Assembly (NCBI GenBank): GCA_947624655.1
Contig: CANQLH010000007.1
Span: forward strand, 1-64,000
Length of the DNA: 64,000 nt
Origin: an uncultured Clostridia bacterium
GTDB taxonomy: Bacteria > Bacillota > Clostridia > TANB77 > CAG-508
Direction of reading: 5' to 3'
This document shows positions 1 to 64,000 of this stretch, piece after piece. The position numbers and the translations under genes are program-made. The first letter of the stretch is position 1. Every line of letters begins with the position of its first letter. The notes beneath the pieces are model-generated. The model did not search any database and was not told the origin of the DNA. It saw only the letters and a program-made list of their open reading frames with translations.

Positions 1-1452
1 TTCTATCAAAGAGTAGAAGAGAAAGGATGCTCTCAGAAATTAGCTCACTATGTATGGGATGTACTTCTAAAAGTACAAAGAGGTTATAGTTTTAATCGTA
101 GTCACTGTTTAGCTTATTCTCTGATTGCATTACAAGAGATGAATCTTTGCTTCAAGTATCCTATTGTTTGTTGGAACTGTGCTTGTCTAATTACAGATAG
201 TGGTGGAACAGAAGAAACAAATGATAAAGGTAAGACTACTGCATATGATAAGATAGCACAAGCCATGGGTAAAATGATACACAGTGGTATTCAGATAGCT
301 CCACCCGATATTAATACATCTTTATATACATTCTCTCCTGATTGTGAGCATGATAAAATCTTATTCGGACTAAGAGGTATTACGAATGTTGGAGAAGATT
401 TAATTCAGAAGATTATGAACAATAGACCATATGTGTCTATCTTAGATTTTATGAACAAAGTAAGTCCTACTAAGCCAGCAATGATAGCCTTAATTAAAGG
501 TGGCGCTTTCGATAATTTGTGCCCACGTATGGATGCAATGGTAGAATATTTATGGTTGACTTGTGATAAGAAGAAAAGACTTACATTACAGAATCTTCCT
601 GGCTTAATTCGATACCATCTGCTACCAACAACAGATGATTATGAATATCCATATAAAGTATATGAGTTTAATAGATACTTAAAGGATGCGTGCGTGAGCC
701 CTAATAATTTAGATAATTTTGTTTTAGATGGTCGTTGTATTGATTTCTTAGCAGAGATTGGTCACGAAGATTTGACTTTCGAGAATGAAGGTCAGTGGTT
801 TATGAATAAGAAATCGTGGGATAAAATATATCAAAGTTATATGGATACATATAGGGCATGGATAGCATCAGATAAAGATGGTATTCTTAATCAGCTTAAT
901 GACACTATTTTTATGGCTGATTGGGAGAAATATGCCAAAGGTAATATGTCATCTTGGGAAATGGAAGCTCTATGTTTCTATTATCACGAACATGAATTAG
1001 CCAATGTAGATATGAACCGATACGGTTTAGTAGATTTTGATAATTTGCCAGAAGAGCCAATCGTTGAAAGAATGTATAAAGGTATTCCTATCTTTAAACT
1101 ATTTAATATTTGTGGTACTTGTGTAGCAAAAAATAAAGATAAGAGTACAGCTTATATTTTAACTACATCAGGAGTAGTCCCAATTAAATTCCGTAAAGAG
1201 CATTTTAGTTTATTTAATTCTCAAATATCTCAAAAGAATCCCGATGGAACGAAAACTGTCATAGAACGTTCTTGGTTTAATAGAGGTAATATGATAATTG
1301 TTAAAGGAATACGCAGAGGCGATGAATTTGTTGCCAAAAAATATGCAAAAAGTGGCGGTCATCAACTCTATCATATAGATAAAATTAATCCAGATGGAAC
1401 GCTATCAATACGTTCAGAAAGACTACAAGGAGAAGAAGAAGACGATGAGTAA
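1..1452 (+). CDS. DNA polymerase III alpha subunit, C-terminal part (5' truncated by window)
   Basis: The frame is open from base 1 to a TAA at 1450-1452, so the gene starts outside the window. The first residues, around RGYSFNRSHCLAYSLIALQ, match the well-conserved fingers/helical region of bacterial family C polymerases. They are followed by a helix-hairpin-helix-like stretch (GLRGITNVGEDLIQKI) and FMNKVSPTKPAMIALIKGGAFD, both typical of the C-terminal half of PolIII alpha. The enzyme replicates the phage genome. There is no in-frame TAG in the 484 codons seen. The stop overlaps the ATG of the kinase gene, which indicates an operon. PolC and DnaE types cannot be separated from this part alone. 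Confidence 0.9.
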   Translation, partial: FYQRVEEKGCSQKLAHYVWDVLLKVQRGYSFNRSHCLAYSLIALQEMNLCFKYPIVCWNCACLITDSGGTEETNDKGKTTAYDKIAQAMGKMIHSGIQIAPPDINTSLYTFSPDCEHDKILFGLRGITNVGEDLIQKIMNNRPYVSILDFMNKVSPTKPAMIALIKGGAFDNLCPRMDAMVEYLWLTCDKKKRLTLQNLPGLIRYHLLPTTDDYEYPYKVYEFNRYLKDACVSPNNLDNFVLDGRCIDFLAEIGHEDLTFENEGQWFMNKKSWDKIYQSYMDTYRAWIASDKDGILNQLNDTIFMADWEKYAKGNMSSWEMEALCFYYHEHELANVDMNRYGLVDFDNLPEEPIVERMYKGIPIFKLFNICGTCVAKNKDKSTAYILTTSGVVPIKFRKEHFSLFNSQISQKNPDGTKTVIERSWFNRGNMIIVKGIRRGDEFVAKKYAKSGGHQLYHIDKINPDGTLSIRSERLQGEEEDDE

Positions 1453-1999
1453 AAGCGTTATAGCTTTGATGGGTAAAGCTGGAAGTGGAAAGGACACTAT
1501 TCTCCATACTATTATGAAGAAGTGTCCAAACACTTTTAATGAGATTGTAAGTTGTACTACTCGTCCACCAAGAGAAGGAGAAGTGGATGGCATAAACTAC
1601 TATTTCATTACAGAGGAAGAGTTTGCAGAAAGAATCAAAAGAGGAGATATGCTTGAATACACAGGCTTTAATGGCTGGTTTTATGGTACTGATAAGTCTC
1701 AGTTATCTGATAATAAAGTCAATATCGGAGTCTTTAATCCCACTGGAGTAAGAGCATTACAACAGGACCCAACAATAGCACTCCAAGTGTATTACGTGCG
1801 GGCGCCCGCTAAACAGCGGCTATTAAGGCAGCTCAATAGAGAAGAAGACCCAAATGTAAAGGAGATTATACGCCGCTTCTCCGCGGATGAAGCAGATTTC
1901 TTGGATATTGATAAGACGATTCGCTCTTATCATCTTCATAATTATAACGCTTTGGATATAGATGGCTGCGCCGATATTATTATTGGGCAAAACAAATAA
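1445..1999 (+). CDS. gmk: Guanylate kinase-like nucleoside monophosphate kinase
   Basis: An 184-residue protein with a P-loop near the N-terminus (GKAGSGKDT) and the guanylate-kinase signature SCTTRPPREGEVDGINYYF, followed by FITEEEFAERIKRGDMLEYTGFNGWFYGT, the GMP-binding region. It phosphorylates GMP/dGMP in the cytoplasm and so feeds the phage polymerase. The chosen ATG at 1445 overlaps the stop of the polymerase gene by 8 bases and sits behind the purine-rich GGAGAAGAAGA. Family length is about 200 residues, so the protein is complete. No TAG codon is used. The substrate could be a different nucleotide, because phage kinases of this fold vary. Confidence 0.88.
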   Translation: MSKSVIALMGKAGSGKDTILHTIMKKCPNTFNEIVSCTTRPPREGEVDGINYYFITEEEFAERIKRGDMLEYTGFNGWFYGTDKSQLSDNKVNIGVFNPTGVRALQQDPTIALQVYYVRAPAKQRLLRQLNREEDPNVKEIIRRFSADEADFLDIDKTIRSYHLHNYNALDIDGCADIIIGQNK

Positions 2000-2057
2000 A
2001 ATTATTTAGTATATTTTTCATATACATTGAGTAATCTTTAAAGGAGGATTATATCAT

Positions 2058-2474
2058 ATGTATTGTATTTATTTACATCGTAATAAGATAAATAATAAAG
2101 TTTATATTGGTTAGACAAAATATGGTGACAATCCGAATAAGAGATGGGCCTATGGGCAAGGATATAAACAGAACGCTCAATTCTATTCTGATATTGTCAC
2201 GTATGGGTGGGATAATTTCACACATGAAATTCTGGCTAATGATTTAACTCTTGAACAAGCGAATGAGTTAGAAAAAGAATATATAAAACAGTATCATGCA
2301 ACCAATCCAGAATTTGGTTATAATCAGTCTATCGGCGGAAATAATTGTGAAAAAATTGCTGATAGAAATGGATATTATGATTTCTTGTTGCCTAAGCAAA
2401 AAACCATTAACGTTGTTACAACTTGGTATAATGACGCAAAAGGTGTACTTAGACGTAAAGTTACATTAATTTAA
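2058..2474 (+). CDS. Free-standing GIY-YIG homing endonuclease
   Basis: 138 residues. The N-terminus MYCIYLHRNKINNKVYIG then TAG then TKYG is the GIY-YIG nuclease core, and the TAG at 2112-2114 stands exactly where family members have Gln or a similar residue (VYIGQT). Downstream are WDNFTHEIL and an ELEKEYI helix containing the catalytic Glu region, then YNQSIGGNN. The ribosome site AAGGAGG lies 9 bases before the ATG. Read with the standard code the gene would stop after 18 codons. It sits directly upstream of nrdD, which carries an intron with a second GIY-YIG nuclease, so it probably spreads into this neighbourhood by homing. Target site unknown. Confidence 0.87.
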
Positions 2475-2495
2475 TCAAAAAGGAGTGTTTCTGAT

Positions 2496-5400
2496 ATGAT
2501 ACAAATTAAAAAGAGAAACGGTATTTTAGTACCCTTTGATAAGCAACGTATTATTGATGCTATAAATAACGCTTTTGTCGAAGTTGATGGAACTCTGTAT
2601 GAAGATGAAACAGCTTAGGACATTGCGGATGAGATTGCCTATAAACTTGCTCATACAGATGAAATAAAATCTGTTGAAGACATTCAAGACTGGGTGGAAG
2701 ATTTCTTAATGCAATCTGAGCGTCGTGATGTTGCTAAATCCTATGTAAGATATAGATATAAAAGAGAAGTTGCTCGTAAGGGTGGAGACGACTTCTTGAG
2801 AGCTTATTCCCAAAAGATTAATGCAGAAGATATTGAGAATCAAAACGCCAATGTGGATGAACTTTCATTCGGTGGACGTGTAGGCGCAGGTTCTGACCTT
2901 ATGATGAAACAATATGCCTTAGATTATTGTGTCTCTAGCATGGCCCGCCGCAATCACCTAAACAACGAGATATATATTCACGACTTATCTGCTTATGCAG
3001 TTGGTACACACAACTGTTTATCTATTCCTTTTGATGATTTGCTCGCTAAAGGATTTAATACAAGACAGACGGACGTGCGGCCAGCTGGCTCTGTGAATAC
3101 CGCTTTCCAGCTTGTTGCCGTTATTTTTCAGCTACAAAGTCTCCAACAATTTGGTGGAGTAAGTGCTACGCATCTTGATTGGACAATGGTTTCCTATGTG
3201 CGAAAGAGCTTTTATAAACACTTGATGGATGGATATAGATACTTTGAAGGAATTGAAAACCCTCGTAGTATTATGTATCAAGGTACTGCGGAAGATTTTT
3301 GGACGCAGTATGTTGGAATCGGAGATAAAGACTTAAGAGCAGCACATCCGCAAGCCTATAATTATGCAATGGAGCAGACTGAAAGAGAAGTCCATCAGGC
3401 GGTAGAAGGTTTATATCACAATCTTAATACACTCTAGAGTCGTAGCGGTAATCAATTGCCATTCACGTCAATCAACTATGGCACTTGCACTCTTCCAGAG
3501 GGTAGAATGATTACAAATGCGCTTCTTGATGTTTCTATCGAAGGTCTTGGTAAATTACATAAAACAAGCATCTTCCCATGCGGGATTTTCCAGTGCATGA
3601 AGGGCGTTAACCGCAAACCTGGCGACCCTAACTATGACTTATTCAGAAAGGCTTTACGCAGTACAGCTACTCGTCTGTATCCTAACTATGCGAATGTAGA
3701 CTGGAGTGGTAATGCAGGATATGACATTAATGACCCTTGCACGTACTTTAGTACCATGGGTAAGCGTAAACTACAGCCCATGTAAAACCTTTTGAACCTC
3801 GCCCGAGGGTGTGCGAATTTCCAAAATTTGGAAATCGCGCTAACGGCTAGATCCCACGTGGATGAGGCCGTGCTAAGTAACTTAACAAAAATTTTTGGAC
3901 GAACTAAGATAAACAACCTTTCACAGTTCTTATATACTATGTAAGGGTGCGGCACCCTTAATATTTATCAACAAGGAGCATATGCCATGTTTATCTATAA
4001 GATTACTAATACAGTGAATAACAAGGTCTATATAGGCCAAACCATTAGACCCGTAGAAGATAGATTCGCAAGACATATAAACGATGCGATGAATTGTAAG
4101 TTAGACACCCATTTTGCTAGAGCTATTCGTCTTTATGGTCCAGACAAATTCCATATTGAAGTAATAGATACAGCTACTTCACAAGATGAATTAACATAGA
4201 AAGAACACGATTGGATTGTTCGCTATAACTCGGTTGAAGAGGGATATAACGAAACTGATGCAATCAGTAAATGTGGCGGAAATACTTACAAAAGTAAGAC
4301 AGACGAAGAAATGCAAGCTATTAAAGAAAAGATAAGGGACAGTAAATTAGGAGGAAGGAATCCACATGCCTCCAAGATAAAATGCAAGAATGTAGAAACA
4401 GGCAAGGAGTATTTCTTTGATAGCATGGCCGATGGTGAAAGATTTTTCAAGGCTACTAATCATCAATTCATAAGTCGAAGATGTCGTGGCGAAGTAACTA
4501 ACCTATATGAAGGTAAGTGGATGTTTGCATATCAAGACCAAGAATATGGGCAATATTCAGCAATTCCAAATGCTAAACGAGCTAAGCGAGTAGAAGTTAT
4601 AAATACTGACACTGGCGAACGCATAATCTGTAACACTGGAAATGAAGCAGATAGATATTGCGGATTTGGAATTGGCTATACATCGAAAAAACTCAAAGGT
4701 GAATGTAAACAGTTCACACGCAATTAGTATCAAGTAAGTTTGTTAAGTTAAAAGTGTATCGACTATCCCTGATGAATGTAAGGGAGTAGGACCGGAGATA
4801 GGCACCGGTCCGAAGCGGAAGGCTATCAAAAGATAGATGATATAGTCAGTACCAATGGCAACATTGGATAATATGTGTAGAACTGCTAATGGATGGGATA
4901 TAAATGGATTGGGCCAACGTAAAGATGGCCGTGGAAATATCTGTCCTGTAACCATCATTCTTCCTACTCTTGCTATGGAAGCAACAGAGAAGTATGCAAA
5001 TTGCGATTATTATGACGCTAGAGATGGTATTGCTTCTTTTATGGACTTACTCGACCAGAAAATCCATGAAGCTAAAGATATGCTGCTTGAACGTTTTGAA
5101 TATATTTGCGCGCAGCCGGCTGGTAGTGCAAAATTCATGTATGAGAATGGCCTAATGGCTGGCTATGATGGTAAGACCACTCGTAGTGCATTACAACATG
5201 GTACTCTAGCTCTTGGCCAGCTTGGACTTGCTGAGTGTTTACAAATTCTTATTGGTAAAGACCATACTACTCCTGAAGGTATGGAACTTGCGAAGAGAAT
5301 CGAGCAACTCTTTAAGACTCGCTGTGCAGAGTTCAAAGAGCAATATAAGTTGAACTTTGGTGTTTATTATACTCCAGCCGAGAATCTCTGCTATACTGCT

Positions 5401-5859
5401 ATGAAGGCTTTTAAGAAGAAGTATGGAGAGATTCCTAATGTCTCTGATAGAGACTACTTTACTAATTCCATACATGTACCGGTGTGGCATCAAATTTCTC
5501 CATTTGATAAGATTGACATTGAGAGTCAATTAACTGGATATAGTTCTGCTGGCTGCATTACCTATGTTGAACTTCCTAGCGGAATGAAGAATAATATTGA
5601 CGCGCTTGAGATTCTTGTCAACTATGCAATGGACCATGATGTGCCATATTTTGCGATTAATGTCCCATCAGATACTTGCCTTGAGTGTGGATATACTGAT
5701 GAATTTAACGACCATTGCCCAATCTGTGGGAGCAAGAATATCCAGCAGCTAAGAAGAGTTACTGGCTATCTTACTGGTAACTATAAAACAGCTTTTAATT
5801 ATGGTAAAGTTAAAGAAACAGAAGATAGAGTAAAGCACGTAGGAGTGTTAGAGGAATGA
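2496..5859 (+). CDS. nrdD: Anaerobic ribonucleoside-triphosphate reductase, split by a group I intron
   Basis: Two exons, 2496-3761 and 4876-5859, join in frame to a protein of 749 residues. The N-terminus is an ATP-cone (IQIKKRNGILVPFDKQRI). The body has NLNTL-QSRSGNQLPFTSINYGT and CTYFSTMG. After the splice comes CRTANGWDINGLGQRKDGRGN. The C-terminus has the zinc site CLECGYTDEFNDHCPICG and the glycyl-radical loop RRVTGYLTGNYKTAFNYGK. It reduces NTPs to dNTPs without oxygen, using the radical made by NrdG, which is encoded 180 bases downstream. In-frame TAG codons at 2616 and 3435 are read as Gln. Stop is TGA. It implies an anaerobic host. Confidence 0.93.
3762..4875 (+). ncRNA. Group I self-splicing intron inside nrdD
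   Basis: The 1,114-base insert interrupts nrdD between the codons for MG and CRTANG. The 5' exon ends ATGGGT, and the internal guide GCCCAT at 3776-3781 pairs with all six bases, including the expected U-G wobble at the splice site (P1). The intron ends in G at 4875. Near the 3' end GACTAT (4761-4766) and ATAGTC (4842-4847) can form P7, flanking a CCCT/AGGG P8-like hairpin. GGACCGG/CCGGTCC forms a P9-type stem. A nuclease gene occupies 3987-4751, in a position compatible with the P6 loop. T4 nrdD also contains a group I intron (sunY). Confidence 0.9.
3987..4751 (+). CDS. Intron-encoded GIY-YIG homing endonuclease
   Basis: 254 residues if the TAG codons at 4197 and 4725 are read as Gln. The N-terminal nuclease domain starts MFIYKITNTVNNKVYIGQT and continues RFARHINDAM, LYGPDKFHIEVID and EHDWIVRYNS. 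The rest (about residues 110-254) looks like repeated NUMOD-type DNA-binding modules, for example VETGKEYFFDSMADGERFF and NTDTGERIICNTGNEADRY. An AAGGAG site precedes the ATG. It should cut intron-less nrdD alleles and so copy the intron. The TAA at 4749-4751 lies just before the 3' part of the ribozyme core. Confidence 0.88.
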
Positions 5860-6035
5860 GTTATTAGTTAGATTTAGAGAAATTAGGAATCACAGTTAAT
5901 AACTCAGATGGCACAATAAAATCCGCAGAACAAATTCTTCAAGAATTAGCAGATATTTGGAACAAAGTGGGACTAATAAATGCACAACCTACTGAGGAGA
6001 TTAGACTTGGGATAGAAAGATGTAAGGAGGAATAA
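5856..6035 (+). CDS. Small hypothetical protein between nrdD and nrdG
   Basis: 59 residues if the TAG at codon 4 (5865-5867) is Gln: MSYQLDLEKLGITVNNS and onward, ending RLGIERCKEE. The ATG overlaps the nrdD stop (GGAATGAG), and the AAGGAGG site of nrdG lies in its last codons, so nrdD, this gene and nrdG form a tightly packed operon. It is charged, probably helical and has no recognised domain. It might be an nrd accessory protein, but only the position suggests this. Confidence 0.6.
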
Positions 6036-6038
6036 ACC

Positions 6039-6560
6039 ATGAAATATGCAGGTATTATATATAACGATTTCGCGGCAGCCCCTGGCGTAAGTCTATCTTT
6101 CTATACCCAGGGGTGCCATTTCCATTGTCTCGGATGTCATAATCCTCAAACCTGGGATTTTGAAGGCGGTAGAGAATTTACACAAGACACATTAAAATCA
6201 ATTATTAAAGGATTAAGAGCTAATGGCATCAAGAGAAGTCTAGCTATCCAGGGTGGTGAACCTCTATGTCCAGAAAATTTATTCTTGACAGATTTAATTA
6301 TTACAACTGTCAAAGAGAAGTATCCTGATACAGAGATTTATTTATGGACAGGATATGTATATGAAGATTTAAAGAATAATGGTAACACACATCTTCAGCA
6401 TATACTATCTGAGATAGACGTACTCATTGATGGGCCTTTTATTCTCGCCCAACGAGATATTACTCTTCCTCTACGCGGTAGCCGCAATCAAAGAGTGTGG
6501 AATACGCGGACCGATCGGGTTAGCGGGTCGCCGCAATCTTCGTTGACTTAGGACAAATAA
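6039..6560 (+). CDS. nrdG: Anaerobic ribonucleotide reductase activating protein (radical SAM)
   Basis: 173 residues. The radical-SAM cluster motif is CHFHCLGCHNPQTWDF (Cys-x3-Cys-x2-Cys), preceded by SLSFYTQG and followed by the AdoMet-binding AIQGGEPL. EIYLWTGYVYEDL and IDVLIDGPFILAQRD also fit NrdG. It generates the glycyl radical on NrdD. The ending is odd. After the conserved LRGSRNQRVW the usual tail is replaced by a short GC-rich segment (about 6505-6545), a TAG read as Gln, and DK. The stop is TAA at 6558. Confidence 0.92.
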
Positions 6561-6590
6561 ATTATTATAATAAAGAAAAAGGAGAAAGAT

Positions 6591-6944
6591 ATGACATTAT
6601 ATGATTTAAATAAGAACGCATATGCTGCTCTTCCTAATATGACAGAGGCAGAAAAACGAGATGCAGTTAGATTAATATGCAATTTTGTAGACAGCGGTGA
6701 TGAAGATTACTTCATGCTATTAAACAATGAATTACATTATTATACTGTTTTTAGATGGGCAGAGAGAAGCGCACATGATGTTGCTGTTTCTGTAATGGAA
6801 ATAGTAAAGGAGCTTAGTCCAAACTTAAAGGCGGTAGAGCGTAATGACGATGGTAGTGCTATTGAATTTTGGCTGACTGATAATGAAAATCAATGTTATA
6901 TGTTTGTACTTTTTGGATATACACAAGGAGTGATAGAAATATGA
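6591..6944 (+). CDS. Hypothetical protein
   Basis: 117 residues starting MTLYDLNKNAYAALPNM, with a good AAAGGAGAAAG ribosome site. The predicted pattern is helical and then beta (YMFVLFGYTQGVIEI). No family is recognised. It overlaps the next gene by 4 bases (ATGA) and lies in the nucleotide-metabolism operon between nrdG and dut. No TAG codons. Confidence 0.65.
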   Translation: MTLYDLNKNAYAALPNMTEAEKRDAVRLICNFVDSGDEDYFMLLNNELHYYTVFRWAERSAHDVAVSVMEIVKELSPNLKAVERNDDGSAIEFWLTDNENQCYMFVLFGYTQGVIEI

Positions 6945-7219
6945 ATGATACCGCTATTGTCTTTGAATACAATCCATTTGAGTATGGTTCGATTCGTTCT
7001 CGTGTCATTCGAGACGGTAAAGTAGAATCTACACAAACTTATAATACTGGAAGTATTGATGATATTGCCGCACTTATTGTCAATTTAGCTTATGGAACTA
7101 GTATTTATAAGTGCGAATTGTTGTGTTCTCCTTCCTACTATAATGAATTACAAAAAATTGTCCAAGACGCAGAAACAAAACAATACTCAACAAATCAAAT
7201 AGTAATGGAGTTATTATAA
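6941..7219 (+). CDS. Hypothetical protein
   Basis: 92 residues, starting MNDTAIVFEYNPFEYGSIRS. The start codon overlaps the preceding stop (ATGA), and the GGAG site is inside the upstream gene, so the two are probably translationally coupled. No family recognised. The sequence alternates beta-like and helical stretches and ends TNQIVMELL. Confidence 0.62.
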   Translation: MNDTAIVFEYNPFEYGSIRSRVIRDGKVESTQTYNTGSIDDIAALIVNLAYGTSIYKCELLCSPSYYNELQKIVQDAETKQYSTNQIVMELL

Positions 7220-7221
7220 TT

Positions 7222-7461
7222 ATGGAATATCTATTAAAAGTAACTAATACATACAGAGTACCAACGGTAGAAGCGGCATTAGCATTGCGCGACCGCCTTG
7301 CTGAGACAAGCTGCGGAGAGCTTACCGCTTTCAGTTATACAACTAAATATATTAAGCAGAAAGGTGAAATTATTGAAGAGTATCAAATCTGTAAGGCGAC
7401 ATTGGAGTTCACCGCAGAGAAAGAACCCTTAGAGATAATACACGCGAGTTACGAGGTATAA
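7222..7461 (+). CDS. Small hypothetical protein
   Basis: 79 residues beginning MEYLLKVTNTYRVPTVEAAL. The core pattern (beta strand, helix with ALRDRLAE, then strands with YTTKYIKQKGEIIEEYQICKATLEF) suggests a small alpha/beta fold. It starts 2 bases after the preceding stop and is followed 4 bases later by dut. No family recognised. Confidence 0.62.
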   Translation: MEYLLKVTNTYRVPTVEAALALRDRLAETSCGELTAFSYTTKYIKQKGEIIEEYQICKATLEFTAEKEPLEIIHASYEV

Positions 7462-7465
7462 AAAC

Positions 7466-8029
7466 ATGATTAAATTCGAGAAAGTTTCAAAATACGCAGA
7501 CGTAGACCTGCCTATGCCGCAGCGTGGCACCGAGGATTCTGCTGGCTATGACTTTGTGGTCGCCGCAGATACAGTAATTCCTCCCATTGATTTCTTAACC
7601 GATAAGATTAGAGATAAAGTTTTCGAGCAGCGTCCCTCATCTGACTACTATGGTTTCATCAATCCTTTGACTCTTGATGAAATGGCAAAGATTACCAAAG
7701 AGCTTAAAGCGAAGCCAACACTTGTGTCTACTGGTATGAAGTGCCATCTTGATAGTGGTACTTACCTAGAACTTAGTGTTCGTAGTTCTACTCCTCTCAA
7801 GCACTGGATTATTCTTGCTAACTCGGTAGGAGTAATTGACGCTGACTATTGTGATAACCCTGATAATGAGGGTGAAATATTCTTCCAATTAATTAATCTA
7901 TCACCTTTTGCTATTAAACTGCGCAGAGGCGATAAGATTGGTCAAGGTATCATTAAACCATTCTTGACCACAGATGATGACCAGGCTAGCGGCCAACGCT
8001 TGGGCGGTTTTGGTTCTACTTCTCAATGA
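7466..8029 (+). CDS. dut: dUTP diphosphatase (trimeric type)
   Basis: 187 residues with the five dUTPase motifs in order: AGYDF (motif 1), LSVRSST (2, with V instead of the usual G), VGVIDADYCDN then GEIFF (3, the catalytic Asp is present), RGDKIGQGI (4) and the P-loop-like RLGGFGSTSQ (5). It hydrolyses dUTP to dUMP and keeps uracil out of phage DNA. Between motifs 1 and 2 is an insertion of about 50 residues (IDFLTDKIRDKVF and following), longer than in standard dUTPases. The TGA stop overlaps the next ATG. Confidence 0.9.
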   Translation: MIKFEKVSKYADVDLPMPQRGTEDSAGYDFVVAADTVIPPIDFLTDKIRDKVFEQRPSSDYYGFINPLTLDEMAKITKELKAKPTLVSTGMKCHLDSGTYLELSVRSSTPLKHWIILANSVGVIDADYCDNPDNEGEIFFQLINLSPFAIKLRRGDKIGQGIIKPFLTTDDDQASGQRLGGFGSTSQ

Positions 8030-8529
8030 GTAAAACTATACTCGCTTTTGATTAGGCGAGTAAAATCTCTGGTTATGCCGTCTTTATAGATGGTAAATTA
8101 GAGACGTATGGCAAGTTTACATTCGATGACGTAGATATAGATGTAAGATTAGTAAAGATTAGAAATAAGATAATCGAATTAGTACAGTAGTATAATCCCA
8201 CAGAAGCAGTTTATGAAGATATACAATAGCAAGAGAATGTATAGACATTTAAGACCCTCGCGGAAGTTTATGGAGTTCTCTCAGAAGTATTAGAGGAACT
8301 TCATATAAAACATTCATCTGTACTTGCCTCTTCATGGAAATCCTCATTGGGGATTAAGGGCCGCAATCGACCAGAATAGAAGCGAAACGCTCAATAGTAT
8401 GTTATAGACCACTATGGTATTAAACCTACACAAGACGAGTGTGATGCAATATGTATTGGTTTGTTCAAAGTGAACCAATCTGCTAATGACTGGTCAGAAC
8501 AAATTAAAATGATAATGAAACCCCTTTAA
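8026..8529 (+). CDS. RuvC-like Holliday-junction resolvase, six TAG=Gln codons
   Basis: 167 residues, visible only when TAG is read as Gln (six times, the first at codon 10, 8053-8055). The motifs fit a phage RuvC family: ILAFDQASKISGYA with the first catalytic Asp, AVYEDIQ with a Glu, KTLAEVYGVL, SSWKSSLGIKGRNRPEQK, and DECDAICIGL with the final catalytic Asp. It would resolve recombination or replication branches before packaging. It overlaps dut (TCAATGAG) and ends inside the hairpin at 8521. With the standard code it would stop after nine residues. Confidence 0.88.
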
Positions 8530-8560
8530 TATAATATCTGAGAAATTTATATTAAAGGGG
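8521..8560 (+). terminator. 14-bp inverted repeat at the resolvase stop
   Basis: CCCCTTTAATATAA (8521-8534) and its exact complement (8547-8560) enclose a 12-base loop. The left arm contains the stop codon of the resolvase gene. No U-run follows, so this may be a processing or attenuation hairpin, or an operator, rather than a strong terminator. The ribosome site of the next gene is close behind it. Confidence 0.55.
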
Positions 8561-8571
8561 CTGAAAGCGAA

Positions 8572-9006
8572 ATGATACTTGAAATAATAATTAAATATTG
8601 GGTAGAATTTTTCTTAGGCTTAGTTGCTACTGGCTTAGGTATTGCCTGCAAAAAAATATATAAAATGTATAAGAATGAGAAAACGCATCAAAAGACAAAA
8701 GAAGAACAAGAATTTCACGATAGTATTGAAAATCTAATAAAAGAAGGTAACGAGTAGAATAAGAAGGATAAGGAAGAACTTCAAGAACAGATTAATATTG
8801 TCAAAAATGGCGTATTAAGTATTCAAAAGAAGAACTTTGAAGAGGATTGCAGAGCATTACTTGAAGAAGGTCATAGCATTACTTTAGATGAATTTGAAAA
8901 CCTACAAGAAGAGCATACTACATATAAAAGTCTCGGTGGAAACCATGATGGAGATACGCTCTTTGACATGGCAATTAAGAAAGCAACTAATGACCTCACA
9001 GATTGA
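8572..9006 (+). CDS. Membrane-anchored coiled-coil protein
   Basis: 144 residues with one TAG=Gln at 8755-8757. Residues about 5-25 (IIIKYWVEFFLGLVATGLGI) form a single transmembrane helix. The rest is strongly charged and helical (KNEKTHQKTKEEQEFHDSI, KKDKEELQEQINIVKNG), consistent with a coiled coil, and ends with a conserved-looking SLGGNHDGDTLF motif. Similar small proteins are common in Firmicute phages and sometimes lie near lysis genes, but its function is not known to me. It is the last gene before the terminator at 9014. Confidence 0.72.
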
Positions 9007-9013
9007 AACGAAA

Positions 9014-9053
9014 AAATCGGGAGACTATATTTCAAGTCTCCCGATTTCTTTTT
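9014..9053. terminator. Bidirectional intrinsic terminator between convergent operons
   Basis: A 13-bp stem (9014-9026 with 9035-9047) around an 8-base loop. A T-rich tract (CTTTTT) follows on the plus strand and an A-rich tract (AAAA) precedes it, giving U-runs in both directions. It separates the plus-strand replication operon from the minus-strand operon that ends here. Confidence 0.85.
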
Positions 9054-9355
9054 AATCTATTAAAGATTTTATTCGTAGTATAAATTATTTCTTGCCCGTA
9101 AGTAGCTATTAAATCTGCTAATAACTCTTCCTATTCAATCGTTAAGTCCATATTATAACTAAACATTGCGGCGTGCGCGATTTCGTGACATAGTACCTTT
9201 TTAATCATGTTCGGTGGTAGATTCTCATATATATAAATGGTTTTTGCATTATCGTCACAAGCACCAATAGTCAAGCTACCATCGCTTCTGAAAAGGGCGG
9301 GATGATTGGAAGATGTAAATACAATCCTCCAATCTTCCCCATTAATATTAAACAC
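9032..9355 (-). CDS. Putative zinc metallopeptidase (HExxH)
   Basis: 107 residues if the TAG at 9131-9133 is Gln. The central motif is CHEIAHAAMF, the HExxH zinc-binding and catalytic site seen in SprT/ImmA-like peptidases. Upstream are short strands (DWRIVFTSSN, NAKTIYIYENL). After the TAG it continues EEELLADLIATYGQEII, a helix rich in acidic residues that could supply the third zinc ligand. It starts with GTG overlapping the preceding stop. The last codons run into the terminator stem at 9035-9047. Its target is unknown. Confidence 0.72.
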
Positions 9356-10007
9356 TGAGCTGAGAAATCTTAGAAGTCAACTGAGTCAACTTCTTTTCAA
9401 GCATCTGCTTCTCTTCAGGAGAGGTGCCTTGAATCATTTCTACTATGTCCTCACTCAAATCCTTCATATAGTCTTCTAATTCCTGCATCTTAGAAGCCTT
9501 ATCTTTGTGAAGCTCCTTAGACTCCATGTAATTGCGGCGACGCATAGGACTGCGGCCTTCGCGCTCATCTCTGAGGTTTAAAGGCATTTCACGCTCGGTA
9601 TAATAACTCGTCATACCACCGCGGCCGCCATTTCCACTTCCACTATCGCTTCCACCACTTTCGCCGCCATAGTATCTGCGGCGTCTACTTATGAACTCTC
9701 CATCTTCATTGCGAGGCTGGCGTTCACTGTAATACATTCTTCCCATATCTCTATCCATATCTCTTTCATATGGAGGATAATATACTTCAGGTGGCATATA
9801 TCTACTACCGTAATATCTAGGCATTTGTTTTTCTTTCTTAGATTCTTCCATGGCTTTGACGATAGAACAATAATACATAGCTTCTTCTAAGTCTTTTATC
9901 ATGTCAATAGCTTGACCAAGCTCTTCTGTGTCTGTGCCTTGTAAATTACCTAGTTGGCCTTCTACACATCCCATAAGGGTTTCTTTCATGTGTTTTAATC
10001 TTTCCAT
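9348..10007 (-). CDS. Arg/Tyr-rich low-complexity protein
   Basis: 219 residues without TAG. Helical ends (MKETLMGCVEGQLGNL; KMQELEDYMKDLSEDIVEMIQ) flank a disordered, basic and tyrosine-rich middle (RYYGSRYMPPEVYYPPYERD, SRRRRYYGGESGGSDSG). It starts one base after the stop of the jelly-roll-like gene upstream. I recognise the type from Clostridia phages and elements but know no function. The basic centre could bind nucleic acid or a polymer surface. Confidence 0.65.
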   Translation of the reverse strand: MERLKHMKETLMGCVEGQLGNLQGTDTEELGQAIDMIKDLEEAMYYCSIVKAMEESKKEKQMPRYYGSRYMPPEVYYPPYERDMDRDMGRMYYSERQPRNEDGEFISRRRRYYGGESGGSDSGSGNGGRGGMTSYYTEREMPLNLRDEREGRSPMRRRNYMESKELHKDKASKMQELEDYMKDLSEDIVEMIQGTSPEEKQMLEKKLTQLTSKISQLSV

Positions 10008-10008
10008 A

Positions 10009-10428
10009 TCACGCCACCCTCTCTGCTATTAAATTAGCGTTTTGAACGTCGATAGTTTGGTCGCTTGTGTTCTGTACGCTTACTTGTACGCAACAGCCTG
10101 CTGGTACATCTATAAAGATAGCACTAAATACATTGAAGAATGCTGCTGTTGCTGTTGGAGTAACAATCATACGAGTAGTTGGCACCGCTTCACCATTGAT
10201 AGCAATAGCAAGTCCGATTGGACCTACATCACCGCCATCTGGTATGGCAATATTACCACCAAAGGTTACTTTAAAACGTGCGCGGCACTGTTGTGTAATG
10301 CCGCGCAGAGTTACCAATCCACTACCTTCACGCCAACTGATAGAGCAGCTTCCGCAAGTTACTTCGTCTGAAAACAAGATATTTTGATTTGTCTCGACTG
10401 CTTGTAAAGCATTAGCTGTGATTTCCAT
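10009..10428 (-). CDS. Putative jelly-roll (TNF/C1q-like) structural protein
   Basis: 139 residues, all beta-like, starting MEITANALQAVETNQNILFS. The stretch VTLRGITQQCRARFKVTFGGNIAIP then VGPIGLAIAINGE resembles the TNF-like beta-jelly-roll of collagen-type spore and phage surface proteins. It is probably trimeric. Its neighbours (a glycine-rich membrane-type protein and a low-complexity protein) suggest a surface or virion decoration module. No TAG codons. Assignment is by fold pattern only. Confidence 0.6.
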   Translation of the reverse strand: MEITANALQAVETNQNILFSDEVTCGSCSISWREGSGLVTLRGITQQCRARFKVTFGGNIAIPDGGDVGPIGLAIAINGEAVPTTRMIVTPTATAAFFNVFSAIFIDVPAGCCVQVSVQNTSDQTIDVQNANLIAERVA

Positions 10429-10456
10429 TATGTTTTATTCCCCCTAAAACTTTAAA

Positions 10457-11317
10457 TTAAGCGACATAAGAGCCGCAACCGCATCCGCCGCATCCATTAT
10501 ATCCATAAGGAACAAATGGATTTGGTACTTGGTAAGCAGGAACAGGAAGTTTAGGTGCAAGTTCACTTACCAGATATGCGTTTTGAGCTTGCTGAGAAGC
10601 AGCAAACTTGAGTGTCTGATTTTCTGCTGTAAGAGACGCAATCTTATCCTGGCATAGATAATCAAGAATAGCACGAGTATTTGCGTTCTGATTATCGAGC
10701 AAGTCACGAGTGGTATTCTGAATTGTGTTTTGTAGAGCACAAGTGTCAGTAGCCATAGTATATTTGATGTCAGCAAGAGCGGCCTTGTTCTCGCAGCAGC
10801 AATCTGCGATTTGGGTCTGAAGGGCATTCTGATTCTGAAGGGCAACAACGTTGGCAGAGTTGAGGCCATTCTGAACAGTCTGTCCAAGACCATTAATGAG
10901 AGCAGCGTTCTGATAACCAAGAGTGCAGACAGAGTTATCAACGCCTGCGAAACCTGCGGCCATGGCGCTCTGAACGCCATTAATCATGGTCGCTGTGTCA
11001 TACTGCTGGTGGCAGATGGTGGAATTGAGGTTAGAGAAACCAGTGTTTATGCTATCGCTAACTCCACGTACACCATTCTGGAGGTCGTTGAAGCTGAACT
11101 CGCTACATAAGTCAGCACGAGTTAAAGCGCCCTGAGTACCGGCTCCATTGCCGCCTCCCCAGCCATTACCATTGTTACCCCAGCCGCAGAATACGAACAA
11201 GAAGAGGATAATTATCCACCATGCGCCGTCTCCGCCCCAGCCGGAGTCATTACTACGATTGCTACCGCCTGTTGCGGCAGCGATGTCTGCTAAACTGTAA
11301 CCGTTACTATTGAACAT
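10457..11317 (-). CDS. Gly/Asn-rich protein with one hydrophobic segment and a coiled rod
   Basis: 286 residues without TAG. It begins MFNSNGYSLADIAAATGG. Residues about 30-48 (GAWWIIILFLFVFCGWGN) are hydrophobic, then a glycine-rich linker. A long heptad-like region follows with repeated VQSAMAAGF, LGQTVQNGL and QNTTRDLLDNQN. The C-terminus is CGGCGCGSYVA. Proteins of this type occur in Clostridia phages beside morphogenesis genes and may act as fibres. The role here is not established. AAAGGAGG site 8 bases upstream. Confidence 0.65.
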   Translation of the reverse strand: MFNSNGYSLADIAAATGGSNRSNDSGWGGDGAWWIIILFLFVFCGWGNNGNGWGGGNGAGTQGALTRADLCSEFSFNDLQNGVRGVSDSINTGFSNLNSTICHQQYDTATMINGVQSAMAAGFAGVDNSVCTLGYQNAALINGLGQTVQNGLNSANVVALQNQNALQTQIADCCCENKAALADIKYTMATDTCALQNTIQNTTRDLLDNQNANTRAILDYLCQDKIASLTAENQTLKFAASQQAQNAYLVSELAPKLPVPAYQVPNPFVPYGYNGCGGCGCGSYVA

Positions 11318-11342
11318 TTTAATGTTCCTCCTTTAAGAATTA

Positions 11343-11582
11343 TTAGAAGCCTAATAATTTCTTAAAGGCGGCAAATTCAGTGTCAAAGTCTATCCCCTGC
11401 TATGCGGCAAGGTTGCGTGCAAATTGCTCAATATCGCTAGTCCTCCCCGACTCAGCAAGAGCAATAAGGTTCTAGCCCATTGGATTATTGCCCATGTTCT
11501 GTTGCAGCAGAGTCATGGCAAGCTCCTTTGGGTTACGACCTTTCTCTAATAGTTGTATGATTTGTCTTGGATTCATTGGCAT
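11343..11582 (-). CDS. Small conserved-type phage protein
   Basis: 79 residues if two TAG codons (11472-11474, 11400-11402) are Gln. It starts MPMNPRQIIQLLEKGRNP, continues ELAMTLLQQNMGNNPMG, and ends FAAFKKLLGF. The amphipathic helices and the NPxQ pattern resemble small proteins common in Firmicute phage genomes. No function known. The GGAG site is placed for the first ATG (11582) rather than the second (11576). Confidence 0.68.
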
Positions 11583-11596
11583 TAGCTTATCACTCC

Positions 11597-11962
11597 TTAG
11601 AATTTAACCTGCGGCCGTTCGGTTTGGCTAGGCTATCCGATCGGTGCCGCAATAGTTTGTCTGAGTTGATTGATTGTGTTCTCAAACTCTTCTCTTGTTA
11701 CATAAGAGACAGATTGAGGGTCTGGTAGTTCCTTATACTCATATACATTGAGCGTAGAAGTACCATCAAGGTTAATCTACTTAGTGTAGATTCTGCGATT
11801 AGCTAAGTCAGGGAAATAGAAGATTGAACCATCAAAATCAATACTCATTGCACGCGCTTCTTCAAGAGAAGAAACTGGACGACCTTTAATTCCCATAAAC
11901 TAGCTAGGCATAGATTCCATTTGTTGTCTCTAATATGGATAATACGGGTAATTATTATTCAC
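11597..11962 (-). CDS. Hypothetical protein with a GTG start
   Basis: 121 residues with four TAG=Gln codons. The start is GTG at 11962, placed 7 bases behind AAAGGAGGG. Sequence order: MNNNYPYYPYQRQQMESMP, then IKGRPVSSLEEARAMSIDFDGSIFYFPD, a predicted small beta domain, then a helix (REEFENTINQLRQTI), then a GC-rich tail (APIGQPSQTERPQVKF). It is first in the minus-strand operon running to 9032. The N-terminal half resembles small proteins seen next to the previous gene family in other phages. Function unknown. Confidence 0.66.
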
Positions 11963-11984
11963 TGGAAATCCCTCCTTTAATGTT

Positions 11985-12064
11985 TTCTATGGCTTCCACT
12001 ATTATATGAAAATCACTTGCAAATGATTTTACTGTTTTGCCAAAAATTTTCCCAAAAATTTGGG
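11985..12064 (-). promoter_or_regulatory. Probable minus-strand promoter with a palindromic operator
   Basis: On the minus strand TTTTCATATAAT at about 12000-12011 gives a good -10 (TATAAT), but no clear -35 lies 17 bases upstream. Just beyond, CCCAAAAATTTGGG (12051-12064) is a palindrome that recurs at 13188-13202 in front of the recombinase. A repressor or activator site is a reasonable reading. The region would drive the genes from 11962 down to 9032. Confidence 0.5.
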
Positions 12065-12100
12065 AAAAAAATAAAAGGGCCCTATTAAGGGCCCTTTTTC
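12063..12100 (-). terminator. Intrinsic terminator behind the holin gene
   Basis: AAGGGCCC and GGGCCCTT (about 12075-12082 and 12089-12096) form a strong stem with a short loop. Read on the minus strand it is followed by TTTTATTTTTTT. It lies directly after the holin stop at 12101. A T-run on the other side makes it possibly bidirectional. Confidence 0.82.
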
Positions 12101-12481
12101 TTATTTGTTCTGGTGTACAAGCGACTCAATGAGTTCTGTTAGGTAAGTATTTAAGTCACCGGTAGCTTCAATAATATACTGCTTTGCATCCTCAGATAGA
12201 GTTTTCAATACTGCATTAAGAGTCATATTAAATGCTTCCTTCTGAGCATCTACTTCAAATTTGCCTTCTTTCTTGAGGGTATCTACATAAGTCTGATTGG
12301 TTGCAATAACACAACGTGTTACTGTATCTATAATCATTTCAGTATATTTTCTAGCTATCTCACTATCTGTAGTTTCAGCAATATGCTCTTTTTTAGTCTT
12401 GAGATAGCTAACAAGAAAACTTGTCAAGATACCAAGTAACGGTATGATACATACCTGAAAAATTTGTACTAATAATTCCAT
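12101..12481 (-). CDS. Holin (LLH-type)
   Basis: About 126 residues. The N-terminus has one hydrophobic segment (VQIFQVCIIPLLGILTSFLVSYL), then a charged, helical cytoplasmic part with KKEHIAETTDSEIARKYTEMIIDTV and a C-terminal DLNTYLTELIESLVHQNK. This is the layout of the LLH family of Gram-positive phage holins, which permeabilise the membrane for endolysin. I chose ATG 12481 because it is 9 bases from AAGGAGG; the ATG at 12487 is only 3 bases away. No endolysin gene is recognised in the window. No TAG codons. Confidence 0.75.
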   Translation of the reverse strand: MELLVQIFQVCIIPLLGILTSFLVSYLKTKKEHIAETTDSEIARKYTEMIIDTVTRCVIATNQTYVDTLKKEGKFEVDAQKEAFNMTLNAVLKTLSEDAKQYIIEATGDLNTYLTELIESLVHQNK

Positions 12482-12527
12482 ATTCATGCGCCTCCTTATA
12501 TTTTACTTATAAAAAAGCGATGAATGA

Positions 12528-13132
<605 letters not shown>

Positions 13133-13187
13133 TTGTATCACCTCTATTGTTATATGAAAAATTGGGAATTTTAGTTATCAAATTTTA

Positions 13188-13235
13188 CCCAAAAAATTTG
13201 GGAAATTTGATTAAAATAAATAAATTTGCTATAAT
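13188..13235 (+). promoter_or_regulatory. Sigma-A-type promoter next to a palindromic operator
   Basis: TTGATT (13207-13212), a 17-base spacer and TATAAT (13230-13235) form a near-consensus plus-strand promoter. Immediately upstream is the palindrome CCCAAAAAATTTGGG (13188-13202), a one-base-longer copy of the one at 12051-12064. No clear plus-strand gene lies downstream before 13293, so this may give an antisense or regulatory RNA, or form part of the control region of the recombinase on the other strand. Confidence 0.6.
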
Positions 13236-13292
13236 ATATTTATAAAGTTAAGAATTAATACCGACTAAAGTTTTTAATGTTTCTTCTACACT

Positions 13293-13478
13293 TTATACAT
13301 ATTTTTTATCTTCAGGAGCATTAAAAAATTCTGCACAATTTAGAGCTTTTTGTTGCCATAAACGATTTATTTGCTATGTCTCAGGAAGCTCCATCTCATG
13401 CCGCCGCATCGCCTTTCGGCAGAATGGCAAATTAAGGAGCTATCTGCCCCCCGCTGGAATTACCTGGTATTTGTTCAT
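13293..13478 (-). CDS. Small hypothetical protein, possibly truncated
   Basis: 61 residues if two TAG codons are Gln, starting MNKYQVIPAGGR and ending LNCAEFFNAPEDKKYV, with an AGGAG site 8 bases upstream. After the TAA the same frame continues with coding-like sequence (SVEETLKTLVGINS) to a second TAA. The first TAA may therefore be a mutated TAG (Gln) codon. The 5' half is GC-rich like the fibre gene upstream, while the 3' half is AT-rich like the rest of the phage. No family recognised. It could be a fibre-associated protein. Confidence 0.5.
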
Positions 13479-13560
13479 GTTGTATATCTCCTGTTTCTTT
13501 TTCCGGGGCCGCCCATGGAGACGGCCCCATCTCGTTTACCTCTCAGGTATCAAACTATCC

Positions 13561-14263
13561 TCACCCGATATGCCCGACGTGCCACTCTGTGAACCCCCGC
13601 ATGCCGATATGCTCATACGCCCATTGGATTATGTCTTCGGTCATTGTGACAGCTAATTTGCCTTCAACTACGACTGTCTGCAAAGGATGAGCCACGGTTA
13701 ACCCATCGGCATCCGTCATATCACAAATAACAATTGGGAAACCATCTTCGTCATATAGGTGGTTAAAATCTATGTCAAAATACACCACTTCAACTTCCGT
13801 CATACATTGTGTCCCAATGAGATCTCTGAACGCCAGATTGTGGAAATACATTCTCGGTCCGCTCAGATTGAACGGGTCTCTGCTGACGCGAACGATACAC
13901 GGCGGATTTGGGCCAGTGCCGTCTGGAAATCCCTGATAGTCCGGAGCAGCATAGTCAAATGTAATATCTCCATAATCGCCCTTGGGAAAATAAAATGGGG
14001 CCTCCCAGGGGTATTTCATATTGGAAGGTATCTCCTTACCAGCGGAGGATGCCATCCCAGTAATCTCAAACCACGGCAGATACAGCGGCCCCGCAGGCTT
14101 TTGTGTGAACGGCCCGTCCGGCTCGAACCACCCCCTGACCGCTCTTGAACAGTTCCTCCGCCCCCGCCTGTATGCGCGGGTCCAGGCTCACCGTCCCGCA
14201 AGTCTCCGGCTTCACCGGCGTCGGCTTTGACCCGTTTGAATACATGATAGGATTAAAAATCAT
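13561..14263 (-). CDS. Tail-fibre-associated protein, frameshifted in a G-run
   Basis: Two frames join at a run of five G at 14131-14135 (complement). The first part (from ATG 14263) is MIFNPIMYSNGSKPTPVKPETCG up to EELFKSGQG. The second is WFEPDGPFTQKPAGPLYLPW and onward through TFDYAAPDYQGFPDGTGPNPP to the end at TGA 13561. Both halves read like one protein of about 234 residues, so a one-base insertion or sequencing error is likely; a real +1 shift cannot be excluded. GC content is far above the rest of the phage and there is no TAG. It overlaps the end of the fibre gene upstream. Confidence 0.7.
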
Positions 14264-14930
14264 CTCGCCCACCGCCTTTCGGTGTCAACTGCGTGTTGAC
14301 GTAGAGCGTGATGGCCTTTTCCGGCACAGTCTCGCACCGGAATTTTACCGAGCCCTGGAGCTGCCCGATGAGCATGATACCGGCGGCGGCGTAGGCGTCC
14401 ATGTCCGCGCCGTCATCGTCGCCATCGAAACAGGCCCGGACCTCCTGCTTCGGGTCGGTAGTGACGTGACTGGCGCTCACCATCTGTACCTTGTCTTTCC
14501 AGCCCTCCACCGTGAGGGTAACAGTGTCCGAGTGCGGAAGGTACTTGTCCACGTACTCCTTGGAAACGTAGTCCACGTCCCTCACCGCCAGCGCCGCGTG
14601 CTCCCCGTCGCCCTTCAAAAGCCCGCTCATCGTCGTCTTGGTGCTGGTGGAAATTTCATTCGGTCCCGCCGGTCCGACAGCACCCGGCGACCCGTCCTTA
14701 CCGTTGGACCCTGCAGGCCCCTTGATGTTCACATTCTGGGACGGCTCGCCGGCGTTCTTCGCCCAGCTGATAACGCCCTCCTCGGAGACGGTAGGGACCC
14801 ACGTGTCTCCCGGCGCACCCGCGGGGCCCGTCAGTTCGCCACTATTTAGCTTCTCTTGGAAAGTCTCGCCGTCCGCAAATTTTACTTCCGAAGCTGTGGG
14901 CTTCTAACCTTGCAAAATAGCTTTTATCAT
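14253..14930 (-). CDS. Collagen-like tail fibre protein
   Basis: 225 residues. The start MIKAILQGQKPTASEVKFADGE is in phage-like AT-rich DNA and contains the only TAG (codon 9, Gln). The rest is GC-rich and has collagen-type Gly-x-y tracts (GPAGAPGD, IKGPAGSNGKDG, GAVGPAGP), then a beta-rich C-terminal part (SDTVTLTVEGWKDKVQMV, EKAITLYVNTQL). Trimeric fibre proteins with such tracts form host-recognition spikes. A matching N-terminal MPKAIL is found in the divergent DGR target gene, which suggests a shared virion-attachment end. Confidence 0.78.
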
Positions 14931-15238
14931 CGTGTTTTCACTCCTTTTAAATCTTTAAAAAAGTACACTTTAACGAACTTGGGCAACCACAGATAATTTA
15001 TCTGTGGGCTTTTTTATATTTATTTGAAAAGAGTAAGATACTCAACTGTTGGGGAAGGAGTTTCTATACTCTTTTCCCAATTTTTTATTAATTCCGAAAA
15101 AGTATTTCCCCATTCTAAAAAGTGTACTTTTCCTCGGAAAGTATTAAGGGAGTTCTAAAACTTAGAGAGTGATAGCCTCCATCCTCTGTCGCATCTATGA
15201 AATAACTTCCTTCGTACTATGGAAAAGGAGGTTTAATA
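14931..15238. promoter_or_regulatory. Divergent intergenic region with a 13-bp inverted repeat
   Basis: The 308 bases between two divergent fibre genes hold AAAAGTACACTTT (14959-14971) and its exact reverse complement (15119-15131), 147 bases apart. Each arm also contains a near-palindrome AAGTnnACTT. Between them is a terminator-like hairpin (14987-15014) and AT-rich sequence with only weak promoter matches (for example TATACT at 15066). Candidate roles are two operator copies or the arms of an invertible promoter, with a serine recombinase gene 1.8 kb away. Confidence 0.5.
14987..15014 (+). terminator. Intrinsic terminator in the leader of the DGR operon
   Basis: CCACAGATA (14987-14995) and TATCTGTGG (14999-15007) form a 9-bp stem with a 3-base loop, followed by GCTTTTTT on the plus strand. 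No plus-strand gene ends just upstream, so it either protects the region from read-through or acts as an attenuator. On the minus strand it lacks a U-run. Confidence 0.72.
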
Positions 15239-17230
15239 ATGCCAAAAGCTATTTTAACTGAGCAAGGCGGCAAGGGCGGCGGAGAAGGCTTTACCCTTAT
15301 CAAAATAGAAATTACTAACTAGCCATCTAAAACGAGTTATCTTGCGGGCGACGCTTTCCAGACTGCTGGAATGGAAGTAACTGCATCTTACGGCATCAAT
15401 GGCGTTGTTGTAGCAACCGCTCCTGTTACAAGCTATACTTGTAACCCCACGACATTGAGAGACGGTGATACTAAAGTCGTTGTCACATACAGCGAACTTG
15501 GTGTTACTCGTACCGCAGAAGTCAAGGTTACTGTTACCCACAAGCTCACTAGCATTACTTGTACTGACCCTACTAAGAAGACCTATGAGTATGGCGATAC
15601 ATTACAGACTGGTGGCTGTGTAGTAACTGCTCATTATTCTGATAATAAAACTACTACCGTCACTGGTCAGTTTAGCCCAACTAACTTAACTACAATTGGA
15701 ACTCAGAAGATTACAGTTACATATACAGAAAATCAAGTCACCCAGACCACTTCTTTCAATGTAACTATTGAGAGAAAGAGAGTCGCAAAGCCTACATGGA
15801 AGGGTACTCTGACCTACAATGGTGCAGTACAGTATTGTACCAATGCGTCATTATGGAACAACTATAATGCTACATATATGACCATGGCTGGAGTAACAAG
15901 TGGTACAGATGCTAAAGACTACGGAGCAACCTTTACTCCGCAAGCCAACTACCAGTGGGCCGATAGTACTACTACCCAGATTACTGTCAACTGGACTATC
16001 GCTAGATAGGCTATCGCAACCCAGCCTACATGGAAGGCTAATATCACCTATGATGGCACCGCTAAAACGGTCACCGCAACCACCTATTGGAATAACTACG
16101 ATACAACAAAGATGACTATTGGTGGTACTACTACCGGTACTAATGCCAATTCTTATCCTGCCACATTTACTCCAACATCCAACTATTGCTGGACTGACGG
16201 TTCTACGACAGCTATTACTGTCAATTGGACCATCTCTAAAGCGGCTGGTAGTCTAACACCTACAACACAGACTATCAATTTATCTGCTTCTGCTTTGACT
16301 GGCACAGTAACGTATGATAAGCACGGTAGTACTGGTGCGTTGAGTAATAGTACTCTTGCGGGCACTACAATTACTTGGGCTGGCAATGCCGTGACTGTAA
16401 AAGGCGATGGTTCAACCGCTATCGCTGGTAAGACAATTACAATTACCATGGCTGCTGATACCAACCATACTCAAGCAACAGCAACTATTACTGTCAATGC
16501 AACGTATTGGAGTTGGGGTGCTGGCACTGGTGAAGCTGCGGACGCCACTTGGTTTACAGGACTTAAAAACTATCTTGCTAGCCACACAGGAGCTAGTATA
16601 AAGACAAGTAGTAATGGAAATATTATTGGCACGACTAAGACTGTAACGTTGACGAGTCCCGTGTTAGGAACTACGGCTCATAGAATCAGAGTTATTGACG
16701 TAGATAGAGATGGTACTAATACCGTCACTTTCCAGACTGAAAATATGCTCACTGATTACTTAAATAATCAGTATGGTTCTTCCGCTGGTTTTGGTTCTAA
16801 TGCTAAATGGGAAGGTTCTAATGCTAAGTTAGCTTGTCAAGCCTACTATGCAGCTTTCCCAGGTAAGAGTACTATTAAAACAGTTACAAAACAAACAAAC
16901 AGTGAATATGATAAGGCTTCATTAGTAGAATCTAATGAGACCGTCTTCTTACCTTCTATCTTTGAAATGGGATTAGGCTCTTATACCTACGCTCCAAAAG
17001 CCGCAGAATATACTAAAGGTGTATCTACTGCTTATGCCTATTATGATAGTGATGCTAAGAGAGTAAAGAAGAAAGGCGATAGTGGTAACGCAGATTGGTA
17101 TTGGACTCGGTCCCGCTCCTCCTACTCCTCGGACTACGTGTGCAATGTCAGCAACAACGGGACAGCGAACACCTACTACTACTACTACACGACCGTTGGC
17201 CTCGCGCCCGCTTTCGTTATCGGAAATTAA
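15239..17230 (+). CDS. DGR target: Ig-like repeat protein with C-type-lectin-like variable domain
   Basis: 663 residues; two TAG=Gln codons (15320, 16007). The N-terminus MPKAILTEQGGKGGG resembles that of the divergent fibre. Residues about 30-135 hold Ig-like folds (LTSITCTDPTKKTYEYGDTL and YTENQVTQTTSFNVTIE). Two related repeats (KPTWKGTLTYNGAVQ, QPTWKANITYDGTAK) each end NWTI, and a third Ig-like unit follows. The last 200 residues look like the DUF6273/C-type-lectin fold: WFTGLKNYL, AHRIRVIDVD, ETVFLPSIFEMG, DWYWTRSRSS and GLAPAFVIGN. Its final 40 codons contain the variable repeat. It is probably a receptor-binding protein. Confidence 0.9.
17107..17210 (+). repeat. DGR variable repeat (VR)
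   Basis: 104 bases at the 3' end of the target gene, aligned without gaps to the template at 17833-17936. There are 16 differences, and every one is at a position that is A in the template. Thirteen codons are changed, mostly AAC to TAC, TCC, GAC, ACC or AGC. The 3' end GGCCTCGCGCCCG is identical in both and GC-rich, as expected of an initiation-of-mutagenic-homing site. Confidence 0.97.
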
Positions 17231-17248
17231 CTGCAAATTCATTCTTTA

Positions 17249-17271
17249 GGACAATAGCAATTAAATTGTCC
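17249..17271 (+). repeat. Hairpin 38 bases after the VR
   Basis: GGACAAT (17249-17255) and ATTGTCC (17265-17271) form a 7-bp stem with a 9-base loop just after the target gene. DGRs such as that of phage BPP-1 need a hairpin or cruciform near the end of the VR for efficient retrohoming. The one here is further away, so the match in function is a guess. Confidence 0.55.
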
Positions 17272-17307
17272 AGCAGAAAATTTTATATAAAGTGAGGAAA
17301 ATTTCTT

Positions 17308-17802
17308 ATGTCAGTCAAAAGAAAAGATAGGCACGTTTCAAAAAATGCCTCCCTCGGTAAATCGCGCGAACTAATGGATTATATTTTAATACTAACACGT
17401 CCTAGAGAATTTGATAAGGATGGAAACCAAATTCAAAGACCCGGCTTGCTTGGAGAGGGACAACCTCTCCAGGCTTTCGGGCTGGACTTGATTAAATGCG
17501 GCAAGCAGATTCATGCGTGTTGCTATGATGCTAGTTAGATAAATCTTAAAGATAGAGCAACATTGGATGAACGCAACCGATTGCATCAAGAAGCTTTAAG
17601 ATACGTTAGAAGTATATTCAGACAAATAGACTTGTGCATCAACCAGTATGCTAAGAATAACAAGAAGAAAAGGGGTTCCTTTGAACACCTTGCGCGTTTA
17701 AACTATCAACTTAAAGAGACGATTGAAGACCGCATCAATCGAGATAATTTAATCTTCAAACACGAATACTCTGCATCCAGGTCATTCCGCAGAGGTAGAT
17801 AA
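17308..17802 (+). CDS. avd: Accessory variability determinant (Avd-like)
   Basis: 164 residues with one TAG=Gln at 17536-17538. It is basic and almost wholly helical: SLGKSRELMDYILILTRP near the start, LDERNRLHQEALRYVRSIFRQIDLCIN in the middle and LARLNYQLKETIEDRI at the end, which fits the four-helix bundle of Avd. Avd binds the DGR reverse transcriptase and the template RNA and is needed for mutagenic cDNA synthesis. The place between VR and TR is the classical one. The SD is weak (GTGAGGAAA). Confidence 0.87.
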
Positions 17803-17832
17803 AATGACTGGTTGGTTAAGTTCTGTAAACCG

Positions 17833-17936
17833 TCGGTCCCGCAACTCCAACAACTCGAACAACGTGTGCAATGTCAACAACAACGGGACAGCGAACAACA
17901 ACAACTACAACAACACGAACAATGGCCTCGCGCCCG
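17833..17936 (+). ncRNA. DGR template repeat (TR)
   Basis: 104 bases paired with the VR at 17107-17210. It is made mostly of AAC and AAT codons, which lets A-targeted mutation reach many amino acids and never a stop. The RNA copied from here is reverse-transcribed with errors at A and the cDNA replaces the VR. The TR lies inside a short open frame (17804-17998) in the same register as the VR, a relic of its origin or chance. Confidence 0.95.
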
Positions 17937-18274
17937 ATTAGATGGAGCTATCACGTTACGAGCTAAGTGGCGAAGCCACGCCAGCGAGTAACACCTAATA
18001 GTACCCCAGAATATATTATTATCCATCTATCACGGTTATTCTGGACTGCACTTGGGCCTTGTTAGCCCAGGGAAGAGAAGCAAAAGTAAAGAAGAAACCA
18101 AAGGAGCCGTATGGTTCCCAATAATTACATCGAATAATATATTATAGGTAGATATGCCTTTTCATCTAAGGAGAACTTAACCATTTCGTTAGATTAATGG
18201 ATAAAATTAATAAGCGTGTAGATGCGGCGCCCGCGCGGCCGACCGCTAGAACTGCACATTAAGGAGAAAGATGA
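17937..18274 (+). ncRNA. Structured spacer between TR and reverse transcriptase
   Basis: This gene-free stretch contains several hairpins: GTGGC-GAA-GCCAC (17967-17979), a long stem closed by CCAGAAT (18006-18012) and ATTCTGG (18038-18044), and TGGGC/GCCCA (18053-18069). In studied DGRs the RNA downstream of the TR folds and primes cDNA synthesis, so these probably belong to the DGR RNA. A tiny open frame at 18197-18262 (21 residues, GC-rich end) has its AAGGAG 20 bases away and is not called. AAGGAG at 18261 serves the RT gene. Confidence 0.68.
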
Positions 18275-19483
18275 ATGGATAAGATGGAATCATCTTTCGA
18301 GCGTTTTTGTAGTTTTGACGCTTTCTATGATGCGTCTTATAGAGTTTGCAGAAATGTTCGATGGAAAGATAGTACAATAATTTTTGAAGAGAATAGGATA
18401 GAAACAATCTTAAAGACAGAAAATGACCTGCGAATGAGTGAATACTTACAATTCGTCTTTAGCTGTTTCTCGATAATTGAACGTGGCAAACCCAGAGATA
18501 TAAGAGCGTGTCATATAAAAGACAGGTTGGTACAGAACTCTCTATGTGAGGAAGTTCTGCTACCTGAAATAACTCCCAAATTTGTTTATGATAATTGTGC
18601 AACCTTGAAAGGCAAAGGTATTGACTTTGCGGTTAAAAGATTTAAGTACCATATGCAAAAGGCTTTAAGGACCTATAAAGGTAGAGATTATTTCTGCCTA
18701 CGAATCGACATACGTAAATACTTCGATTCGATAGACCATGAATCCTTAAAGCGTACTGCTCGTCTTGTTATTAGAGACGACAGAATCTATGCGCTTGTTG
18801 CTTATATTATTGATACCTTCGAGTTTAAGCTAACTAAAGACAAATATCCTCTCCCAAATAAGACTTATTATACAGCTAAAGAAAAGAAGTATAAGGTCTA
18901 TCATGGAAAGACCTTTGACCCAAATAAGCAATACTTTGAGAATAGCAATAAAAGTTTGGGATTGGGTAGCCAAACATCTCAGTTATTAGCTTTGTTAACT
19001 CTTAATGAGATAGACCATTTCATCAAAGAACATCTACATATTAAGTTTTATGGTCGTTATATGGATGACTTGTATCTAATATGTGATGATAGTAAATACT
19101 TAGAATATTGTAGGAAGGAGATAGAGATAAAGTTGAATCAGATTGGACTATCTATGAATTGCAAGAAGACTACTATTACTCGCATCCACCCAATCAAGAA
19201 AGACGAATCTCGTCAAACTCCTATTAAATATCTAAAGTGGAACTTCTATATAACCGAAACTGGTCATATTATTATGCTTCCATTTGCGAAGAAGAAAGCT
19301 CACGAAAGAAGAAAGTTGCGGAAAATGCAAGCTCTATGGCTTGAGGGTAAAATCTCTACTGAGGAAGTTCAGAAGAGCTATTAGGGCTGGCGTGCGCATA
19401 TTAAGAAAGGCACAACACATTATGTTATCCAAGACATGGATAACTATTTTAGGCATTTATTTAAGGGAGTTGAAATAAAATAA
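18275..19483 (+). CDS. DGR reverse transcriptase
   Basis: 402 residues with one TAG=Gln at 19382-19384. Motif order: IKDRLVQNSLCEEVLLPEI, then LRIDIRKYFDSIDHESL with the first catalytic Asp (motif A), then GLGSQTSQLLALLTLNEID (the GxxxSQ form that marks DGR-type enzymes), then FYGRYMDDLYLICDD with the catalytic YMDD. The C-terminal part (KYLKWNFYITETGHIIMLP) is the thumb. It makes A-mutagenised cDNA from the TR RNA. The TAA overlaps the ATG of the next gene (TAATG), which indicates coupling. Confidence 0.95.
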
Positions 19484-20145
19484 TGTATATTTTAGTTAAT
19501 CGTGACAACATTGTTGTCGATATTTTATCAGAAGTACGTTATATTAAACTGCAATCCTCAAACGGTATTACTGTCGCCTGCGAGGAAGATGAAGGAACTG
19601 GGGTTATCGGTTCTGACTGCGATACACATTATGTATTAATTAAGGCCGATACTGTTAGCTCTCCAAACGCTGTACGCGTAGTGGAGATGGATGAGATTCC
19701 ATCTAATGCCAAGCCTAACCTTTGGAAGCTAGATAACGAGACTGGTACTCTCGTATATCGTTATACGCTTGAAGAAGCTCAGGCTATGAAACAAGAGAAA
19801 AACAAGATATTATTCGCGGAATATCTTGAATCCCACCCTCTGACATGGGTCGATGGAAAAGAATATGGCGTTTCCGAAGCAGACCAATCTGAGATTAGTC
19901 TAAATCTTAACCAATATCAGATTGCTATCTCAGCGGGTGTTGAAACGCCTACATTGGAATGGCACGCACGACATGAAGAGTGCAAGCCATGGAGCTTAGA
20001 GCAGTTGGCGGCTCTCAGCTTAAAGATTTCAGAGGCGGTATATCCTAAATACCATCAAATGCAGCAATATAAGACAGAGATTTATGGTTGCACTACCGTC
20101 GAAGAAGTAGAAGCAATAGAACTCAATTATGAAGACGCTGAATAA
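19483..20145 (+). CDS. DUF4376-like tail/fibre-associated protein
   Basis: 220 residues without TAG. An N-terminal beta domain (MYILVNRDNIVVDILSEVRYI, CDTHYVLIKADTVSSPNAV) is followed by a helical part (YTLEEAQAMKQEKNKILFAEYLESHPL) and a C-terminal unit LEWHARHEECKPWSLEQLAALSLKISEAVYP ending TTVEEVEAIELNYEDAE. The last unit resembles DUF4376, seen in small proteins encoded beside tail fibres. Here it probably helps assemble or attach the DGR-diversified protein. The ATG overlaps the RT stop. Confidence 0.68.
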   Translation: MYILVNRDNIVVDILSEVRYIKLQSSNGITVACEEDEGTGVIGSDCDTHYVLIKADTVSSPNAVRVVEMDEIPSNAKPNLWKLDNETGTLVYRYTLEEAQAMKQEKNKILFAEYLESHPLTWVDGKEYGVSEADQSEISLNLNQYQIAISAGVETPTLEWHARHEECKPWSLEQLAALSLKISEAVYPKYHQMQQYKTEIYGCTTVEEVEAIELNYEDAE

Positions 20146-20560
20146 GAATTTTACATTATTCTGTGTGGGCGGCTCTATATATTTCTTATTAGAAGTCTTA
20201 TGGAAGACTTTAGTCACCCACTCAGTCATTCATTGGTCCATGTTTCTATTAGGAGGAATATGCTTCTTGATTATAGGAGGACTCAATGAGTACATCCCAT
20301 GGGATTGGTCGCTTGTTAAGCAGGGTCTCGTGGGCGCGACCGCAGTCACAACCTTAGAGTTCATCTTCGGATGTATCTTAAATCTTTGGCTACATCTTGG
20401 TATTTGGGATTATTCACATCTGCCGTTAAATATATTAGGACAAGTGTGCTTACCCTTCTCTATACTCTGGTTTATTATAAGTATCGTAGCTATCTTCTTA
20501 GATGACTACCTACGATACAAATGGTATGGAGAGGAAAAGCCTCATTATCACCTCATATAA
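20129..20560 (+). CDS. Multi-pass membrane protein (putative CmpB/PF06541-like)
   Basis: 143 residues with four hydrophobic segments: FTLFCVGGSIYFLLEVLW, WSMFLLGGICFLIIGGLNEYI, GATAVTTLEFIFGCILNLW and VCLPFSILWFIISIVAIFL. The pattern NEYIPWDWSLVKQGLVGA and WDYSHLPLNILGQV is like the small membrane proteins grouped as putative ABC-transporter type IV (CmpB). It overlaps the preceding gene by 17 bases. The function in the phage is unknown; its position at the end of the DGR operon is notable. No TAG. Confidence 0.68.
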   Translation: MKTLNKNFTLFCVGGSIYFLLEVLWKTLVTHSVIHWSMFLLGGICFLIIGGLNEYIPWDWSLVKQGLVGATAVTTLEFIFGCILNLWLHLGIWDYSHLPLNILGQVCLPFSILWFIISIVAIFLDDYLRYKWYGEEKPHYHLI

Positions 20561-20566
20561 TAAGAA

Positions 20567-20609
20567 ATAGGGGAGAACCAATCAAACGGTTCTCCCCTAT
20601 ATTTTTTTG
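20567..20609. terminator. Bidirectional terminator between the DGR operon and the virion operon
   Basis: A 13-bp stem (20567-20579 with 20588-20600) with an 8-base loop, followed by ATTTTTTT on the plus strand. An A-rich stretch on the other side gives a weaker U-run for the minus strand. The convergent genes stop at 20560 and 20611. Confidence 0.88.
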
Positions 20610-20610
20610 C

Positions 20611-21315
20611 TTATTTAACGTCAATGATAACGATTGGAATATTCTTCGTAGGCTTCTCCTTAATGTAGAATACGATACCATCACCTGGAGTGGCTTCAGC
20701 TCTATCAATCTTGCTATATTCATCCTGATTATCAGTGAATGAAACAATAGGTGGCACGTTGCCATTCTTCCCGCAAGTAAGCGCTGCTTGGGTATATTTC
20801 TGCGAAAACTCGCTTCCTGACTGCTACCAACCTGCAACTGTGAGGGTAGTAGTATAAGACAGTGTGGTCGCAGCCGCAACCTTATTATCGGTCTCAGTCT
20901 TACTATAAGTATCTAGCAAGGTGCGGGCCTCCGCAGGTGTCTTAGCCGCTACACCATTCGTAGTATCGCCAACCACGAATGACCCATTAGGAATGGTTAT
21001 CATCTTCAACGTGTTAGTGCCATTACCAATCAATAGCGCATTAACTGTCAGCGTACTAGCACCAGTACCGCCATGCTGTACATCAATTACATCGTCTATG
21101 GTAACGAACTGGTCAGCATCAATATAATCATATTCGCCACCATCGGCTTTAGGAATCATCAGAGCCTCTGCGCCACGAGCATTGACCTGTACACGAGTAT
21201 CAGCGCTGACATCTATATATAACATACCACTATCTGTGGTAAAGTAAGCATAACCTTCCGTCTTTTTCCGCGGAAGGTCAGCTGCTAAGCCCTTAAAAAT
21301 CTTAAATAGTGCCAT
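20611..21315 (-). CDS. Tail fibre / receptor-binding-type protein
   Basis: 234 residues with one TAG=Gln (20824-20826) after TTLTVAGW. The N-terminus MALFKIFKGLAADLPRKKTEGYAYFTTDSGMLYIDV is typical of phage fibre attachment ends (a sequence read against a binary label). The middle has the fibre repeat VQHGGTGASTLTVNALLIGNGT. The C-terminal part after the TAG (QSGSEFSQKYTQAALTCGKNGN, GDGIVFYIKEKP) is beta-rich. It is last in the minus-strand virion region, as expected of a distal fibre. Confidence 0.8.
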
Positions 21316-21331
21316 GACTATTCTCCTCCTT

Positions 21332-23293
21332 TTACTCTTTCAAGTCTGCCAAGTTACCCCAAGAAAGCATTTCTTCAATCTTACTCTTAGGATAAGTTGT
21401 ACGTTCTTTATTATCTTCATTATTAGTAATTAATGTATTTAGGTATATAGTATTATAAGTCTTATTGGCATCTACTGTATAGGTATCAACCAATAGACTT
21501 CCAGTACCACCAGTAAGCTATACACGACCCCAGGTTTCTTGCGGCGTTCCAGCTATGTAGTATTGCCAATACGCGGTTTCATCTCCATGGTCATCCACCC
21601 ATGTGATGGCGAATAGTTCTTCTGGAGAGTAAACTTTCTCCGCGCCTTGCTTATACTTGATATATCGAATACCATCTTCAAGGGTATTCTATAAAGCGCC
21701 CTCCTGGTCTGGAATAGTAGAGCCTATCGTAATCTTATAGTCGGCTACTACCTTGAGTGTCTTACCAGTAGGACCTCTTAGATTTCCTTCTGCCTTACTC
21801 CATATCTCACCATTATAAGTGTAGACATCGCCCTCTTGAGTGTCGATATAGAAGTCACCACTCTTCGCGCCCTCTATCACCGATGGAGCACCGGCCGCCG
21901 CATACAATCTACTACCTCTTGGTATCTTAAAGTTGAACTGTAGCGTGTTGTTATCACTCTTCTCAACTGTAACACCAGCAGTTTCAGAAGGAGCTGCCTC
22001 AATATCAGGATTCACTGTATAATCAGGTGTCTTAGGTAGCTTGAAATCTAAAGTCCAACCATTTGCATCCGCGGTTTGCGCGACGTCTGGTTGACTTGGA
22101 ACTCCCTCGGTGAATGCATCAATAGGAGTACCAACGACTTTAGGTTTGGGTGCCTGTAAGCAAGCAACGAAATCAAAAGTCACAGTAGTGCCATCAACGC
22201 CCACGACTTTATACAAATATCCAGTCGGAGCATGGATGTAATAATCTCCAACTCCATAATTGGTAAAGGATTGGTCTGTAATTTGGAATCCAGTATCTTG
22301 TCTAGCTCCAATTAAGTCCCCGTAGTAATATTTAATACCGCGAGGAAGCTGGAATTGTAACTTTGGCTTATCAACATCGCTACTATCTAAAGTAACGTGC
22401 GGATGCCCGTCCGGCGCAATCTCCTGAGTCTCAGGCTCTTGCATAACTTGCGCGCGGGGGAGTGAAAACTTGATTTTAGGGAAGTTAGGGTCTGACACGT
22501 CGGGTGTGGCTTTAGGCTCCTAATTTGCCTTTAAAACCTCAGATGTAATGTTCTCAGCAAGGAACTGTGGAGTCTTAGGAAGTGTAAACTTTAGGACAGG
22601 AGTAAGCTCGGTGGCTCCCTCTTCACCCTCAAGCAATATCTCAACCTTTGGCACACCTGGTGTATTCGCATCCACCAGCACCACATTAACCTTCTCAAAT
22701 TTCTAACTTTGTGGTAGCCAGAAATTAAGTTTAGGATGGTCGATATCGCTCTCATCGAGCGTTACATCAACCCTACCATTTGCTCCTGTTAGATGGACCT
22801 CGCCCAACTATACAAGTTGTTCAACAGGGAATGAGAACTCGATAAGTGGGTTATCGACATCGCTGCTGTTCGCAATCTCAGCCTTTGGAACCTCATTAGC
22901 GTGCAGATTATTATTAGCGTGTACTCTAATCGTTGGAGTGTTACCAGTCATAGAAGCTATTAATCTATACTTCAACCCATTAGCTTCTGCAATTGTATAA
23001 ATCAAACCATTACCGCTATCCTCATTAGTCTCGCTATATTCTTTTCTCCATAGAGTGGAGTTATAGCTCTTTTTATCTACATCTATATCTTTCTTCTTAT
23101 TAGCCTCGAAGCTCTCTTTATCTCCAGGCAAACCATAAGAAATAGCTACTATACTACCCACTTGAATTAAGGACTGCCAACCACGTTGTAAGTCACTCTT
23201 TAAGCTCTCAGTGGCACCATATTTACTGGTAAATAAATAGGTGATTTGGAAGTCTTGACCAGGCAAGCCTCCATAAAATGAGTTCATCTCCAT
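21332..23293 (-). CDS. Large baseplate/fibre protein with repeated beta modules
   Basis: 653 residues with five TAG=Gln codons (for example 22808-22810). It starts MEMNSFYGGLPGQDFQITYLF. A repeated motif of the kind SSDVDNPLIEFSFP, ESDIDHPKLNFWLP, SDPNFPKIKFSLP and SSDVDKPKLQFQLPRG occurs several times, like the modules of Firmicute siphophage tail-tip proteins. Later there is a collagen-like GPTGKTLKV and WGRVQLTGGTGSLLVDTY. It probably links the tail tip to receptor-binding proteins. Confidence 0.78.
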
Positions 23294-23308
23294 GATTTTG
23301 GCACCTCC

Positions 23309-23926
23309 TTATTCATATAAAAAGTCAACAATAATGTTATACAAATCTTTATAGTTTTCATCAGCTTCTATATTAGCAGGATTAGGTAGTGTATAGACAC
23401 CAATCAAACCAGAATTATAGGTATCTAATGCTGTTGAATACGCTTCCCAGAAACCGGTCTGATTAGTTTCGTAATCAGCCCAATAGTCCTTATATCCTTC
23501 AGTATCTACACTAACAGGTGGCTCGCCAGGATGGGTCTGCGCGAAAGTCGCCATGCTACTCTCAATATCAGACTTCGCTTTTGCCATACCTTGCATACCT
23601 GCATTTAGCAAGTCATTAGAAGCTCCTTCATCCTTAATATAATTATACGTTCTTTCAAACTTTAAAGAAGTAATAACTATATCTTCATCTAATTCATAAA
23701 CTCCAGTTCGTCCAATCATTATAGGTTTATCATTCATCAATAGCCTTGTACCTGGAGGAGCCTATATACCAACTTTATTGAAATGAGTCGCTCCAGGATA
23801 CTAGGCGATTATATCTTGGTATATTTTAATTCTACCATTAGGATTGTCGCCTGTCTCGTCGCCAGTAGATATGTATTTGCCAGTACGAGTATCCAGAACT
23901 CGGTAGAAAACCTGACCTACTTGCAT
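23309..23926 (-). CDS. Virion/tail-tip protein
   Basis: 205 residues with two TAG=Gln codons (in IIAQYPGATHF and VGIQAPPGTRL). It starts MQVGQVFYRVLDTRTGKYIS, contains FNKVGIQAPPGTRLLMNDKPIMIGRTGVYELDEDIVI, and ends with a helical part (GMAKAKSDIESSMATF, YWADYETNQTGFWEAYSTALD). I chose ATG 23926 because it is 8 bases from AAGGAGG; 23932 is too close. No family name known to me. Its location between two baseplate genes supports a structural role. Confidence 0.72.
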
Positions 23927-23939
23927 CTCCATATCCTCC

Positions 23940-25859
23940 TTATACTCTTGTTAATACTTCGGTAGCAGTAATACTCATAGTACCATTGTAAGTTAATGGT
24001 AATGAGAATTGAGTAATCTAATAATTACCATTAATACCACTATCCTTATCCTCGATATGTATAATATTATTAGGTTCTAAGTAGTATTTTGGTAAGCAAG
24101 TGAGAGAGATTGTAGTATTATAATTAAGATTCTAATACATTAACTCTCTAATCTTATCGAAACAACTCACTCCCGTGCTACTTACCGCAAATAAGTCATA
24201 ATACATATCTGTTAGTCTAAAGTATCTCTAACCTATGCTAGCATACTTTGGAATGTCATCTAATTCACGAATAAAAATTACATCTGGAACTTCGCTATTA
24301 TATACGGATTTTATATCAGCACTATTAACCACTTTAGTCCTACGGCCTATTTGTCCGACAGAATATTTACCCAACTCTGACCCAGTATCTATAAAATCTA
24401 GCCAGAAGTTGATATTCTTAGGATTCTCAAGCACGTCAGGATTCCAGTGATTAGTGTCATCCCAAGCAGATTCCATAGGATTATATAAGTTTCTCCACTC
24501 TGCGATTAACTCAGAATCATAGTAGTTATCATACACACTATTAGTTACCTAAGCCTCTAATGCGTGTCTGTATAACTCCTCTCTCCACTCGTCACAAGGC
24601 ACGCTAATAAGATTAACCTCATAACCTTGCGCGCTTGGTGCTTGGTTGCGCTAAGTGAAGTCATAGCGCACTATCAGACCACTCTCTGTATCTTTGATTT
24701 CCCACATATATTTACCCGCTAAGTCTATCAGTGGCTTAGTATCAATAGCAAGATGGTAGCGAATGTCCATCTCTACACCTGCGGCAGTCGTGCGCTTGCC
24801 CCATACGTAGAAGTCATTCTTCAAGTTATCATACTTCGGAGAACGAGTTATAGCGGTTGTTGTATCAAGCCTTGTGAGGTCATACATGAAGCGCGCATTA
24901 TTATAACTCTTTACATAGTCCTATTCACTTAGCTCAGTTAATGGGCTTGCTGTATTTAAGTAGTTCTTTATCTGCTAAAATACGAATTTACCATCTACCG
25001 TATAGAAATATTCATAGTTGCCAAGAACACTTACTATCTTATCCAACAGCGTGACCACAGTATCTCCAGCTTTAAGAATTAGCTCTCCTGGATAGGTGAA
25101 ATCGGTCTCTTCATATCCAGCATCCTAACCATAAGAATACATATGCGGATAATCAGGATTAGGAGAGAAACTCAAGCTCTCATAGTTGTTACTAAAGTAA
25201 ATAGGATTATCTCCTATATACTTCACTAATAGCTTCACTTTATCGTCTATGTCGCTGATGATAATATTCTCAGCTAACTCACCGCCCCAGTGATTAACCG
25301 CTTCAAAGATAATCTAAAAGATAGTAGGATATTCGATAGTATAATCCCCGTCATCGAGCTATATCCATCTCTCATGGAAGGTCACGCTCGCCGGTAAGGT
25401 CCCGCCCGCAGTTCCATCTAAACGGCACATCTTATCTTTTCCGCTAATAGAAATAGACCAACCAGATATGCTGCGCGAGATGTTCGCAGAAGATAGGATA
25501 AATACTCCGCAAGGGAACCAAGCAATATGCCCATAGCTCTAATACTCTTTGAGAGTATTCTCATATCCTATTGCTATCTTCACTTTCTTATTTATAGAAA
25601 TCTCATTTTCGACATTCTCGATATTACTATTCTCAGGCGAAGCTATCATTGATAGGCTAATGGTTCTCCTAACCGCAGAAGAACCATTAACACTTAATGA
25701 CCCAGAAGTTATCTTACCTTGTATCTCGTATAGAGGTTTTTCCTCATAAGATAGTAGAGTAATCTTAGCATAGCTAGTTTTAACCTTGACAGTATCAAGA
25801 GCAGAAAGGAATTCACGGTCTCGTTCATAATTTCTATAATCATAAACGTAGTCTGTCAT
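23940..25859 (-). CDS. Tail-tip/baseplate hub-like protein
   Basis: 639 residues with many TAG=Gln codons. It starts MTDYVYDYRNYERDREFLS. The first 200 residues (KPLYEIQGKITSGSLSVNGSSAVRRTISLSM, GWSISISGKDKMCRLDG) look like the hub domains of tail-associated proteins, in which two beta-barrel-like domains ring the tail end. Later parts include AGDTVVTLLDKIVSVLGNYEYFY, VDGKFVFQQIKNYLN and FYVWGKRTTAAG. It overlaps the upstream gene by 20 bases. The family may be the DUF5048 type; this is from memory. Confidence 0.72.
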
Positions 25860-28626
25860 TTAGCACTCCTCCTCCTGATATAGTCATCTGACTTGTCAAG
25901 CATTTATAATCAACGATACAAAATTGTGGCCGCGCGTCGTCGAGCGCGATATAATGTATCATGTTCTCCATAGGATTCAATGTATATCTCTATGTAGGTC
26001 CAACTTGTACTCTCTTCTTATCAGACCCATCAGCTTGAGTACCTATCCATAAGATAGTACCTGCATCAGCTTCAATGCTGAACTCAATCAAGTTCTGGAA
26101 GACATAATTAATAGACCCATCAGTCCAGTTACCATCTTCATCCTGATGAAACCCATCCTGAATCTTATATATAACCTCGACCTGTCTACGAGTTTCTTCT
26201 TGAATAATATCATATAGATTCTCGCTTCTATAGGCGTTATACTTAGTATTATCTACAAGCACTCTACCTAACGCATCATACTCAACCGTATTGTCCGGTA
26301 CAGGATTATAGACTCTATAAGGACGAGTATCTATCTTATAGTCTTCGGAGTTATATTGTCTTAATACCTTCTCTGTATTAGTAAAGATACCAGCTAACTG
26401 ACCCCAAATTCTTGAAGTCTCAATAGCACTAATAACTCCAACAGTTGCATCCTCTTTCTCGATTAACTCTGCTATATAATTAATAACAATAGGATAAGGT
26501 GATTCAATTAATGAAACACTAGTAACCGACTCGCCAACAGCATAGATGCGATTTGGCATCACACGAATACGATGACCTCCAACATCAACAGTAACCAAGC
26601 CTGCAATGTTATTATTAATCGCTTCGACAATCTTCTAAATACGTTCTATCTCCGCATCGAACTTGTCTGTCGGCTCTCCTGCGAGCTCTGCCTGGGCACG
26701 TTGGGCCTCCAAGGCCGCAAGTTCAGCTTTCATTTCTGTTTGCGGGTAGCGGTCTATCCAAAAGCTTTTTAGCCTCTAGACTTCCAGCTTATATCCTTCA
26801 AAATATCTTTCTTCCTATTGCTTAATTAACGCATATAGGTCAATACTACTACCACTGGTAGTATAAATACCATCAAGTTGTCCTATAACCACTTCCGTAT
26901 CTTCAACTTCAGAAGTGTTAAACTCTCCTATATTAATGATACCAAGTGAGTCTAAATTCTCCAAAGTATTCTCCGCAACCTCATAAGCAGTAGCAGAAAA
27001 GTCGAAAATCATACGCCCTAACGTTGCATTAGGTGTCAGTGATATATTCGTTAAAACAATCACTATGTTGCCTTCGCTCGGAGACTTATAGAGTTTATAC
27101 TTATAGTTATTAAGAAACTCCTCTACTTTCTCTCTAAACTTACGCTCAATAAAAAAGTTTCTATCAGTTAGATTAATACCGATAGACTCATACTCTTGCG
27201 CGGGAAGGGTGCTATTATCGCTCTAACGAACTTGCTATCTGTCAGGAGTCTTTGGCGGTCTAGCGATGATTTCACCCTTATACTTATATCCATCATTATC
27301 TAGCTGTATAAAAGTATTGTCTGTATCCATATGAATACTAATGAGCCCGCTCAATGGGAACTCCGCATAATACGCATATCCATTCTTCGCAATGTATGGA
27401 TATTTACCACCAAGAGTGTCTTGCTTAGAGTTTAGCACAGTATGTTTAAAACTGCTAATCTTCTAGTTTAGTGACAACCTCAACTGGACGCCGTCCGCAA
27501 ACAGATAGGAATAATCAAAGTCAACGAATCGCTCATTCTTCCCCTCTTCCATACACGGATTAGTTCTTAACCCAGCCGTATTCTCTTGTTGGATAGCATA
27601 TTTATACTTAATACCACTCTCGATAGTGAAATCAGTATAAATCAAAGTATTATCTAATATAGCTCTATGGAATTGAAGATATTGCAAATCTTCCCATACC
27701 ATATAATCAGAACGTTCATCGGTTCTTGTAATTACAAAGATACCATTTGACTCTCCAGGATTCGTAAAGTACAATCTCATACATCCATTATCTCTGCTAA
27801 AGGCGCTAGAATCATCAACTACTAATGTAGCATCTTCAAGTCCTGGATAATAAACCTAAGTACATACAAATGTATAGTCATCTGCTGAAGCTTCATAACC
27901 ATTTACAGTACGAATAGTGTATGTTACAGTATAGGTTTCAGATTCTATAAGTCTATAACTAAAGCGATACTGGTCTGGTGGATTATGAACGCTATCATGT
28001 TGTAACCACCCAGATGACTCTAATAGATACTCACTAGTTATTTCAGTGCCTTGATATAACTCGAATCTATACAAATCCTCAGCTTCCTTGCTAGTATCAC
28101 CTATATTATAAGTGCCTAAGAATAAAGGCGTCAATGTAGGCTCTATATTTTGCTGTGATATAACATCTTGCTTCTTGGCTTCAGCGTTTTTAATAACTAC
28201 TTCTGGTCTACTAATTGCCTTAATAATCATTACATTAGACCATTCAGAAAACGTCTAAGCGTCTATTTGCTATTGCTTCCAAGTAGCAAAATTACTAAGG
28301 TTAGTCCAGATAGGAGTAGTACCAAAGCGCATCTATACTTTGTATAAGAAACCTGGTTGCCATGCTTCCTTTAAATCAGACAACTCAATCGAAATGGTAT
28401 TATTAGTAACCGCAGATGCGTTCTTATAAATCGTACCATCTGGATACTTACTATCATCTATGATACTACGATTGTTAGTCTGTTTGACTACTCGCACCTA
28501 AACGTGTCCTATATCTCTTTCCGAAGTAACTTCTTGTAGAGTGAAGTGTATAGGATAAGAAGTAGTCGTATATAAGAAAGCCGGCTATGTACTCGCCAAA
28601 GTTGGCGGATAAATACTTAAAGGCAT
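25840..28626 (-). CDS. Large tail-tip protein with fibronectin-like regions
   Basis: 928 residues, read through many TAG=Gln codons. It starts MPLSIYPPTLASTQPAFLYTT. The N-terminal part carries repeated beta-sandwich-like units (ISIELSDLKEAWQPGFLYKVQM, YRLIESETYTVTYTIRTVNG), as in fibronectin type III-like domains of phage tails. The later part includes LTNISLTPNATLGRMIFDFSATAYEV and HRIRVMPNRIYAVGESV. SD GGAGGA lies 6 bases from the ATG. It follows the order tape measure, tail tip, fibre and probably belongs to the adsorption apparatus. Confidence 0.74.
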
Positions 28627-28699
28627 ATCCTATTCCTCCTTTTTCTCAATCTCTATTGTTTATGAAAAAGCATAAAAGTAGATAAAACATAATTGCCCA

Positions 28700-28733
28700 A
28701 ACAAAAGAAAGGCGAAGGATTTAACCTTCGCCT
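28700..28733 (-). terminator. Hairpin terminator overlapping the stop of the 124-residue protein
   Basis: AGGCGAAGG (28710-28718) and CCTTCGCCT (28725-28733) form a 9-bp stem around the TAA of the upstream gene. On the minus strand it is followed by TTCTTTTGTTT. It would reduce read-through from the upstream tail genes into the tail-tip genes. Confidence 0.65.
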
Positions 28734-29095
28734 ATCATAAAGTAGAGAGCTTGCATTGCATCTATTGATAGCTCTAAATTCTCAATAGATTCCATCTTGA
28801 TTTGTAGAGGGCTGAATGGAGTATCCATTTCTAACAAGTCATCTAATTCCTTATTAGCAATCTCAACTTTATTCTCTGGAATATGGAAATAAGCCCCACC
28901 AGTTCCATCTTCAACGTACTTACCATAAGTTGCTCCAATCTTCTCTTTTTGCTCTAATATATCTTGAGCTATGGGAGTTATGATTCTTAAATTATGAACG
29001 ATTGCATATGCCACCTTGGCTGGTAAATGCAACGTATTATCTTTTGCTAAAGCGGTCAATTTATCATATATAGTTATAATCTCACGATTTTTCAT
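28721..29095 (-). CDS. Small helical phage protein
   Basis: 124 residues without TAG. It starts MKNREIITIYDKLTALAKDNTLHLPAKVAYAI, and is helical throughout, with NLRIITPIAQDILEQKEKIGA and NKELDDLLEMDTPFSPLQIKM. Proteins of this kind occur among tail genes in Firmicute phages, but I know no function. SD AAAAGGAG lies 8-10 bases from the ATG. Being free of TAG among TAG-rich neighbours is notable. Confidence 0.65.
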   Translation of the reverse strand: MKNREIITIYDKLTALAKDNTLHLPAKVAYAIVHNLRIITPIAQDILEQKEKIGATYGKYVEDGTGGAYFHIPENKVEIANKELDDLLEMDTPFSPLQIKMESIENLELSIDAMQALYFMIGEG

Positions 29096-29111
29096 AGTCG
29101 TTATACTCCTT

Positions 29112-32100
29112 TTATTTTTTCTCCAAAGCGCTAATTCTTGCTTCTAATGCTGAATAACCACTAAAAGCACTTAAAGGTAAATCAATAGTTGGGGTTTCAT
29201 CAAAATAAATATTTCGTACTGAAACGTGCATGGTCAATGAGGTAATATAAATGCCCCCACTTGGTGTATCGTTTCCAGGCTTATAAGTACGTATACCAAT
29301 ATTTTTTTTAGATTGTAGAATAATACTCGTTTCATTGCTACTAGACTATAAACCGATATTTTCAGTAGTACCATAATCATCTGAACCTTCCAACATACCC
29401 AAAAAGCCATAAGTTTCTCCCCAGTAAGAGGATACCTTTTTTATATTAACTTGATACACGGCTAAATTTTTAGCATCTATATCTCCATTACTCTTTAAAG
29501 TAGTGAAGGAATTGGTAAGAGCACCTCCACTAATTGTCCAATTACCTATTGTACCACTATTAGCTGTAATTTTACCAGTTAAATTAGCGTTACTACAAGT
29601 CAAATAGCCATAACTAGTTACAGAGAAATTGCTACCTACCGTTATACCAGATGGATAAAGTGATATAGTTCCATCTGAAGAAACTAGACCATAAGAATTA
29701 AGCTCCCAGTTACCAATTTTACCACTATCAGCTTCAATTCGGCCCCGAATATCAGCAGAACGGCAGTATAACTTACCGCCTCTTGTAACCAAGAAGTAAG
29801 TTGAATCAGAAGCACCATCGGCATTAGATGAGTTCTCATTTAATCCACTACCAACCCAGAAAGCAGCGTTACCATTTGAAGCCATACCAACTATACCATT
29901 AAATAGTTTATTATTGCCAATGGTCCACCCACCTATCTCTCCTTCTCTAGACTCAATACGGCCCTTAATCTTAGCATTAGTGCAATATAAAAATCCATCA
30001 CGAGTTACAACAAAAGGAGCTGGATTTTCAATATTACCTATTACGCCACGAGAAGTGTCAGTGGGGGTATATCTATCACCAGGATTATTGCGACCAGCCC
30101 AAATAGCATACGATTCATTAGAACTATCAAGAGCAACATAACTTGTTCCAGAACCACTAAATATTCTATTTGCTTGGATGGTCCAACCGCCACGGCGATT
30201 CTCGTCACAGCCTATCTAACCTGCTCTGGCATAGATTGTGCCTAAAATATTTGCCGAAGTAGCTTCTAAAGCACCATCGTAGGTAACTCTAAATACTCCA
30301 CCACCAATCTTAATAGCATCCGACTTCTTTTCTGGATGGAGGTTGGCTAGATGAATGGTCATACCAGTCTCGCTATCTCCACCATCGCCACCATATAATT
30401 CGGCAGTAGTGCCATCAATCCAAATGCGGCCGCCGCCACTTGAAGCGCCGAAGAACGCCCTACCATTTTGCATCAAACCAAACGTATTGACACCAGATTG
30501 ATAACCGTATAGACCAATCATATCTTGACCGCTATCTTTACCCATGACAACGCCTGTAAATCTATTGGCGCTATCTTTAGTACCAGCACCCACCTATGGA
30601 GCGAATACATAATGCTCTTCTTCATTAACTTCAATAGCTGTACCGTCCCAACCATTTATCTATTCATTCCCATAGGTATCTAGATACATAATGATTGGAT
30701 GCACGAGTCTACGCACTTCAGAGCCGGGGTCGCGCAGTTCAAGCACGCCTATATTACTATCGCTCTTGTTTTTAATCTCCTCGAAGATAAACTGTGCCGC
30801 AGGTGATAAAGAGACATTACCATCCTTATCGGTTTTTAGTGTCAAGATATTAGTATTAAGTGAAGTAATAAGATTATTATAGCTCTATCCATCATATATA
30901 TAATTCAAACTTCTATTATAAAACTGTGGAGTTAAACCAGAAGTATTATACTTGATATAAGACGGAATCTCACTAATATCTATCTTTGAGTAATCTATCC
31001 CATTGATGGCCAAATCAATAGGATAAGAAGTATAAATAACTACTTGCTTATTATCATGCTATCTATCTGTAATAGTAACTTGCACTTTTACATATAACTC
31101 ATAAGTAGGAGGTGGATTATTTCCTTGTCCTGCTGCATGAATCTTACTACCATCATCGGTAGTTTTTATATCTATATTAATACCAGTCCACTTGTAATCA
31201 ATAGAGTAATTAGTTTTATCATTATTAATTAACTCACCGTCATTATACACATAGGTTCTTAGCGGCAACTCATTCAGCCATCTATCCTGGAAGACTAAAG
31301 GATGTAAACCATTCAGCTTTAATCCATCTTCATCACATGGACGAATAACAGCCACATAAGTAGTACCATTGGTACCTTGGTCGCCATCTTTCAAGAATAA
31401 TATCTCTTTTTGGAAAGTATATACCTCTCCAAAGATGGTATTAACCTTTAGCGTTAATGTATTGTTATTGTAATTAACCTTATACTTCTATCTTATATTA
31501 TAGTGTAAAACATTATAATTGTCAACCCAAACCTAATCAACCATAGAGTTAGTTGGACTAATAGCAAGGTCTCTACTCTTAGGAATCGCATTTTCTCCCA
31601 TAAACCATTCAAGGTTATAGGAAGTACCTTGTCCTTCTGCCCAGACTAATTGTACCTACAATGTTCTATCGCGCTCTGCCTCATCAATAGTCACATCGCC
31701 ATTGGCGTCATAACGGAAGGTGTCTTCTCCGATATAGGATACAGTAATCGCATCGTCTGTATCTGAGCTATTGATTACATACTCTAAACTACCTAAATAT
31801 AATCCATCTTGAGTATAGACAGAACAATAGAAAGTCACTGTGGAATATTGCAAGTATGGTGTAACTATTACGGAATTGCGGCGGCCCGTGGTATCTAGTT
31901 GCAGATAAGCTCCATCTGGGAATGACATATACCAATCTCCAACAAGAGCAGAATCAGTGAGTCGTAGGGAGATGTCTTCTCCTTCTGTTGACTGCGCGAT
32001 TGCGATGTCGTAGCCATTTCTCTAGTTATATATCTCTACTTCGGCAGATAGAGTAATCTTCTTATTGTAGACAACTATTAGCTTATATCTCTGCCGGCAA

Positions 32101-33215
32101 GCTATATCAGTATTAGTTAGATGGAGAGTGGTTGCGGCGGTTTCCAATTTTTTCCAGCCGAAGCCCGCATTACGGTCATATCCATCCGCGCCAATCATGA
32201 TGCTTAAATCTCTCTCGTACCATTGGCAGGTACAAGTCTTCTCGCTCATTAGGTCTTTATCTTGATAGATTAAACGCCCAACGAGGTCGATAGATGAGAT
32301 ATTATTAGTAAATGCTATGCCCTGCGGAGTGCTGATATTAAGATAATAAGTCGTGTCCGTTAAGTCGTGGATTTCAACGAAATCTATGGCCAGGTCCTTT
32401 GCAAAAATATTGGGCTGGGTTAAGTTCTCTTTATCTGTAACTACTCCATTTTCAATCAAATGGTCTGGAATAAAGTTCTCCTAAAAAAATCGAATAGATT
32501 TAAGACCAATCAAATAGTTCAATGGAACTTTTATCACGACATACTGGCGCGAATAGGTCGATGTAAAATTATATGGATCACCATTAAACTGGTTTACATC
32601 TAGCTTGTAGCTCGCAACAGCATTATCTCTGGTATAAAATTCTACCTCTATTCCATAATTACCTTGAGTATGTATACTGTGGAATTGCGTTAAGAAGGAT
32701 GTCGCAATTCTAATTGTATCATACTAACTGGCATACTGCTAAAACAATCCATGGAAGTCTTCAGGATTATATGAAGAAGACCCCTGGTAAATCCAATCTT
32801 GTCCACGCGCGCTAGTGACCTCGGCGCCCGCAACCACCTAATATGGAGGAGCTTTAACACCTTGATACACATCTGTCATAGATGGTGATACCGATACCAC
32901 TGTATTCTATAACTGTTGTAGCTAACCATACGACAAAGATTGAGAAGATACAGAAGATGTAATTAGCTTCCTGTTCGAGAAGTCTCCCTCTGGAACGATA
33001 ACATAAACATCTTCATCTACCTTATAAGTCTTGGTCTTATCGTCAGAGAATACTGAGAAAATATTTCCATTATATCTAGCTTTATACTCTCCAGTGTCTA
33101 AATCGACTATACTATATATTCTGGCTTGAATAGTTTTATCATAAGCAAGTTCAGAAGCTCGCTTATCGAATAATATATCAATAGCTTGAAATATCTGTTC
33201 TTCTACCTTATTCAT
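29112..33215 (-). CDS. Very large baseplate/tail-fibre protein
   Basis: 1,367 residues, one frame from ATG 33215 to TAA 29112 when TAG is read as Gln. It starts MNKVEEQIFQAIDILFDKRASELAYDKTIQARI, followed by an OB-like part (RYNGNIFSVFSDDKTKTYKV). The middle has many Ig-like beta units. The last 450 residues have repeated modules such as TIGNWTISGGALTNSF, KIGNWELNSYGLVSSDGTISL and NANLTGKITANSG, typical of Firmicute phage tail fibres. The C-terminus is a short helix (ALEARISALEKK), probably a trimerising coil. Confidence 0.78.
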
Positions 33216-33241
33216 AATGCCACTCCTTTATCTCTTTATAA

Positions 33242-33265
33242 GAAGGGGAGAATAATCTCCCCTTC
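33242..33265 (-). terminator. Hairpin after the tape measure gene
   Basis: GAAGGGGAGA (33242-33251) and TCTCCCCTTC (33256-33265) form a 10-bp stem with a 4-base loop directly behind the tape measure stop. The following bases (TTATAAAG) give only a poor U-run, so it may slow or process rather than end transcription. Confidence 0.55.
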
Positions 33266-33268
33266 TCG

Positions 33269-36200
33269 TTATTGTGTTCTAATATTTGCCCATTGAGACG
33301 CATCGTTAATAAGATTATTAAAGGCTTCCTCAATCTCATTTCTATCAGTAGCGTTGGGGAAGGACGCCTCAATATGTACTGTCTACTCAACAACAGAAGG
33401 AGTAGGCTGTACGTTACTACCACGGAGCTTGTCACTCATCAGCGCGATACCCGCGGAAGCGTTCTTATCAAGGATGGACTCGATAGCACTAAATACCAAG
33501 GGGCTAATCCCCCTGACAGCAGAAACCGCAGACAAGATGTTATCACTGTCCTCTTGATTTAATACTAACTCTTTCTCGTGTAAGAAAGCAAGTTTAGCAT
33601 CATCAAATTCTCCAGTGTATCCACCAGTCGCATATCCTGGAACTCCTAGTTTCTTTAAGTAGTCTAAGAAATCGTCATAACTCTTTGCGTCCCATTCTAG
33701 ACCGCCCCAATAACTCATTTCATCGCCTGGGGCATAACCCTTGAATCGTTCTTGAGCATCTTGTCCTCTCTGGAGGTAATAATCCTCTTCGAGATTTTCA
33801 CCAGTTATCTTATTTTCTCTTTGTCTGAATAACTCATTATATACGTCATCTTGATATTGAATATATCCTTGCTTTAAACCATATTCGATTAAGCCTGAAT
33901 AGTCGGTATTCTTATCATAGAAGCCATTGTCAATACCAGATTGTGAAGCAACAGTATTCGCCATTGCGGCGGCTAATGCGTTCATCTAACCAATGACGTT
34001 CATAAGTTCTACAGCAAGATTTGCGTATTCCATAGAAAGACTCTATACAGCACTTACTTGACCCCATAGCACATCGGTCATATCAAGACCAGCATCTCTA
34101 CATAAATCTGTAGAATCAGACAAGATACGAGTTTTCATATCAAGAGAGTCAAGGTCTGCACCAGCTTCTCTAGCGACCTCATCTACTTTATCTTGATATT
34201 GCTGGAAATATCCTCTAATATCGCCAAGAGCATCATCAAGAGCAGATTGGAACTAATTGGTGTTATCTGTCATACTATCTAATGTATCAGCCCATGTAGA
34301 GTCAAATTCCTCAGCGATGCCTACGATTGCGGCACCGGTCGCCTCAGCGGAGTTTTGTAGGGACTCATTACCAGCTTCTGCGATGTCAGTTAAAGCGTTT
34401 TGCTTCTCTGTCTCAAGATATTTAATCTTCTCGCAGTAGTAATCGTAAATCTCTTGCGCTTTGTCGGCACGTTCCTAGTCGGTTAAAGTCATATCAGAAT
34501 AAATTTCTTCAATGGCATCTTGACACTCTTGCCATGTAGAGACTATCTCACCAGTAACGTCTTGTACTTGTTGCTTTGCAATGTTGTACCATTCATTCTC
34601 GGCATCTAATAGCTCTTGTTGTTTATCTGCTATCTCGTCGGGGTTAGCCGTATACTGATAGTTCCAGTTGCCTTGACGGTCACGAACCAAGCGTAGTTGG
34701 TTCTTATTATTTTGGGCATCCTCAAGAGCCATCTGTGCTTGTAGCGCCTTATACTTAGCTTCAAGTACCTCAAGGTCATACTCTGATAGAGTATTACCCT
34801 CACGCCGCAGGTCTATCTCCTTTTGTAGGGCCTTTAGACGCTCTGTATACATAGGATTGGTGCTCTTGTCAATGTCGGCTTGAAGTTTATTATACCAAGA
34901 AGCAACTTCATATGCCTCATTAACTTGGTCGAGGTATCTTTCGCTCTTCTCGATATAGTGGTCATATTTATCTTGCAATAAGTCAAGACCTAAGCCATTT
35001 GATAATTGTTTACCAAAATCATAGACGGCTTTCTCCACTTGCTCTAAGTACATATCACGAGCAATTTCCATAGCCTCTTGCGCAGCTTGGTATAGAGCCT
35101 CTTGACTCTCGTTAAATTCCTCTAATAGAGCATCACGATTGTTCTTTAGAGTATCATATCTAACATCGCCTTGCGCTGCTATTTCGTCTCCACCATATTC
35201 GGCCAGAAGCGCTTCAAAACTGGACTGCGCCACGTCTAACGCTTCCTTGGCGTATTCGGTACGACGGCGGTTTAAGTCGATTTGAGCGGCGGCTGCGTCC
35301 AAATGTTCTTGAGCGTTTCTTTGAAGTCTACTAAATCCTTCTTCTGTCTTGTAGGTTTGACCCTACAAAGCATAGAGCTCTTTAATAGTATCAAGCATAG
35401 TCTTATTATGCTCTAACTAGTTGGTAAACTGCTCAAACCTTTCTCTTGCCGCATCTAGTGCATTAGGTAACAAGTCTTGAATAGTTTCTATCCATTCAAG
35501 AATCGCTTCACCAGAACCAATGACTTCGCCCTAAAGGTCAAGTATTTCATCCTTAATCGCATCAACATCTGTAAACTGGTTAGCATTAGCAAGCAAGTTT
35601 TGCAAACGATTATATGTCTCCATATATTCGCCTAACATACCTTCTTCTGCTTTTGCTTGTTCATAACCAAGTTGTGCAGTACCCTTACCATTTGTCCACT
35701 TAGGGCCACGTATCTCATTATAAAGAGCGTCACTAAAGGATTCCGCAATCTACTTGGTAAAATCGCGAACCGCGTCTTGAGCATTTTTAACTTCGATAAT
35801 AACATCCATCTTATAGGTGATGTCTTCAAGTTTCTAATCCTCAATTTCACGCATTGTATCTTCCCAGTTATTAAGGTCTTCTTGTATCTAATCAAGACTT
35901 TCTTCATATTTATCCAAGGCATCTAATTTATCTTCGTAGTTTTCATCAGTTATTTCTTTAAGCTGTTTCCATTGTTCGAGTTCTTTTTCAAGAGCTTCCT
36001 GTTGTTCAGCATTTAAACTATTATAATTATCTATAAAAGTGTTATAAGCATCAATAAATTCATTATATTCGCCTTGAATGGATTCTAATACATCTTGGTA
36101 GTGTAGAATTTCACCATTGGCGCCGAAATCTTCTTCACTTAGCCCTAATTTCTCCATTAAATTAGGTTTATCAACATCATCTAAGAAATGCTGTGCTAAT

Positions 36201-39200
36201 TTTAATCTAGCCTGGTAGTTATCAGCTTGCTTAGTTAGTTCTGTAATTCTCTTCTTAAATAATTCTAATCGTTTGGCGCCATAGGCACGGTCAATCGAAT
36301 CATCTAGGTCTTGAATAGCTTCATCTTGGTCCTAAATAGCACGAGTAATTTCGTGGTAGCGGTCCTCAATATCTTCAACGGTTTTCTTATCTAAAGTCTC
36401 TTCAACTTTAGCCTCTTTATCACCGCCTCCGCCTCCGCTACCGACTCCTTCATAAGTAGAATTAATACCACCTAAAAGTTTTGACAGAGCCTCTTTATTA
36501 GCCGCTATCATTTCATCTAAATTCGTGATATTCTGCTGCTCCAGAGCAGCCATTGCTTCCCCTAATAATTCATCGGAAGTTTTAGTTACTACTGGTTTCT
36601 GATTTGGTTTCTATATTGGGACATATCTGGTTTCCCCATCGGGGCCCAAATATGTCATATATATACCGCCGTCGTTTGGCTTTGTTGTACTACCAAGAGT
36701 ATCGCCGCCAATTTTATCTCGAACCGACTGTATAAAAGCCTCTTCAGAAGACGTGTCAATAGAATTATCGTTATTAGAAGTCCATTTAACAACATCCGTA
36801 GAAAATTCTTGCTTCTCTAGTCCAGTACCAATACCCGCAATCTGTTGACCCGTAGCATATGCCGCATCACGAATAAGTTTTAAGTTCTCTAATACACTAG
36901 AAGTCCCATCTGCTACATTCTCAGCCATATTTTCTGCGCCTTCGGCAGAGTAGAACCCTACATCTTCCCAGAGTTTACCCCAGTTATCTCGTTCGGCATC
37001 AAGTTTATCGGCCTAGTTGCTAAGCATCTTACCATTAGCTATCTTCTATGCAGTTTGGTAAGTAGATAATAAATTAATCTCATCCTAACTCTTGGCCTCT
37101 GCAAGAGTCATTTCACCCTTTGCCATAGCTTGATATATTGACAGTCTATTCTTTGCGGTGTCTCGTTCACTCTCAAGCATAGTAATATTATTCTATAATC
37201 TACTTGCTAAGCTGTCGCTGTTCGCTGCCAAGATACCATTTTCCATACCAAAAAATGCGTTATACATATCTTGGGTAAGACTAAAAGTACCATCGCGCAT
37301 GACGTTAGCTTGTGCCATAAAACCAGGATAAATTGCTTCTATTGCCTTAGTTGCTTCAAGGCTAAAACTCCAGTAGCTGTTGCCGGCTTCGTCTGTTGTC
37401 TTCTTTACTCCTTTCTCAATAGCTTCATATACACTAACTATATCATCCGCAGAAGAGCGAATACGTTCAAGGTTATAATCTTTCTCTAGCTCGATTTGTA
37501 CCTGGATTTGATACTCAGCATTGTCTAAATCCTTCTAAGCAGCGGTTTTAGCTTCTTCTGCCACTTGTACATCAGAAATTAAGATTTCTGCATCTTTCGC
37601 CATATCCGTTATTTTTTGTGGTAGTTTATCTACCCCAGCAGCAAGCGCATCATATAAATTTTGACCATATAGGCCAAAAGCATTCAGCATACTAGAATCT
37701 AAATTATAATCGCTAATATTGAAATTCTCAGCGTCAGTCTGATAATCATTTATAGCCTAAACTAATTTGTTATATTCAGCCTATATCCTATATGCGGTTT
37801 TTAATCTGCCTTCTAAAGTTTCATCATTTAAAAAAGCATCATTGTCAGCTATCTTGGCTTTAGCCTCTGTAATAACTGCATTTAAACTATCAACACTATC
37901 TTGATAAGATGCTTGAATTAAATCATCTAATAATGCCTTTTGTTCCTTTGCGGTCATAGAGATAAACTCAGTAAAATCAAACAGACCCTACTCAGCCATA
38001 TCTTTCGCGGTTTTATATTCCTCGTCAGTAAGGACTTCACTTGAGCCTATTTTCTTTCTTAAATCTTCGGCTTGAGCTCTTACCTCTTCCGCTTGTGCTA
38101 CTCCATCAAGGGCGTCTTGATACCTTTTTGCTGCATCATAAGCGCTCTAAAAGGTTGTATCAGTTAATTGTCCCCAATTTAATGTAGATAAAATAGCACG
38201 GTCATATTTATCGCTCGTAAATATTTTCTCTAACTTATTCTAAGAGACTTTACTTACTTCTCCAATAGATATAACCAAATCATTAATTTCTTTAAGGTCT
38301 GCAACTTTGCTATTGGGAGTTTTAGCGACTATATCATTGACTATCTCTGCAATTTCAGAATTACTATATCCTAACTCCGTAAATTGCTTAGTAATTTCAG
38401 ATAGAAATGTCTAATAGTCATCTAATGTTTTTATATCAAAAGCGGTTATAGTCTATCCTTCAAGCTAGCCTAATGAAGCTGATAAACTGATTAAATCCTG
38501 TTTTAAAGTGCGAATCTATGTAACATAAGGCTCCATTAATTTTATTAATTCTAATAGTCCTTGATATAAACCAGCATCTGCTCTCTAATCAGCATCCATG
38601 CCCTTAGTATCTAATACTTCATTCTTAACCTAAAGTAACTTATCGTAAAATTCTAAGGCTTCATCTGCGTCTTTAGGTAAGGTTAAATCCAAATCATAAA
38701 TCCAGCCAGCCGAAGATGTATTGACATTTTCGTCTCCAAAAAATTTTCTTAAAGCCTTATCTACAACATCTTCTTCATTAAATCCAACGCCAGAGTATGA
38801 ACCTCCAAAATCCCACGTACCAGTTCCTAAATCTGTCATTAAACGCTTCTACTAAGCCTCTAATTCTTTTGTAGTATCTCCATATTCTTTTCTTAACTGG
38901 CTTTGTTGTTCTCGCAATGCTTCAAGAAGTATCTTATTATAATCTTCATATCGACCACTTAATCTAGCTACAGCCGCACCTTCAATATCAAGTGCTTCCG
39001 CTAAAGCTCTAGAAGTCTTATCTAATTCATCTTTGCCTTCATTGGTTTCTTGATAGGTTTCTAATAAAGACTACATTTGGATAATTAGTTCTTTATTAGT
39101 AGCATTTTGTTCTCTAGTAGATTCTGCAATCGCCTAAGCCTTTTCTAATTCAGCCTAAGCCTCTTCTCTAATAGCTTCTGTATTGCGTTTAATTGAATCT

Positions 39201-42016
39201 GTATAAGCTGCATATGCGGCAATAGCCGCGGTAATGCCCGCGACAACCCAAAAGACAGGATTAGCATACCAAGCTTTAGTGTTTGCAATAACTGCTACAG
39301 TCTATCCTTCTGTCGCCGCAGTTTCTCCCTCTATGGCTTTTTCCCTAATAAATCTAGCGCCATATTCTTTTTTTATTGTTTCAATCTAAGTTTTATCAAC
39401 CGCTATTTCTACTTCTTTAGTAACGGTAAACGCCTTCATCATAGGAATTAAACCAGAAAGAATCATGCTTACACTGGTGATAGTTTGTATCATCTTTTCA
39501 CTAGTATCCAAATCCTCATTATCCCAAATACTGCCAAGATTCTTAACAGCCTACAAAGTCATACTTAAGTGCATAAGCTAACTGCCCATAGAAACTATTA
39601 TGTCAGACCACTCACGACTAGTTAATGCTGCTTCAACTACTGCACCTTTAAACTTATTGGCTTCTTCAGTGACTATTGCCGTCCCATTGGCTAGATTCTA
39701 TTCTGCTTCACTTGTGCGTCTAACTGATTCACCAAACTACTCTACTTGCTCTACCGGTAAACCGTTTATTCTTGTTAAGGCTCCTTGAGTCTCTTCGGCC
39801 GCAGAAGATACAGATTTTAAAACATCTTTTACTTGTTGGAGACTTTGTGACACATTAGACCCAGATATATCAATGCCAGTTACTGCTTTAAAATCTCGTT
39901 GTAGCTATTTTAGAACCTCTGAATCGGCCTCGACTTCATCGCCTAAACCAGCGAATGCCTTTTGAAGAGATTGTAATTTACCTTCTACAGTTTTTAATCC
40001 TTCAAAAGATTCTAATAATTTTTCAGCACTTTGGCGCCCTTTAGTAAGAGGAAGCTCTAAATCTGGAATATTATAATTATAAATTCCAGTATTAGTTAAA
40101 TTAGTTCTAAATTCTCTAACTGATTTGCTCCTTCCATCTTTTGTGGTTCCTTGTTTAGCTAATTCTTGAGTCTATGCTCTAAGTTCTTCAGTAGTTTCTT
40201 GCTCAGCAGTCATTCTATCCTATTGTTCAGCTACCATTAATTTCATCTAAGAAATCATATCTTTATAATTAGTAAGCTATTTTATTTGTTCATCAGTTAG
40301 CTATTTGGCATACTAATTAATAGTAAGCTGCATCTATATATCTTCTGCTTGTACCCTAGCCTATCCCATCTTATCAATATCCATAGCATTAGTAACCATA
40401 TCAAGAGCAAGAGCGCCAGCCTATTGCTTTAATTCTCTTTGGCTCTTATTAGCTTGACCCATTAGAACAGATAAGTTATAAGCGGTATTTTTTAAGCCCT
40501 AAGAAATCTTATTACCAAAAATGTCCATAAAAGTGGCACCAAGTAATACAATAGTACCCTTCATGCCACCAAGAGCATCTACTGCATCCGCAATACCACT
40601 TAATACAGGACTTATAGATTTATCAAAATCAATGAAAAAATCATCGTTAATTAAACTGTCGTAAATATCTTCGGCCGCGGCTCGGATATTATCTCGTGCA
40701 GCTTGCCAAGACTTTGCATAAATATCAGCTTGCTTTTGAAGCGTACCAGTTGAACCCATAGCAGTAGTGAGGTTCTGCTGGAAGAATGTCCAATTTTCCA
40801 TCAATGCCATTAACTGTGTGTATTGACGTACACCAGCAACCGTTTGCGCTAATGCCATCTTTTGAGCCTGAGTTAAAGTACCCCATGTAGTACCCATTTC
40901 ATTGAGAAGAGTATCCATGCTCTTCAAGTTGCCTTCGGTATCCTTAATCTAAATACCTACTTCGGCTAATGCTTTAGAGTATTTGTTCAGAGTGGTGCCA
41001 TCATCCGCTTCTCCATCTTGCAGCAAACCTTGAATACGAGCGAATAAGGTTCTAAATGCAGTACCGACAACATCAGCACTTTCACGAGTTGTTGCTGTAA
41101 CGGTCGCCAGAGCGGCTGCCGCATATTCATAGCTTAAACCGACCGTATTACCAATAGCCGCAAACTTTTGAATACCAGTAGAGATTTCTTCTGTACTAGA
41201 TGCTGTACTAGCACCAAGAGCAGTCATTACGTCAGCATAGTATTCTAGACTCTTACTACCATCATAGAAATTGTTCCAGATAGCAGTTAATTGCTCAGAG
41301 GCAGTTTCTGCTGCTTCTCCAGCAACATTGGCCAACTTAATAGTAACATTGGTACGAGCCTCGACCTCTTCGTCGCTCAAGCCTTGCTGATAGTAAATTA
41401 AAGAAGCATCGGTATATTTCGTAGTTGTAGTATTTAATGCTTTTGCTGCATCATTGGCCTTTTGAGCAAATCTATCCATTTCCTCAGCAGATTTATTAGT
41501 TACTATCTAAATACGGTTCAAAGACTCATTAAGGTCCTTAGTATATCCATATGCCGTAGAAACAGCCCCCATGAAGCCATGTAATGCGCTAGAAGTTAAT
41601 TGCCAACGCATTGTATTCTTCATAGTGGTCCATAACTCGCTTAATAGACCATTGGCTCTAGCAATAGGCATCTCTGCTTTTGCTATCGCGGAAGCGACCG
41701 CAGTAAATGCTTCTTGACCTGCCGGTCCTATGGCAGATAAAGTATTAGCATATTGCTCTAAAGAAGTATTACTTGCTTTTAGAGATTGCTGGAATCTCGA
41801 TAGGTCTAATTTGCCAGTGTTGGTATTAGTCGCATTTTGTAGATGTTGCTGTAACTCTTGCGCGGCAAGTGCGGCGTTCCGCAAATCATCGGTTAGAGTT
41901 GCGCCAGCATTAAGTTTAGTAACATTCTATAATGCCTAAAAAGCACTAGACAATGAACGTTGAAGTTCCTAAGTATTGGCGGTAAAGCCAACTTCATAGT
42001 TCAATCTCTTAGCCAT
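33269..42016 (-). CDS. Tape measure protein (about 2,915 codons)
   Basis: One frame from ATG 42016 to TAA 33269 if TAG is Gln, with dozens of TAG codons. The N-terminal third has LSYEYAAAALATVTATTRESADVVGTAFRTLF and YYADVMTALGASTASSTEEI, the phage TMP domain. Hydrophobic stretches lie near 39,200-39,260 (PVFWVVAGITAAIAAYAAYT). Long coiled-coil regions follow (34475-36500). The C-terminus VPGYATGGYTGEFDDAKLAFLHEKELVLNQED is typical. About 1.5 angstrom per residue would mean a tail near 0.4 micrometre. Within 38402-38459 this frame has two TGA codons and a neighbouring frame reads better (see findings). Confidence 0.9.
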
Positions 42017-42050
42017 ATTTCTTCCTCCTTTTACTCTCAATATAAAAATA

Positions 42051-42080
42051 AGGGCTTAGAGAATTTCATCTCTAAGCCCT
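42051..42080 (-). terminator. Terminator between the chaperone-position gene and tape measure
   Basis: AGGGCTTAGAGA (42051-42062) and TCTCTAAGCCCT (42069-42080) form a 12-bp stem with a 6-base loop, followed on the minus strand by TATTTTTATA. It lies 35 bases before the tape measure ATG, so it may lower expression of that gene relative to the upstream genes. Confidence 0.75.
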
Positions 42081-42119
42081 AATAATTCTCTATATTATCT
42101 AATAATTAGAGAAATTGAT

Positions 42120-42653
42120 TTAATCATTTCCACCCACGACGTTCTTGATTTCACTTAGTAATTCCATTCCTTCACGATTCTTAATCTTAGAAAGGATGTC
42201 ATCTAATGAATCACCAAGGTTAGTTGCTTCACCGTTCATAGCTTGCATAATACCAGCAAAAGAGTTGTTGTAACGAGCCATATCTTCTACTGTATCATCG
42301 ACGAGCTCTTGAATGAAATTTCTTTCGTCCTCTGGGATCGCGGCCAGCACACCATCGAGGATGCCAGTAGTCTCGATATAATCGTATGTTTCAGCTGGGT
42401 TATCGAAATCACCAATCTCAACATTACAGTAGAATTTCATAATAGCAAGCCCGAAATAGGTATTTAATCTGATGGGACTGAAACAACCAGTGTTTACATC
42501 GAGAGAAGCGTCAACCACATACTGAACAAGTTTAGCCTTCTCTTCGATTGGTAGATACGTCTTTACAGCTAGTTCCATATCCTCATTAACCTTGTAGCAA
42601 GTCTGCATTAGAGCGGGTTCGCCGCAAGCCTCTTTGATTTCATCAAAAGTCAT
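42120..42653 (-). CDS. Putative tail assembly protein upstream of the tape measure
   Basis: 177 residues, acidic and helical, without TAG. It starts MTFDEIKEACGEPALMQTC, and contains YLPIEEKAKLVQYVVDASLDVNTGCFSPI and LGDSLDDILSKIKNREGMELLSEI. In siphophages the gene just before the tape measure usually encodes a tail assembly chaperone, often with a frameshifted longer form. No slippery site was evident at the end here. ATG 42653 was chosen because AAGGAG lies 8 bases upstream. Confidence 0.65.
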   Translation of the reverse strand: MTFDEIKEACGEPALMQTCYKVNEDMELAVKTYLPIEEKAKLVQYVVDASLDVNTGCFSPIRLNTYFGLAIMKFYCNVEIGDFDNPAETYDYIETTGILDGVLAAIPEDERNFIQELVDDTVEDMARYNNSFAGIMQAMNGEATNLGDSLDDILSKIKNREGMELLSEIKNVVGGND

Positions 42654-42711
42654 AATAGTCACTCCTTTAACTCATTCTTTGGGTTTATAATAAAATATTT
42701 TTTCATCTATG

Positions 42712-44157
42712 TCAAGTACCAGTAGGTTTAGTCCTTGGTACTATACGTTTCAAAGAAATACTATCAGAAGCTGGCATAGTTTTCACAAAATCATTAAAGG
42801 CTTTAAGATTAAGGAAACCACGAGTAGAAATAGCATCTATCTTGCTCTTGGTATCTTTAATACGCTATGTCTTAGCCTCTGTACTCTAAATGCTAGCATC
42901 TCCGCCTACGACAATCCAGTTAGTCACCTTATCTAGCTTATAAGCATCGTCAAAGTCAATTCTAAAGATAGAACCTCGTCCTCCATAGGTTCCACCATTA
43001 TTAGTCTTTTGTGACGCCTGTTCAGCAATAGCAGATAGAATAGTCAAGATTGGATAGGCTCTAAAATTGTGTATCATAAGTTGTGATGCTGTTGTTTGTG
43101 TATAACCTATGATATATTTCTCCGCGGCTTGCGCTACCATGTCGCTACGTATGATGTCATAGTTGTTCTTCAAGTCTCCAGGAATTCCCTTTTTACCATG
43201 AAATGCAATAGTATTATAAAGCTAATAATCAACTTCAGGTCCCTCTCCATAAATCTCGTGCAATAGAGACATAGCAATGGAGTTTTCACCAGCATAGCTT
43301 ATCATCTTAGAGATATTACTCTTACTACGATAAGTCTTAACTGTGGCATAAGGGTCTACCTAAAACGTATGTCTAACTGTAACCTATCCATCTTCTCCAA
43401 TCACTTCTTCTACCATCTAAACGTGTTGAAGCTATATATCTGTTGCTTTACCTTTAACCTGTTTGCCACCAGGACCAACTAAATTTTCTGAGGTAGTACC
43501 TAACATTCCAGATTTAATCATCTTCAATATCTCACCATCAACCTATCCTTCTGCCATCGCATCAACAGCATCACTAAGTAAAGATGTCGCCTCACTGGAA
43601 GGAGTAAGAATTGAAGATACCGTTTGAGAGTTATACGCTTGATTACCACTCACTATATTATCAATGGTTTTCATTATTAGACTAACACCGAGCAATTCAT
43701 CAAGTTCAGCTGGAATTACTGCTAATTCATTCTCGTTAGTTTCATCTATTAAAGCCATTAATTGCGGATTCGCCGTTTTATAGATGTGAATAATCTAGTT
43801 TAATGCGCTTATAACAGCTTTCTTATCGGCGTTTTTGAGCCCGATGTCTAGCGCCTTGGCCGCAGTCATATATCCAGATAGTCCTGGAACGATATTGTTA
43901 TTATATGCTTCTACCATGCGCGATTCAATGCCAGCTTCCAAATTTTGGAATTGCGCGATTTCTAAATTCTCGATGTAATGTTGCTCCGCAGAATCTGGAA
44001 CCTACTGCGCAGCTAATTGTGTTTTCATAGTTGCTAAATATCTAGATTTGATATTCTAAAAATGATTGCCTTTAAACTTCTAAGTTATATCTCCACCCTC
44101 ATAATGCTCTGGATGGCCATGGATATTAGGCAATCCCTCAAATACGAAATCAGCCAT
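42712..44157 (-). CDS. Structural protein between tail tube and tape measure
   Basis: 481 residues with several TAG=Gln codons. It starts MADFVFEGLPNIHGHPEHYEGGDITQKF and is largely helical (FQNLEAGIESRMVEAYNNNIV, AVISALNQIIHIYKTANPQ). Later come ILTIGSIAEQ-type helices and GGTYGGRGSIFRIDFDDAYKL. The end is SLKRIVPRTKPTGT. ATG 44157 is 9 bases from AGGAGG; 44163 is an alternative. I do not recognise the family. The central part (RIDFDDAYKLDKVTNWIVVGG) could bind partner proteins. Confidence 0.66.
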
Positions 44158-44186
44158 ACTCATGTACCTCCTGATAAAAAGAAAAA

Positions 44187-44206
44187 GGGACGACCGAAGT
44201 CGTCCC
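44187..44206 (-). terminator. Strong terminator after the tail tube gene
   Basis: On the minus strand GGGACGAC, a TTCG tetraloop and GTCGTCCC are followed by TTTTTC, a textbook intrinsic terminator. It lies 13 bases after the tail tube stop and would give a separate, abundant tail-tube transc ript end. Confidence 0.9.
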
Positions 44207-44219
44207 CATATATCTTTGA

Positions 44220-45548
44220 TTAGTTGTTGTTGGTTCTAATCTTAGTGAAGTCAAGCTCCATGAGAGTCTCGTCATCAACTACAAACTTGATAACAGGCTT
44301 CTTGGTAACGTTAAGGACCCAGAACATCTCTTGGTCATCAATAGTACCAGTAGTAGCTGCTGTGCTGTATTTGCTGTCAAGAGTCTCCTTGGTATAAATA
44401 GCAAGCTCTCCACCCCTTGCGCTTTCAGGAAGCTTTACGGTATAGAAGAGAGAGCCATTAGTAGCATCAATAGCACTCTGCCAGCTAGACTGAGGAAGTC
44501 CTGCCCACTTTGTTACAGGCTTGAAAGTACCTGTTACGTGCCACATTGTAGCATCGTTCTCGTCAGGAGTTGCCTGTACATCGTTTCTATAGAGCTTTCT
44601 GATAGGCATATCACCATACTCACTAATTACGTCAGTGTAAGAATAGGACTCGAATGGAGCCTTTACACAAGGAGTACGACTATCCTCTTCATCATCAGAA
44701 GCATCAGAAATCATCTGGATAGTAGCAAGAACCTTGTGAGTCTTATCAAATCTGGTATAATCAGGGAAAGCGTCCATGGTGAATGTGAAGGTAGAGGGGT
44801 CACCGCTGGAAGCCATGGTGAATGTGAAGTTAGACTGTACCTTGCAGTTAGGAATAATAAACTCAGCAGGCATATCAACACCGTCAGACTCACGACGGAA
44901 TAGAGTGTCAGCCTCAAGGTAATAGTTACCGCCGAACTTGTCAGCAGTAATCTCAATAACCTGAGCACCGCCAGTGCGTCTTACATAGTAGTCAACCAAA
45001 ACTACAGTGTCAGCGGGAAGTTCGCCATGATGGCCATAGCAGGTAAGAACATTGTCATCAACCTCAACAGGGATGCAAGGCTCGTCAACAATCTCGCCAT
45101 CCTGCATTACCATAACAAAGATGTCCGCATTAGATTCATACTGGGGATTGGACTTACCATCCTTAAACCCATTCCAGCAAGGAATTTCAGGAAGCTCAAT
45201 AGTATTCGCAGAATCAAGCTGAACCTGAGAAGTAGTATGAACATAAATAGGCTGGTCAGTATTAACAGGAATTAGGCCCGCACCAGAAAGGATAGAGAAA
45301 CCCTCTGGAGAGATTAGCGCATCTTCCATTGTGAAGGTAAGTGTACGCTCGCCTTCCCATGCTATTAGTCTAGAGTTACCACGACCACCAGTTGCATAAA
45401 CTGTGGTAGCAGCGCCTTCGAGGCTAGAGGTCTTTAGTGTATCGAAATAAAGAACTGGCTCGCCCTTGTAAAATTTGCGGTTGCCGAGTGTCTGAGTAGC
45501 CTTAGCACGAAGAACTACGTTACAAATTTCTCTAACGCCAAAACGCAT
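44220..45548 (-). CDS. Major tail tube protein
   Basis: 442 residues with no TAG codon. It starts MRFGVREICNVVLRAKATQTLGNRKFYKGEPV and is beta-rich, with KTSSLEGAATTVYATGGRGNSRLIAWEGERTLTFTMEDALISPEGFSILSGAGL, the pattern of large tail tube proteins in Firmicute siphophages. A central VLVDYYVRRTGGAQVIEITADKFGGNYYLEA and FTFTMDAFPDYTRFDKT fit the same fold. It forms the tail tube on which the tape measure sits. It has a strong AAGGAGG and its own strong terminator, consistent with high expression. Confidence 0.82.
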   Translation of the reverse strand: MRFGVREICNVVLRAKATQTLGNRKFYKGEPVLYFDTLKTSSLEGAATTVYATGGRGNSRLIAWEGERTLTFTMEDALISPEGFSILSGAGLIPVNTDQPIYVHTTSQVQLDSANTIELPEIPCWNGFKDGKSNPQYESNADIFVMVMQDGEIVDEPCIPVEVDDNVLTCYGHHGELPADTVVLVDYYVRRTGGAQVIEITADKFGGNYYLEADTLFRRESDGVDMPAEFIIPNCKVQSNFTFTMASSGDPSTFTFTMDAFPDYTRFDKTHKVLATIQMISDASDDEEDSRTPCVKAPFESYSYTDVISEYGDMPIRKLYRNDVQATPDENDATMWHVTGTFKPVTKWAGLPQSSWQSAIDATNGSLFYTVKLPESARGGELAIYTKETLDSKYSTAATTGTIDDQEMFWVLNVTKKPVIKFVVDDETLMELDFTKIRTNNN

Positions 45549-45561
45549 ATTTTTTTCCTCC

Positions 45562-46311
45562 TTATAATGTCGGATGCAAATCTCGCATCCATGATTCTAC
45601 GGTTTTCTCTGGTTTACCGCCAGCGAGGCGAACCCGCAAGTCGGTATCCCATTCAACAAAAGCATTATATCTATCTATTAAATCAAATACCTAAAAGATA
45701 GTTAAATCAATCGCATCTTTTAATGTAATCGTTGAACTACCTATTGTTAGGATAGATAAATACCGAGTCAAGACGCTTTCCTTATTACCACCCTTTAGTT
45801 GGGCTACTTTCTTTCGCCCTTCCATAATCTTATTCATTATCTTCCTTGCTGCTTCATTACCTGGGTTATAGACTATATTACTGCCCTAAAAGATACTATT
45901 GACGCACAAGACTACTTTTATATAATCTTGAATAGTCGGAAAAGTGTTGTCATCAATAGTGACAGGTGGCATATCCTTTGCAGTTAATATAATACTATTA
46001 GGCAACATAGTTGCGGAATAGGAAGGGAACAAGAGTAGCAGTAAGTTACGGATTGCGTTTTTCTTGTGTTGTTTATCTTTTGATTGTTCTAAAACCTTCA
46101 TTAAGACTTGAAAATTGCTCAAAGTCTCTAAAAGAGTCTTGTCCTAAATTAACGATTCCTTATCAACACAAAGATACTAAATAGCCATAAAGAAGTCTTG
46201 CTCACCCATGTAAGCAATCTCTTTAACACTAGGCGGGTGTATCGTAATTTGTAATTCAGGGATAGGAATATCAACACCCGTCATTAGTTTTAACCGCAAA
46301 TCATTATCCAT
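45562..46311 (-). CDS. Putative connector/tail-completion protein
   Basis: 249 residues with three TAG=Gln codons. It starts MDNDLRLKLMTGVDIPIPELQITIHPPSVKEIAYMG, is helical in the middle (VLMKVLEQSKDKQHKKNAIRNLLLLLF) and ends LAGGKPEKTVESWMRDLHPTL. The position between connector genes and the tail tube suggests a tail terminator or chaperone role. It overlaps the upstream gene by 8 bases (ATGGATAA). No family recognised. Confidence 0.65.
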
Positions 46312-46846
46312 TTAGAGGATTAACCTCATCTTCATGGCCACGAATTGCTAGGTATCTAAGCGTTACTCCACCAAATTCTTCGTTATAAACATCCTGATTG
46401 GCGCCTAAGAATGTTAATTCTCCGATACCAGTCAGGTGCTACTTATCTAACATTGCATCTATCTCTCCAGCAATGCGATATGGGCGTAGCTCAAAATCCT
46501 TTAGATTCCAGTCATCAAAATGACAAATAATGCGTATCTCAACTATATGGTCACGATAGAATGTATTTGTTGCATTAGGAGTGAAAGAATCAAAAGCCAA
46601 ACGCAGATAAGTGCGTTTATCGGGGTCAATTTTGAGCTTCGGGACATTAGAAATCTATTTACTTTCAAACATCTCTGCCACCTGCGCAGAGGTAACATCC
46701 GGTTTTCTCTCCAGACAATCTGGAGTAGTATAGTAAAGTAGTTTTAGAACTTTCTTATTTGACAGAATTTTATTCATAATAAGAGAGGTATCCTTCGCCA
46801 TCCCTAAAAAGCTAGATTGTGGATATTCATAAGTGTTAATCTTCAT
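46304..46846 (-). CDS. Putative head-tail connector or tail terminator
   Basis: 180 residues with two TAG=Gln codons. It starts MKINTYEYPQSSFLGMAKD, then an N-terminal helical region (IMNKILSNKKVLKLLYYTTPDCLERK) and a beta-rich part (KRTYLRLAFDSFTPNATNTFYRDHIVEIRIICHFDDW) ending VTLRYLAIRGHEDE. The compact alpha/beta layout and location fit a tail terminator, but I cannot name the family. Confidence 0.65.
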
Positions 46847-46861
46847 ATCTTATTACCTCTC

Positions 46862-47839
46862 TTAAATCAACGATTCTACGACAATAGTTTTCGTAGTGTC
46901 ATCCTCGTCATCCCACCAATGTAGAGTAAACTGTCCACTCGTCATCTTCTTCCAAGTGATGTCTACTGTCTAATTGTGACAGACGAGTTCAACTGGAACA
47001 TCTGACTCAACAATAGCCCAATGACCGCCCGCGCGAGGCGCGGTGAAAGTCCAGACCATTCCAGGCTTAATAAATGTATCACCCTAGATAAGAGTATCTG
47101 GAGACGGGTCAACTGGCTCTATTACCAAACCATCTTTGAGTTCGTTGGGCACATCATCAGTATCTTTATCTATGTAATATTCTTCTGCATTAATCTCGAT
47201 AATATTTCTTGGGCTTATGACATTAGGTGCCTCAACTCTCCAGCATAAACCCTAAAAGAGAAATTCTTTGTATCTTTGGAAAGCTTTAACTGTTTTATCA
47301 TTACGAGGCATCAAAATATTAAGGCTTAAATTTGGAGTATCTATTCTAACTTGATTCTTCTGAATAGACTCAATCTATGTTTCAACTGGACCTCTAATTG
47401 CGGCCCAGGTTACACAGGTATTCCCATCATCATCTTTGAATTTTAATTGATAGTTACAACGTCTAATCTCACCGCGGAAATAGGCATCCTCGGTTAATTC
47501 TTTTAAGTAGATAAGCCAATAGGTATCGGTATTTATCCATCTAAAAACATCACCAGCATCGTATCCACTCACATAATCAATAGAGAGAATCTTGTCATCA
47601 TAATCTGGTTTATTCTTATCAGGATTTATGAGAGCACGCCACCGCGGCTGGCCAGGTATGAAGCGCTCACCATCTTGTAAACACTCTTCACAAGGTTGAG
47701 CTAAAGAAACATTGCAACCTTGATAAGAATATCTTAAAGTCTTAAGAAAGGTGCGATATTTGTCCATAATCATGCGGTCTTCCTGCTTCATGCCGCCTTG
47801 ATACTCGAGTCTTTTCCACATTAAATCTAGATTATTCAT
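46862..47839 (-). CDS. Putative head-closure/neck protein
   Basis: 325 residues with four TAG=Gln codons. It starts MNNLDLMWKRLEYQGGMKQEDRMIMDKYRTF. The middle has RYSYQGCNVSLAQPCEECLQDGERFIPGQPRWRALINPD and LSIDYVSGYDAGDVFRWINTDTYWLIYLKELTEDAYFRGEIRRC, which is the pattern of proteins located after the portal and capsid genes in long-tailed Firmicute phages. The C-terminal domain is Ig-like (TFTAPRAGGHWAIVESDVPVELVC, GQFTLHWWDDED). Confidence 0.67.
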
Positions 47840-48191
47840 CTCTTAATAACCTCGATAATAAATCTATGCACTTAAATACTGTTTTTCTATATAACATGAA
47901 ATCTTCACACTCTTTTGAAGTTAAGCCTTCTAACTTAGAAAGAAGGATAAGACCCTCGGCCTTATCCTTACAAATTCTTACTAATCCTACTAATTCTTCT
48001 ATTACAGTATATAAATGCGTTTCCCAATCTTCTTCATGCTCTCTCATAGGAACCAACTTCCATAGTTGGTTTATCAATCTAATCCTATCAGCTTCGTAAA
48101 CTTCATCAGTGAAGTTAATATTGTACTTATCAATCAAAGGTACTACTCTCCCGCAGGCATGACCAGTTGGATTCAATAGTCCCCTTGTCAT
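47832..48191 (-). CDS. Small helical head-tail joining protein
   Basis: 119 residues, no TAG. It starts MTRGLLNPTGHACGRVVPLIDKYNINFTDE and is helical, with HLYTVIEELVGLVRICKDKAEGLILLSKLEG. It overlaps the upstream gene by 62 bases and the downstream gene by 8. The location within the connector cluster suggests a head-tail junction role. The overlap is unusually long; a later start cannot be ruled out. Confidence 0.62.
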   Translation of the reverse strand: MTRGLLNPTGHACGRVVPLIDKYNINFTDEVYEADRIRLINQLWKLVPMREHEEDWETHLYTVIEELVGLVRICKDKAEGLILLSKLEGLTSKECEDFMLYRKTVFKCIDLLSRLLRDE

Positions 48192-48612
48192 CCATAAGTT
48201 TTCTACGTTTGTATAGACGTTGCATATGATGGGTTTGTCTTTCGGCTTCCTTCTTTAAGTCCATCAACTTAGCCAGATGGTTAGCTTGTGATGTCATCTT
48301 AAAGTCAGAGCCAGAATACTTCATACGAGTATTCTCAATAGAAGCTATCTGGCGCTGAAGCCATGTATTGTACATCAATAAAGCGAAAATATTTATTTCT
48401 TCAGATGTGAGGGCGGTATTAAACTCCTCAGCATCTGCGTCAAAATCATATAAAGGGAAACGAGGAAATTCAAATCCAGGAATGGAGTCAAGAAGAATAT
48501 TCTTCACATCAGCGTGTGTATTCTCGGGAGTCCATTCAAGATACATATCATCGGTAATCTTACCGAAGAATCTATCATAAATCTCTTTAAAGGAAGTAGG
48601 TTCACCCATCAT
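48130..48612 (-). CDS. Head-tail connector-type protein
   Basis: 160 residues, no TAG. It starts MMGEPTSFKEIYDRFFGKITDDMYLEW and has FEFPRFPLYDFDADAEEFNTALTSEEINIFALLMYNTWLQRQIASIENTRMKYSGSDFKMTSQANHLAKLMDLKKEAERQTHHMQRLYKRRK, the pattern of small proteins following the capsid gene in Firmicute phages. The last 20 residues overlap the next gene. A good AGGAGG site precedes it. Confidence 0.7.
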   Translation of the reverse strand: MMGEPTSFKEIYDRFFGKITDDMYLEWTPENTHADVKNILLDSIPGFEFPRFPLYDFDADAEEFNTALTSEEINIFALLMYNTWLQRQIASIENTRMKYSGSDFKMTSQANHLAKLMDLKKEAERQTHHMQRLYKRRKLMDDKGTIESNWSCLRESSTFD

Positions 48613-48625
48613 GGTTAATACCTCC

Positions 48626-49213
48626 TTAAGTGTCTCTGCCTACCACTTTATATTTAGGTGTGGCGCGTCTACCAATCTCGGCGGCCGCAGTTACTGCTGT
48701 CTCTTGCTTTACTCTACGCTCCTTAGTTGCGGCCGCAGGTTCATCTTCTTCAGTGGTCGCCTTCTCATTAGCAATAGCAGATAGAACATTGAAGCCAGTA
48801 ATCTACTTCAAAGCCTCGCATTTACGCAAATCATTCAAAGGAAGAGTGACTGCGTGCTGCTTGATAAGATTAACAACTCCTGTAGGAGCAAAGTCAAGCG
48901 CATCTTTGAATTCATCAATGGAGCTAGTAAGCAGCCAAGAATCGACTTGGTCTTCTGAAATATAATACTCAGGTTCTGGTTTAATATTCAAGCCTTCTTT
49001 CATTACTTCATCTTCTCTAATATAAAGATAGTTATAAAGTAAAGCTCTACCACCAGGCTGAGCAGCGACCTCAAGAATCTCACTATACGGTATTCTCTTA
49101 GTCTCTCCGACATTAAATTCACGTCTTAAATTTCTTTCAGGGATTCTATAAGCAACAATACCGCCGCTTCTATTAGTGACGTTACAAATGGTTTCAGGTG
49201 TCAACATATTCAA
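48626..49213 (-). CDS. Capsid-adjacent structural protein with an Ala-rich tail
   Basis: 195 residues with one TAG=Gln (48803-48805). The N-terminal domain is MNMLTPETICNVTNRSGGIVAYRIPERNLRREFNVGETKRIPY then SEILEVAAQPGGRALLYNYLYI, a pattern found in small proteins downstream of the major capsid gene. After the TAG comes a disordered tail with two Ala runs (EPAAATKERRVKQE, TAAAEIGRRA), each encoded by GCGGCCGC. It is the first gene after the capsid hairpin. Confidence 0.68.
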
Positions 49214-49243
49214 TTATCTCCTTTTTCTCATATACAAATTTTA

Positions 49244-49269
49244 GGGACGAGGGGATTAGCCCTCGTCCC
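49244..49269 (-). terminator. Hairpin after the major capsid gene
   Basis: GGGACGAGGG (49244-49253) and CCCTCGTCCC (49260-49269) form a 10-bp GC-rich stem with a 6-base loop. The following bases on the minus strand (TAAAATTTG) lack a good U-run, so partial termination or mRNA protection is likely. It lies 8 bases after the capsid stop. Confidence 0.65.
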
Positions 49270-49277
49270 CAGTAAAA

Positions 49278-50324
49278 TTATTCACCAGCAGGAACAATGT
49301 CCATACCGTTCTCAGAAAGTGAAGTCATATTATAAACGCAGATGTTATTAGTCATAATAACACTTACGCCAACTTTCTGATAGAAGTGAACCTCTTGAGA
49401 CCAGTCATAGTTATCAAGAGCCTTCATGTGCATCTGGCCTTCAAACGCAATCTTAACAGGCTTGGTGTTACCATCACTAGGAATGACCCAAGCATAGCCA
49501 GGATTGGCAGTATAACGAGTATTGGTTTCATCTTCGATACCGAGAGGAAGAGCAACTACGGGAACACCCTTATAAGTTCCAAGGTATCCTTCGTTCCACA
49601 TTCTATCTCTCATATTATCGGAAATCCAGTTCTGAGAAGGAATCATCTCGGCGGCAAACGGACGATAGCAGTAAATAGTAGGACTACCATAAGCGGAAGC
49701 AATGGTAATTAAGCGGTCCATAGAAGCCTCATCGAACTGGTTCTCTTCAACCATATTGTTCGCAGGAAGGTTGTTGATGTTAGCGATTAAAGCCTCACCA
49801 ACTTCCTTCTGGATAAGTTCATCCATGCCAGTAACAACGATGTCAATGAGCTCAGCGAAATCTACACGACCATCAAGGAACTCCTCGAAGCCGATGTGAG
49901 CAGCGCCACCAACAGCGCTTGTGGTTACTTCAAACCAAGTCTCGCCAAGCTTGAAGGTCTCGTAAAGACCAGCAAGACCAACGCGAGTGATGAACTGTTT
50001 AGCACGCATCTTACCAAGACCCTTTACTCTAAAGATAGGACGGTCGCCCTGAGCAAAGGTCTTAGTCTCAGCAAAACGAGAGTAGAAGCTCTCGATGCGC
50101 TTAGGAACAATAAAATCAAGAGTCTCTTCAACTAGTTCAAAGAGCTCAATCTTATTGCGGCGATAAGAATTGAAGTCGCCGGCAAGGTCTTTCAATTCAT
50201 TACGAAGTGTGGTATTAAGAGCTTCAGAGGTCATTTCTTGACCGTTGAAGCTATAATTCTTGGTAGAAGTTGCTTGAGCAGCAGCCTTCATTAACGCAAG
50301 TAGATTAGTTCTATCTAAAGCCAT
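49278..50324 (-). CDS. Major capsid protein
   Basis: 348 residues with no TAG codon. It starts MALDRTNLLALMKAAAQATSTKN. The core has ELVEETLDFIVPKRIESFYSRFAETKTFAQGD, GLGKMRAKQFITRVGLAGLYETFKLGETWFEV and GFEEFLDGRVDFAELIDIVVTGMDELIQKEVGEAL, consistent with HK97-fold capsid proteins of Firmicute siphophages (spine helix and A domain). The end is KVGVSVIMTNNICVYNMTSLSENG. ATG 50324 lies 9 bases from AAGGAGG; 50333 is too close. It is very likely the most abundant virion protein. Confidence 0.87.
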   Translation of the reverse strand: MALDRTNLLALMKAAAQATSTKNYSFNGQEMTSEALNTTLRNELKDLAGDFNSYRRNKIELFELVEETLDFIVPKRIESFYSRFAETKTFAQGDRPIFRVKGLGKMRAKQFITRVGLAGLYETFKLGETWFEVTTSAVGGAAHIGFEEFLDGRVDFAELIDIVVTGMDELIQKEVGEALIANINNLPANNMVEENQFDEASMDRLITIASAYGSPTIYCYRPFAAEMIPSQNWISDNMRDRMWNEGYLGTYKGVPVVALPLGIEDETNTRYTANPGYAWVIPSDGNTKPVKIAFEGQMHMKALDNYDWSQEVHFYQKVGVSVIMTNNICVYNMTSLSENGMDIVPAGE

Positions 50325-50343
50325 ATCAAGCATCCTCCTTTAA

Positions 50344-51033
50344 TCACTTTGTGCGCATTAGTTTTACGCCTGGCTGTAAATCAGGCATGGTGTAAACATT
50401 AACTACGGTCCATTCCATACCGGTATATCCTTCAGCTTTCGCAAGATAACCGTCGGTACCAACATGGAGTTTATCTCCAACCTTAAGTTCAGTCTCTTTT
50501 ACGCAGTTAGTGGTCATAATGTCACCAACATCAGTCTTGAAGAGACGAGGAACGATACTATTAACTTTATCTCCCATCATACCATAAGGATTTAGATTAG
50601 AGTCAGCAATAGCAGGCTCAACCGTAGTCATATCAGAAACGTTATCATACTCAGTTAATGTACGGTCCTTAGCTGGACCAGTACCTGGAATAACATGAGC
50701 ATACTTGCCATCAGCAGTTGCATTATAAACAATAGCATTATAGTTATCAGCAAGCATAGCGAAATCGGCATCGGTTTCACGGCTCTCGTAAACCTTTACC
50801 TCATTGAAAACTAACATAGGCTCCATGCCATCAGCGGTAGGAAGAGCAACCTTTCTATTGGCATAGTCATATACTAAGAACATACCATTCTCTACCTTCT
50901 TTAATGCAGCATCACAAGGAAGAGAAGCAAAAATCTTACCATTATAACGAGCAGATAGCTTATTGCCTTCTACCTGGCCGTAGCCATATTTGACGTAAGT
51001 AGCGTCAGACAAACGTGTCTTTGCTTTAGCCAT
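50344..51033 (-). CDS. Head (decoration-like) protein
   Basis: 229 residues without TAG. It starts MAKAKTRLSDATYVKYGYGQVEGNKLSARYNGKIFASLPCDAAL. It is beta-rich, with MFLVYDYANRKVALPTADG and VKETELKVGDKLHVGTDGYLAKAEGYTGMEW. Between scaffold and capsid, such proteins often decorate or stabilise the capsid. TAG avoidance as in the capsid suggests it is also abundant. It starts behind a good AAGGAGG site. Confidence 0.7.
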   Translation of the reverse strand: MAKAKTRLSDATYVKYGYGQVEGNKLSARYNGKIFASLPCDAALKKVENGMFLVYDYANRKVALPTADGMEPMLVFNEVKVYESRETDADFAMLADNYNAIVYNATADGKYAHVIPGTGPAKDRTLTEYDNVSDMTTVEPAIADSNLNPYGMMGDKVNSIVPRLFKTDVGDIMTTNCVKETELKVGDKLHVGTDGYLAKAEGYTGMEWTVVNVYTMPDLQPGVKLMRTK

Positions 51034-51051
51034 TATAGTGTACCTCCTTAA

Positions 51052-52323
51052 TCAACTATTCTGACAGACAGCTTTTACCCAAGCGGGTACGTTGTCGTCT
51101 TCATGTGTATCAATATTATTTAGATTTAATGTATATTGCTGTTTGCCAGCATCATCATGCTTCTCGTCAGCAAGGTTGAAATCAACCTTATTTCTTACGC
51201 AAATGATAGCGAGCTTACCCTCGATTTCCTCTAAAGAGTATTTATCAAGGTTATCAACAACATCTTTCTTATCATCATCAGACAGCATATAGAAACTATC
51301 TACCATGGCTTCCTTATCTTTGCGCTCGGCCGCCAATTTGAAACTTCTAAGCTGGTTAAGTTCGTCAACCATTGTCTGATTCTGTTGCTCAAGAGTAGAA
51401 TACTTGGTCTGAAGGTCATTGTATTCAGACTGAAGAGTTACATACTCAGGAATTTCTTCGAGGTTGTACTTCTTCTTGTCCTTCTTATCGTCCTCTTCCT
51501 GTTCAGGCTCTTTATTCTGCTCTTCGGTCTCCTTGGAAGTCTCTTTTTCTTCCTCTGGATTCTCCTTCTTCTTCTCGAATTCAGAGGTAGACTCTTCTTC
51601 CTCGGAAGGAATTACGACATCTTTTTCATTGTCCATAGTTTCCTTAGAGCCTCCTTTCAAAGTTTCTTTTAGTTCATTTATCATAGAGAACATTGTAGTC
51701 TTAAACTCTTCAAATTCCGCGCCAGTGAGAGAGAAAGACTTGATTTGAGCTCCCTCAAAGCAAGGCTCTATGTCAGAACCTAAAATACAGAGTTTCTCAA
51801 TTAACCCGTCACTGATTATGAAAATGTTTCTACCAGAATTACTATCCTTTGTCCAAAAACCTTTTTCATATTCATCATTTAATTCCATAGACTGGTTATT
51901 GCCCTAATCGACGATGCGCTGGGATTCTTCGTATATCTTATTCCAAATATATCCTTCGGTACATAGATATTCTCTTTCATCCTGGCCATCATCTTTGAAT
52001 TTCTGGAACCACACCTTGGCTCCTACATCAACAAAGCCATAAGGCTTTGTCATGTCTACCATTTTGAATTTGCCACCTTCAATGACTACGTCCCTTGTAT
52101 GAGCATCAAAATCGCTAGTCTTCTCATTGTAATATCCAACAATAGGAGTACCAGGAAGATTCTCACCAAGTTTAGTAGCCACTTCTTTCGTAATCACTGT
52201 ACCATTTCTATTAGGGTCTTGACCCACATAGCATACTTTAATTAGCACTTTACTAATTAAAGGAGAAATCTTGGTGGCATTGACAAATTCCATAACATTA
52301 TCCACAGGGACACTGATATGCAA
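51052..52323 (-). CDS. Fused prohead protease and scaffold protein
   Basis: 423 residues. TTG start at 52323 behind AAAGGAGGAG. The first part (MHISVPVDNVMEFVNATKI, then GTPIVGYYNEKTSDFDAHTRD and YGFVDVGAKVWF, then CTEGYIWNKIYEESQ) looks like a prohead protease, with His in DAHTRD and a possible catalytic Ser in NQSMEL. The TAG=Gln at 51904 comes just before NQSMEL. After it the chain becomes a Glu/Lys-rich coiled-coil (EEEESTSEFEKKKENPEEEK) as in scaffolds. The end is VPAWVKAVCQNS. Placement between portal and capsid fits. Confidence 0.78.
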
Positions 52324-52341
52324 GATAATCTCCTCCTTTAA

Positions 52342-53934
52342 TTAACTCATACTTTCCTTATTAGCAATCGTCTTATCAGATTGTTCACTAGCCTGTTTCT
52401 CTGGACGACCACTTTCCTTTTCGGATTCCTACTGTTTCTAAGAATTAGAAGTATTTGTCTAATCTCTTCTGCCCAATAAATCTTGTCCGCTAATGGTATT
52501 ACTGGACAAAGGAGGTAGCATAATTTCGCTCAAATGCAAGACTTCATTCTCAAAGTGAGCGTCAGCTAAAATCTATAACTGAGAATGTCCTAATGCTATT
52601 TGAGGAAGCATCTTAGAAAATCCTATTTTGGTTTGACCTTCATACGCTTTAGACATTTCTTTATAATTATATTGAGTTGTCTCTAACATAGTAACTAAGA
52701 AACTATAATGATTCTTTCTGCTAAACTTTTCTGCCATGCGATTTAAGAAACTCTCAAACTGAAGAATTAAATCTCTAAAACTAGCTTCGTCATTCAAAAT
52801 AGAGTTTGTAACAGCCAGATTACCTTCCGCATTAAAGATATTTTGAGAAACACCAGCACTATTGAATAATGAACGCTCAACCTTCTCTAAGTCATCCTTA
52901 GACGTAGTAGAGTTATTGTCACGAGTATCAATCTTCTCAATGTCAGCAAAAGTAGTCAATACGTCAATGCCAACCGCGCGTTTAAGCATCGCAACAGCGT
53001 TATTATGTATATCCTTTGCTTCATCTACGTCGAAAATTAAATCGCCATTCTTATCAAGAGGTAGTTTCTGTACAATAATCTTTAAGAGTTGTTGCATAGT
53101 CTTCTTTCTATCTAATTCTTGAGCTTCATCAAGGTCAATGATAGAAGGTATGACACCAACAAAAGGAGGAAACTCGCTATTATTTAGACTAAATCTAATA
53201 GATGTCTGCGGGTCCAGTGCTATGTAGCCCCTCTTATCTCCAGGATAATCCCCTACTAGTTTACCTTGTTTGTATAAGATATACCCGCGTTGAATCTCTG
53301 GAGGAAATGCTTTAAGGGCGGCTAAACGCTGTTGCGCATTAGGAAATGTAGCATCAAAGAATTGCATATTAAGCTCGACGACAGGATTCGTACCACTAAA
53401 ATAACGGCATCTACAATACTTAGATGGTAGTTGTTGAATAGCGAACTTATCACCAAAATCTACTACACATCCATAATAAGAGCCATTAACCACAATCTCT
53501 AAGGCTATATCTCCAAACATCTTCTTGATATTAGACTTCTCAAAGTATGTGAGTAACTTAGAGAAATCCTTTAATGCCTTATTTTGTCCAGCCTAGTTTT
53601 CATCAATCATTACGGTTGATACATACCAGTCATAACGATAAAGGAAGGCTAAATATCGGCATAGTCTATAATAGATACCACTTGAACGATAAAAATATTT
53701 TGAGGCTTCTCTTAAAGTATTATAATCTTCTTTATATATGGCATTTAAGATAAATTGTTTATCTCCATAATCTCGCTTGACTTGCCCAAAAGAGCTAACA
53801 TTGATGAGCGCATCACCGACCGTCCGCAAGCCAACTTTCATCTTAGAGAAGTCGAGAGGCTCACGCATATCATCATCAGATTCAATCATGTTAAAGCCTT
53901 TCTGCTTAATCTCTAATTGTCTCTACTTTAACAA
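52342..53934 (-). CDS. Portal protein
   Basis: 530 residues with several TAG=Gln codons. The body has FGQVKRDYGDKQFILNAIYKEDYNTLREASKYFYRSSGIYYRLCRYLAFLYRYDWYV and later DEAQELDRKKTMQQLLKIIVQKLPLDKNG, GVSQNIFNAEGNLAVTNSILNDEASFRDLI, typical of Firmicute phage portals. A TTG start at 53934 is chosen because GGAGGTGAT lies 5 bases upstream; the ATG at 53889 has no good site. It forms the DNA entry ring between head and tail. The gene order terminase, nuclease, portal, protease, capsid supports the call. Confidence 0.85.
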
Positions 53935-53950
53935 AGAATATCACCTCCAT

Positions 53951-54307
53951 TTAATACCCCGCCTTTTCAAATATATAATCGTAAGTAATCAAATTTTCTT
54001 CGGTGTATGGTATCTCTATTAAAGTAATTCCATGTCTTGCGCAGAATCTTCTCTTTTGATTATCGTTATATCTCTACTGGTATAGCCCTCTCACTCCGCC
54101 AAATTTACTGACGGCTTCATAGTGCTGTTTACCTTGAAATTCAATCAAAAAGTCAACGTTACCATCGTCGTCAAGAACAGCAAAGTCAAATCTTAAAGGG
54201 CGACCTGATGGAGCTTTTAATCCTGAAAATTCGTATTCTTCTTCAAAGTTTATATTATTTTTCTTCAATATTTCTTCAATCTTAATTTCTCCTCTACTGG
54301 CTCTCAT
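53951..54307 (-). CDS. PD-(D/E)xK-like nuclease inserted among packaging genes
   Basis: 118 residues with one TAG=Gln (54074-54076). The pattern is EEYEFSGLKAPSGRPLRFDFAVLDDDGNVDFLIEFQGKQHYE, then GLYQ-QRYNDNQKRRFCARHGITLIEIPYTE. RFDF and EFQGKQH carry the acidic and Lys residues of the PD-(D/E)xK core, similar to Vsr-type and DUF559-like nucleases. It sits between terminase and portal, so it may be a mobile (homing-type) nuclease or a packaging-related one. It has its own AGGAGG. Confidence 0.72.
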
Positions 54308-54319
54308 ATCTCTCCCTCC

Positions 54320-56053
54320 TTATGAAATAAACATATAATCAGAGAATCTTCTACTTCTCTTTTTATGCTTGCTATCTTCATCGAGCTTAATGTAATATAA
54401 TCCATACTCAAAAGCCGAAAACTTATCCTTTGAGATACCTTTATTAGCTTGTTTAAGAATAATATTGATTCCTTCGGTTTCTTCTCGGAGATTTAACAAC
54501 TCCTCTCTTAATATAGAAGTTAGCGTAAATGGTTTTAATCGTTCTGCCCTTTCTTCTGGTTTCATATTTTTCCCAACTGCTGTTGCCATAAGAGCGTTCT
54601 TAGCTACCTTTTCATCTACTAACAATCTAACTTTACCAGCTCTTAACTGGGCCTATACGTTAGAATGTATTTCAGTGTTAATAGGAGCATTAGCTTTCAA
54701 CTCATAAATCGCATCTAGCTCAGTATGGTCAGTTCTAAAGCGGCGCCACTCGTTATCATCGTCATTCATAACCCCAAAATCTGGATATATGTCGCCAGCT
54801 TCACCTATCTAAGTCTTAACCATATAGTCCATTAAGCCATGACCTAAGCCGTTGCCATCTATTACAACTGCCTTAGCCTTATAAGCATAAAACAGCTTTT
54901 TAATTTTTATTGCCTAATCTTCAAAGTGTTCATCTTCCATAGTGTACATATTCACCAATGACTTAATTGCAGGTCCTTGTGACTATGGTGTAACTTTGAA
55001 TACACATATAACAGTCTAACATTTCTTGCGGCCAACGTCCACAGATAGGACATAGTACGCTCTATCAGACGTCCTTCCTGAATACTCGTATTCGGGCTGC
55101 CGCAATTTCCTCGCTCTATCAAATATTTCTCCATTAAAGAAAGCATCCTCAACAGTACCAGACCATTTAGATTCATACTCTCTATCAAAAGAAGCCTCGT
55201 TGAACGTACCATCTCGTTTTAAGTCTTGAATAAAGTTCTTATCAAGCAATTTAACCAAGACAGGAATACGATACGTACCACCCATGATTATCGCTTTCTC
55301 GGGTTCAAGAACCATACGAATCAAGAGCGTTATCAACTTGTCGTAAGGGAATGTACCCTTCCAACCCGCTGTAGTGACGTATATCTAACTCTTATTCAAA
55401 ATCTCTTCGGGATGAACCGTTCCATCTAGGCACATTCGTGAGACGTTCATAATAGGTAAGATAACTTCACTCAAAATCTTGCCGTCAACGCCAACGCACT
55501 CCTCTATAAGCCCTCCGTGTCTACGTTTACCACGCGAAGATTCTCTAGCAGCAATATTGTCAAACCAAGAACCATTCTTGAATACATAGCGGCAATAGTC
55601 TTTGCCTTCTTGCGTCTATCCGCGGCTCCAATCTATCTCTCTATGAAACGCAGGAACTAAGTTACAAATTTCAGCAACTTTTTCTTTAACGATACCAGCG
55701 GCCTGCTCTTTACCGCCAGAAGTAACGAATAATTTCGCACCTGGATATAATACGCATCTACACATTAAGACCATAATAGATAGGAAAGATTTAGAATACG
55801 CACGAGGGAACACCATGTATACATACTTATATCTCATGGCGGCCCGCAAGAAAACTCGCTAATAGAAATAGAAATTTAATTTCTTTTCTCTTGTTGGGTC
55901 GCCGCCAGTTTGGAGAAAGTCGATAAACATATCTGGATACTCTCTCCAATAGGCTACATATTCGCGGAGCTGGGGTATGACTGCTTCAACACGCTCCTAT
56001 GAGAGTCCTATTTTCTTACTCTCTGTAATATTTAATAAATCCTTTAGAGCCAT
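54320..56053 (-). CDS. terL: Terminase large subunit
   Basis: 577 residues with several TAG=Gln codons. The N-terminal ATPase has MVFPRAYSKSFLSIMVLMCRCVLYPGAKLFVTSGGKEQAAGIV (Walker A is the variant RAYSKS). The C-terminal nuclease has YYVLSVDVGRKKC and VVIDGNGLGHGLMDYMV, with the RNase H-fold Asp residues. It cuts and packages phage DNA through the portal. ATG 56053 is 7 bases downstream of the TGA of the upstream gene. The C-terminus ends YMFIS. Confidence 0.88.
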
Positions 56054-56059
56054 GACGCA

Positions 56060-57247
56060 TCAACCCCGAGTCTCTTTACGAATTAAATCTTCGTCCGCCT
56101 ATCTATCAGATTCGATAGAGTCATAATATTCACTATAATCAGCATCTTCTAATTCTTCATTCTCTTTGTAGTCAAACAATTCACTCTCAAATTCGTCATC
56201 AATATCATCAGAATCTATTGTAGCCTCTCTTTCCTTATCCTCCATAATCTGCTTCAAAGATGCTTCAATCATATTACCAAGGTTCATTTCCTCAGTTACA
56301 AGGTTTCTGGTATATTGCTGTAAGTCTAACAAAGTCTTGTCAACACTATCCTATGGACCATCAGTATAGTATCTAGGAATGAAGCCATGTTTCTCGCATT
56401 CGGCAACCAATTCGCCAACTGAATCAACAAACTCTCCGCTCTCTGCCTTATTCTGAGCCGCAGTAAATTTACCGCTCTTCATTAACTGGTCATATACCTT
56501 AGACATCTTCTGATAGCCTTCTATATCTCCGCTATCAATGAGTTGATTAGCCTTTAAGCTAGTCTTACAAATTAGCTTTAGAGTATCCTTATGCCCAGCA
56601 CCTTGAATATCGTAAGACTCTAACATATCGTTATAAAGTTGTTCCATACGTACCCATTCGCTAGGTCTATAACTGCTTCCCCATTTCAATCGAAGATATA
56701 GCTTATCTTCTTCTGTAAGCTAATCACCAATATCATCTTCTTCCTCTTCATTCGGCAGTAATGGCTCATTTGGTAATTGCTAAACCTTTGGGTTATTGGT
56801 AGCAATATTTTTAGGTTTCGGAGGAGTTCTATCAACAGCAAGTTGTTGTTCTATATCTTCATCCGACAATCCTTGAGCCTTCATCTATATTACCTTTGCC
56901 TCTAAGGCATCTGCGGCCAGCCGTTCAGAATCCGCATATCGGTACTAACTCCATTGTTTGAGCTTCATCTTAGATAGATATCTACCAAGGATTGTAGTAC
57001 CAGTCATCTTCTCTGGATATTGACCATACTTCTCAAGTAGCTTATCCCATTCTTCTTTAATATAGGGAACATCAATTTGTTCTAAGATGGAAAGATATGT
57101 CTTTGGGTCCCAGTTATCTACAAACATAGTTAAGCAATCCTTACACATATTCAATCTACCATCTGGAGGATATTTCTCTATATTTCTAGAAACATAGAAT
57201 TCTTTGTCATCTTTTGTGCGACCACAATTTTCGCAATAATGACTCAT
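56060..57247 (-). CDS. Putative terminase small subunit with an N-terminal zinc ribbon
   Basis: 395 residues with several TAG=Gln codons. It starts MSHYCENCGRTKDDKEFYVSRNIEKYPPDGRLNMCKDCLTMF, with CxxC pairs that should bind zinc. Later it is helical (LKWGSSYRPSEWVRMEQLYNDMLESYDIQGAGHKDTLKLICKTSLKANQLIDSGDIEGYQKMSKVYDQL), a pattern found in phage terminase-linked proteins. The C-terminus is very acidic (DIDDEFESELFDYKENEELEDADYSEYYDSIES). It immediately precedes TerL. Assigned by position and helical pattern. Confidence 0.7.
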
Positions 57248-58299
57248 TCTGTCTCACCTCTTTTCTTATTACGACACTTTTTACATATACTATAAAAGTT
57301 GTCTTTACTTGTCTTATTCTTTGAAAAGAAGTTGTTATGGGCTGGCTTTAATTGCCCACATCTTGAACATTTTTTCATAGGTAATTTCTAAACTCTATAT
57401 TGCCAAATAATAAAATCATCCTTGGCCTGTTGAGCGATTACTCTAGGAATCTTGTTCCTCCATAAGCTAGAAATATATTCTATACTATACGTCTTATTAA
57501 ATTCTTTTTCCAAGATTTGTTGTATCTCTGCATTTTGCTTTCTATCTATCTTAAGCTCGACAATACGCATATAGATAGGGAAGTCCGCGAGTGCTTTATC
57601 GCATACTGTCTCAAAATCTTGAATTAAATACCAAACATCTCCATTAAACTAATCATAACTATCTTCTTTTAATTTAGAATAATTGCATAAAATAGCCGAT
57701 ACAACTCTTGGGTCCATTAAAGAAATACCTTTAATGTTCACATCTTCATTATCTTGTAATTCACTATCATCATCAAGAGGTATATGAAAATCATTAGACC
57801 TATTAATGTTCATGCAAATAGCTGGTTTTTGATACGCTTGTTTAATAACATATTGGTCTTTACGCATTTCAATTAAACCCTTTTTGATGATAAATGCATC
57901 TCTCCCTGAAGCCTTTTTCAAGGCTGCCTCCCAGGACTAAATAGCTTCTCTTAATTGCTTTAAAAATGGTATAGTATCTAAATCATGCTAAGTAATTGAT
58001 ATTTTTGGCTAAAAAATTGTATGTTTATTATCTGTAATTAAATTATAAATTCCATCTTCGCCATTTTCCAGTTGGCTAGCAAGTCCTTCAAAAGAGGTTT
58101 CTCGTTTGTTGACCGTCATCATACGGTTCTCAGTTAATATTTTGCGCTCTTTTCGTTCTTGCTTTTCCATACATAGAACTAAATAATCAGCCAAGATTTC
58201 TAAATATCTAGGTGTTAAGTTATCATTTTCTTCGATTATTTTTTCTACGAGGGCCTTGCGTTCTTCGGGAGATTCAATAGTATAATCTAATTTAATCAC
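57244..58299 (-). CDS. First gene of the virion region: helical protein with C-terminal zinc ribbon
   Basis: 351 residues in one frame across several TAG=Gln codons. It starts MIKLDYTIESPEERKALVEKIIEENDNLTPRYLEILADYLV and contains TENRMMTVNKRETSFEGLASQLENGEDGIYNLI and SGRDAFIIKKGLIEMRKDQYVIKQAYQKP. A short coiled part follows, and the last 45 residues form a ribbon CSRCGQLKPAHNNFF then CKKCRNKKRG. The stop overlaps the next ATG (ATGA). Related proteins in Firmicute phages have DNA-binding-type features. It is a candidate regulator or packaging cofactor, first behind the divergent promoter. Confidence 0.7.
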
Positions 58300-58322
58300 T
58301 TATATCATCTCCTTATGCTACA

Positions 58323-58386
58323 ATAATAGCAAAAATTTTCACGTTTGTCAAAATTTTTTGACAGAAAATTTTTCATATGCTATAAT
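58323..58386. promoter_or_regulatory. Divergent consensus promoters with back-to-back -35 boxes
   Basis: Plus strand: TTGACA 58358-58363, 17-base spacer, TATAAT 58381-58386. Minus strand: TTGACA (complement 58346-58351), 17-base spacer, TATTAT (complement 58323-58328). The -35 boxes form a palindrome TGTCAAAA-TT-TTTTGACA at 58346-58363, so one regulator bound here could switch both directions. It drives the virion region leftwards and the early operon rightwards. Confidence 0.92.
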
Positions 58387-58418
58387 ATAATTAAAGAATA
58401 AAAAGGAGTAATTGCAAG

Positions 58419-58709
58419 ATGCGATTCTACGATTAGGACCCCAAATCATTACCATATGATGGTCAATATTTTTTTAATATCCTCGTAATTACTATTGGAA
58501 TAAATCCAAAGTATCGCAATAAGTATTTACCAAATAATGTGTATGAGGCGCAATATATAGAAAAAATTACAGAACCAAGACCTTATGCGGTTTTTATATT
58601 TACAGATGATTCATTAGATGATACAGTTGAGCTTGATGTCAAATGTATTCCGCATACAGTGGTTGAAGTTAGTGAATAGGTAGGTATATCATGGTTCAGA
58701 ACAACATAA
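58419..58709 (+). CDS. First early-operon protein, TAG at codon 6
   Basis: 96 residues with TAG=Gln at codon 6 (58434-58436) and near the end (58677-58679). It starts MRFYDQDPKSLPYDGQYFFNILVITIGINPKYRNKYLP, contains a beta-type core (RPYAVFIFTDDSLDDTVELDVKCIPHTVVEVSE) and no recognised family. It follows a consensus promoter by 32 bases with AAGGAG in place, and overlaps the next gene by 19 bases. Confidence 0.72.
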
Positions 58710-59014
58710 CAGCAAAAATATTACAGTTAGAACAAACTATATCAAAAGCACAAAACAATTTAAAACAGCTTAAAGAGAATACTATTTATTGTTATAAATG
58801 TAAAAATTATTTTTATCCAGAGGACGCAAAGACTACATCAAGAGAGGAAACTCACAGAAGGCTAGTGTGTCCAGACTGTGGGTATGGAGACGATGACATT
58901 TACGCAGATGTAACCGATCTTATGGTTTACTATATCTGTCCTGAATGTGGCAATCTATTAGAGAAAACCAGGTTCTTCTTAGGTATGGAGAATGAAAGGA
59001 GAAGATATGACTAA
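58691..59014 (+). CDS. Zinc-ribbon protein
   Basis: 107 residues. A short coiled coil (MVQNNITAKILQLEQTISKAQNNLKQLKENT) is followed by three CxxC pairs: YCYKCKNYFYPEDA, RLVCPDCGYGDD and YICPECGNLLEK. Such small ribbons often bind nucleic acid or a protein partner such as RNA polymerase. The stop overlaps the next gene's ATG region (59007). No TAG. Early placement fits a host-takeover regulator, but this is inference. Confidence 0.75.
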   Translation: MVQNNITAKILQLEQTISKAQNNLKQLKENTIYCYKCKNYFYPEDAKTTSREETHRRLVCPDCGYGDDDIYADVTDLMVYYICPECGNLLEKTRFFLGMENERRRYD

Positions 59015-59762
59015 TATAGAGAAAGCAAAAGCACACATTGCAGATGTGAATAAGCGTTTTCCTGAGCAGATAGCTAGCTCCATAGCTGGCACACGGATAT
59101 ATAGAGGCGCGGGACCTTCGGTTGATAGCGGAGATAATTCTAGTCACGTAAGACTGATTCAGGCAGATAGTGTCTCTTGCTTGATGGAACTTGATGAAAG
59201 CGAATTTGGCAATATCTGCGTATTGAATTATGCGTCTTATAAGTATCCAGGAGGCATGTTTTTGCTAGGTTCTATGTCTCAAGAAGAAGCATTATGCCAT
59301 GAATCTACATTATATCCAGTACTTAAAGCGTTTGATGATTCTTACTATCAAGATAACAGGAGTTATTTAAATAGAGCTTTATATACCAATGCGGCATTGC
59401 TTAGTCCAGATATTATCTTCGAGCATGATGGTCAGACCAAGATGGCCAATGTATTGACCTGCGCTGCTCCTAACTGGGGAACTGCTAATTTGTATCGCCA
59501 TGTATCAAAAGCAGAGAATGATAAGGTGTTTCAAGATAGAATTAACTTTATTTTCAAGATTTTGAAATTTGAAAATATTGATACATTAATTGCGGGAGCC
59601 TGGGGTTGTGGCGTATTCGAACAAGATGCCAAGGACACTTGTAAAATGTTCTTAAATGCGAAAAATCTCCCCGCAAATCTTATCTTTGCTATTCCTGGAG
59701 ATTACCATTATAATAAGTTTGAAGAAGTGTGCGACGAATTTTACCGTACACACTATATTTGA
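59007..59762 (+). CDS. PARG-type poly/mono(ADP-ribose) glycohydrolase (TIGR02452-like)
   Basis: 251 residues. The macrodomain-type catalytic signature is present: YASYKYPGGMFLLGSMSQEEALCHESTLYPVL, where the GG-x-QEE motif holds the catalytic Glu pair. Preceding it is HVRLIQADSVSCLME and following it MANVLTCAAPNWGTAN and TLIAGAWGCGVFEQDAKDTCKMF. It should remove ADP-ribose from modified proteins, DNA or RNA in the host cytoplasm. In a phage this may reverse ADP-ribosylation used in host defence or clean up NAD signals. Stop is TGA. No TAG. Confidence 0.85.
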   Translation: MTNIEKAKAHIADVNKRFPEQIASSIAGTRIYRGAGPSVDSGDNSSHVRLIQADSVSCLMELDESEFGNICVLNYASYKYPGGMFLLGSMSQEEALCHESTLYPVLKAFDDSYYQDNRSYLNRALYTNAALLSPDIIFEHDGQTKMANVLTCAAPNWGTANLYRHVSKAENDKVFQDRINFIFKILKFENIDTLIAGAWGCGVFEQDAKDTCKMFLNAKNLPANLIFAIPGDYHYNKFEEVCDEFYRTHYI

Positions 59763-59822
59763 AAATTGTGACAAGTCTAATGGTCACTTTTGCCCAAAAA
59801 CATAAAAAAGGAGAACAGCAAT

Positions 59823-60017
59823 ATGAATGAAAATCAGCAAGAAATGATAACAAGTGGTTATGTAGATTATAAAAGTACTTGTAACGATTATGGCGGCACA
59901 TTAACCGTTACCTCTAACGACGACACTGAGGAGATTCAGCGTCTCCGCAAGAAAATCCGCAAGCTCAAGAAGAAGAACAAGAAACTCAAGAGAAGGTTGG
60001 AGCTTTATGAACTATAA
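59823..60017 (+). CDS. Small basic coiled-coil protein
   Basis: 64 residues: MNENQQEMITSGYVDYKST at the start and a C-terminal Lys/Arg-rich helix IQRLRKKIRKLKKKNKKLKRRLELYEL with leucine-type heptads. AAGGAG lies 9 bases upstream. It overlaps the next gene by 11 bases. It could dimerise and bind nucleic acid; no family recognised. Confidence 0.72.
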   Translation: MNENQQEMITSGYVDYKSTCNDYGGTLTVTSNDDTEEIQRLRKKIRKLKKKNKKLKRRLELYEL

Positions 60018-60657
60018 GCAATTAATCATAGCTCGCAAAGACTTAGGAATGAGCGCTGGGAAACTTGCTGTGCAGGTTTCCCATGCTTCTATGGCTTTTC
60101 TAACCAACTAGATTAAAAACCATAATGAGCTAGTACCAGAAGAATCGTATCGCTGCCTTCGGTTAAGGCCAGATGATTATTCCGCCAATCCCCAATTAGA
60201 TGCTATGATTCAAGAAGCCAAAGCGAAGGGAATATCTTATATTTATTATAAATTAATTAAAGAGTATCATCCAGGGGCTACTAGGCCATATAAAATTGAT
60301 ATGCTACCAGTAACAAAAGAAGAGTTTGAAGAAAATATGAAGTATTTAAGCACTCTTGTATTTGATAGGGGTAGCTATGAGAATTGGATAGACGGGAGCT
60401 TTACTAAAATTCTTTGTGAAGCGAAGAATAAAAATAAGTTACTTGCGGCGGCCCGCTATGGAGAGGAATTGGGCTTGGTAGAAGGAAGAGACTTCTTTCT
60501 CATTAAGGATAATTGCCTCACGGAGTTGACGCCTGAAGAGCCAGACGAAAATTCTCCGACCGGTGGCCGCACTTTGACGTGTATCGGCTTCAGACCGCTG
60601 CCCGCAGATATTTGTGAGAAAATTAGCAAGAAGTATCAACTTTGGAGGGAATCCTAA
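60007..60657 (+). CDS. Peptidyl-tRNA hydrolase, Pth2 family
   Basis: 216 residues with one TAG=Gln at 60109-60111. The start MNYKQLIIARKDLGMSAGKLAVQVSHASMAFLTNQ matches the Pth2 core, including the conserved Lys and the H-A-S motif. The C-terminal part (KILCEAKNKNKLLAAARYGEELG, GRDFFLIKDNCLTELTPEE, TLTCIGFRPLPADI) gives the remaining sheet. Between them is an insertion of about 60 residues. It frees tRNA from stalled peptidyl-tRNA. Firmicute hosts use the unrelated Pth1, so this is an added enzyme, possibly tied to translation stress caused by recoding or host tRNA attack. Confidence 0.86.
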
Positions 60658-60658
60658 A

Positions 60659-61015
60659 ATGAAGATTTATACGAGCTATTTTAGTAATCATAAGAACTTT
60701 CCAAAAGATGCAACTTACATTACTATTGCTAGAGGACAACCTTTAGGAAGTTTTATGCCACGATTAGAAGAGCTCACCCCTTCATGGGATATTATTGACA
60801 GATACCACGAAGACTGGGATGAAGAGGCTTACAAGGTCGAGTTTTGGAAGCAGTTAGATGCTTTGGACTTTGACGCTGTTATGAGGCGTTTAAAGACGAT
60901 GAGTGGCGGAAAAGATGTTGTTTTGGTATGCTGGGAAGGCAAGGATAGATTTTGTCATAGGCATTTAGTAGCCGAGTGGTTCGGACAGCATGGGGTAGAG
61001 GCTAACGAGATATAA
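60659..61015 (+). CDS. DUF488 family protein
   Basis: 118 residues. It starts MKIYTSYFSNHKNFPKDATYITIARGQP and ends with the DUF488 signature VVLVCWEGKDRFCHRHLVAEWF (Cys-x6-CHR). The conserved Cys, His and Arg suggest a catalytic or binding site; the family's reaction is not established. It follows a GGAGGG site directly after the Pth2 gene. It is the last gene of the early operon on visible spacing. Confidence 0.82.
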   Translation: MKIYTSYFSNHKNFPKDATYITIARGQPLGSFMPRLEELTPSWDIIDRYHEDWDEEAYKVEFWKQLDALDFDAVMRRLKTMSGGKDVVLVCWEGKDRFCHRHLVAEWFGQHGVEANEI

Positions 61016-61052
61016 GCCGTAATTTGAAATCAAAGATTGATTTAGAAAGAAT

Positions 61053-61202
61053 ATGGGCGTGACAAAACCATTTTATAAAATCAAAAGGAAAATCTTCCCA
61101 AAATACGCCCGGGAGTATGTCGAGGGTACTCTGGACCATCCAGAGCCGATGAGAGCAAGGCCCGCACACAGGCCCCGCAAAAGCAAAGCTCGACACTCAT
61201 AA
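61053..61202 (+). CDS. Small basic hypothetical protein (weak)
   Basis: 49 residues, MGVTKPFYKIKRKIFPKYARE then a Pro/Arg-rich tail ARPAHRPRKSKARHS. The ribosome site is weak (AGAAAGAAT). No family. Kept because the sequence between 61016 and 61460 has no other frame and its composition is coding-like. Confidence 0.35.
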   Translation: MGVTKPFYKIKRKIFPKYAREYVEGTLDHPEPMRARPAHRPRKSKARHS

Positions 61203-61319
61203 CAGTAGAGTACATGACGCAACTAACAATCAATAGCAAAGGTTCTATTGATAGACATGGACATTAATTCTTTGACTTGTCTATTGACCATTGGTAGCAA
61301 TACAAATTCGTACATTGGC

Positions 61320-61356
61320 CGCACCGTGCAGGAGTTGTGGGCTTCGGCACGGTGCG
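61320..61356 (+). terminator. GC-rich hairpin in the gap after DUF488
   Basis: CGCACCGTGC (61320-61329) and GCACGGTGCG (61347-61356) form a 10-bp stem with a 17-base loop. The following AGTTTCC is a poor U-run. It lies in the 260-base gap before the gene at 61463, in which no other feature was seen, and may end the early operon. Confidence 0.5.
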
Positions 61357-61462
61357 AGTTTCCATGTAATGATACGTTTCACATTTTTCAATCCAGCCTT
61401 TTGCTATTCAGTTGAACACAATCCAATCCCGAAATGCCAGACTTTTAAGGAGGTGAGACAGC

Positions 61463-61726
61463 ATGGAAGAAACTGCCAACACGACAACCGTCTATCGCTT
61501 AATGGCTTGTGAGGTAGACGAAGCAGGCAACAGAGTAAGCGAATGGCACACAATTAAACGGTGCGAAAGCATTGAGGAGTTAACCGAACGGCTCGACGAG
61601 AGACTTGCCTTCATTGACCAGTGCGCGGCACTTGACACCACAGCCTACATGGTACGCACAAGGCAAGACACAGCAGACAGCGAAGACGACAGCAACAACA
61701 CACAAGCAACAGCAGAGACACACTAA
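61463..61726 (+). CDS. Small acidic hypothetical protein
   Basis: 87 residues: MEETANTTTVYRLMACEVDEAGNRVSEWHTIKRCESIEELTERLDERLAFIDQCAAL, then a low-complexity Asp/Ser/Thr tail. SD is AAGGAGGTGAG. The codon choice is GC-richer than the virion genes. No family known. No TAG. Confidence 0.68.
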   Translation: MEETANTTTVYRLMACEVDEAGNRVSEWHTIKRCESIEELTERLDERLAFIDQCAALDTTAYMVRTRQDTADSEDDSNNTQATAETH

Positions 61727-61784
61727 GCACACACGTTGTGCAACTTGCACAACTACGAGCGTTAAACTTTGTACACTTTGACAG

Positions 61785-61813
61785 TTGACAGATAGCTAAG
61801 TGTATGTTATACT
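61785..61813 (+). promoter_or_regulatory. Sigma-A promoter for the 61844 gene
   Basis: TTGACA (61785-61790), a 17-base spacer and TATACT (61808-61813). The -10 region TATACTATAATCAC is repeated word for word at 63776-63789. Confidence 0.85.
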
Positions 61814-61843
61814 ATAATCACAAAAGGAAAGGAGATAGATACC

Positions 61844-61993
61844 ATGTACGAGTACCACATCTGGAACAAGAAGAACGAGGAAGAGGACATCATCTTCGGC
61901 TACTGGCTTGAGGACGCTCTTGAGAGCCACCACCTGCTTGAGGAGTACAAGAACGGTAACATCGCCATCCTGAGCAGGGATTACATCGACTGA
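61844..61993 (+). CDS. Small acidic protein
   Basis: 49 residues: MYEYHIWNKKNEEEDIIFGY then a helix WLEDALESHHLLEEYKNGN and the end AILSRDYID. It lies 31 bases after a consensus promoter and behind GGAAAGGAG. GAG/GAC/AAC/ATC codons dominate, unlike the AT-rich structural genes. No family recognised. Confidence 0.72.
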   Translation: MYEYHIWNKKNEEEDIIFGYWLEDALESHHLLEEYKNGNIAILSRDYID

Positions 61994-62068
61994 TAAAACA
62001 GTCGATGTAATTTACAGATTAAAGTAGAAAAGGTCTAAGTCAACTTGGGGTAGGAGGGAGAGGGTGGC

Positions 62069-62230
62069 ATGACTAAGTACGTGATAGGCTATGACACACC
62101 ACAGGGCTTTGTGGTATTAAAGGAAGTAGAGAACATCAATGTAGCACTTGCCTTGCGCCATCGCTACGAGGCTAAGCGCACAGAACAGATAGTGATACGC
62201 AAGCGCAGACAATAGAACAAGCAAGAGTAA
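62069..62230 (+). CDS. Small basic protein
   Basis: 53 residues with TAG=Gln at 62213, or 48 if that TAG ended it: MTKYVIGYDTPQGFVVLKEVEN then a basic helix ALRHRYEAKRTEQIVIRKRRQ. The SD is GGAGGGAGAGGG. No family. Confidence 0.62.
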
Positions 62231-62242
62231 AAGCTTGCGTCG

Positions 62243-62272
62243 TAGGGCATCGTAGAGCTGAGCGATGCCCTA
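62243..62272 (+). terminator. Hairpin after the small basic protein
   Basis: TAGGGCATCG (62243-62252) and CGATGCCCTA (62263-62272) form a 10-bp stem with a 10-base loop, followed by GTTGTGTG, a weak U-run. Confidence 0.55.
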
Positions 62273-62354
62273 GTTGTGTGCTATTAGGTAGTGTGCAATT
62301 TAATTAGCATGATTGGTCAAAGTGACGAAAATAAAAAAGTTTCCCGAAAGGGCT

Positions 62355-62382
62355 TGACTTTCATTTCTAATGTGGTATAATA
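62355..62382 (+). promoter_or_regulatory. Sigma-A promoter for the 62412 gene
   Basis: TTGACT (62355-62360), a 16-base spacer and TATAAT (62377-62382). Confidence 0.8.
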
Positions 62383-62411
62383 GTATCATCAAGAGCAAAG
62401 GAGATACAACA

Positions 62412-62555
62412 ATGAAGGCTATCAAGGGTATCGTGACTGCGGCGTGTGTGCTGTTCATCGCTTGGCTTGCACTGTCATGGCTTGACGTAGTGATGACTAA
62501 CAACAATCCAGATGCAATGTGTTCTGCATGGAACTTCTTTAAAATCTTCTTTTGA
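62412..62555 (+). CDS. Single-pass membrane microprotein
   Basis: 47 residues: MKAIKGIVTAACVLFIAWLALSWLDVVMTNN, a signal-like transmembrane segment, then a short tail ending FFKIFF. It follows its own promoter and an AAAGGAG site. Such small proteins may act at the host membrane, for example in superinfection exclusion; not shown by the sequence. Confidence 0.68.
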   Translation: MKAIKGIVTAACVLFIAWLALSWLDVVMTNNNPDAMCSAWNFFKIFF

Positions 62556-62565
62556 GGTGATGACA

Positions 62566-62769
62566 ATGAGAATAATGAAGATACCTGATGGTAGTAACTA
62601 CCATCGTAAGGATGAGTTCAGAATAGGTCCTAACATCTACAAAGTGGTTGCGCGGATGGGGCGGTATGTAGTGTACACAATGCTCTTTCATCAGATGCAC
62701 TACAACATGGCCCAAAGATGTTGGGAACCTGATGAGAAATGGGGCAAGAAAGCGCGACCGACCGGATGA
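62566..62769 (+). CDS. Small hypothetical protein
   Basis: 67 residues: MRIMKIPDGSNYHRKDEFRIGPNIYKVVARMGRYVV then a Met/His-rich end. It starts 10 bases after the preceding stop behind GAGGTGA. The last codons (KARPTG) lie in a GC-rich hairpin with imperfect arms (about 62754-62785) followed by TTTCTTTTT, which can act as the terminator. Confidence 0.6.
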   Translation: MRIMKIPDGSNYHRKDEFRIGPNIYKVVARMGRYVVYTMLFHQMHYNMAQRCWEPDEKWGKKARPTG

Positions 62770-62800
62770 GCGGGCGGCCGCATTTCTTTTTAAAAAGCAC

Positions 62801-62829
62801 TTGACAAGTCACAGTAAAAGTGGTATAAT
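62801..62829 (+). promoter_or_regulatory. Sigma-A promoter for the 62864 gene
   Basis: TTGACA (62801-62806), 17-base spacer, TATAAT (62824-62829). Consensus match. Confidence 0.88.
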
Positions 62830-62863
62830 AAATTCAGAAAGCAAGAAAAAGGAGTTTGAAACC

Positions 62864-63142
62864 ATGAAAGTTCTTTGCGTTATTTTGCTTGTCCTCTTGT
62901 TGCTCATCCTTACCAGTCCTGTCCGCTTCTACGCTTTGACAACTCAAGTGGTGGAGATTGACAGAGATGCGGACATCGTGACAGTCGAGGACGCCAACGG
63001 AAACCTGTGGGAGTTTGAAGGTGTGGAAGATTGGGAAGTTGGTGATTGCGCTTCCATGATAATGAGTGACAATGGAACTGACACCATCTTTGATGACGAG
63101 ATACTTGACATTCGTTACAGTAACTGGACATTAACACACTGA
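62864..63142 (+). CDS. Membrane-anchored small beta-domain protein
   Basis: 92 residues. The N-terminal hydrophobic segment MKVLCVILLVLLLLILTSPVRFY is a signal anchor; the remainder TTQVVEIDRDADIVTVEDANGNLWEFEGVEDWEVGDCASMIMSDNGT is a compact acidic beta domain. Similar small proteins occur on mobile elements and chromosomes of Clostridia, with no known function. Confidence 0.72.
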   Translation: MKVLCVILLVLLLLILTSPVRFYALTTQVVEIDRDADIVTVEDANGNLWEFEGVEDWEVGDCASMIMSDNGTDTIFDDEILDIRYSNWTLTH

Positions 63143-63168
63143 GCGGGGAGATATCCCGCTCTTTATTT
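63141..63168 (+). terminator. Intrinsic terminator
   Basis: GAGCGGG (63141-63147) and CCCGCTC (63155-63161) with a 7-base loop, then TTTATTT. It overlaps the stop of the upstream gene and ends within the next promoter's -35. Confidence 0.78.
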
Positions 63169-63195
63169 GCCAAAAATAAAAAAATAATGTATAAT
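63167..63195 (+). promoter_or_regulatory. Promoter for the Cys-rich microprotein
   Basis: TTGCCA (63167-63172), 17-base spacer, TATAAT (63190-63195). Confidence 0.75.
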
Positions 63196-63230
63196 GTAAT
63201 TACAAAATAAATAAAAAGGAGAACATTCTA

Positions 63231-63353
63231 ATGCCCTTAGAAGTATTGAAAGCATTGCTAACGCTCATTCGCTTCTGTTTAGAGTAGGACAGTTGCAAGA
63301 ACTGCCCGATGCGCGAAATGTGCGGAAAAATGCCTTGCGAGATTGACCTTTGA
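63231..63353 (+). CDS. Cys-rich microprotein with TAG=Gln
   Basis: 40 residues: MPLEVLKALLTLIRFCLE, TAG (63285-63287) read as Gln, then DSCKNCPMREMCGKMPCEIDL. The Cys-x2-Cys and further Cys residues suggest a metal site. Read with the standard code it would lose the Cys part, so recoding decides its function. Confidence 0.68.
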
Positions 63354-63425
63354 ACCCAACGCAAGGACGGCCGACAAACGGTCGTAATTTCGATACACCT
63401 AGGTTAGTAGAATTTTGAAAACGAA

Positions 63426-63659
63426 ATGGAGAGTACAGGCTATTCGAGAAAATTAGATTCTACTGGTAGACTGGTCATTCCTACGAAGCTCCGGGAGTAG
63501 ATGGGTCTTGTGGTTGGGCAAGAATACTCCTTTTACACGCATGAAGATGAGAACGGGCGCAGATACATTTGTATTGAGTGCCCTGGTGTAAATGCTCAAG
63601 TTTTGGAGGAAGCTCGCAGACTTGTGGCCAAGTATGGGATGAAGCTACCAATAAATTAA
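63426..63659 (+). CDS. AbrB/SpoVT-like transcription regulator
   Basis: 77 residues. The N-terminal SRKLDSTGRLVIPTKLRE, TAG (63498-63500)=Gln, then MGLVVGQEYSFYTHED is the swapped-hairpin AbrB DNA-binding fold. The C-terminus is helical (NAQVLEEARRLVAKYGM). The start ATG has no strong SD. Dimeric AbrB-like regulators control transition-state or phage lysis/lysogeny genes. Confidence 0.85.
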
Positions 63660-63665
63660 ACAGGG

Positions 63666-63697
63666 CGCGCCGTTTGTGACTGGGACGGCGCGTTTTT
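63666..63697 (+). terminator. Intrinsic terminator after the AbrB-like gene
   Basis: CGCGCCGT (63666-63673) and ACGGCGCG (63685-63692) with an 11-base loop, then TTTTT. Confidence 0.88.
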
Positions 63698-63752
63698 GCG
63701 CTTTAATACAGTGAAGCGAAAAATCTATGCGCAAAACGTATCAATAAACCTA

Positions 63753-63781
63753 TTGACAGGCATCCCAAAATGTGCTATACT
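63753..63781 (+). promoter_or_regulatory. Sigma-A promoter for the last gene
   Basis: TTGACA (63753-63758), 17-base spacer, TATACT (63776-63781), followed by the shared ATAATCAC also seen at 61814-61821. Confidence 0.86.
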
Positions 63782-63841
63782 ATAATCACGATGAGGGAAG
63801 CGAAGGCAAGCCCCATTGAATAAAGAAAGGGAGTTATAACA

Positions 63842-64000
63842 ATGACCACTTACGAGGAAGTAATTGAACGAGCAAAAACCTGTGGAGATTGGGAAGAATT
63901 TGAAGATGTAGATGGAAATTCTGTAGTAGTTATTTATTATGATGCTTACTATCAAGAACAATACACCTTTTCCAAAGACAAAAAATTTCTACAAAAAGAT
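63842..64000 (+). CDS. Partial small hypothetical protein (runs off the window)
   Basis: The frame is open to the last base: MTTYEEVIERAKTCGDWEEFEDVDGNSVVVIYYDAYYQEQ and onward, behind an AAAGGGAG site and its own promoter. No family recognised. The 3' end is outside the window. Confidence 0.65.
   Translation, partial: MTTYEEVIERAKTCGDWEEFEDVDGNSVVVIYYDAYYQEQYTFSKDKKFLQKD

Follow-up and report, generated by a model that had tools for sequence, protein, structure and literature searches.

Does a locus with a large Ig-like protein, a pair of direct repeats and a reverse transcriptase (RT) represent a complete diversity-generating retroelement (DGR), and is this DGR still working in a phage that appears to read TAG as glutamine? 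The question was raised by a part of the window, by which we mean the whole analysed stretch of DNA of 64,000 nucleotides. Our answer is that the locus holds a complete and very probably active DGR. It contains the following features:

15239-17230, plus strand: DGR target gene, 663 aa with TAG read as Gln; Big_3 Ig-like domains at the N-terminus and DUF6273 at the C-terminus; TAG at codons 28 and 257
17107-17210, plus strand: variable repeat (VR); the match to the template repeat (TR) reaches 17214
17197-17214, plus strand: IMH-like invariant 3' end of the VR; its CTTT terminus is kept in relatives
17308-17802, plus strand: Avd-like accessory protein of 164 aa, predicted to fold into a four-helix bundle; contains TAG at codon 77
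17833-17936, plus strand: TR, 38 A in 104 bases; the match reaches 17940
17923-17940, plus strand: IMH*-like 3' end of the TR, terminating in GATTA
17955-17992, plus strand: RNA hairpin 3' of the TR, 13 pairs, seven of them changed on both sides across four lineages
18275-19483, plus strand: DGR RT, 402 aa; TAG at codon 370
18965-18982, plus strand: RT motif GSQTSQ (GxxxSQ of DGRs); the last Gln is coded by TAG in L004, L005 and L008
19058-19069, plus strand: RT catalytic motif YMDD
19483-20145, plus strand: weakly DUF4376-like gene, 220 aa, overlapping the RT stop codon

The gene coordinates confirmed the order of target, Avd-like gene, TR and RT on a single strand, which is canonical for DGRs and had been claimed in the preliminary description. 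The VR is located inside the protein-coding target, and the TR is non-coding and lies between the Avd-like gene and the RT gene. The RT carries YMDD and LGSQTSQ, corresponding to the YxDD and [ILV]GxxxSQ motifs of DGR-type RTs. With a profile search against PDB, its best match was the RT of the BPP-1 DGR (8ub7_A, E 1e-44), followed by a group II RT (2e-22). Compared with the other aligned DGR RTs, it has an additional segment of about 40 aa ahead of GxxxSQ.

The protein encoded between VR and TR had no sequence match in Pfam, NCBIfam or PDB, so the predicted fold was used instead. Modelling gave a four-helix bundle with high confidence (mean pLDDT 90). It matched the S23-family four-helix bundles 2rld (Z 15.5) and 2gsc (Z 15.3), and also a chain of a DGR ribonucleoprotein, 8ub7_B, with Z 12.7; values near 13 are common among helical bundles and only moderately specific, so the Avd name rests on fold and position. 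From these two features the protein can be called Avd-like.

Realignment of TR and VR, which are direct repeats 726 bases apart, reproduced the gapless 104-base alignment of the preliminary description, including its claim that all 16 differences are at A of the TR. As the TR has 38 A among its 104 bases, 16 random differences would all hit A with a probability of about 8e-9. The similarity continues four bases further in the 3' direction, where the TR reads GATTA and the VR reads GCTTT, and adds two differences, both at template A. Thus the total including the IMH end is 18 differences, all at template A, and none of the 68 non-A positions is altered over the extended match of 108 bases. The end difference of ATTA in the TR and CTTT in the VR is shared by L002, L003 and L005-L007, which argues for an IMH* versus IMH marker rather than random mutagenesis; an invariant 3' segment of the kind expected in DGRs is therefore present in the window and in these five relatives. 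All 16 changes within the 104 bases affect the first or second base of an AAC or AAT codon. Substitutions at these positions never give a stop codon, so re-randomisation of the VR makes no stops there. After the VR, we also found by eye an inverted repeat (GGACAAT/ATTGTCC), which was not seen in L005; the BPP-1 DGR has a DNA hairpin just downstream of its VR. Taken together, the RT motifs, the match to BPP-1 RT, the Avd-like fold and the TR/VR asymmetry support the earlier claim of a complete DGR.

The DGR genes contain in-frame TAG codons in the target (codons 28 and 257), the Avd-like gene (codon 77) and the RT gene (codon 370), the last of which is CAA in L002 and L021. In the RT alignment, TAG is often found at Gln columns that are read as CAA or CAG elsewhere, and invariant Gln columns are TAG in relatives. 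The reading of TAG as Gln is well supported by its presence at conserved Gln columns, and the recoded phage proposed from the window holds on this ground. TAG occurs in most late genes, and the minus-strand late genes are richer in TAG than the DGR genes. The RT genes of L004, L005 and L008 have seven to 19 in-frame TAG codons, among them the Gln of GxxxSQ. No suppressor tRNA was found on the contig or in the loci of the relatives, which cover part of the genome.

The target is an Ig-repeat protein as described before, with two Big_3 Ig-like stretches towards the N-terminus and a DUF6273 domain at residues 517-661 (E 6e-11) that covers the VR. Faecalibacterium phages are known to have DGR targets with a DUF6273 domain that holds the VR at its C-terminus (PMC11792537), and a DUF6273 domain has been modelled as C-lectin-like (PMC10743442). 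This gives indirect support to the lectin-like ligand face at which the preliminary description placed the mutated codons, in a putative C-lectin-type domain at the tip of the target. The architecture of Tentaclins, proteins mutated by DGRs that combine a C-lectin with Ig domains, the C-lectin being N-terminal and followed by the Ig-like domains, was not found here: the target has Ig-like domains first and DUF6273 with the VR at the C-terminus. AlphaFold prediction of the whole target, with five sequences, gave mostly pLDDT <50 in the C-terminal domain, a low confidence at which residues are not placeable.

The target gene is located outside the minus-strand cluster of structural genes; that the protein belongs to the virion, as a receptor- or surface-binding protein, is therefore what we infer. 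The same location also fits another role. It is possible, though we consider it rather unlikely, that the DGR works on a protein other than a receptor-binding tail fibre, either a Hoc-like decoration of capsid or tail that binds mucus or surfaces, or a protein that is released or otherwise displayed. Ig-like repeats are a typical feature of such decorations, as discussed for phage Mushu (PMC11792537). Against this, the homologous target of L005 starts with a phage tail-fibre repeat near its N-terminus, a weak match below the curated cut-off (E 4.5e-4). This alternative bears on the role of the target and not on the identity of the cassette as a DGR, and we keep the receptor- or surface-binding protein of the virion as our reading.

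The same cassette order was found, within the reach of each contig, in eight IMG/VR contigs and one contig of a metagenomic bin, with RTs 55-71% identical. Three of them, L005, L006 and L007, share a 130-base TR and, outside the VR, differ by at most one base in about 8.5 kb, whereas their VRs have 15-16 differing positions, all at template A. Between L002 and L003 there are 15 differences in 4.2 kb, and every one is within the VR. In the 136 kb contig of L006, different VR alleles lie close to the two ends; over the 264 bases by which these ends overlap there are 14 differences, each of them within the VR and at template A. Two VR alleles likewise form the ends of the 144 kb contig of L002. 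These two contigs carry two alleles at their ends because the assembly broke in the VR. Contig edges at the VR were found in other relatives as well: L001 begins inside the VR, L004 ends in it, and L021 (149 kb) begins at its end. Such repeated breaks would be expected of a population with many VR alleles.

The preliminary description had called the system working-looking. The VR allele turnover in close relatives strengthened this claim, and is evidence of the sort that the preliminary description had sought from reads mapped to the VR, though it comes from cousins. Activity in the window phage itself is what we infer; its own VR was assembled as a single allele. Could the DGR have been active formerly and now be silent in this phage, with the VR differences recording past retrohoming only? 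The single allele would agree with it, and broken DGR remnants have been reported in other phage groups (PMC11054128), but RT, Avd-like gene and TR are intact, the non-A positions of the repeats show no drift, and close relatives display current VR turnover; we regard a silent system as improbable. An ordinary duplication whose copies drifted apart through point mutation or selection would account for the direct repeats, as would an artefact of assembly, in either case without retrohoming. Both are practically refuted by the A-only differences, whose probability by chance is given above, and by a TR/VR asymmetry that recurs at this position beside a DGR-type RT in independent assemblies of several lineages.

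In a working DGR of this type, the RT and the Avd-like protein would copy the TR transcript, which includes the conserved hairpin on its 3' side, into cDNA, and random bases would enter the cDNA opposite template A. Retrohoming would then re-randomise up to 17 AAY codons near the C-terminus of the target, making no stops there. The product would be an elongated protein of Ig-like domains with a DUF6273 domain of C-lectin type at its tip.

In four lineages, the hairpin (17955-17992 in the window) lies 10-12 bases after GATTAGAT at the end of the TR. In the alignment of these lineages, 98% of cells are paired and 7 of the 13 pairs show compensatory changes. A shorter hairpin is present at the corresponding place in L005 and L008. 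No Rfam family was found in the window, hairpin included, and the hairpin model R1 had no copies among more distant DGR loci. In BPP-1, the spacer belongs to the RNA held by RT and Avd. By analogy to this spacer, the hairpin 3' of the TR is probably part of the RNA bound by RT and the Avd-like protein.

One TR may serve more than one target in this lineage. A second VR was found in the contigs of L021 (G098:C177, gene at 57358-57972, VR at 57.8 kb) and L002 (G096:C1, gene at 59227-59922, VR at 59.7 kb); both contigs begin at the cassette. Each second VR is in a gene for a protein of about 200 aa and matches the 3' 85-87 bases of the same TR, with all differences at template A. The window's contig ends in sequence homologous to the region near 50 kb of the L021 contig, which would put the equivalent second VR site about 7-8 kb past the contig end. 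Within the 68,403-base contig and the remainder of the bin, no third copy of the repeat and no further VR was detected. Searches with the TR/VR pattern, A being a wildcard, gave no same phage strain in IMG/VR and no real match among 95 genomes related to the bin, and there was no near-identical DNA among GenBank phages.

The weakly DUF4376-like gene is directly 3' of the RT gene in all six lineages compared. Among 2.9 million viral contigs of IMG/VR, only the eight that have this cassette yielded relatives of it at the sensitivity used. As a general DGR accessory it was rejected, because the one occurrence outside this lineage is a weak match next to the L014 RT (E 3e-4). As a guess, the protein may be a helper of the virion or tail fibre.

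Other neighbours in the window were also observed. At 2496-5859, NrdD is encoded in two pieces, the ORFs 2496-3785 and 4837-5859. Between them lies a gene for a GIY-YIG homing endonuclease (3987-4751), which suggests an intron. The region 13400-15000, between a resolvase gene (12617-13141, minus strand) and the target, has raised G+C (0.49-0.59) and includes a collagen-like ORF on the minus strand (14253-14930). The gap between resolvase and target is only about 340 bases in L003.

Among the matches listed, the closest TerL belongs to a 12-kb uncultured phage fragment (59%), followed by those of large Enterococcus, Geobacillus and Alicyclobacillus phages and phAss-1. About two dozen ORFs of the window have counterparts in phAss-1, with 23-58% identity (mostly 30-47%). 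phAss-1 is also TAG-recoded and has homologous TerL, portal, tape measure, NrdD and DNA polymerase (PMC10607447). By protein similarity, the window phage is a distant relative of phAss-1 in a different genus. In contrast to the window phage, phAss-1 has no detectable match of RT, Avd or target, and it has its own suppressor tRNA genes; no DGR is mentioned in the phAss-1 paper. A crAss-like origin was unsupported, as the listed TerL matches are phages of Bacillota, phAss-1 or unnamed phages. The contig sits in a bacterial bin of 1.87 Mb, a membership that does not establish the host.

Several known systems resemble this cassette. The BPP-1 DGR (mtd-avd-TR-brt) has the same order and strand and the same A-specific change from TR to VR; its RT is the best PDB match, and the Avd-like protein has a predicted four-helix fold as well. 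Differently from BPP-1, the window has a target with Ig-like domains and DUF6273 instead of Mtd, the extra segment of about 40 aa in the RT, genes with TAG as Gln, and a conserved extra gene after the RT. Faecalibacterium phages Pioen, Roos, Taranis and Lelie likewise have DUF6273 targets with the VR at the C-terminus (PMC11792537), and proteins of Pioen, Roos and Taranis match aa 183 to 485-498 of the window target; however, these phages are prophages of about 50 kb, and the RTs of Lelie and Toutatis are only about 28% identical. Zeta crAss-like phages are also recoded gut phages with DGRs, some with internal amber codons in RT genes, but they probably belong to a phage order other than that of the window phage, and Avd was reported in only two of them (PMC12386605); the window TerL, unlike theirs, is related to phages of Bacillota. 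The kind of DGR is thus already known, and what seems to be new, as far as the searches reach, is a DGR in this recoded phage lineage.

Because the target, the Avd-like protein and the RT all contain TAG (up to 19 in cousin RTs, including the Gln of GxxxSQ), one can speculate that hypermutation is gated by the code switch. Diversification would begin only once amber readthrough is efficient, so that variants would arise late in infection, on genomes soon to be packaged; in this lineage, a single TR would supply two targets separated by about 60 kb. We consider this a doubtful idea.

Recoding hides DGRs of this type. With the standard code, the target and the Avd-like gene break at TAG, and a cousin RT stops at or before its own signature motif, so annotation by the standard code would miss the RTs of L004, L005 and L008. 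The cousin contigs with two alleles suggest that assembly breaks at the VR may be a cheap sign of current DGR activity, and the covarying hairpin beside the TR offers a concrete RNA element for testing. It means that a DGR is now added to a group of recoded phages, distant relatives of phAss-1, whose describing paper reports none.
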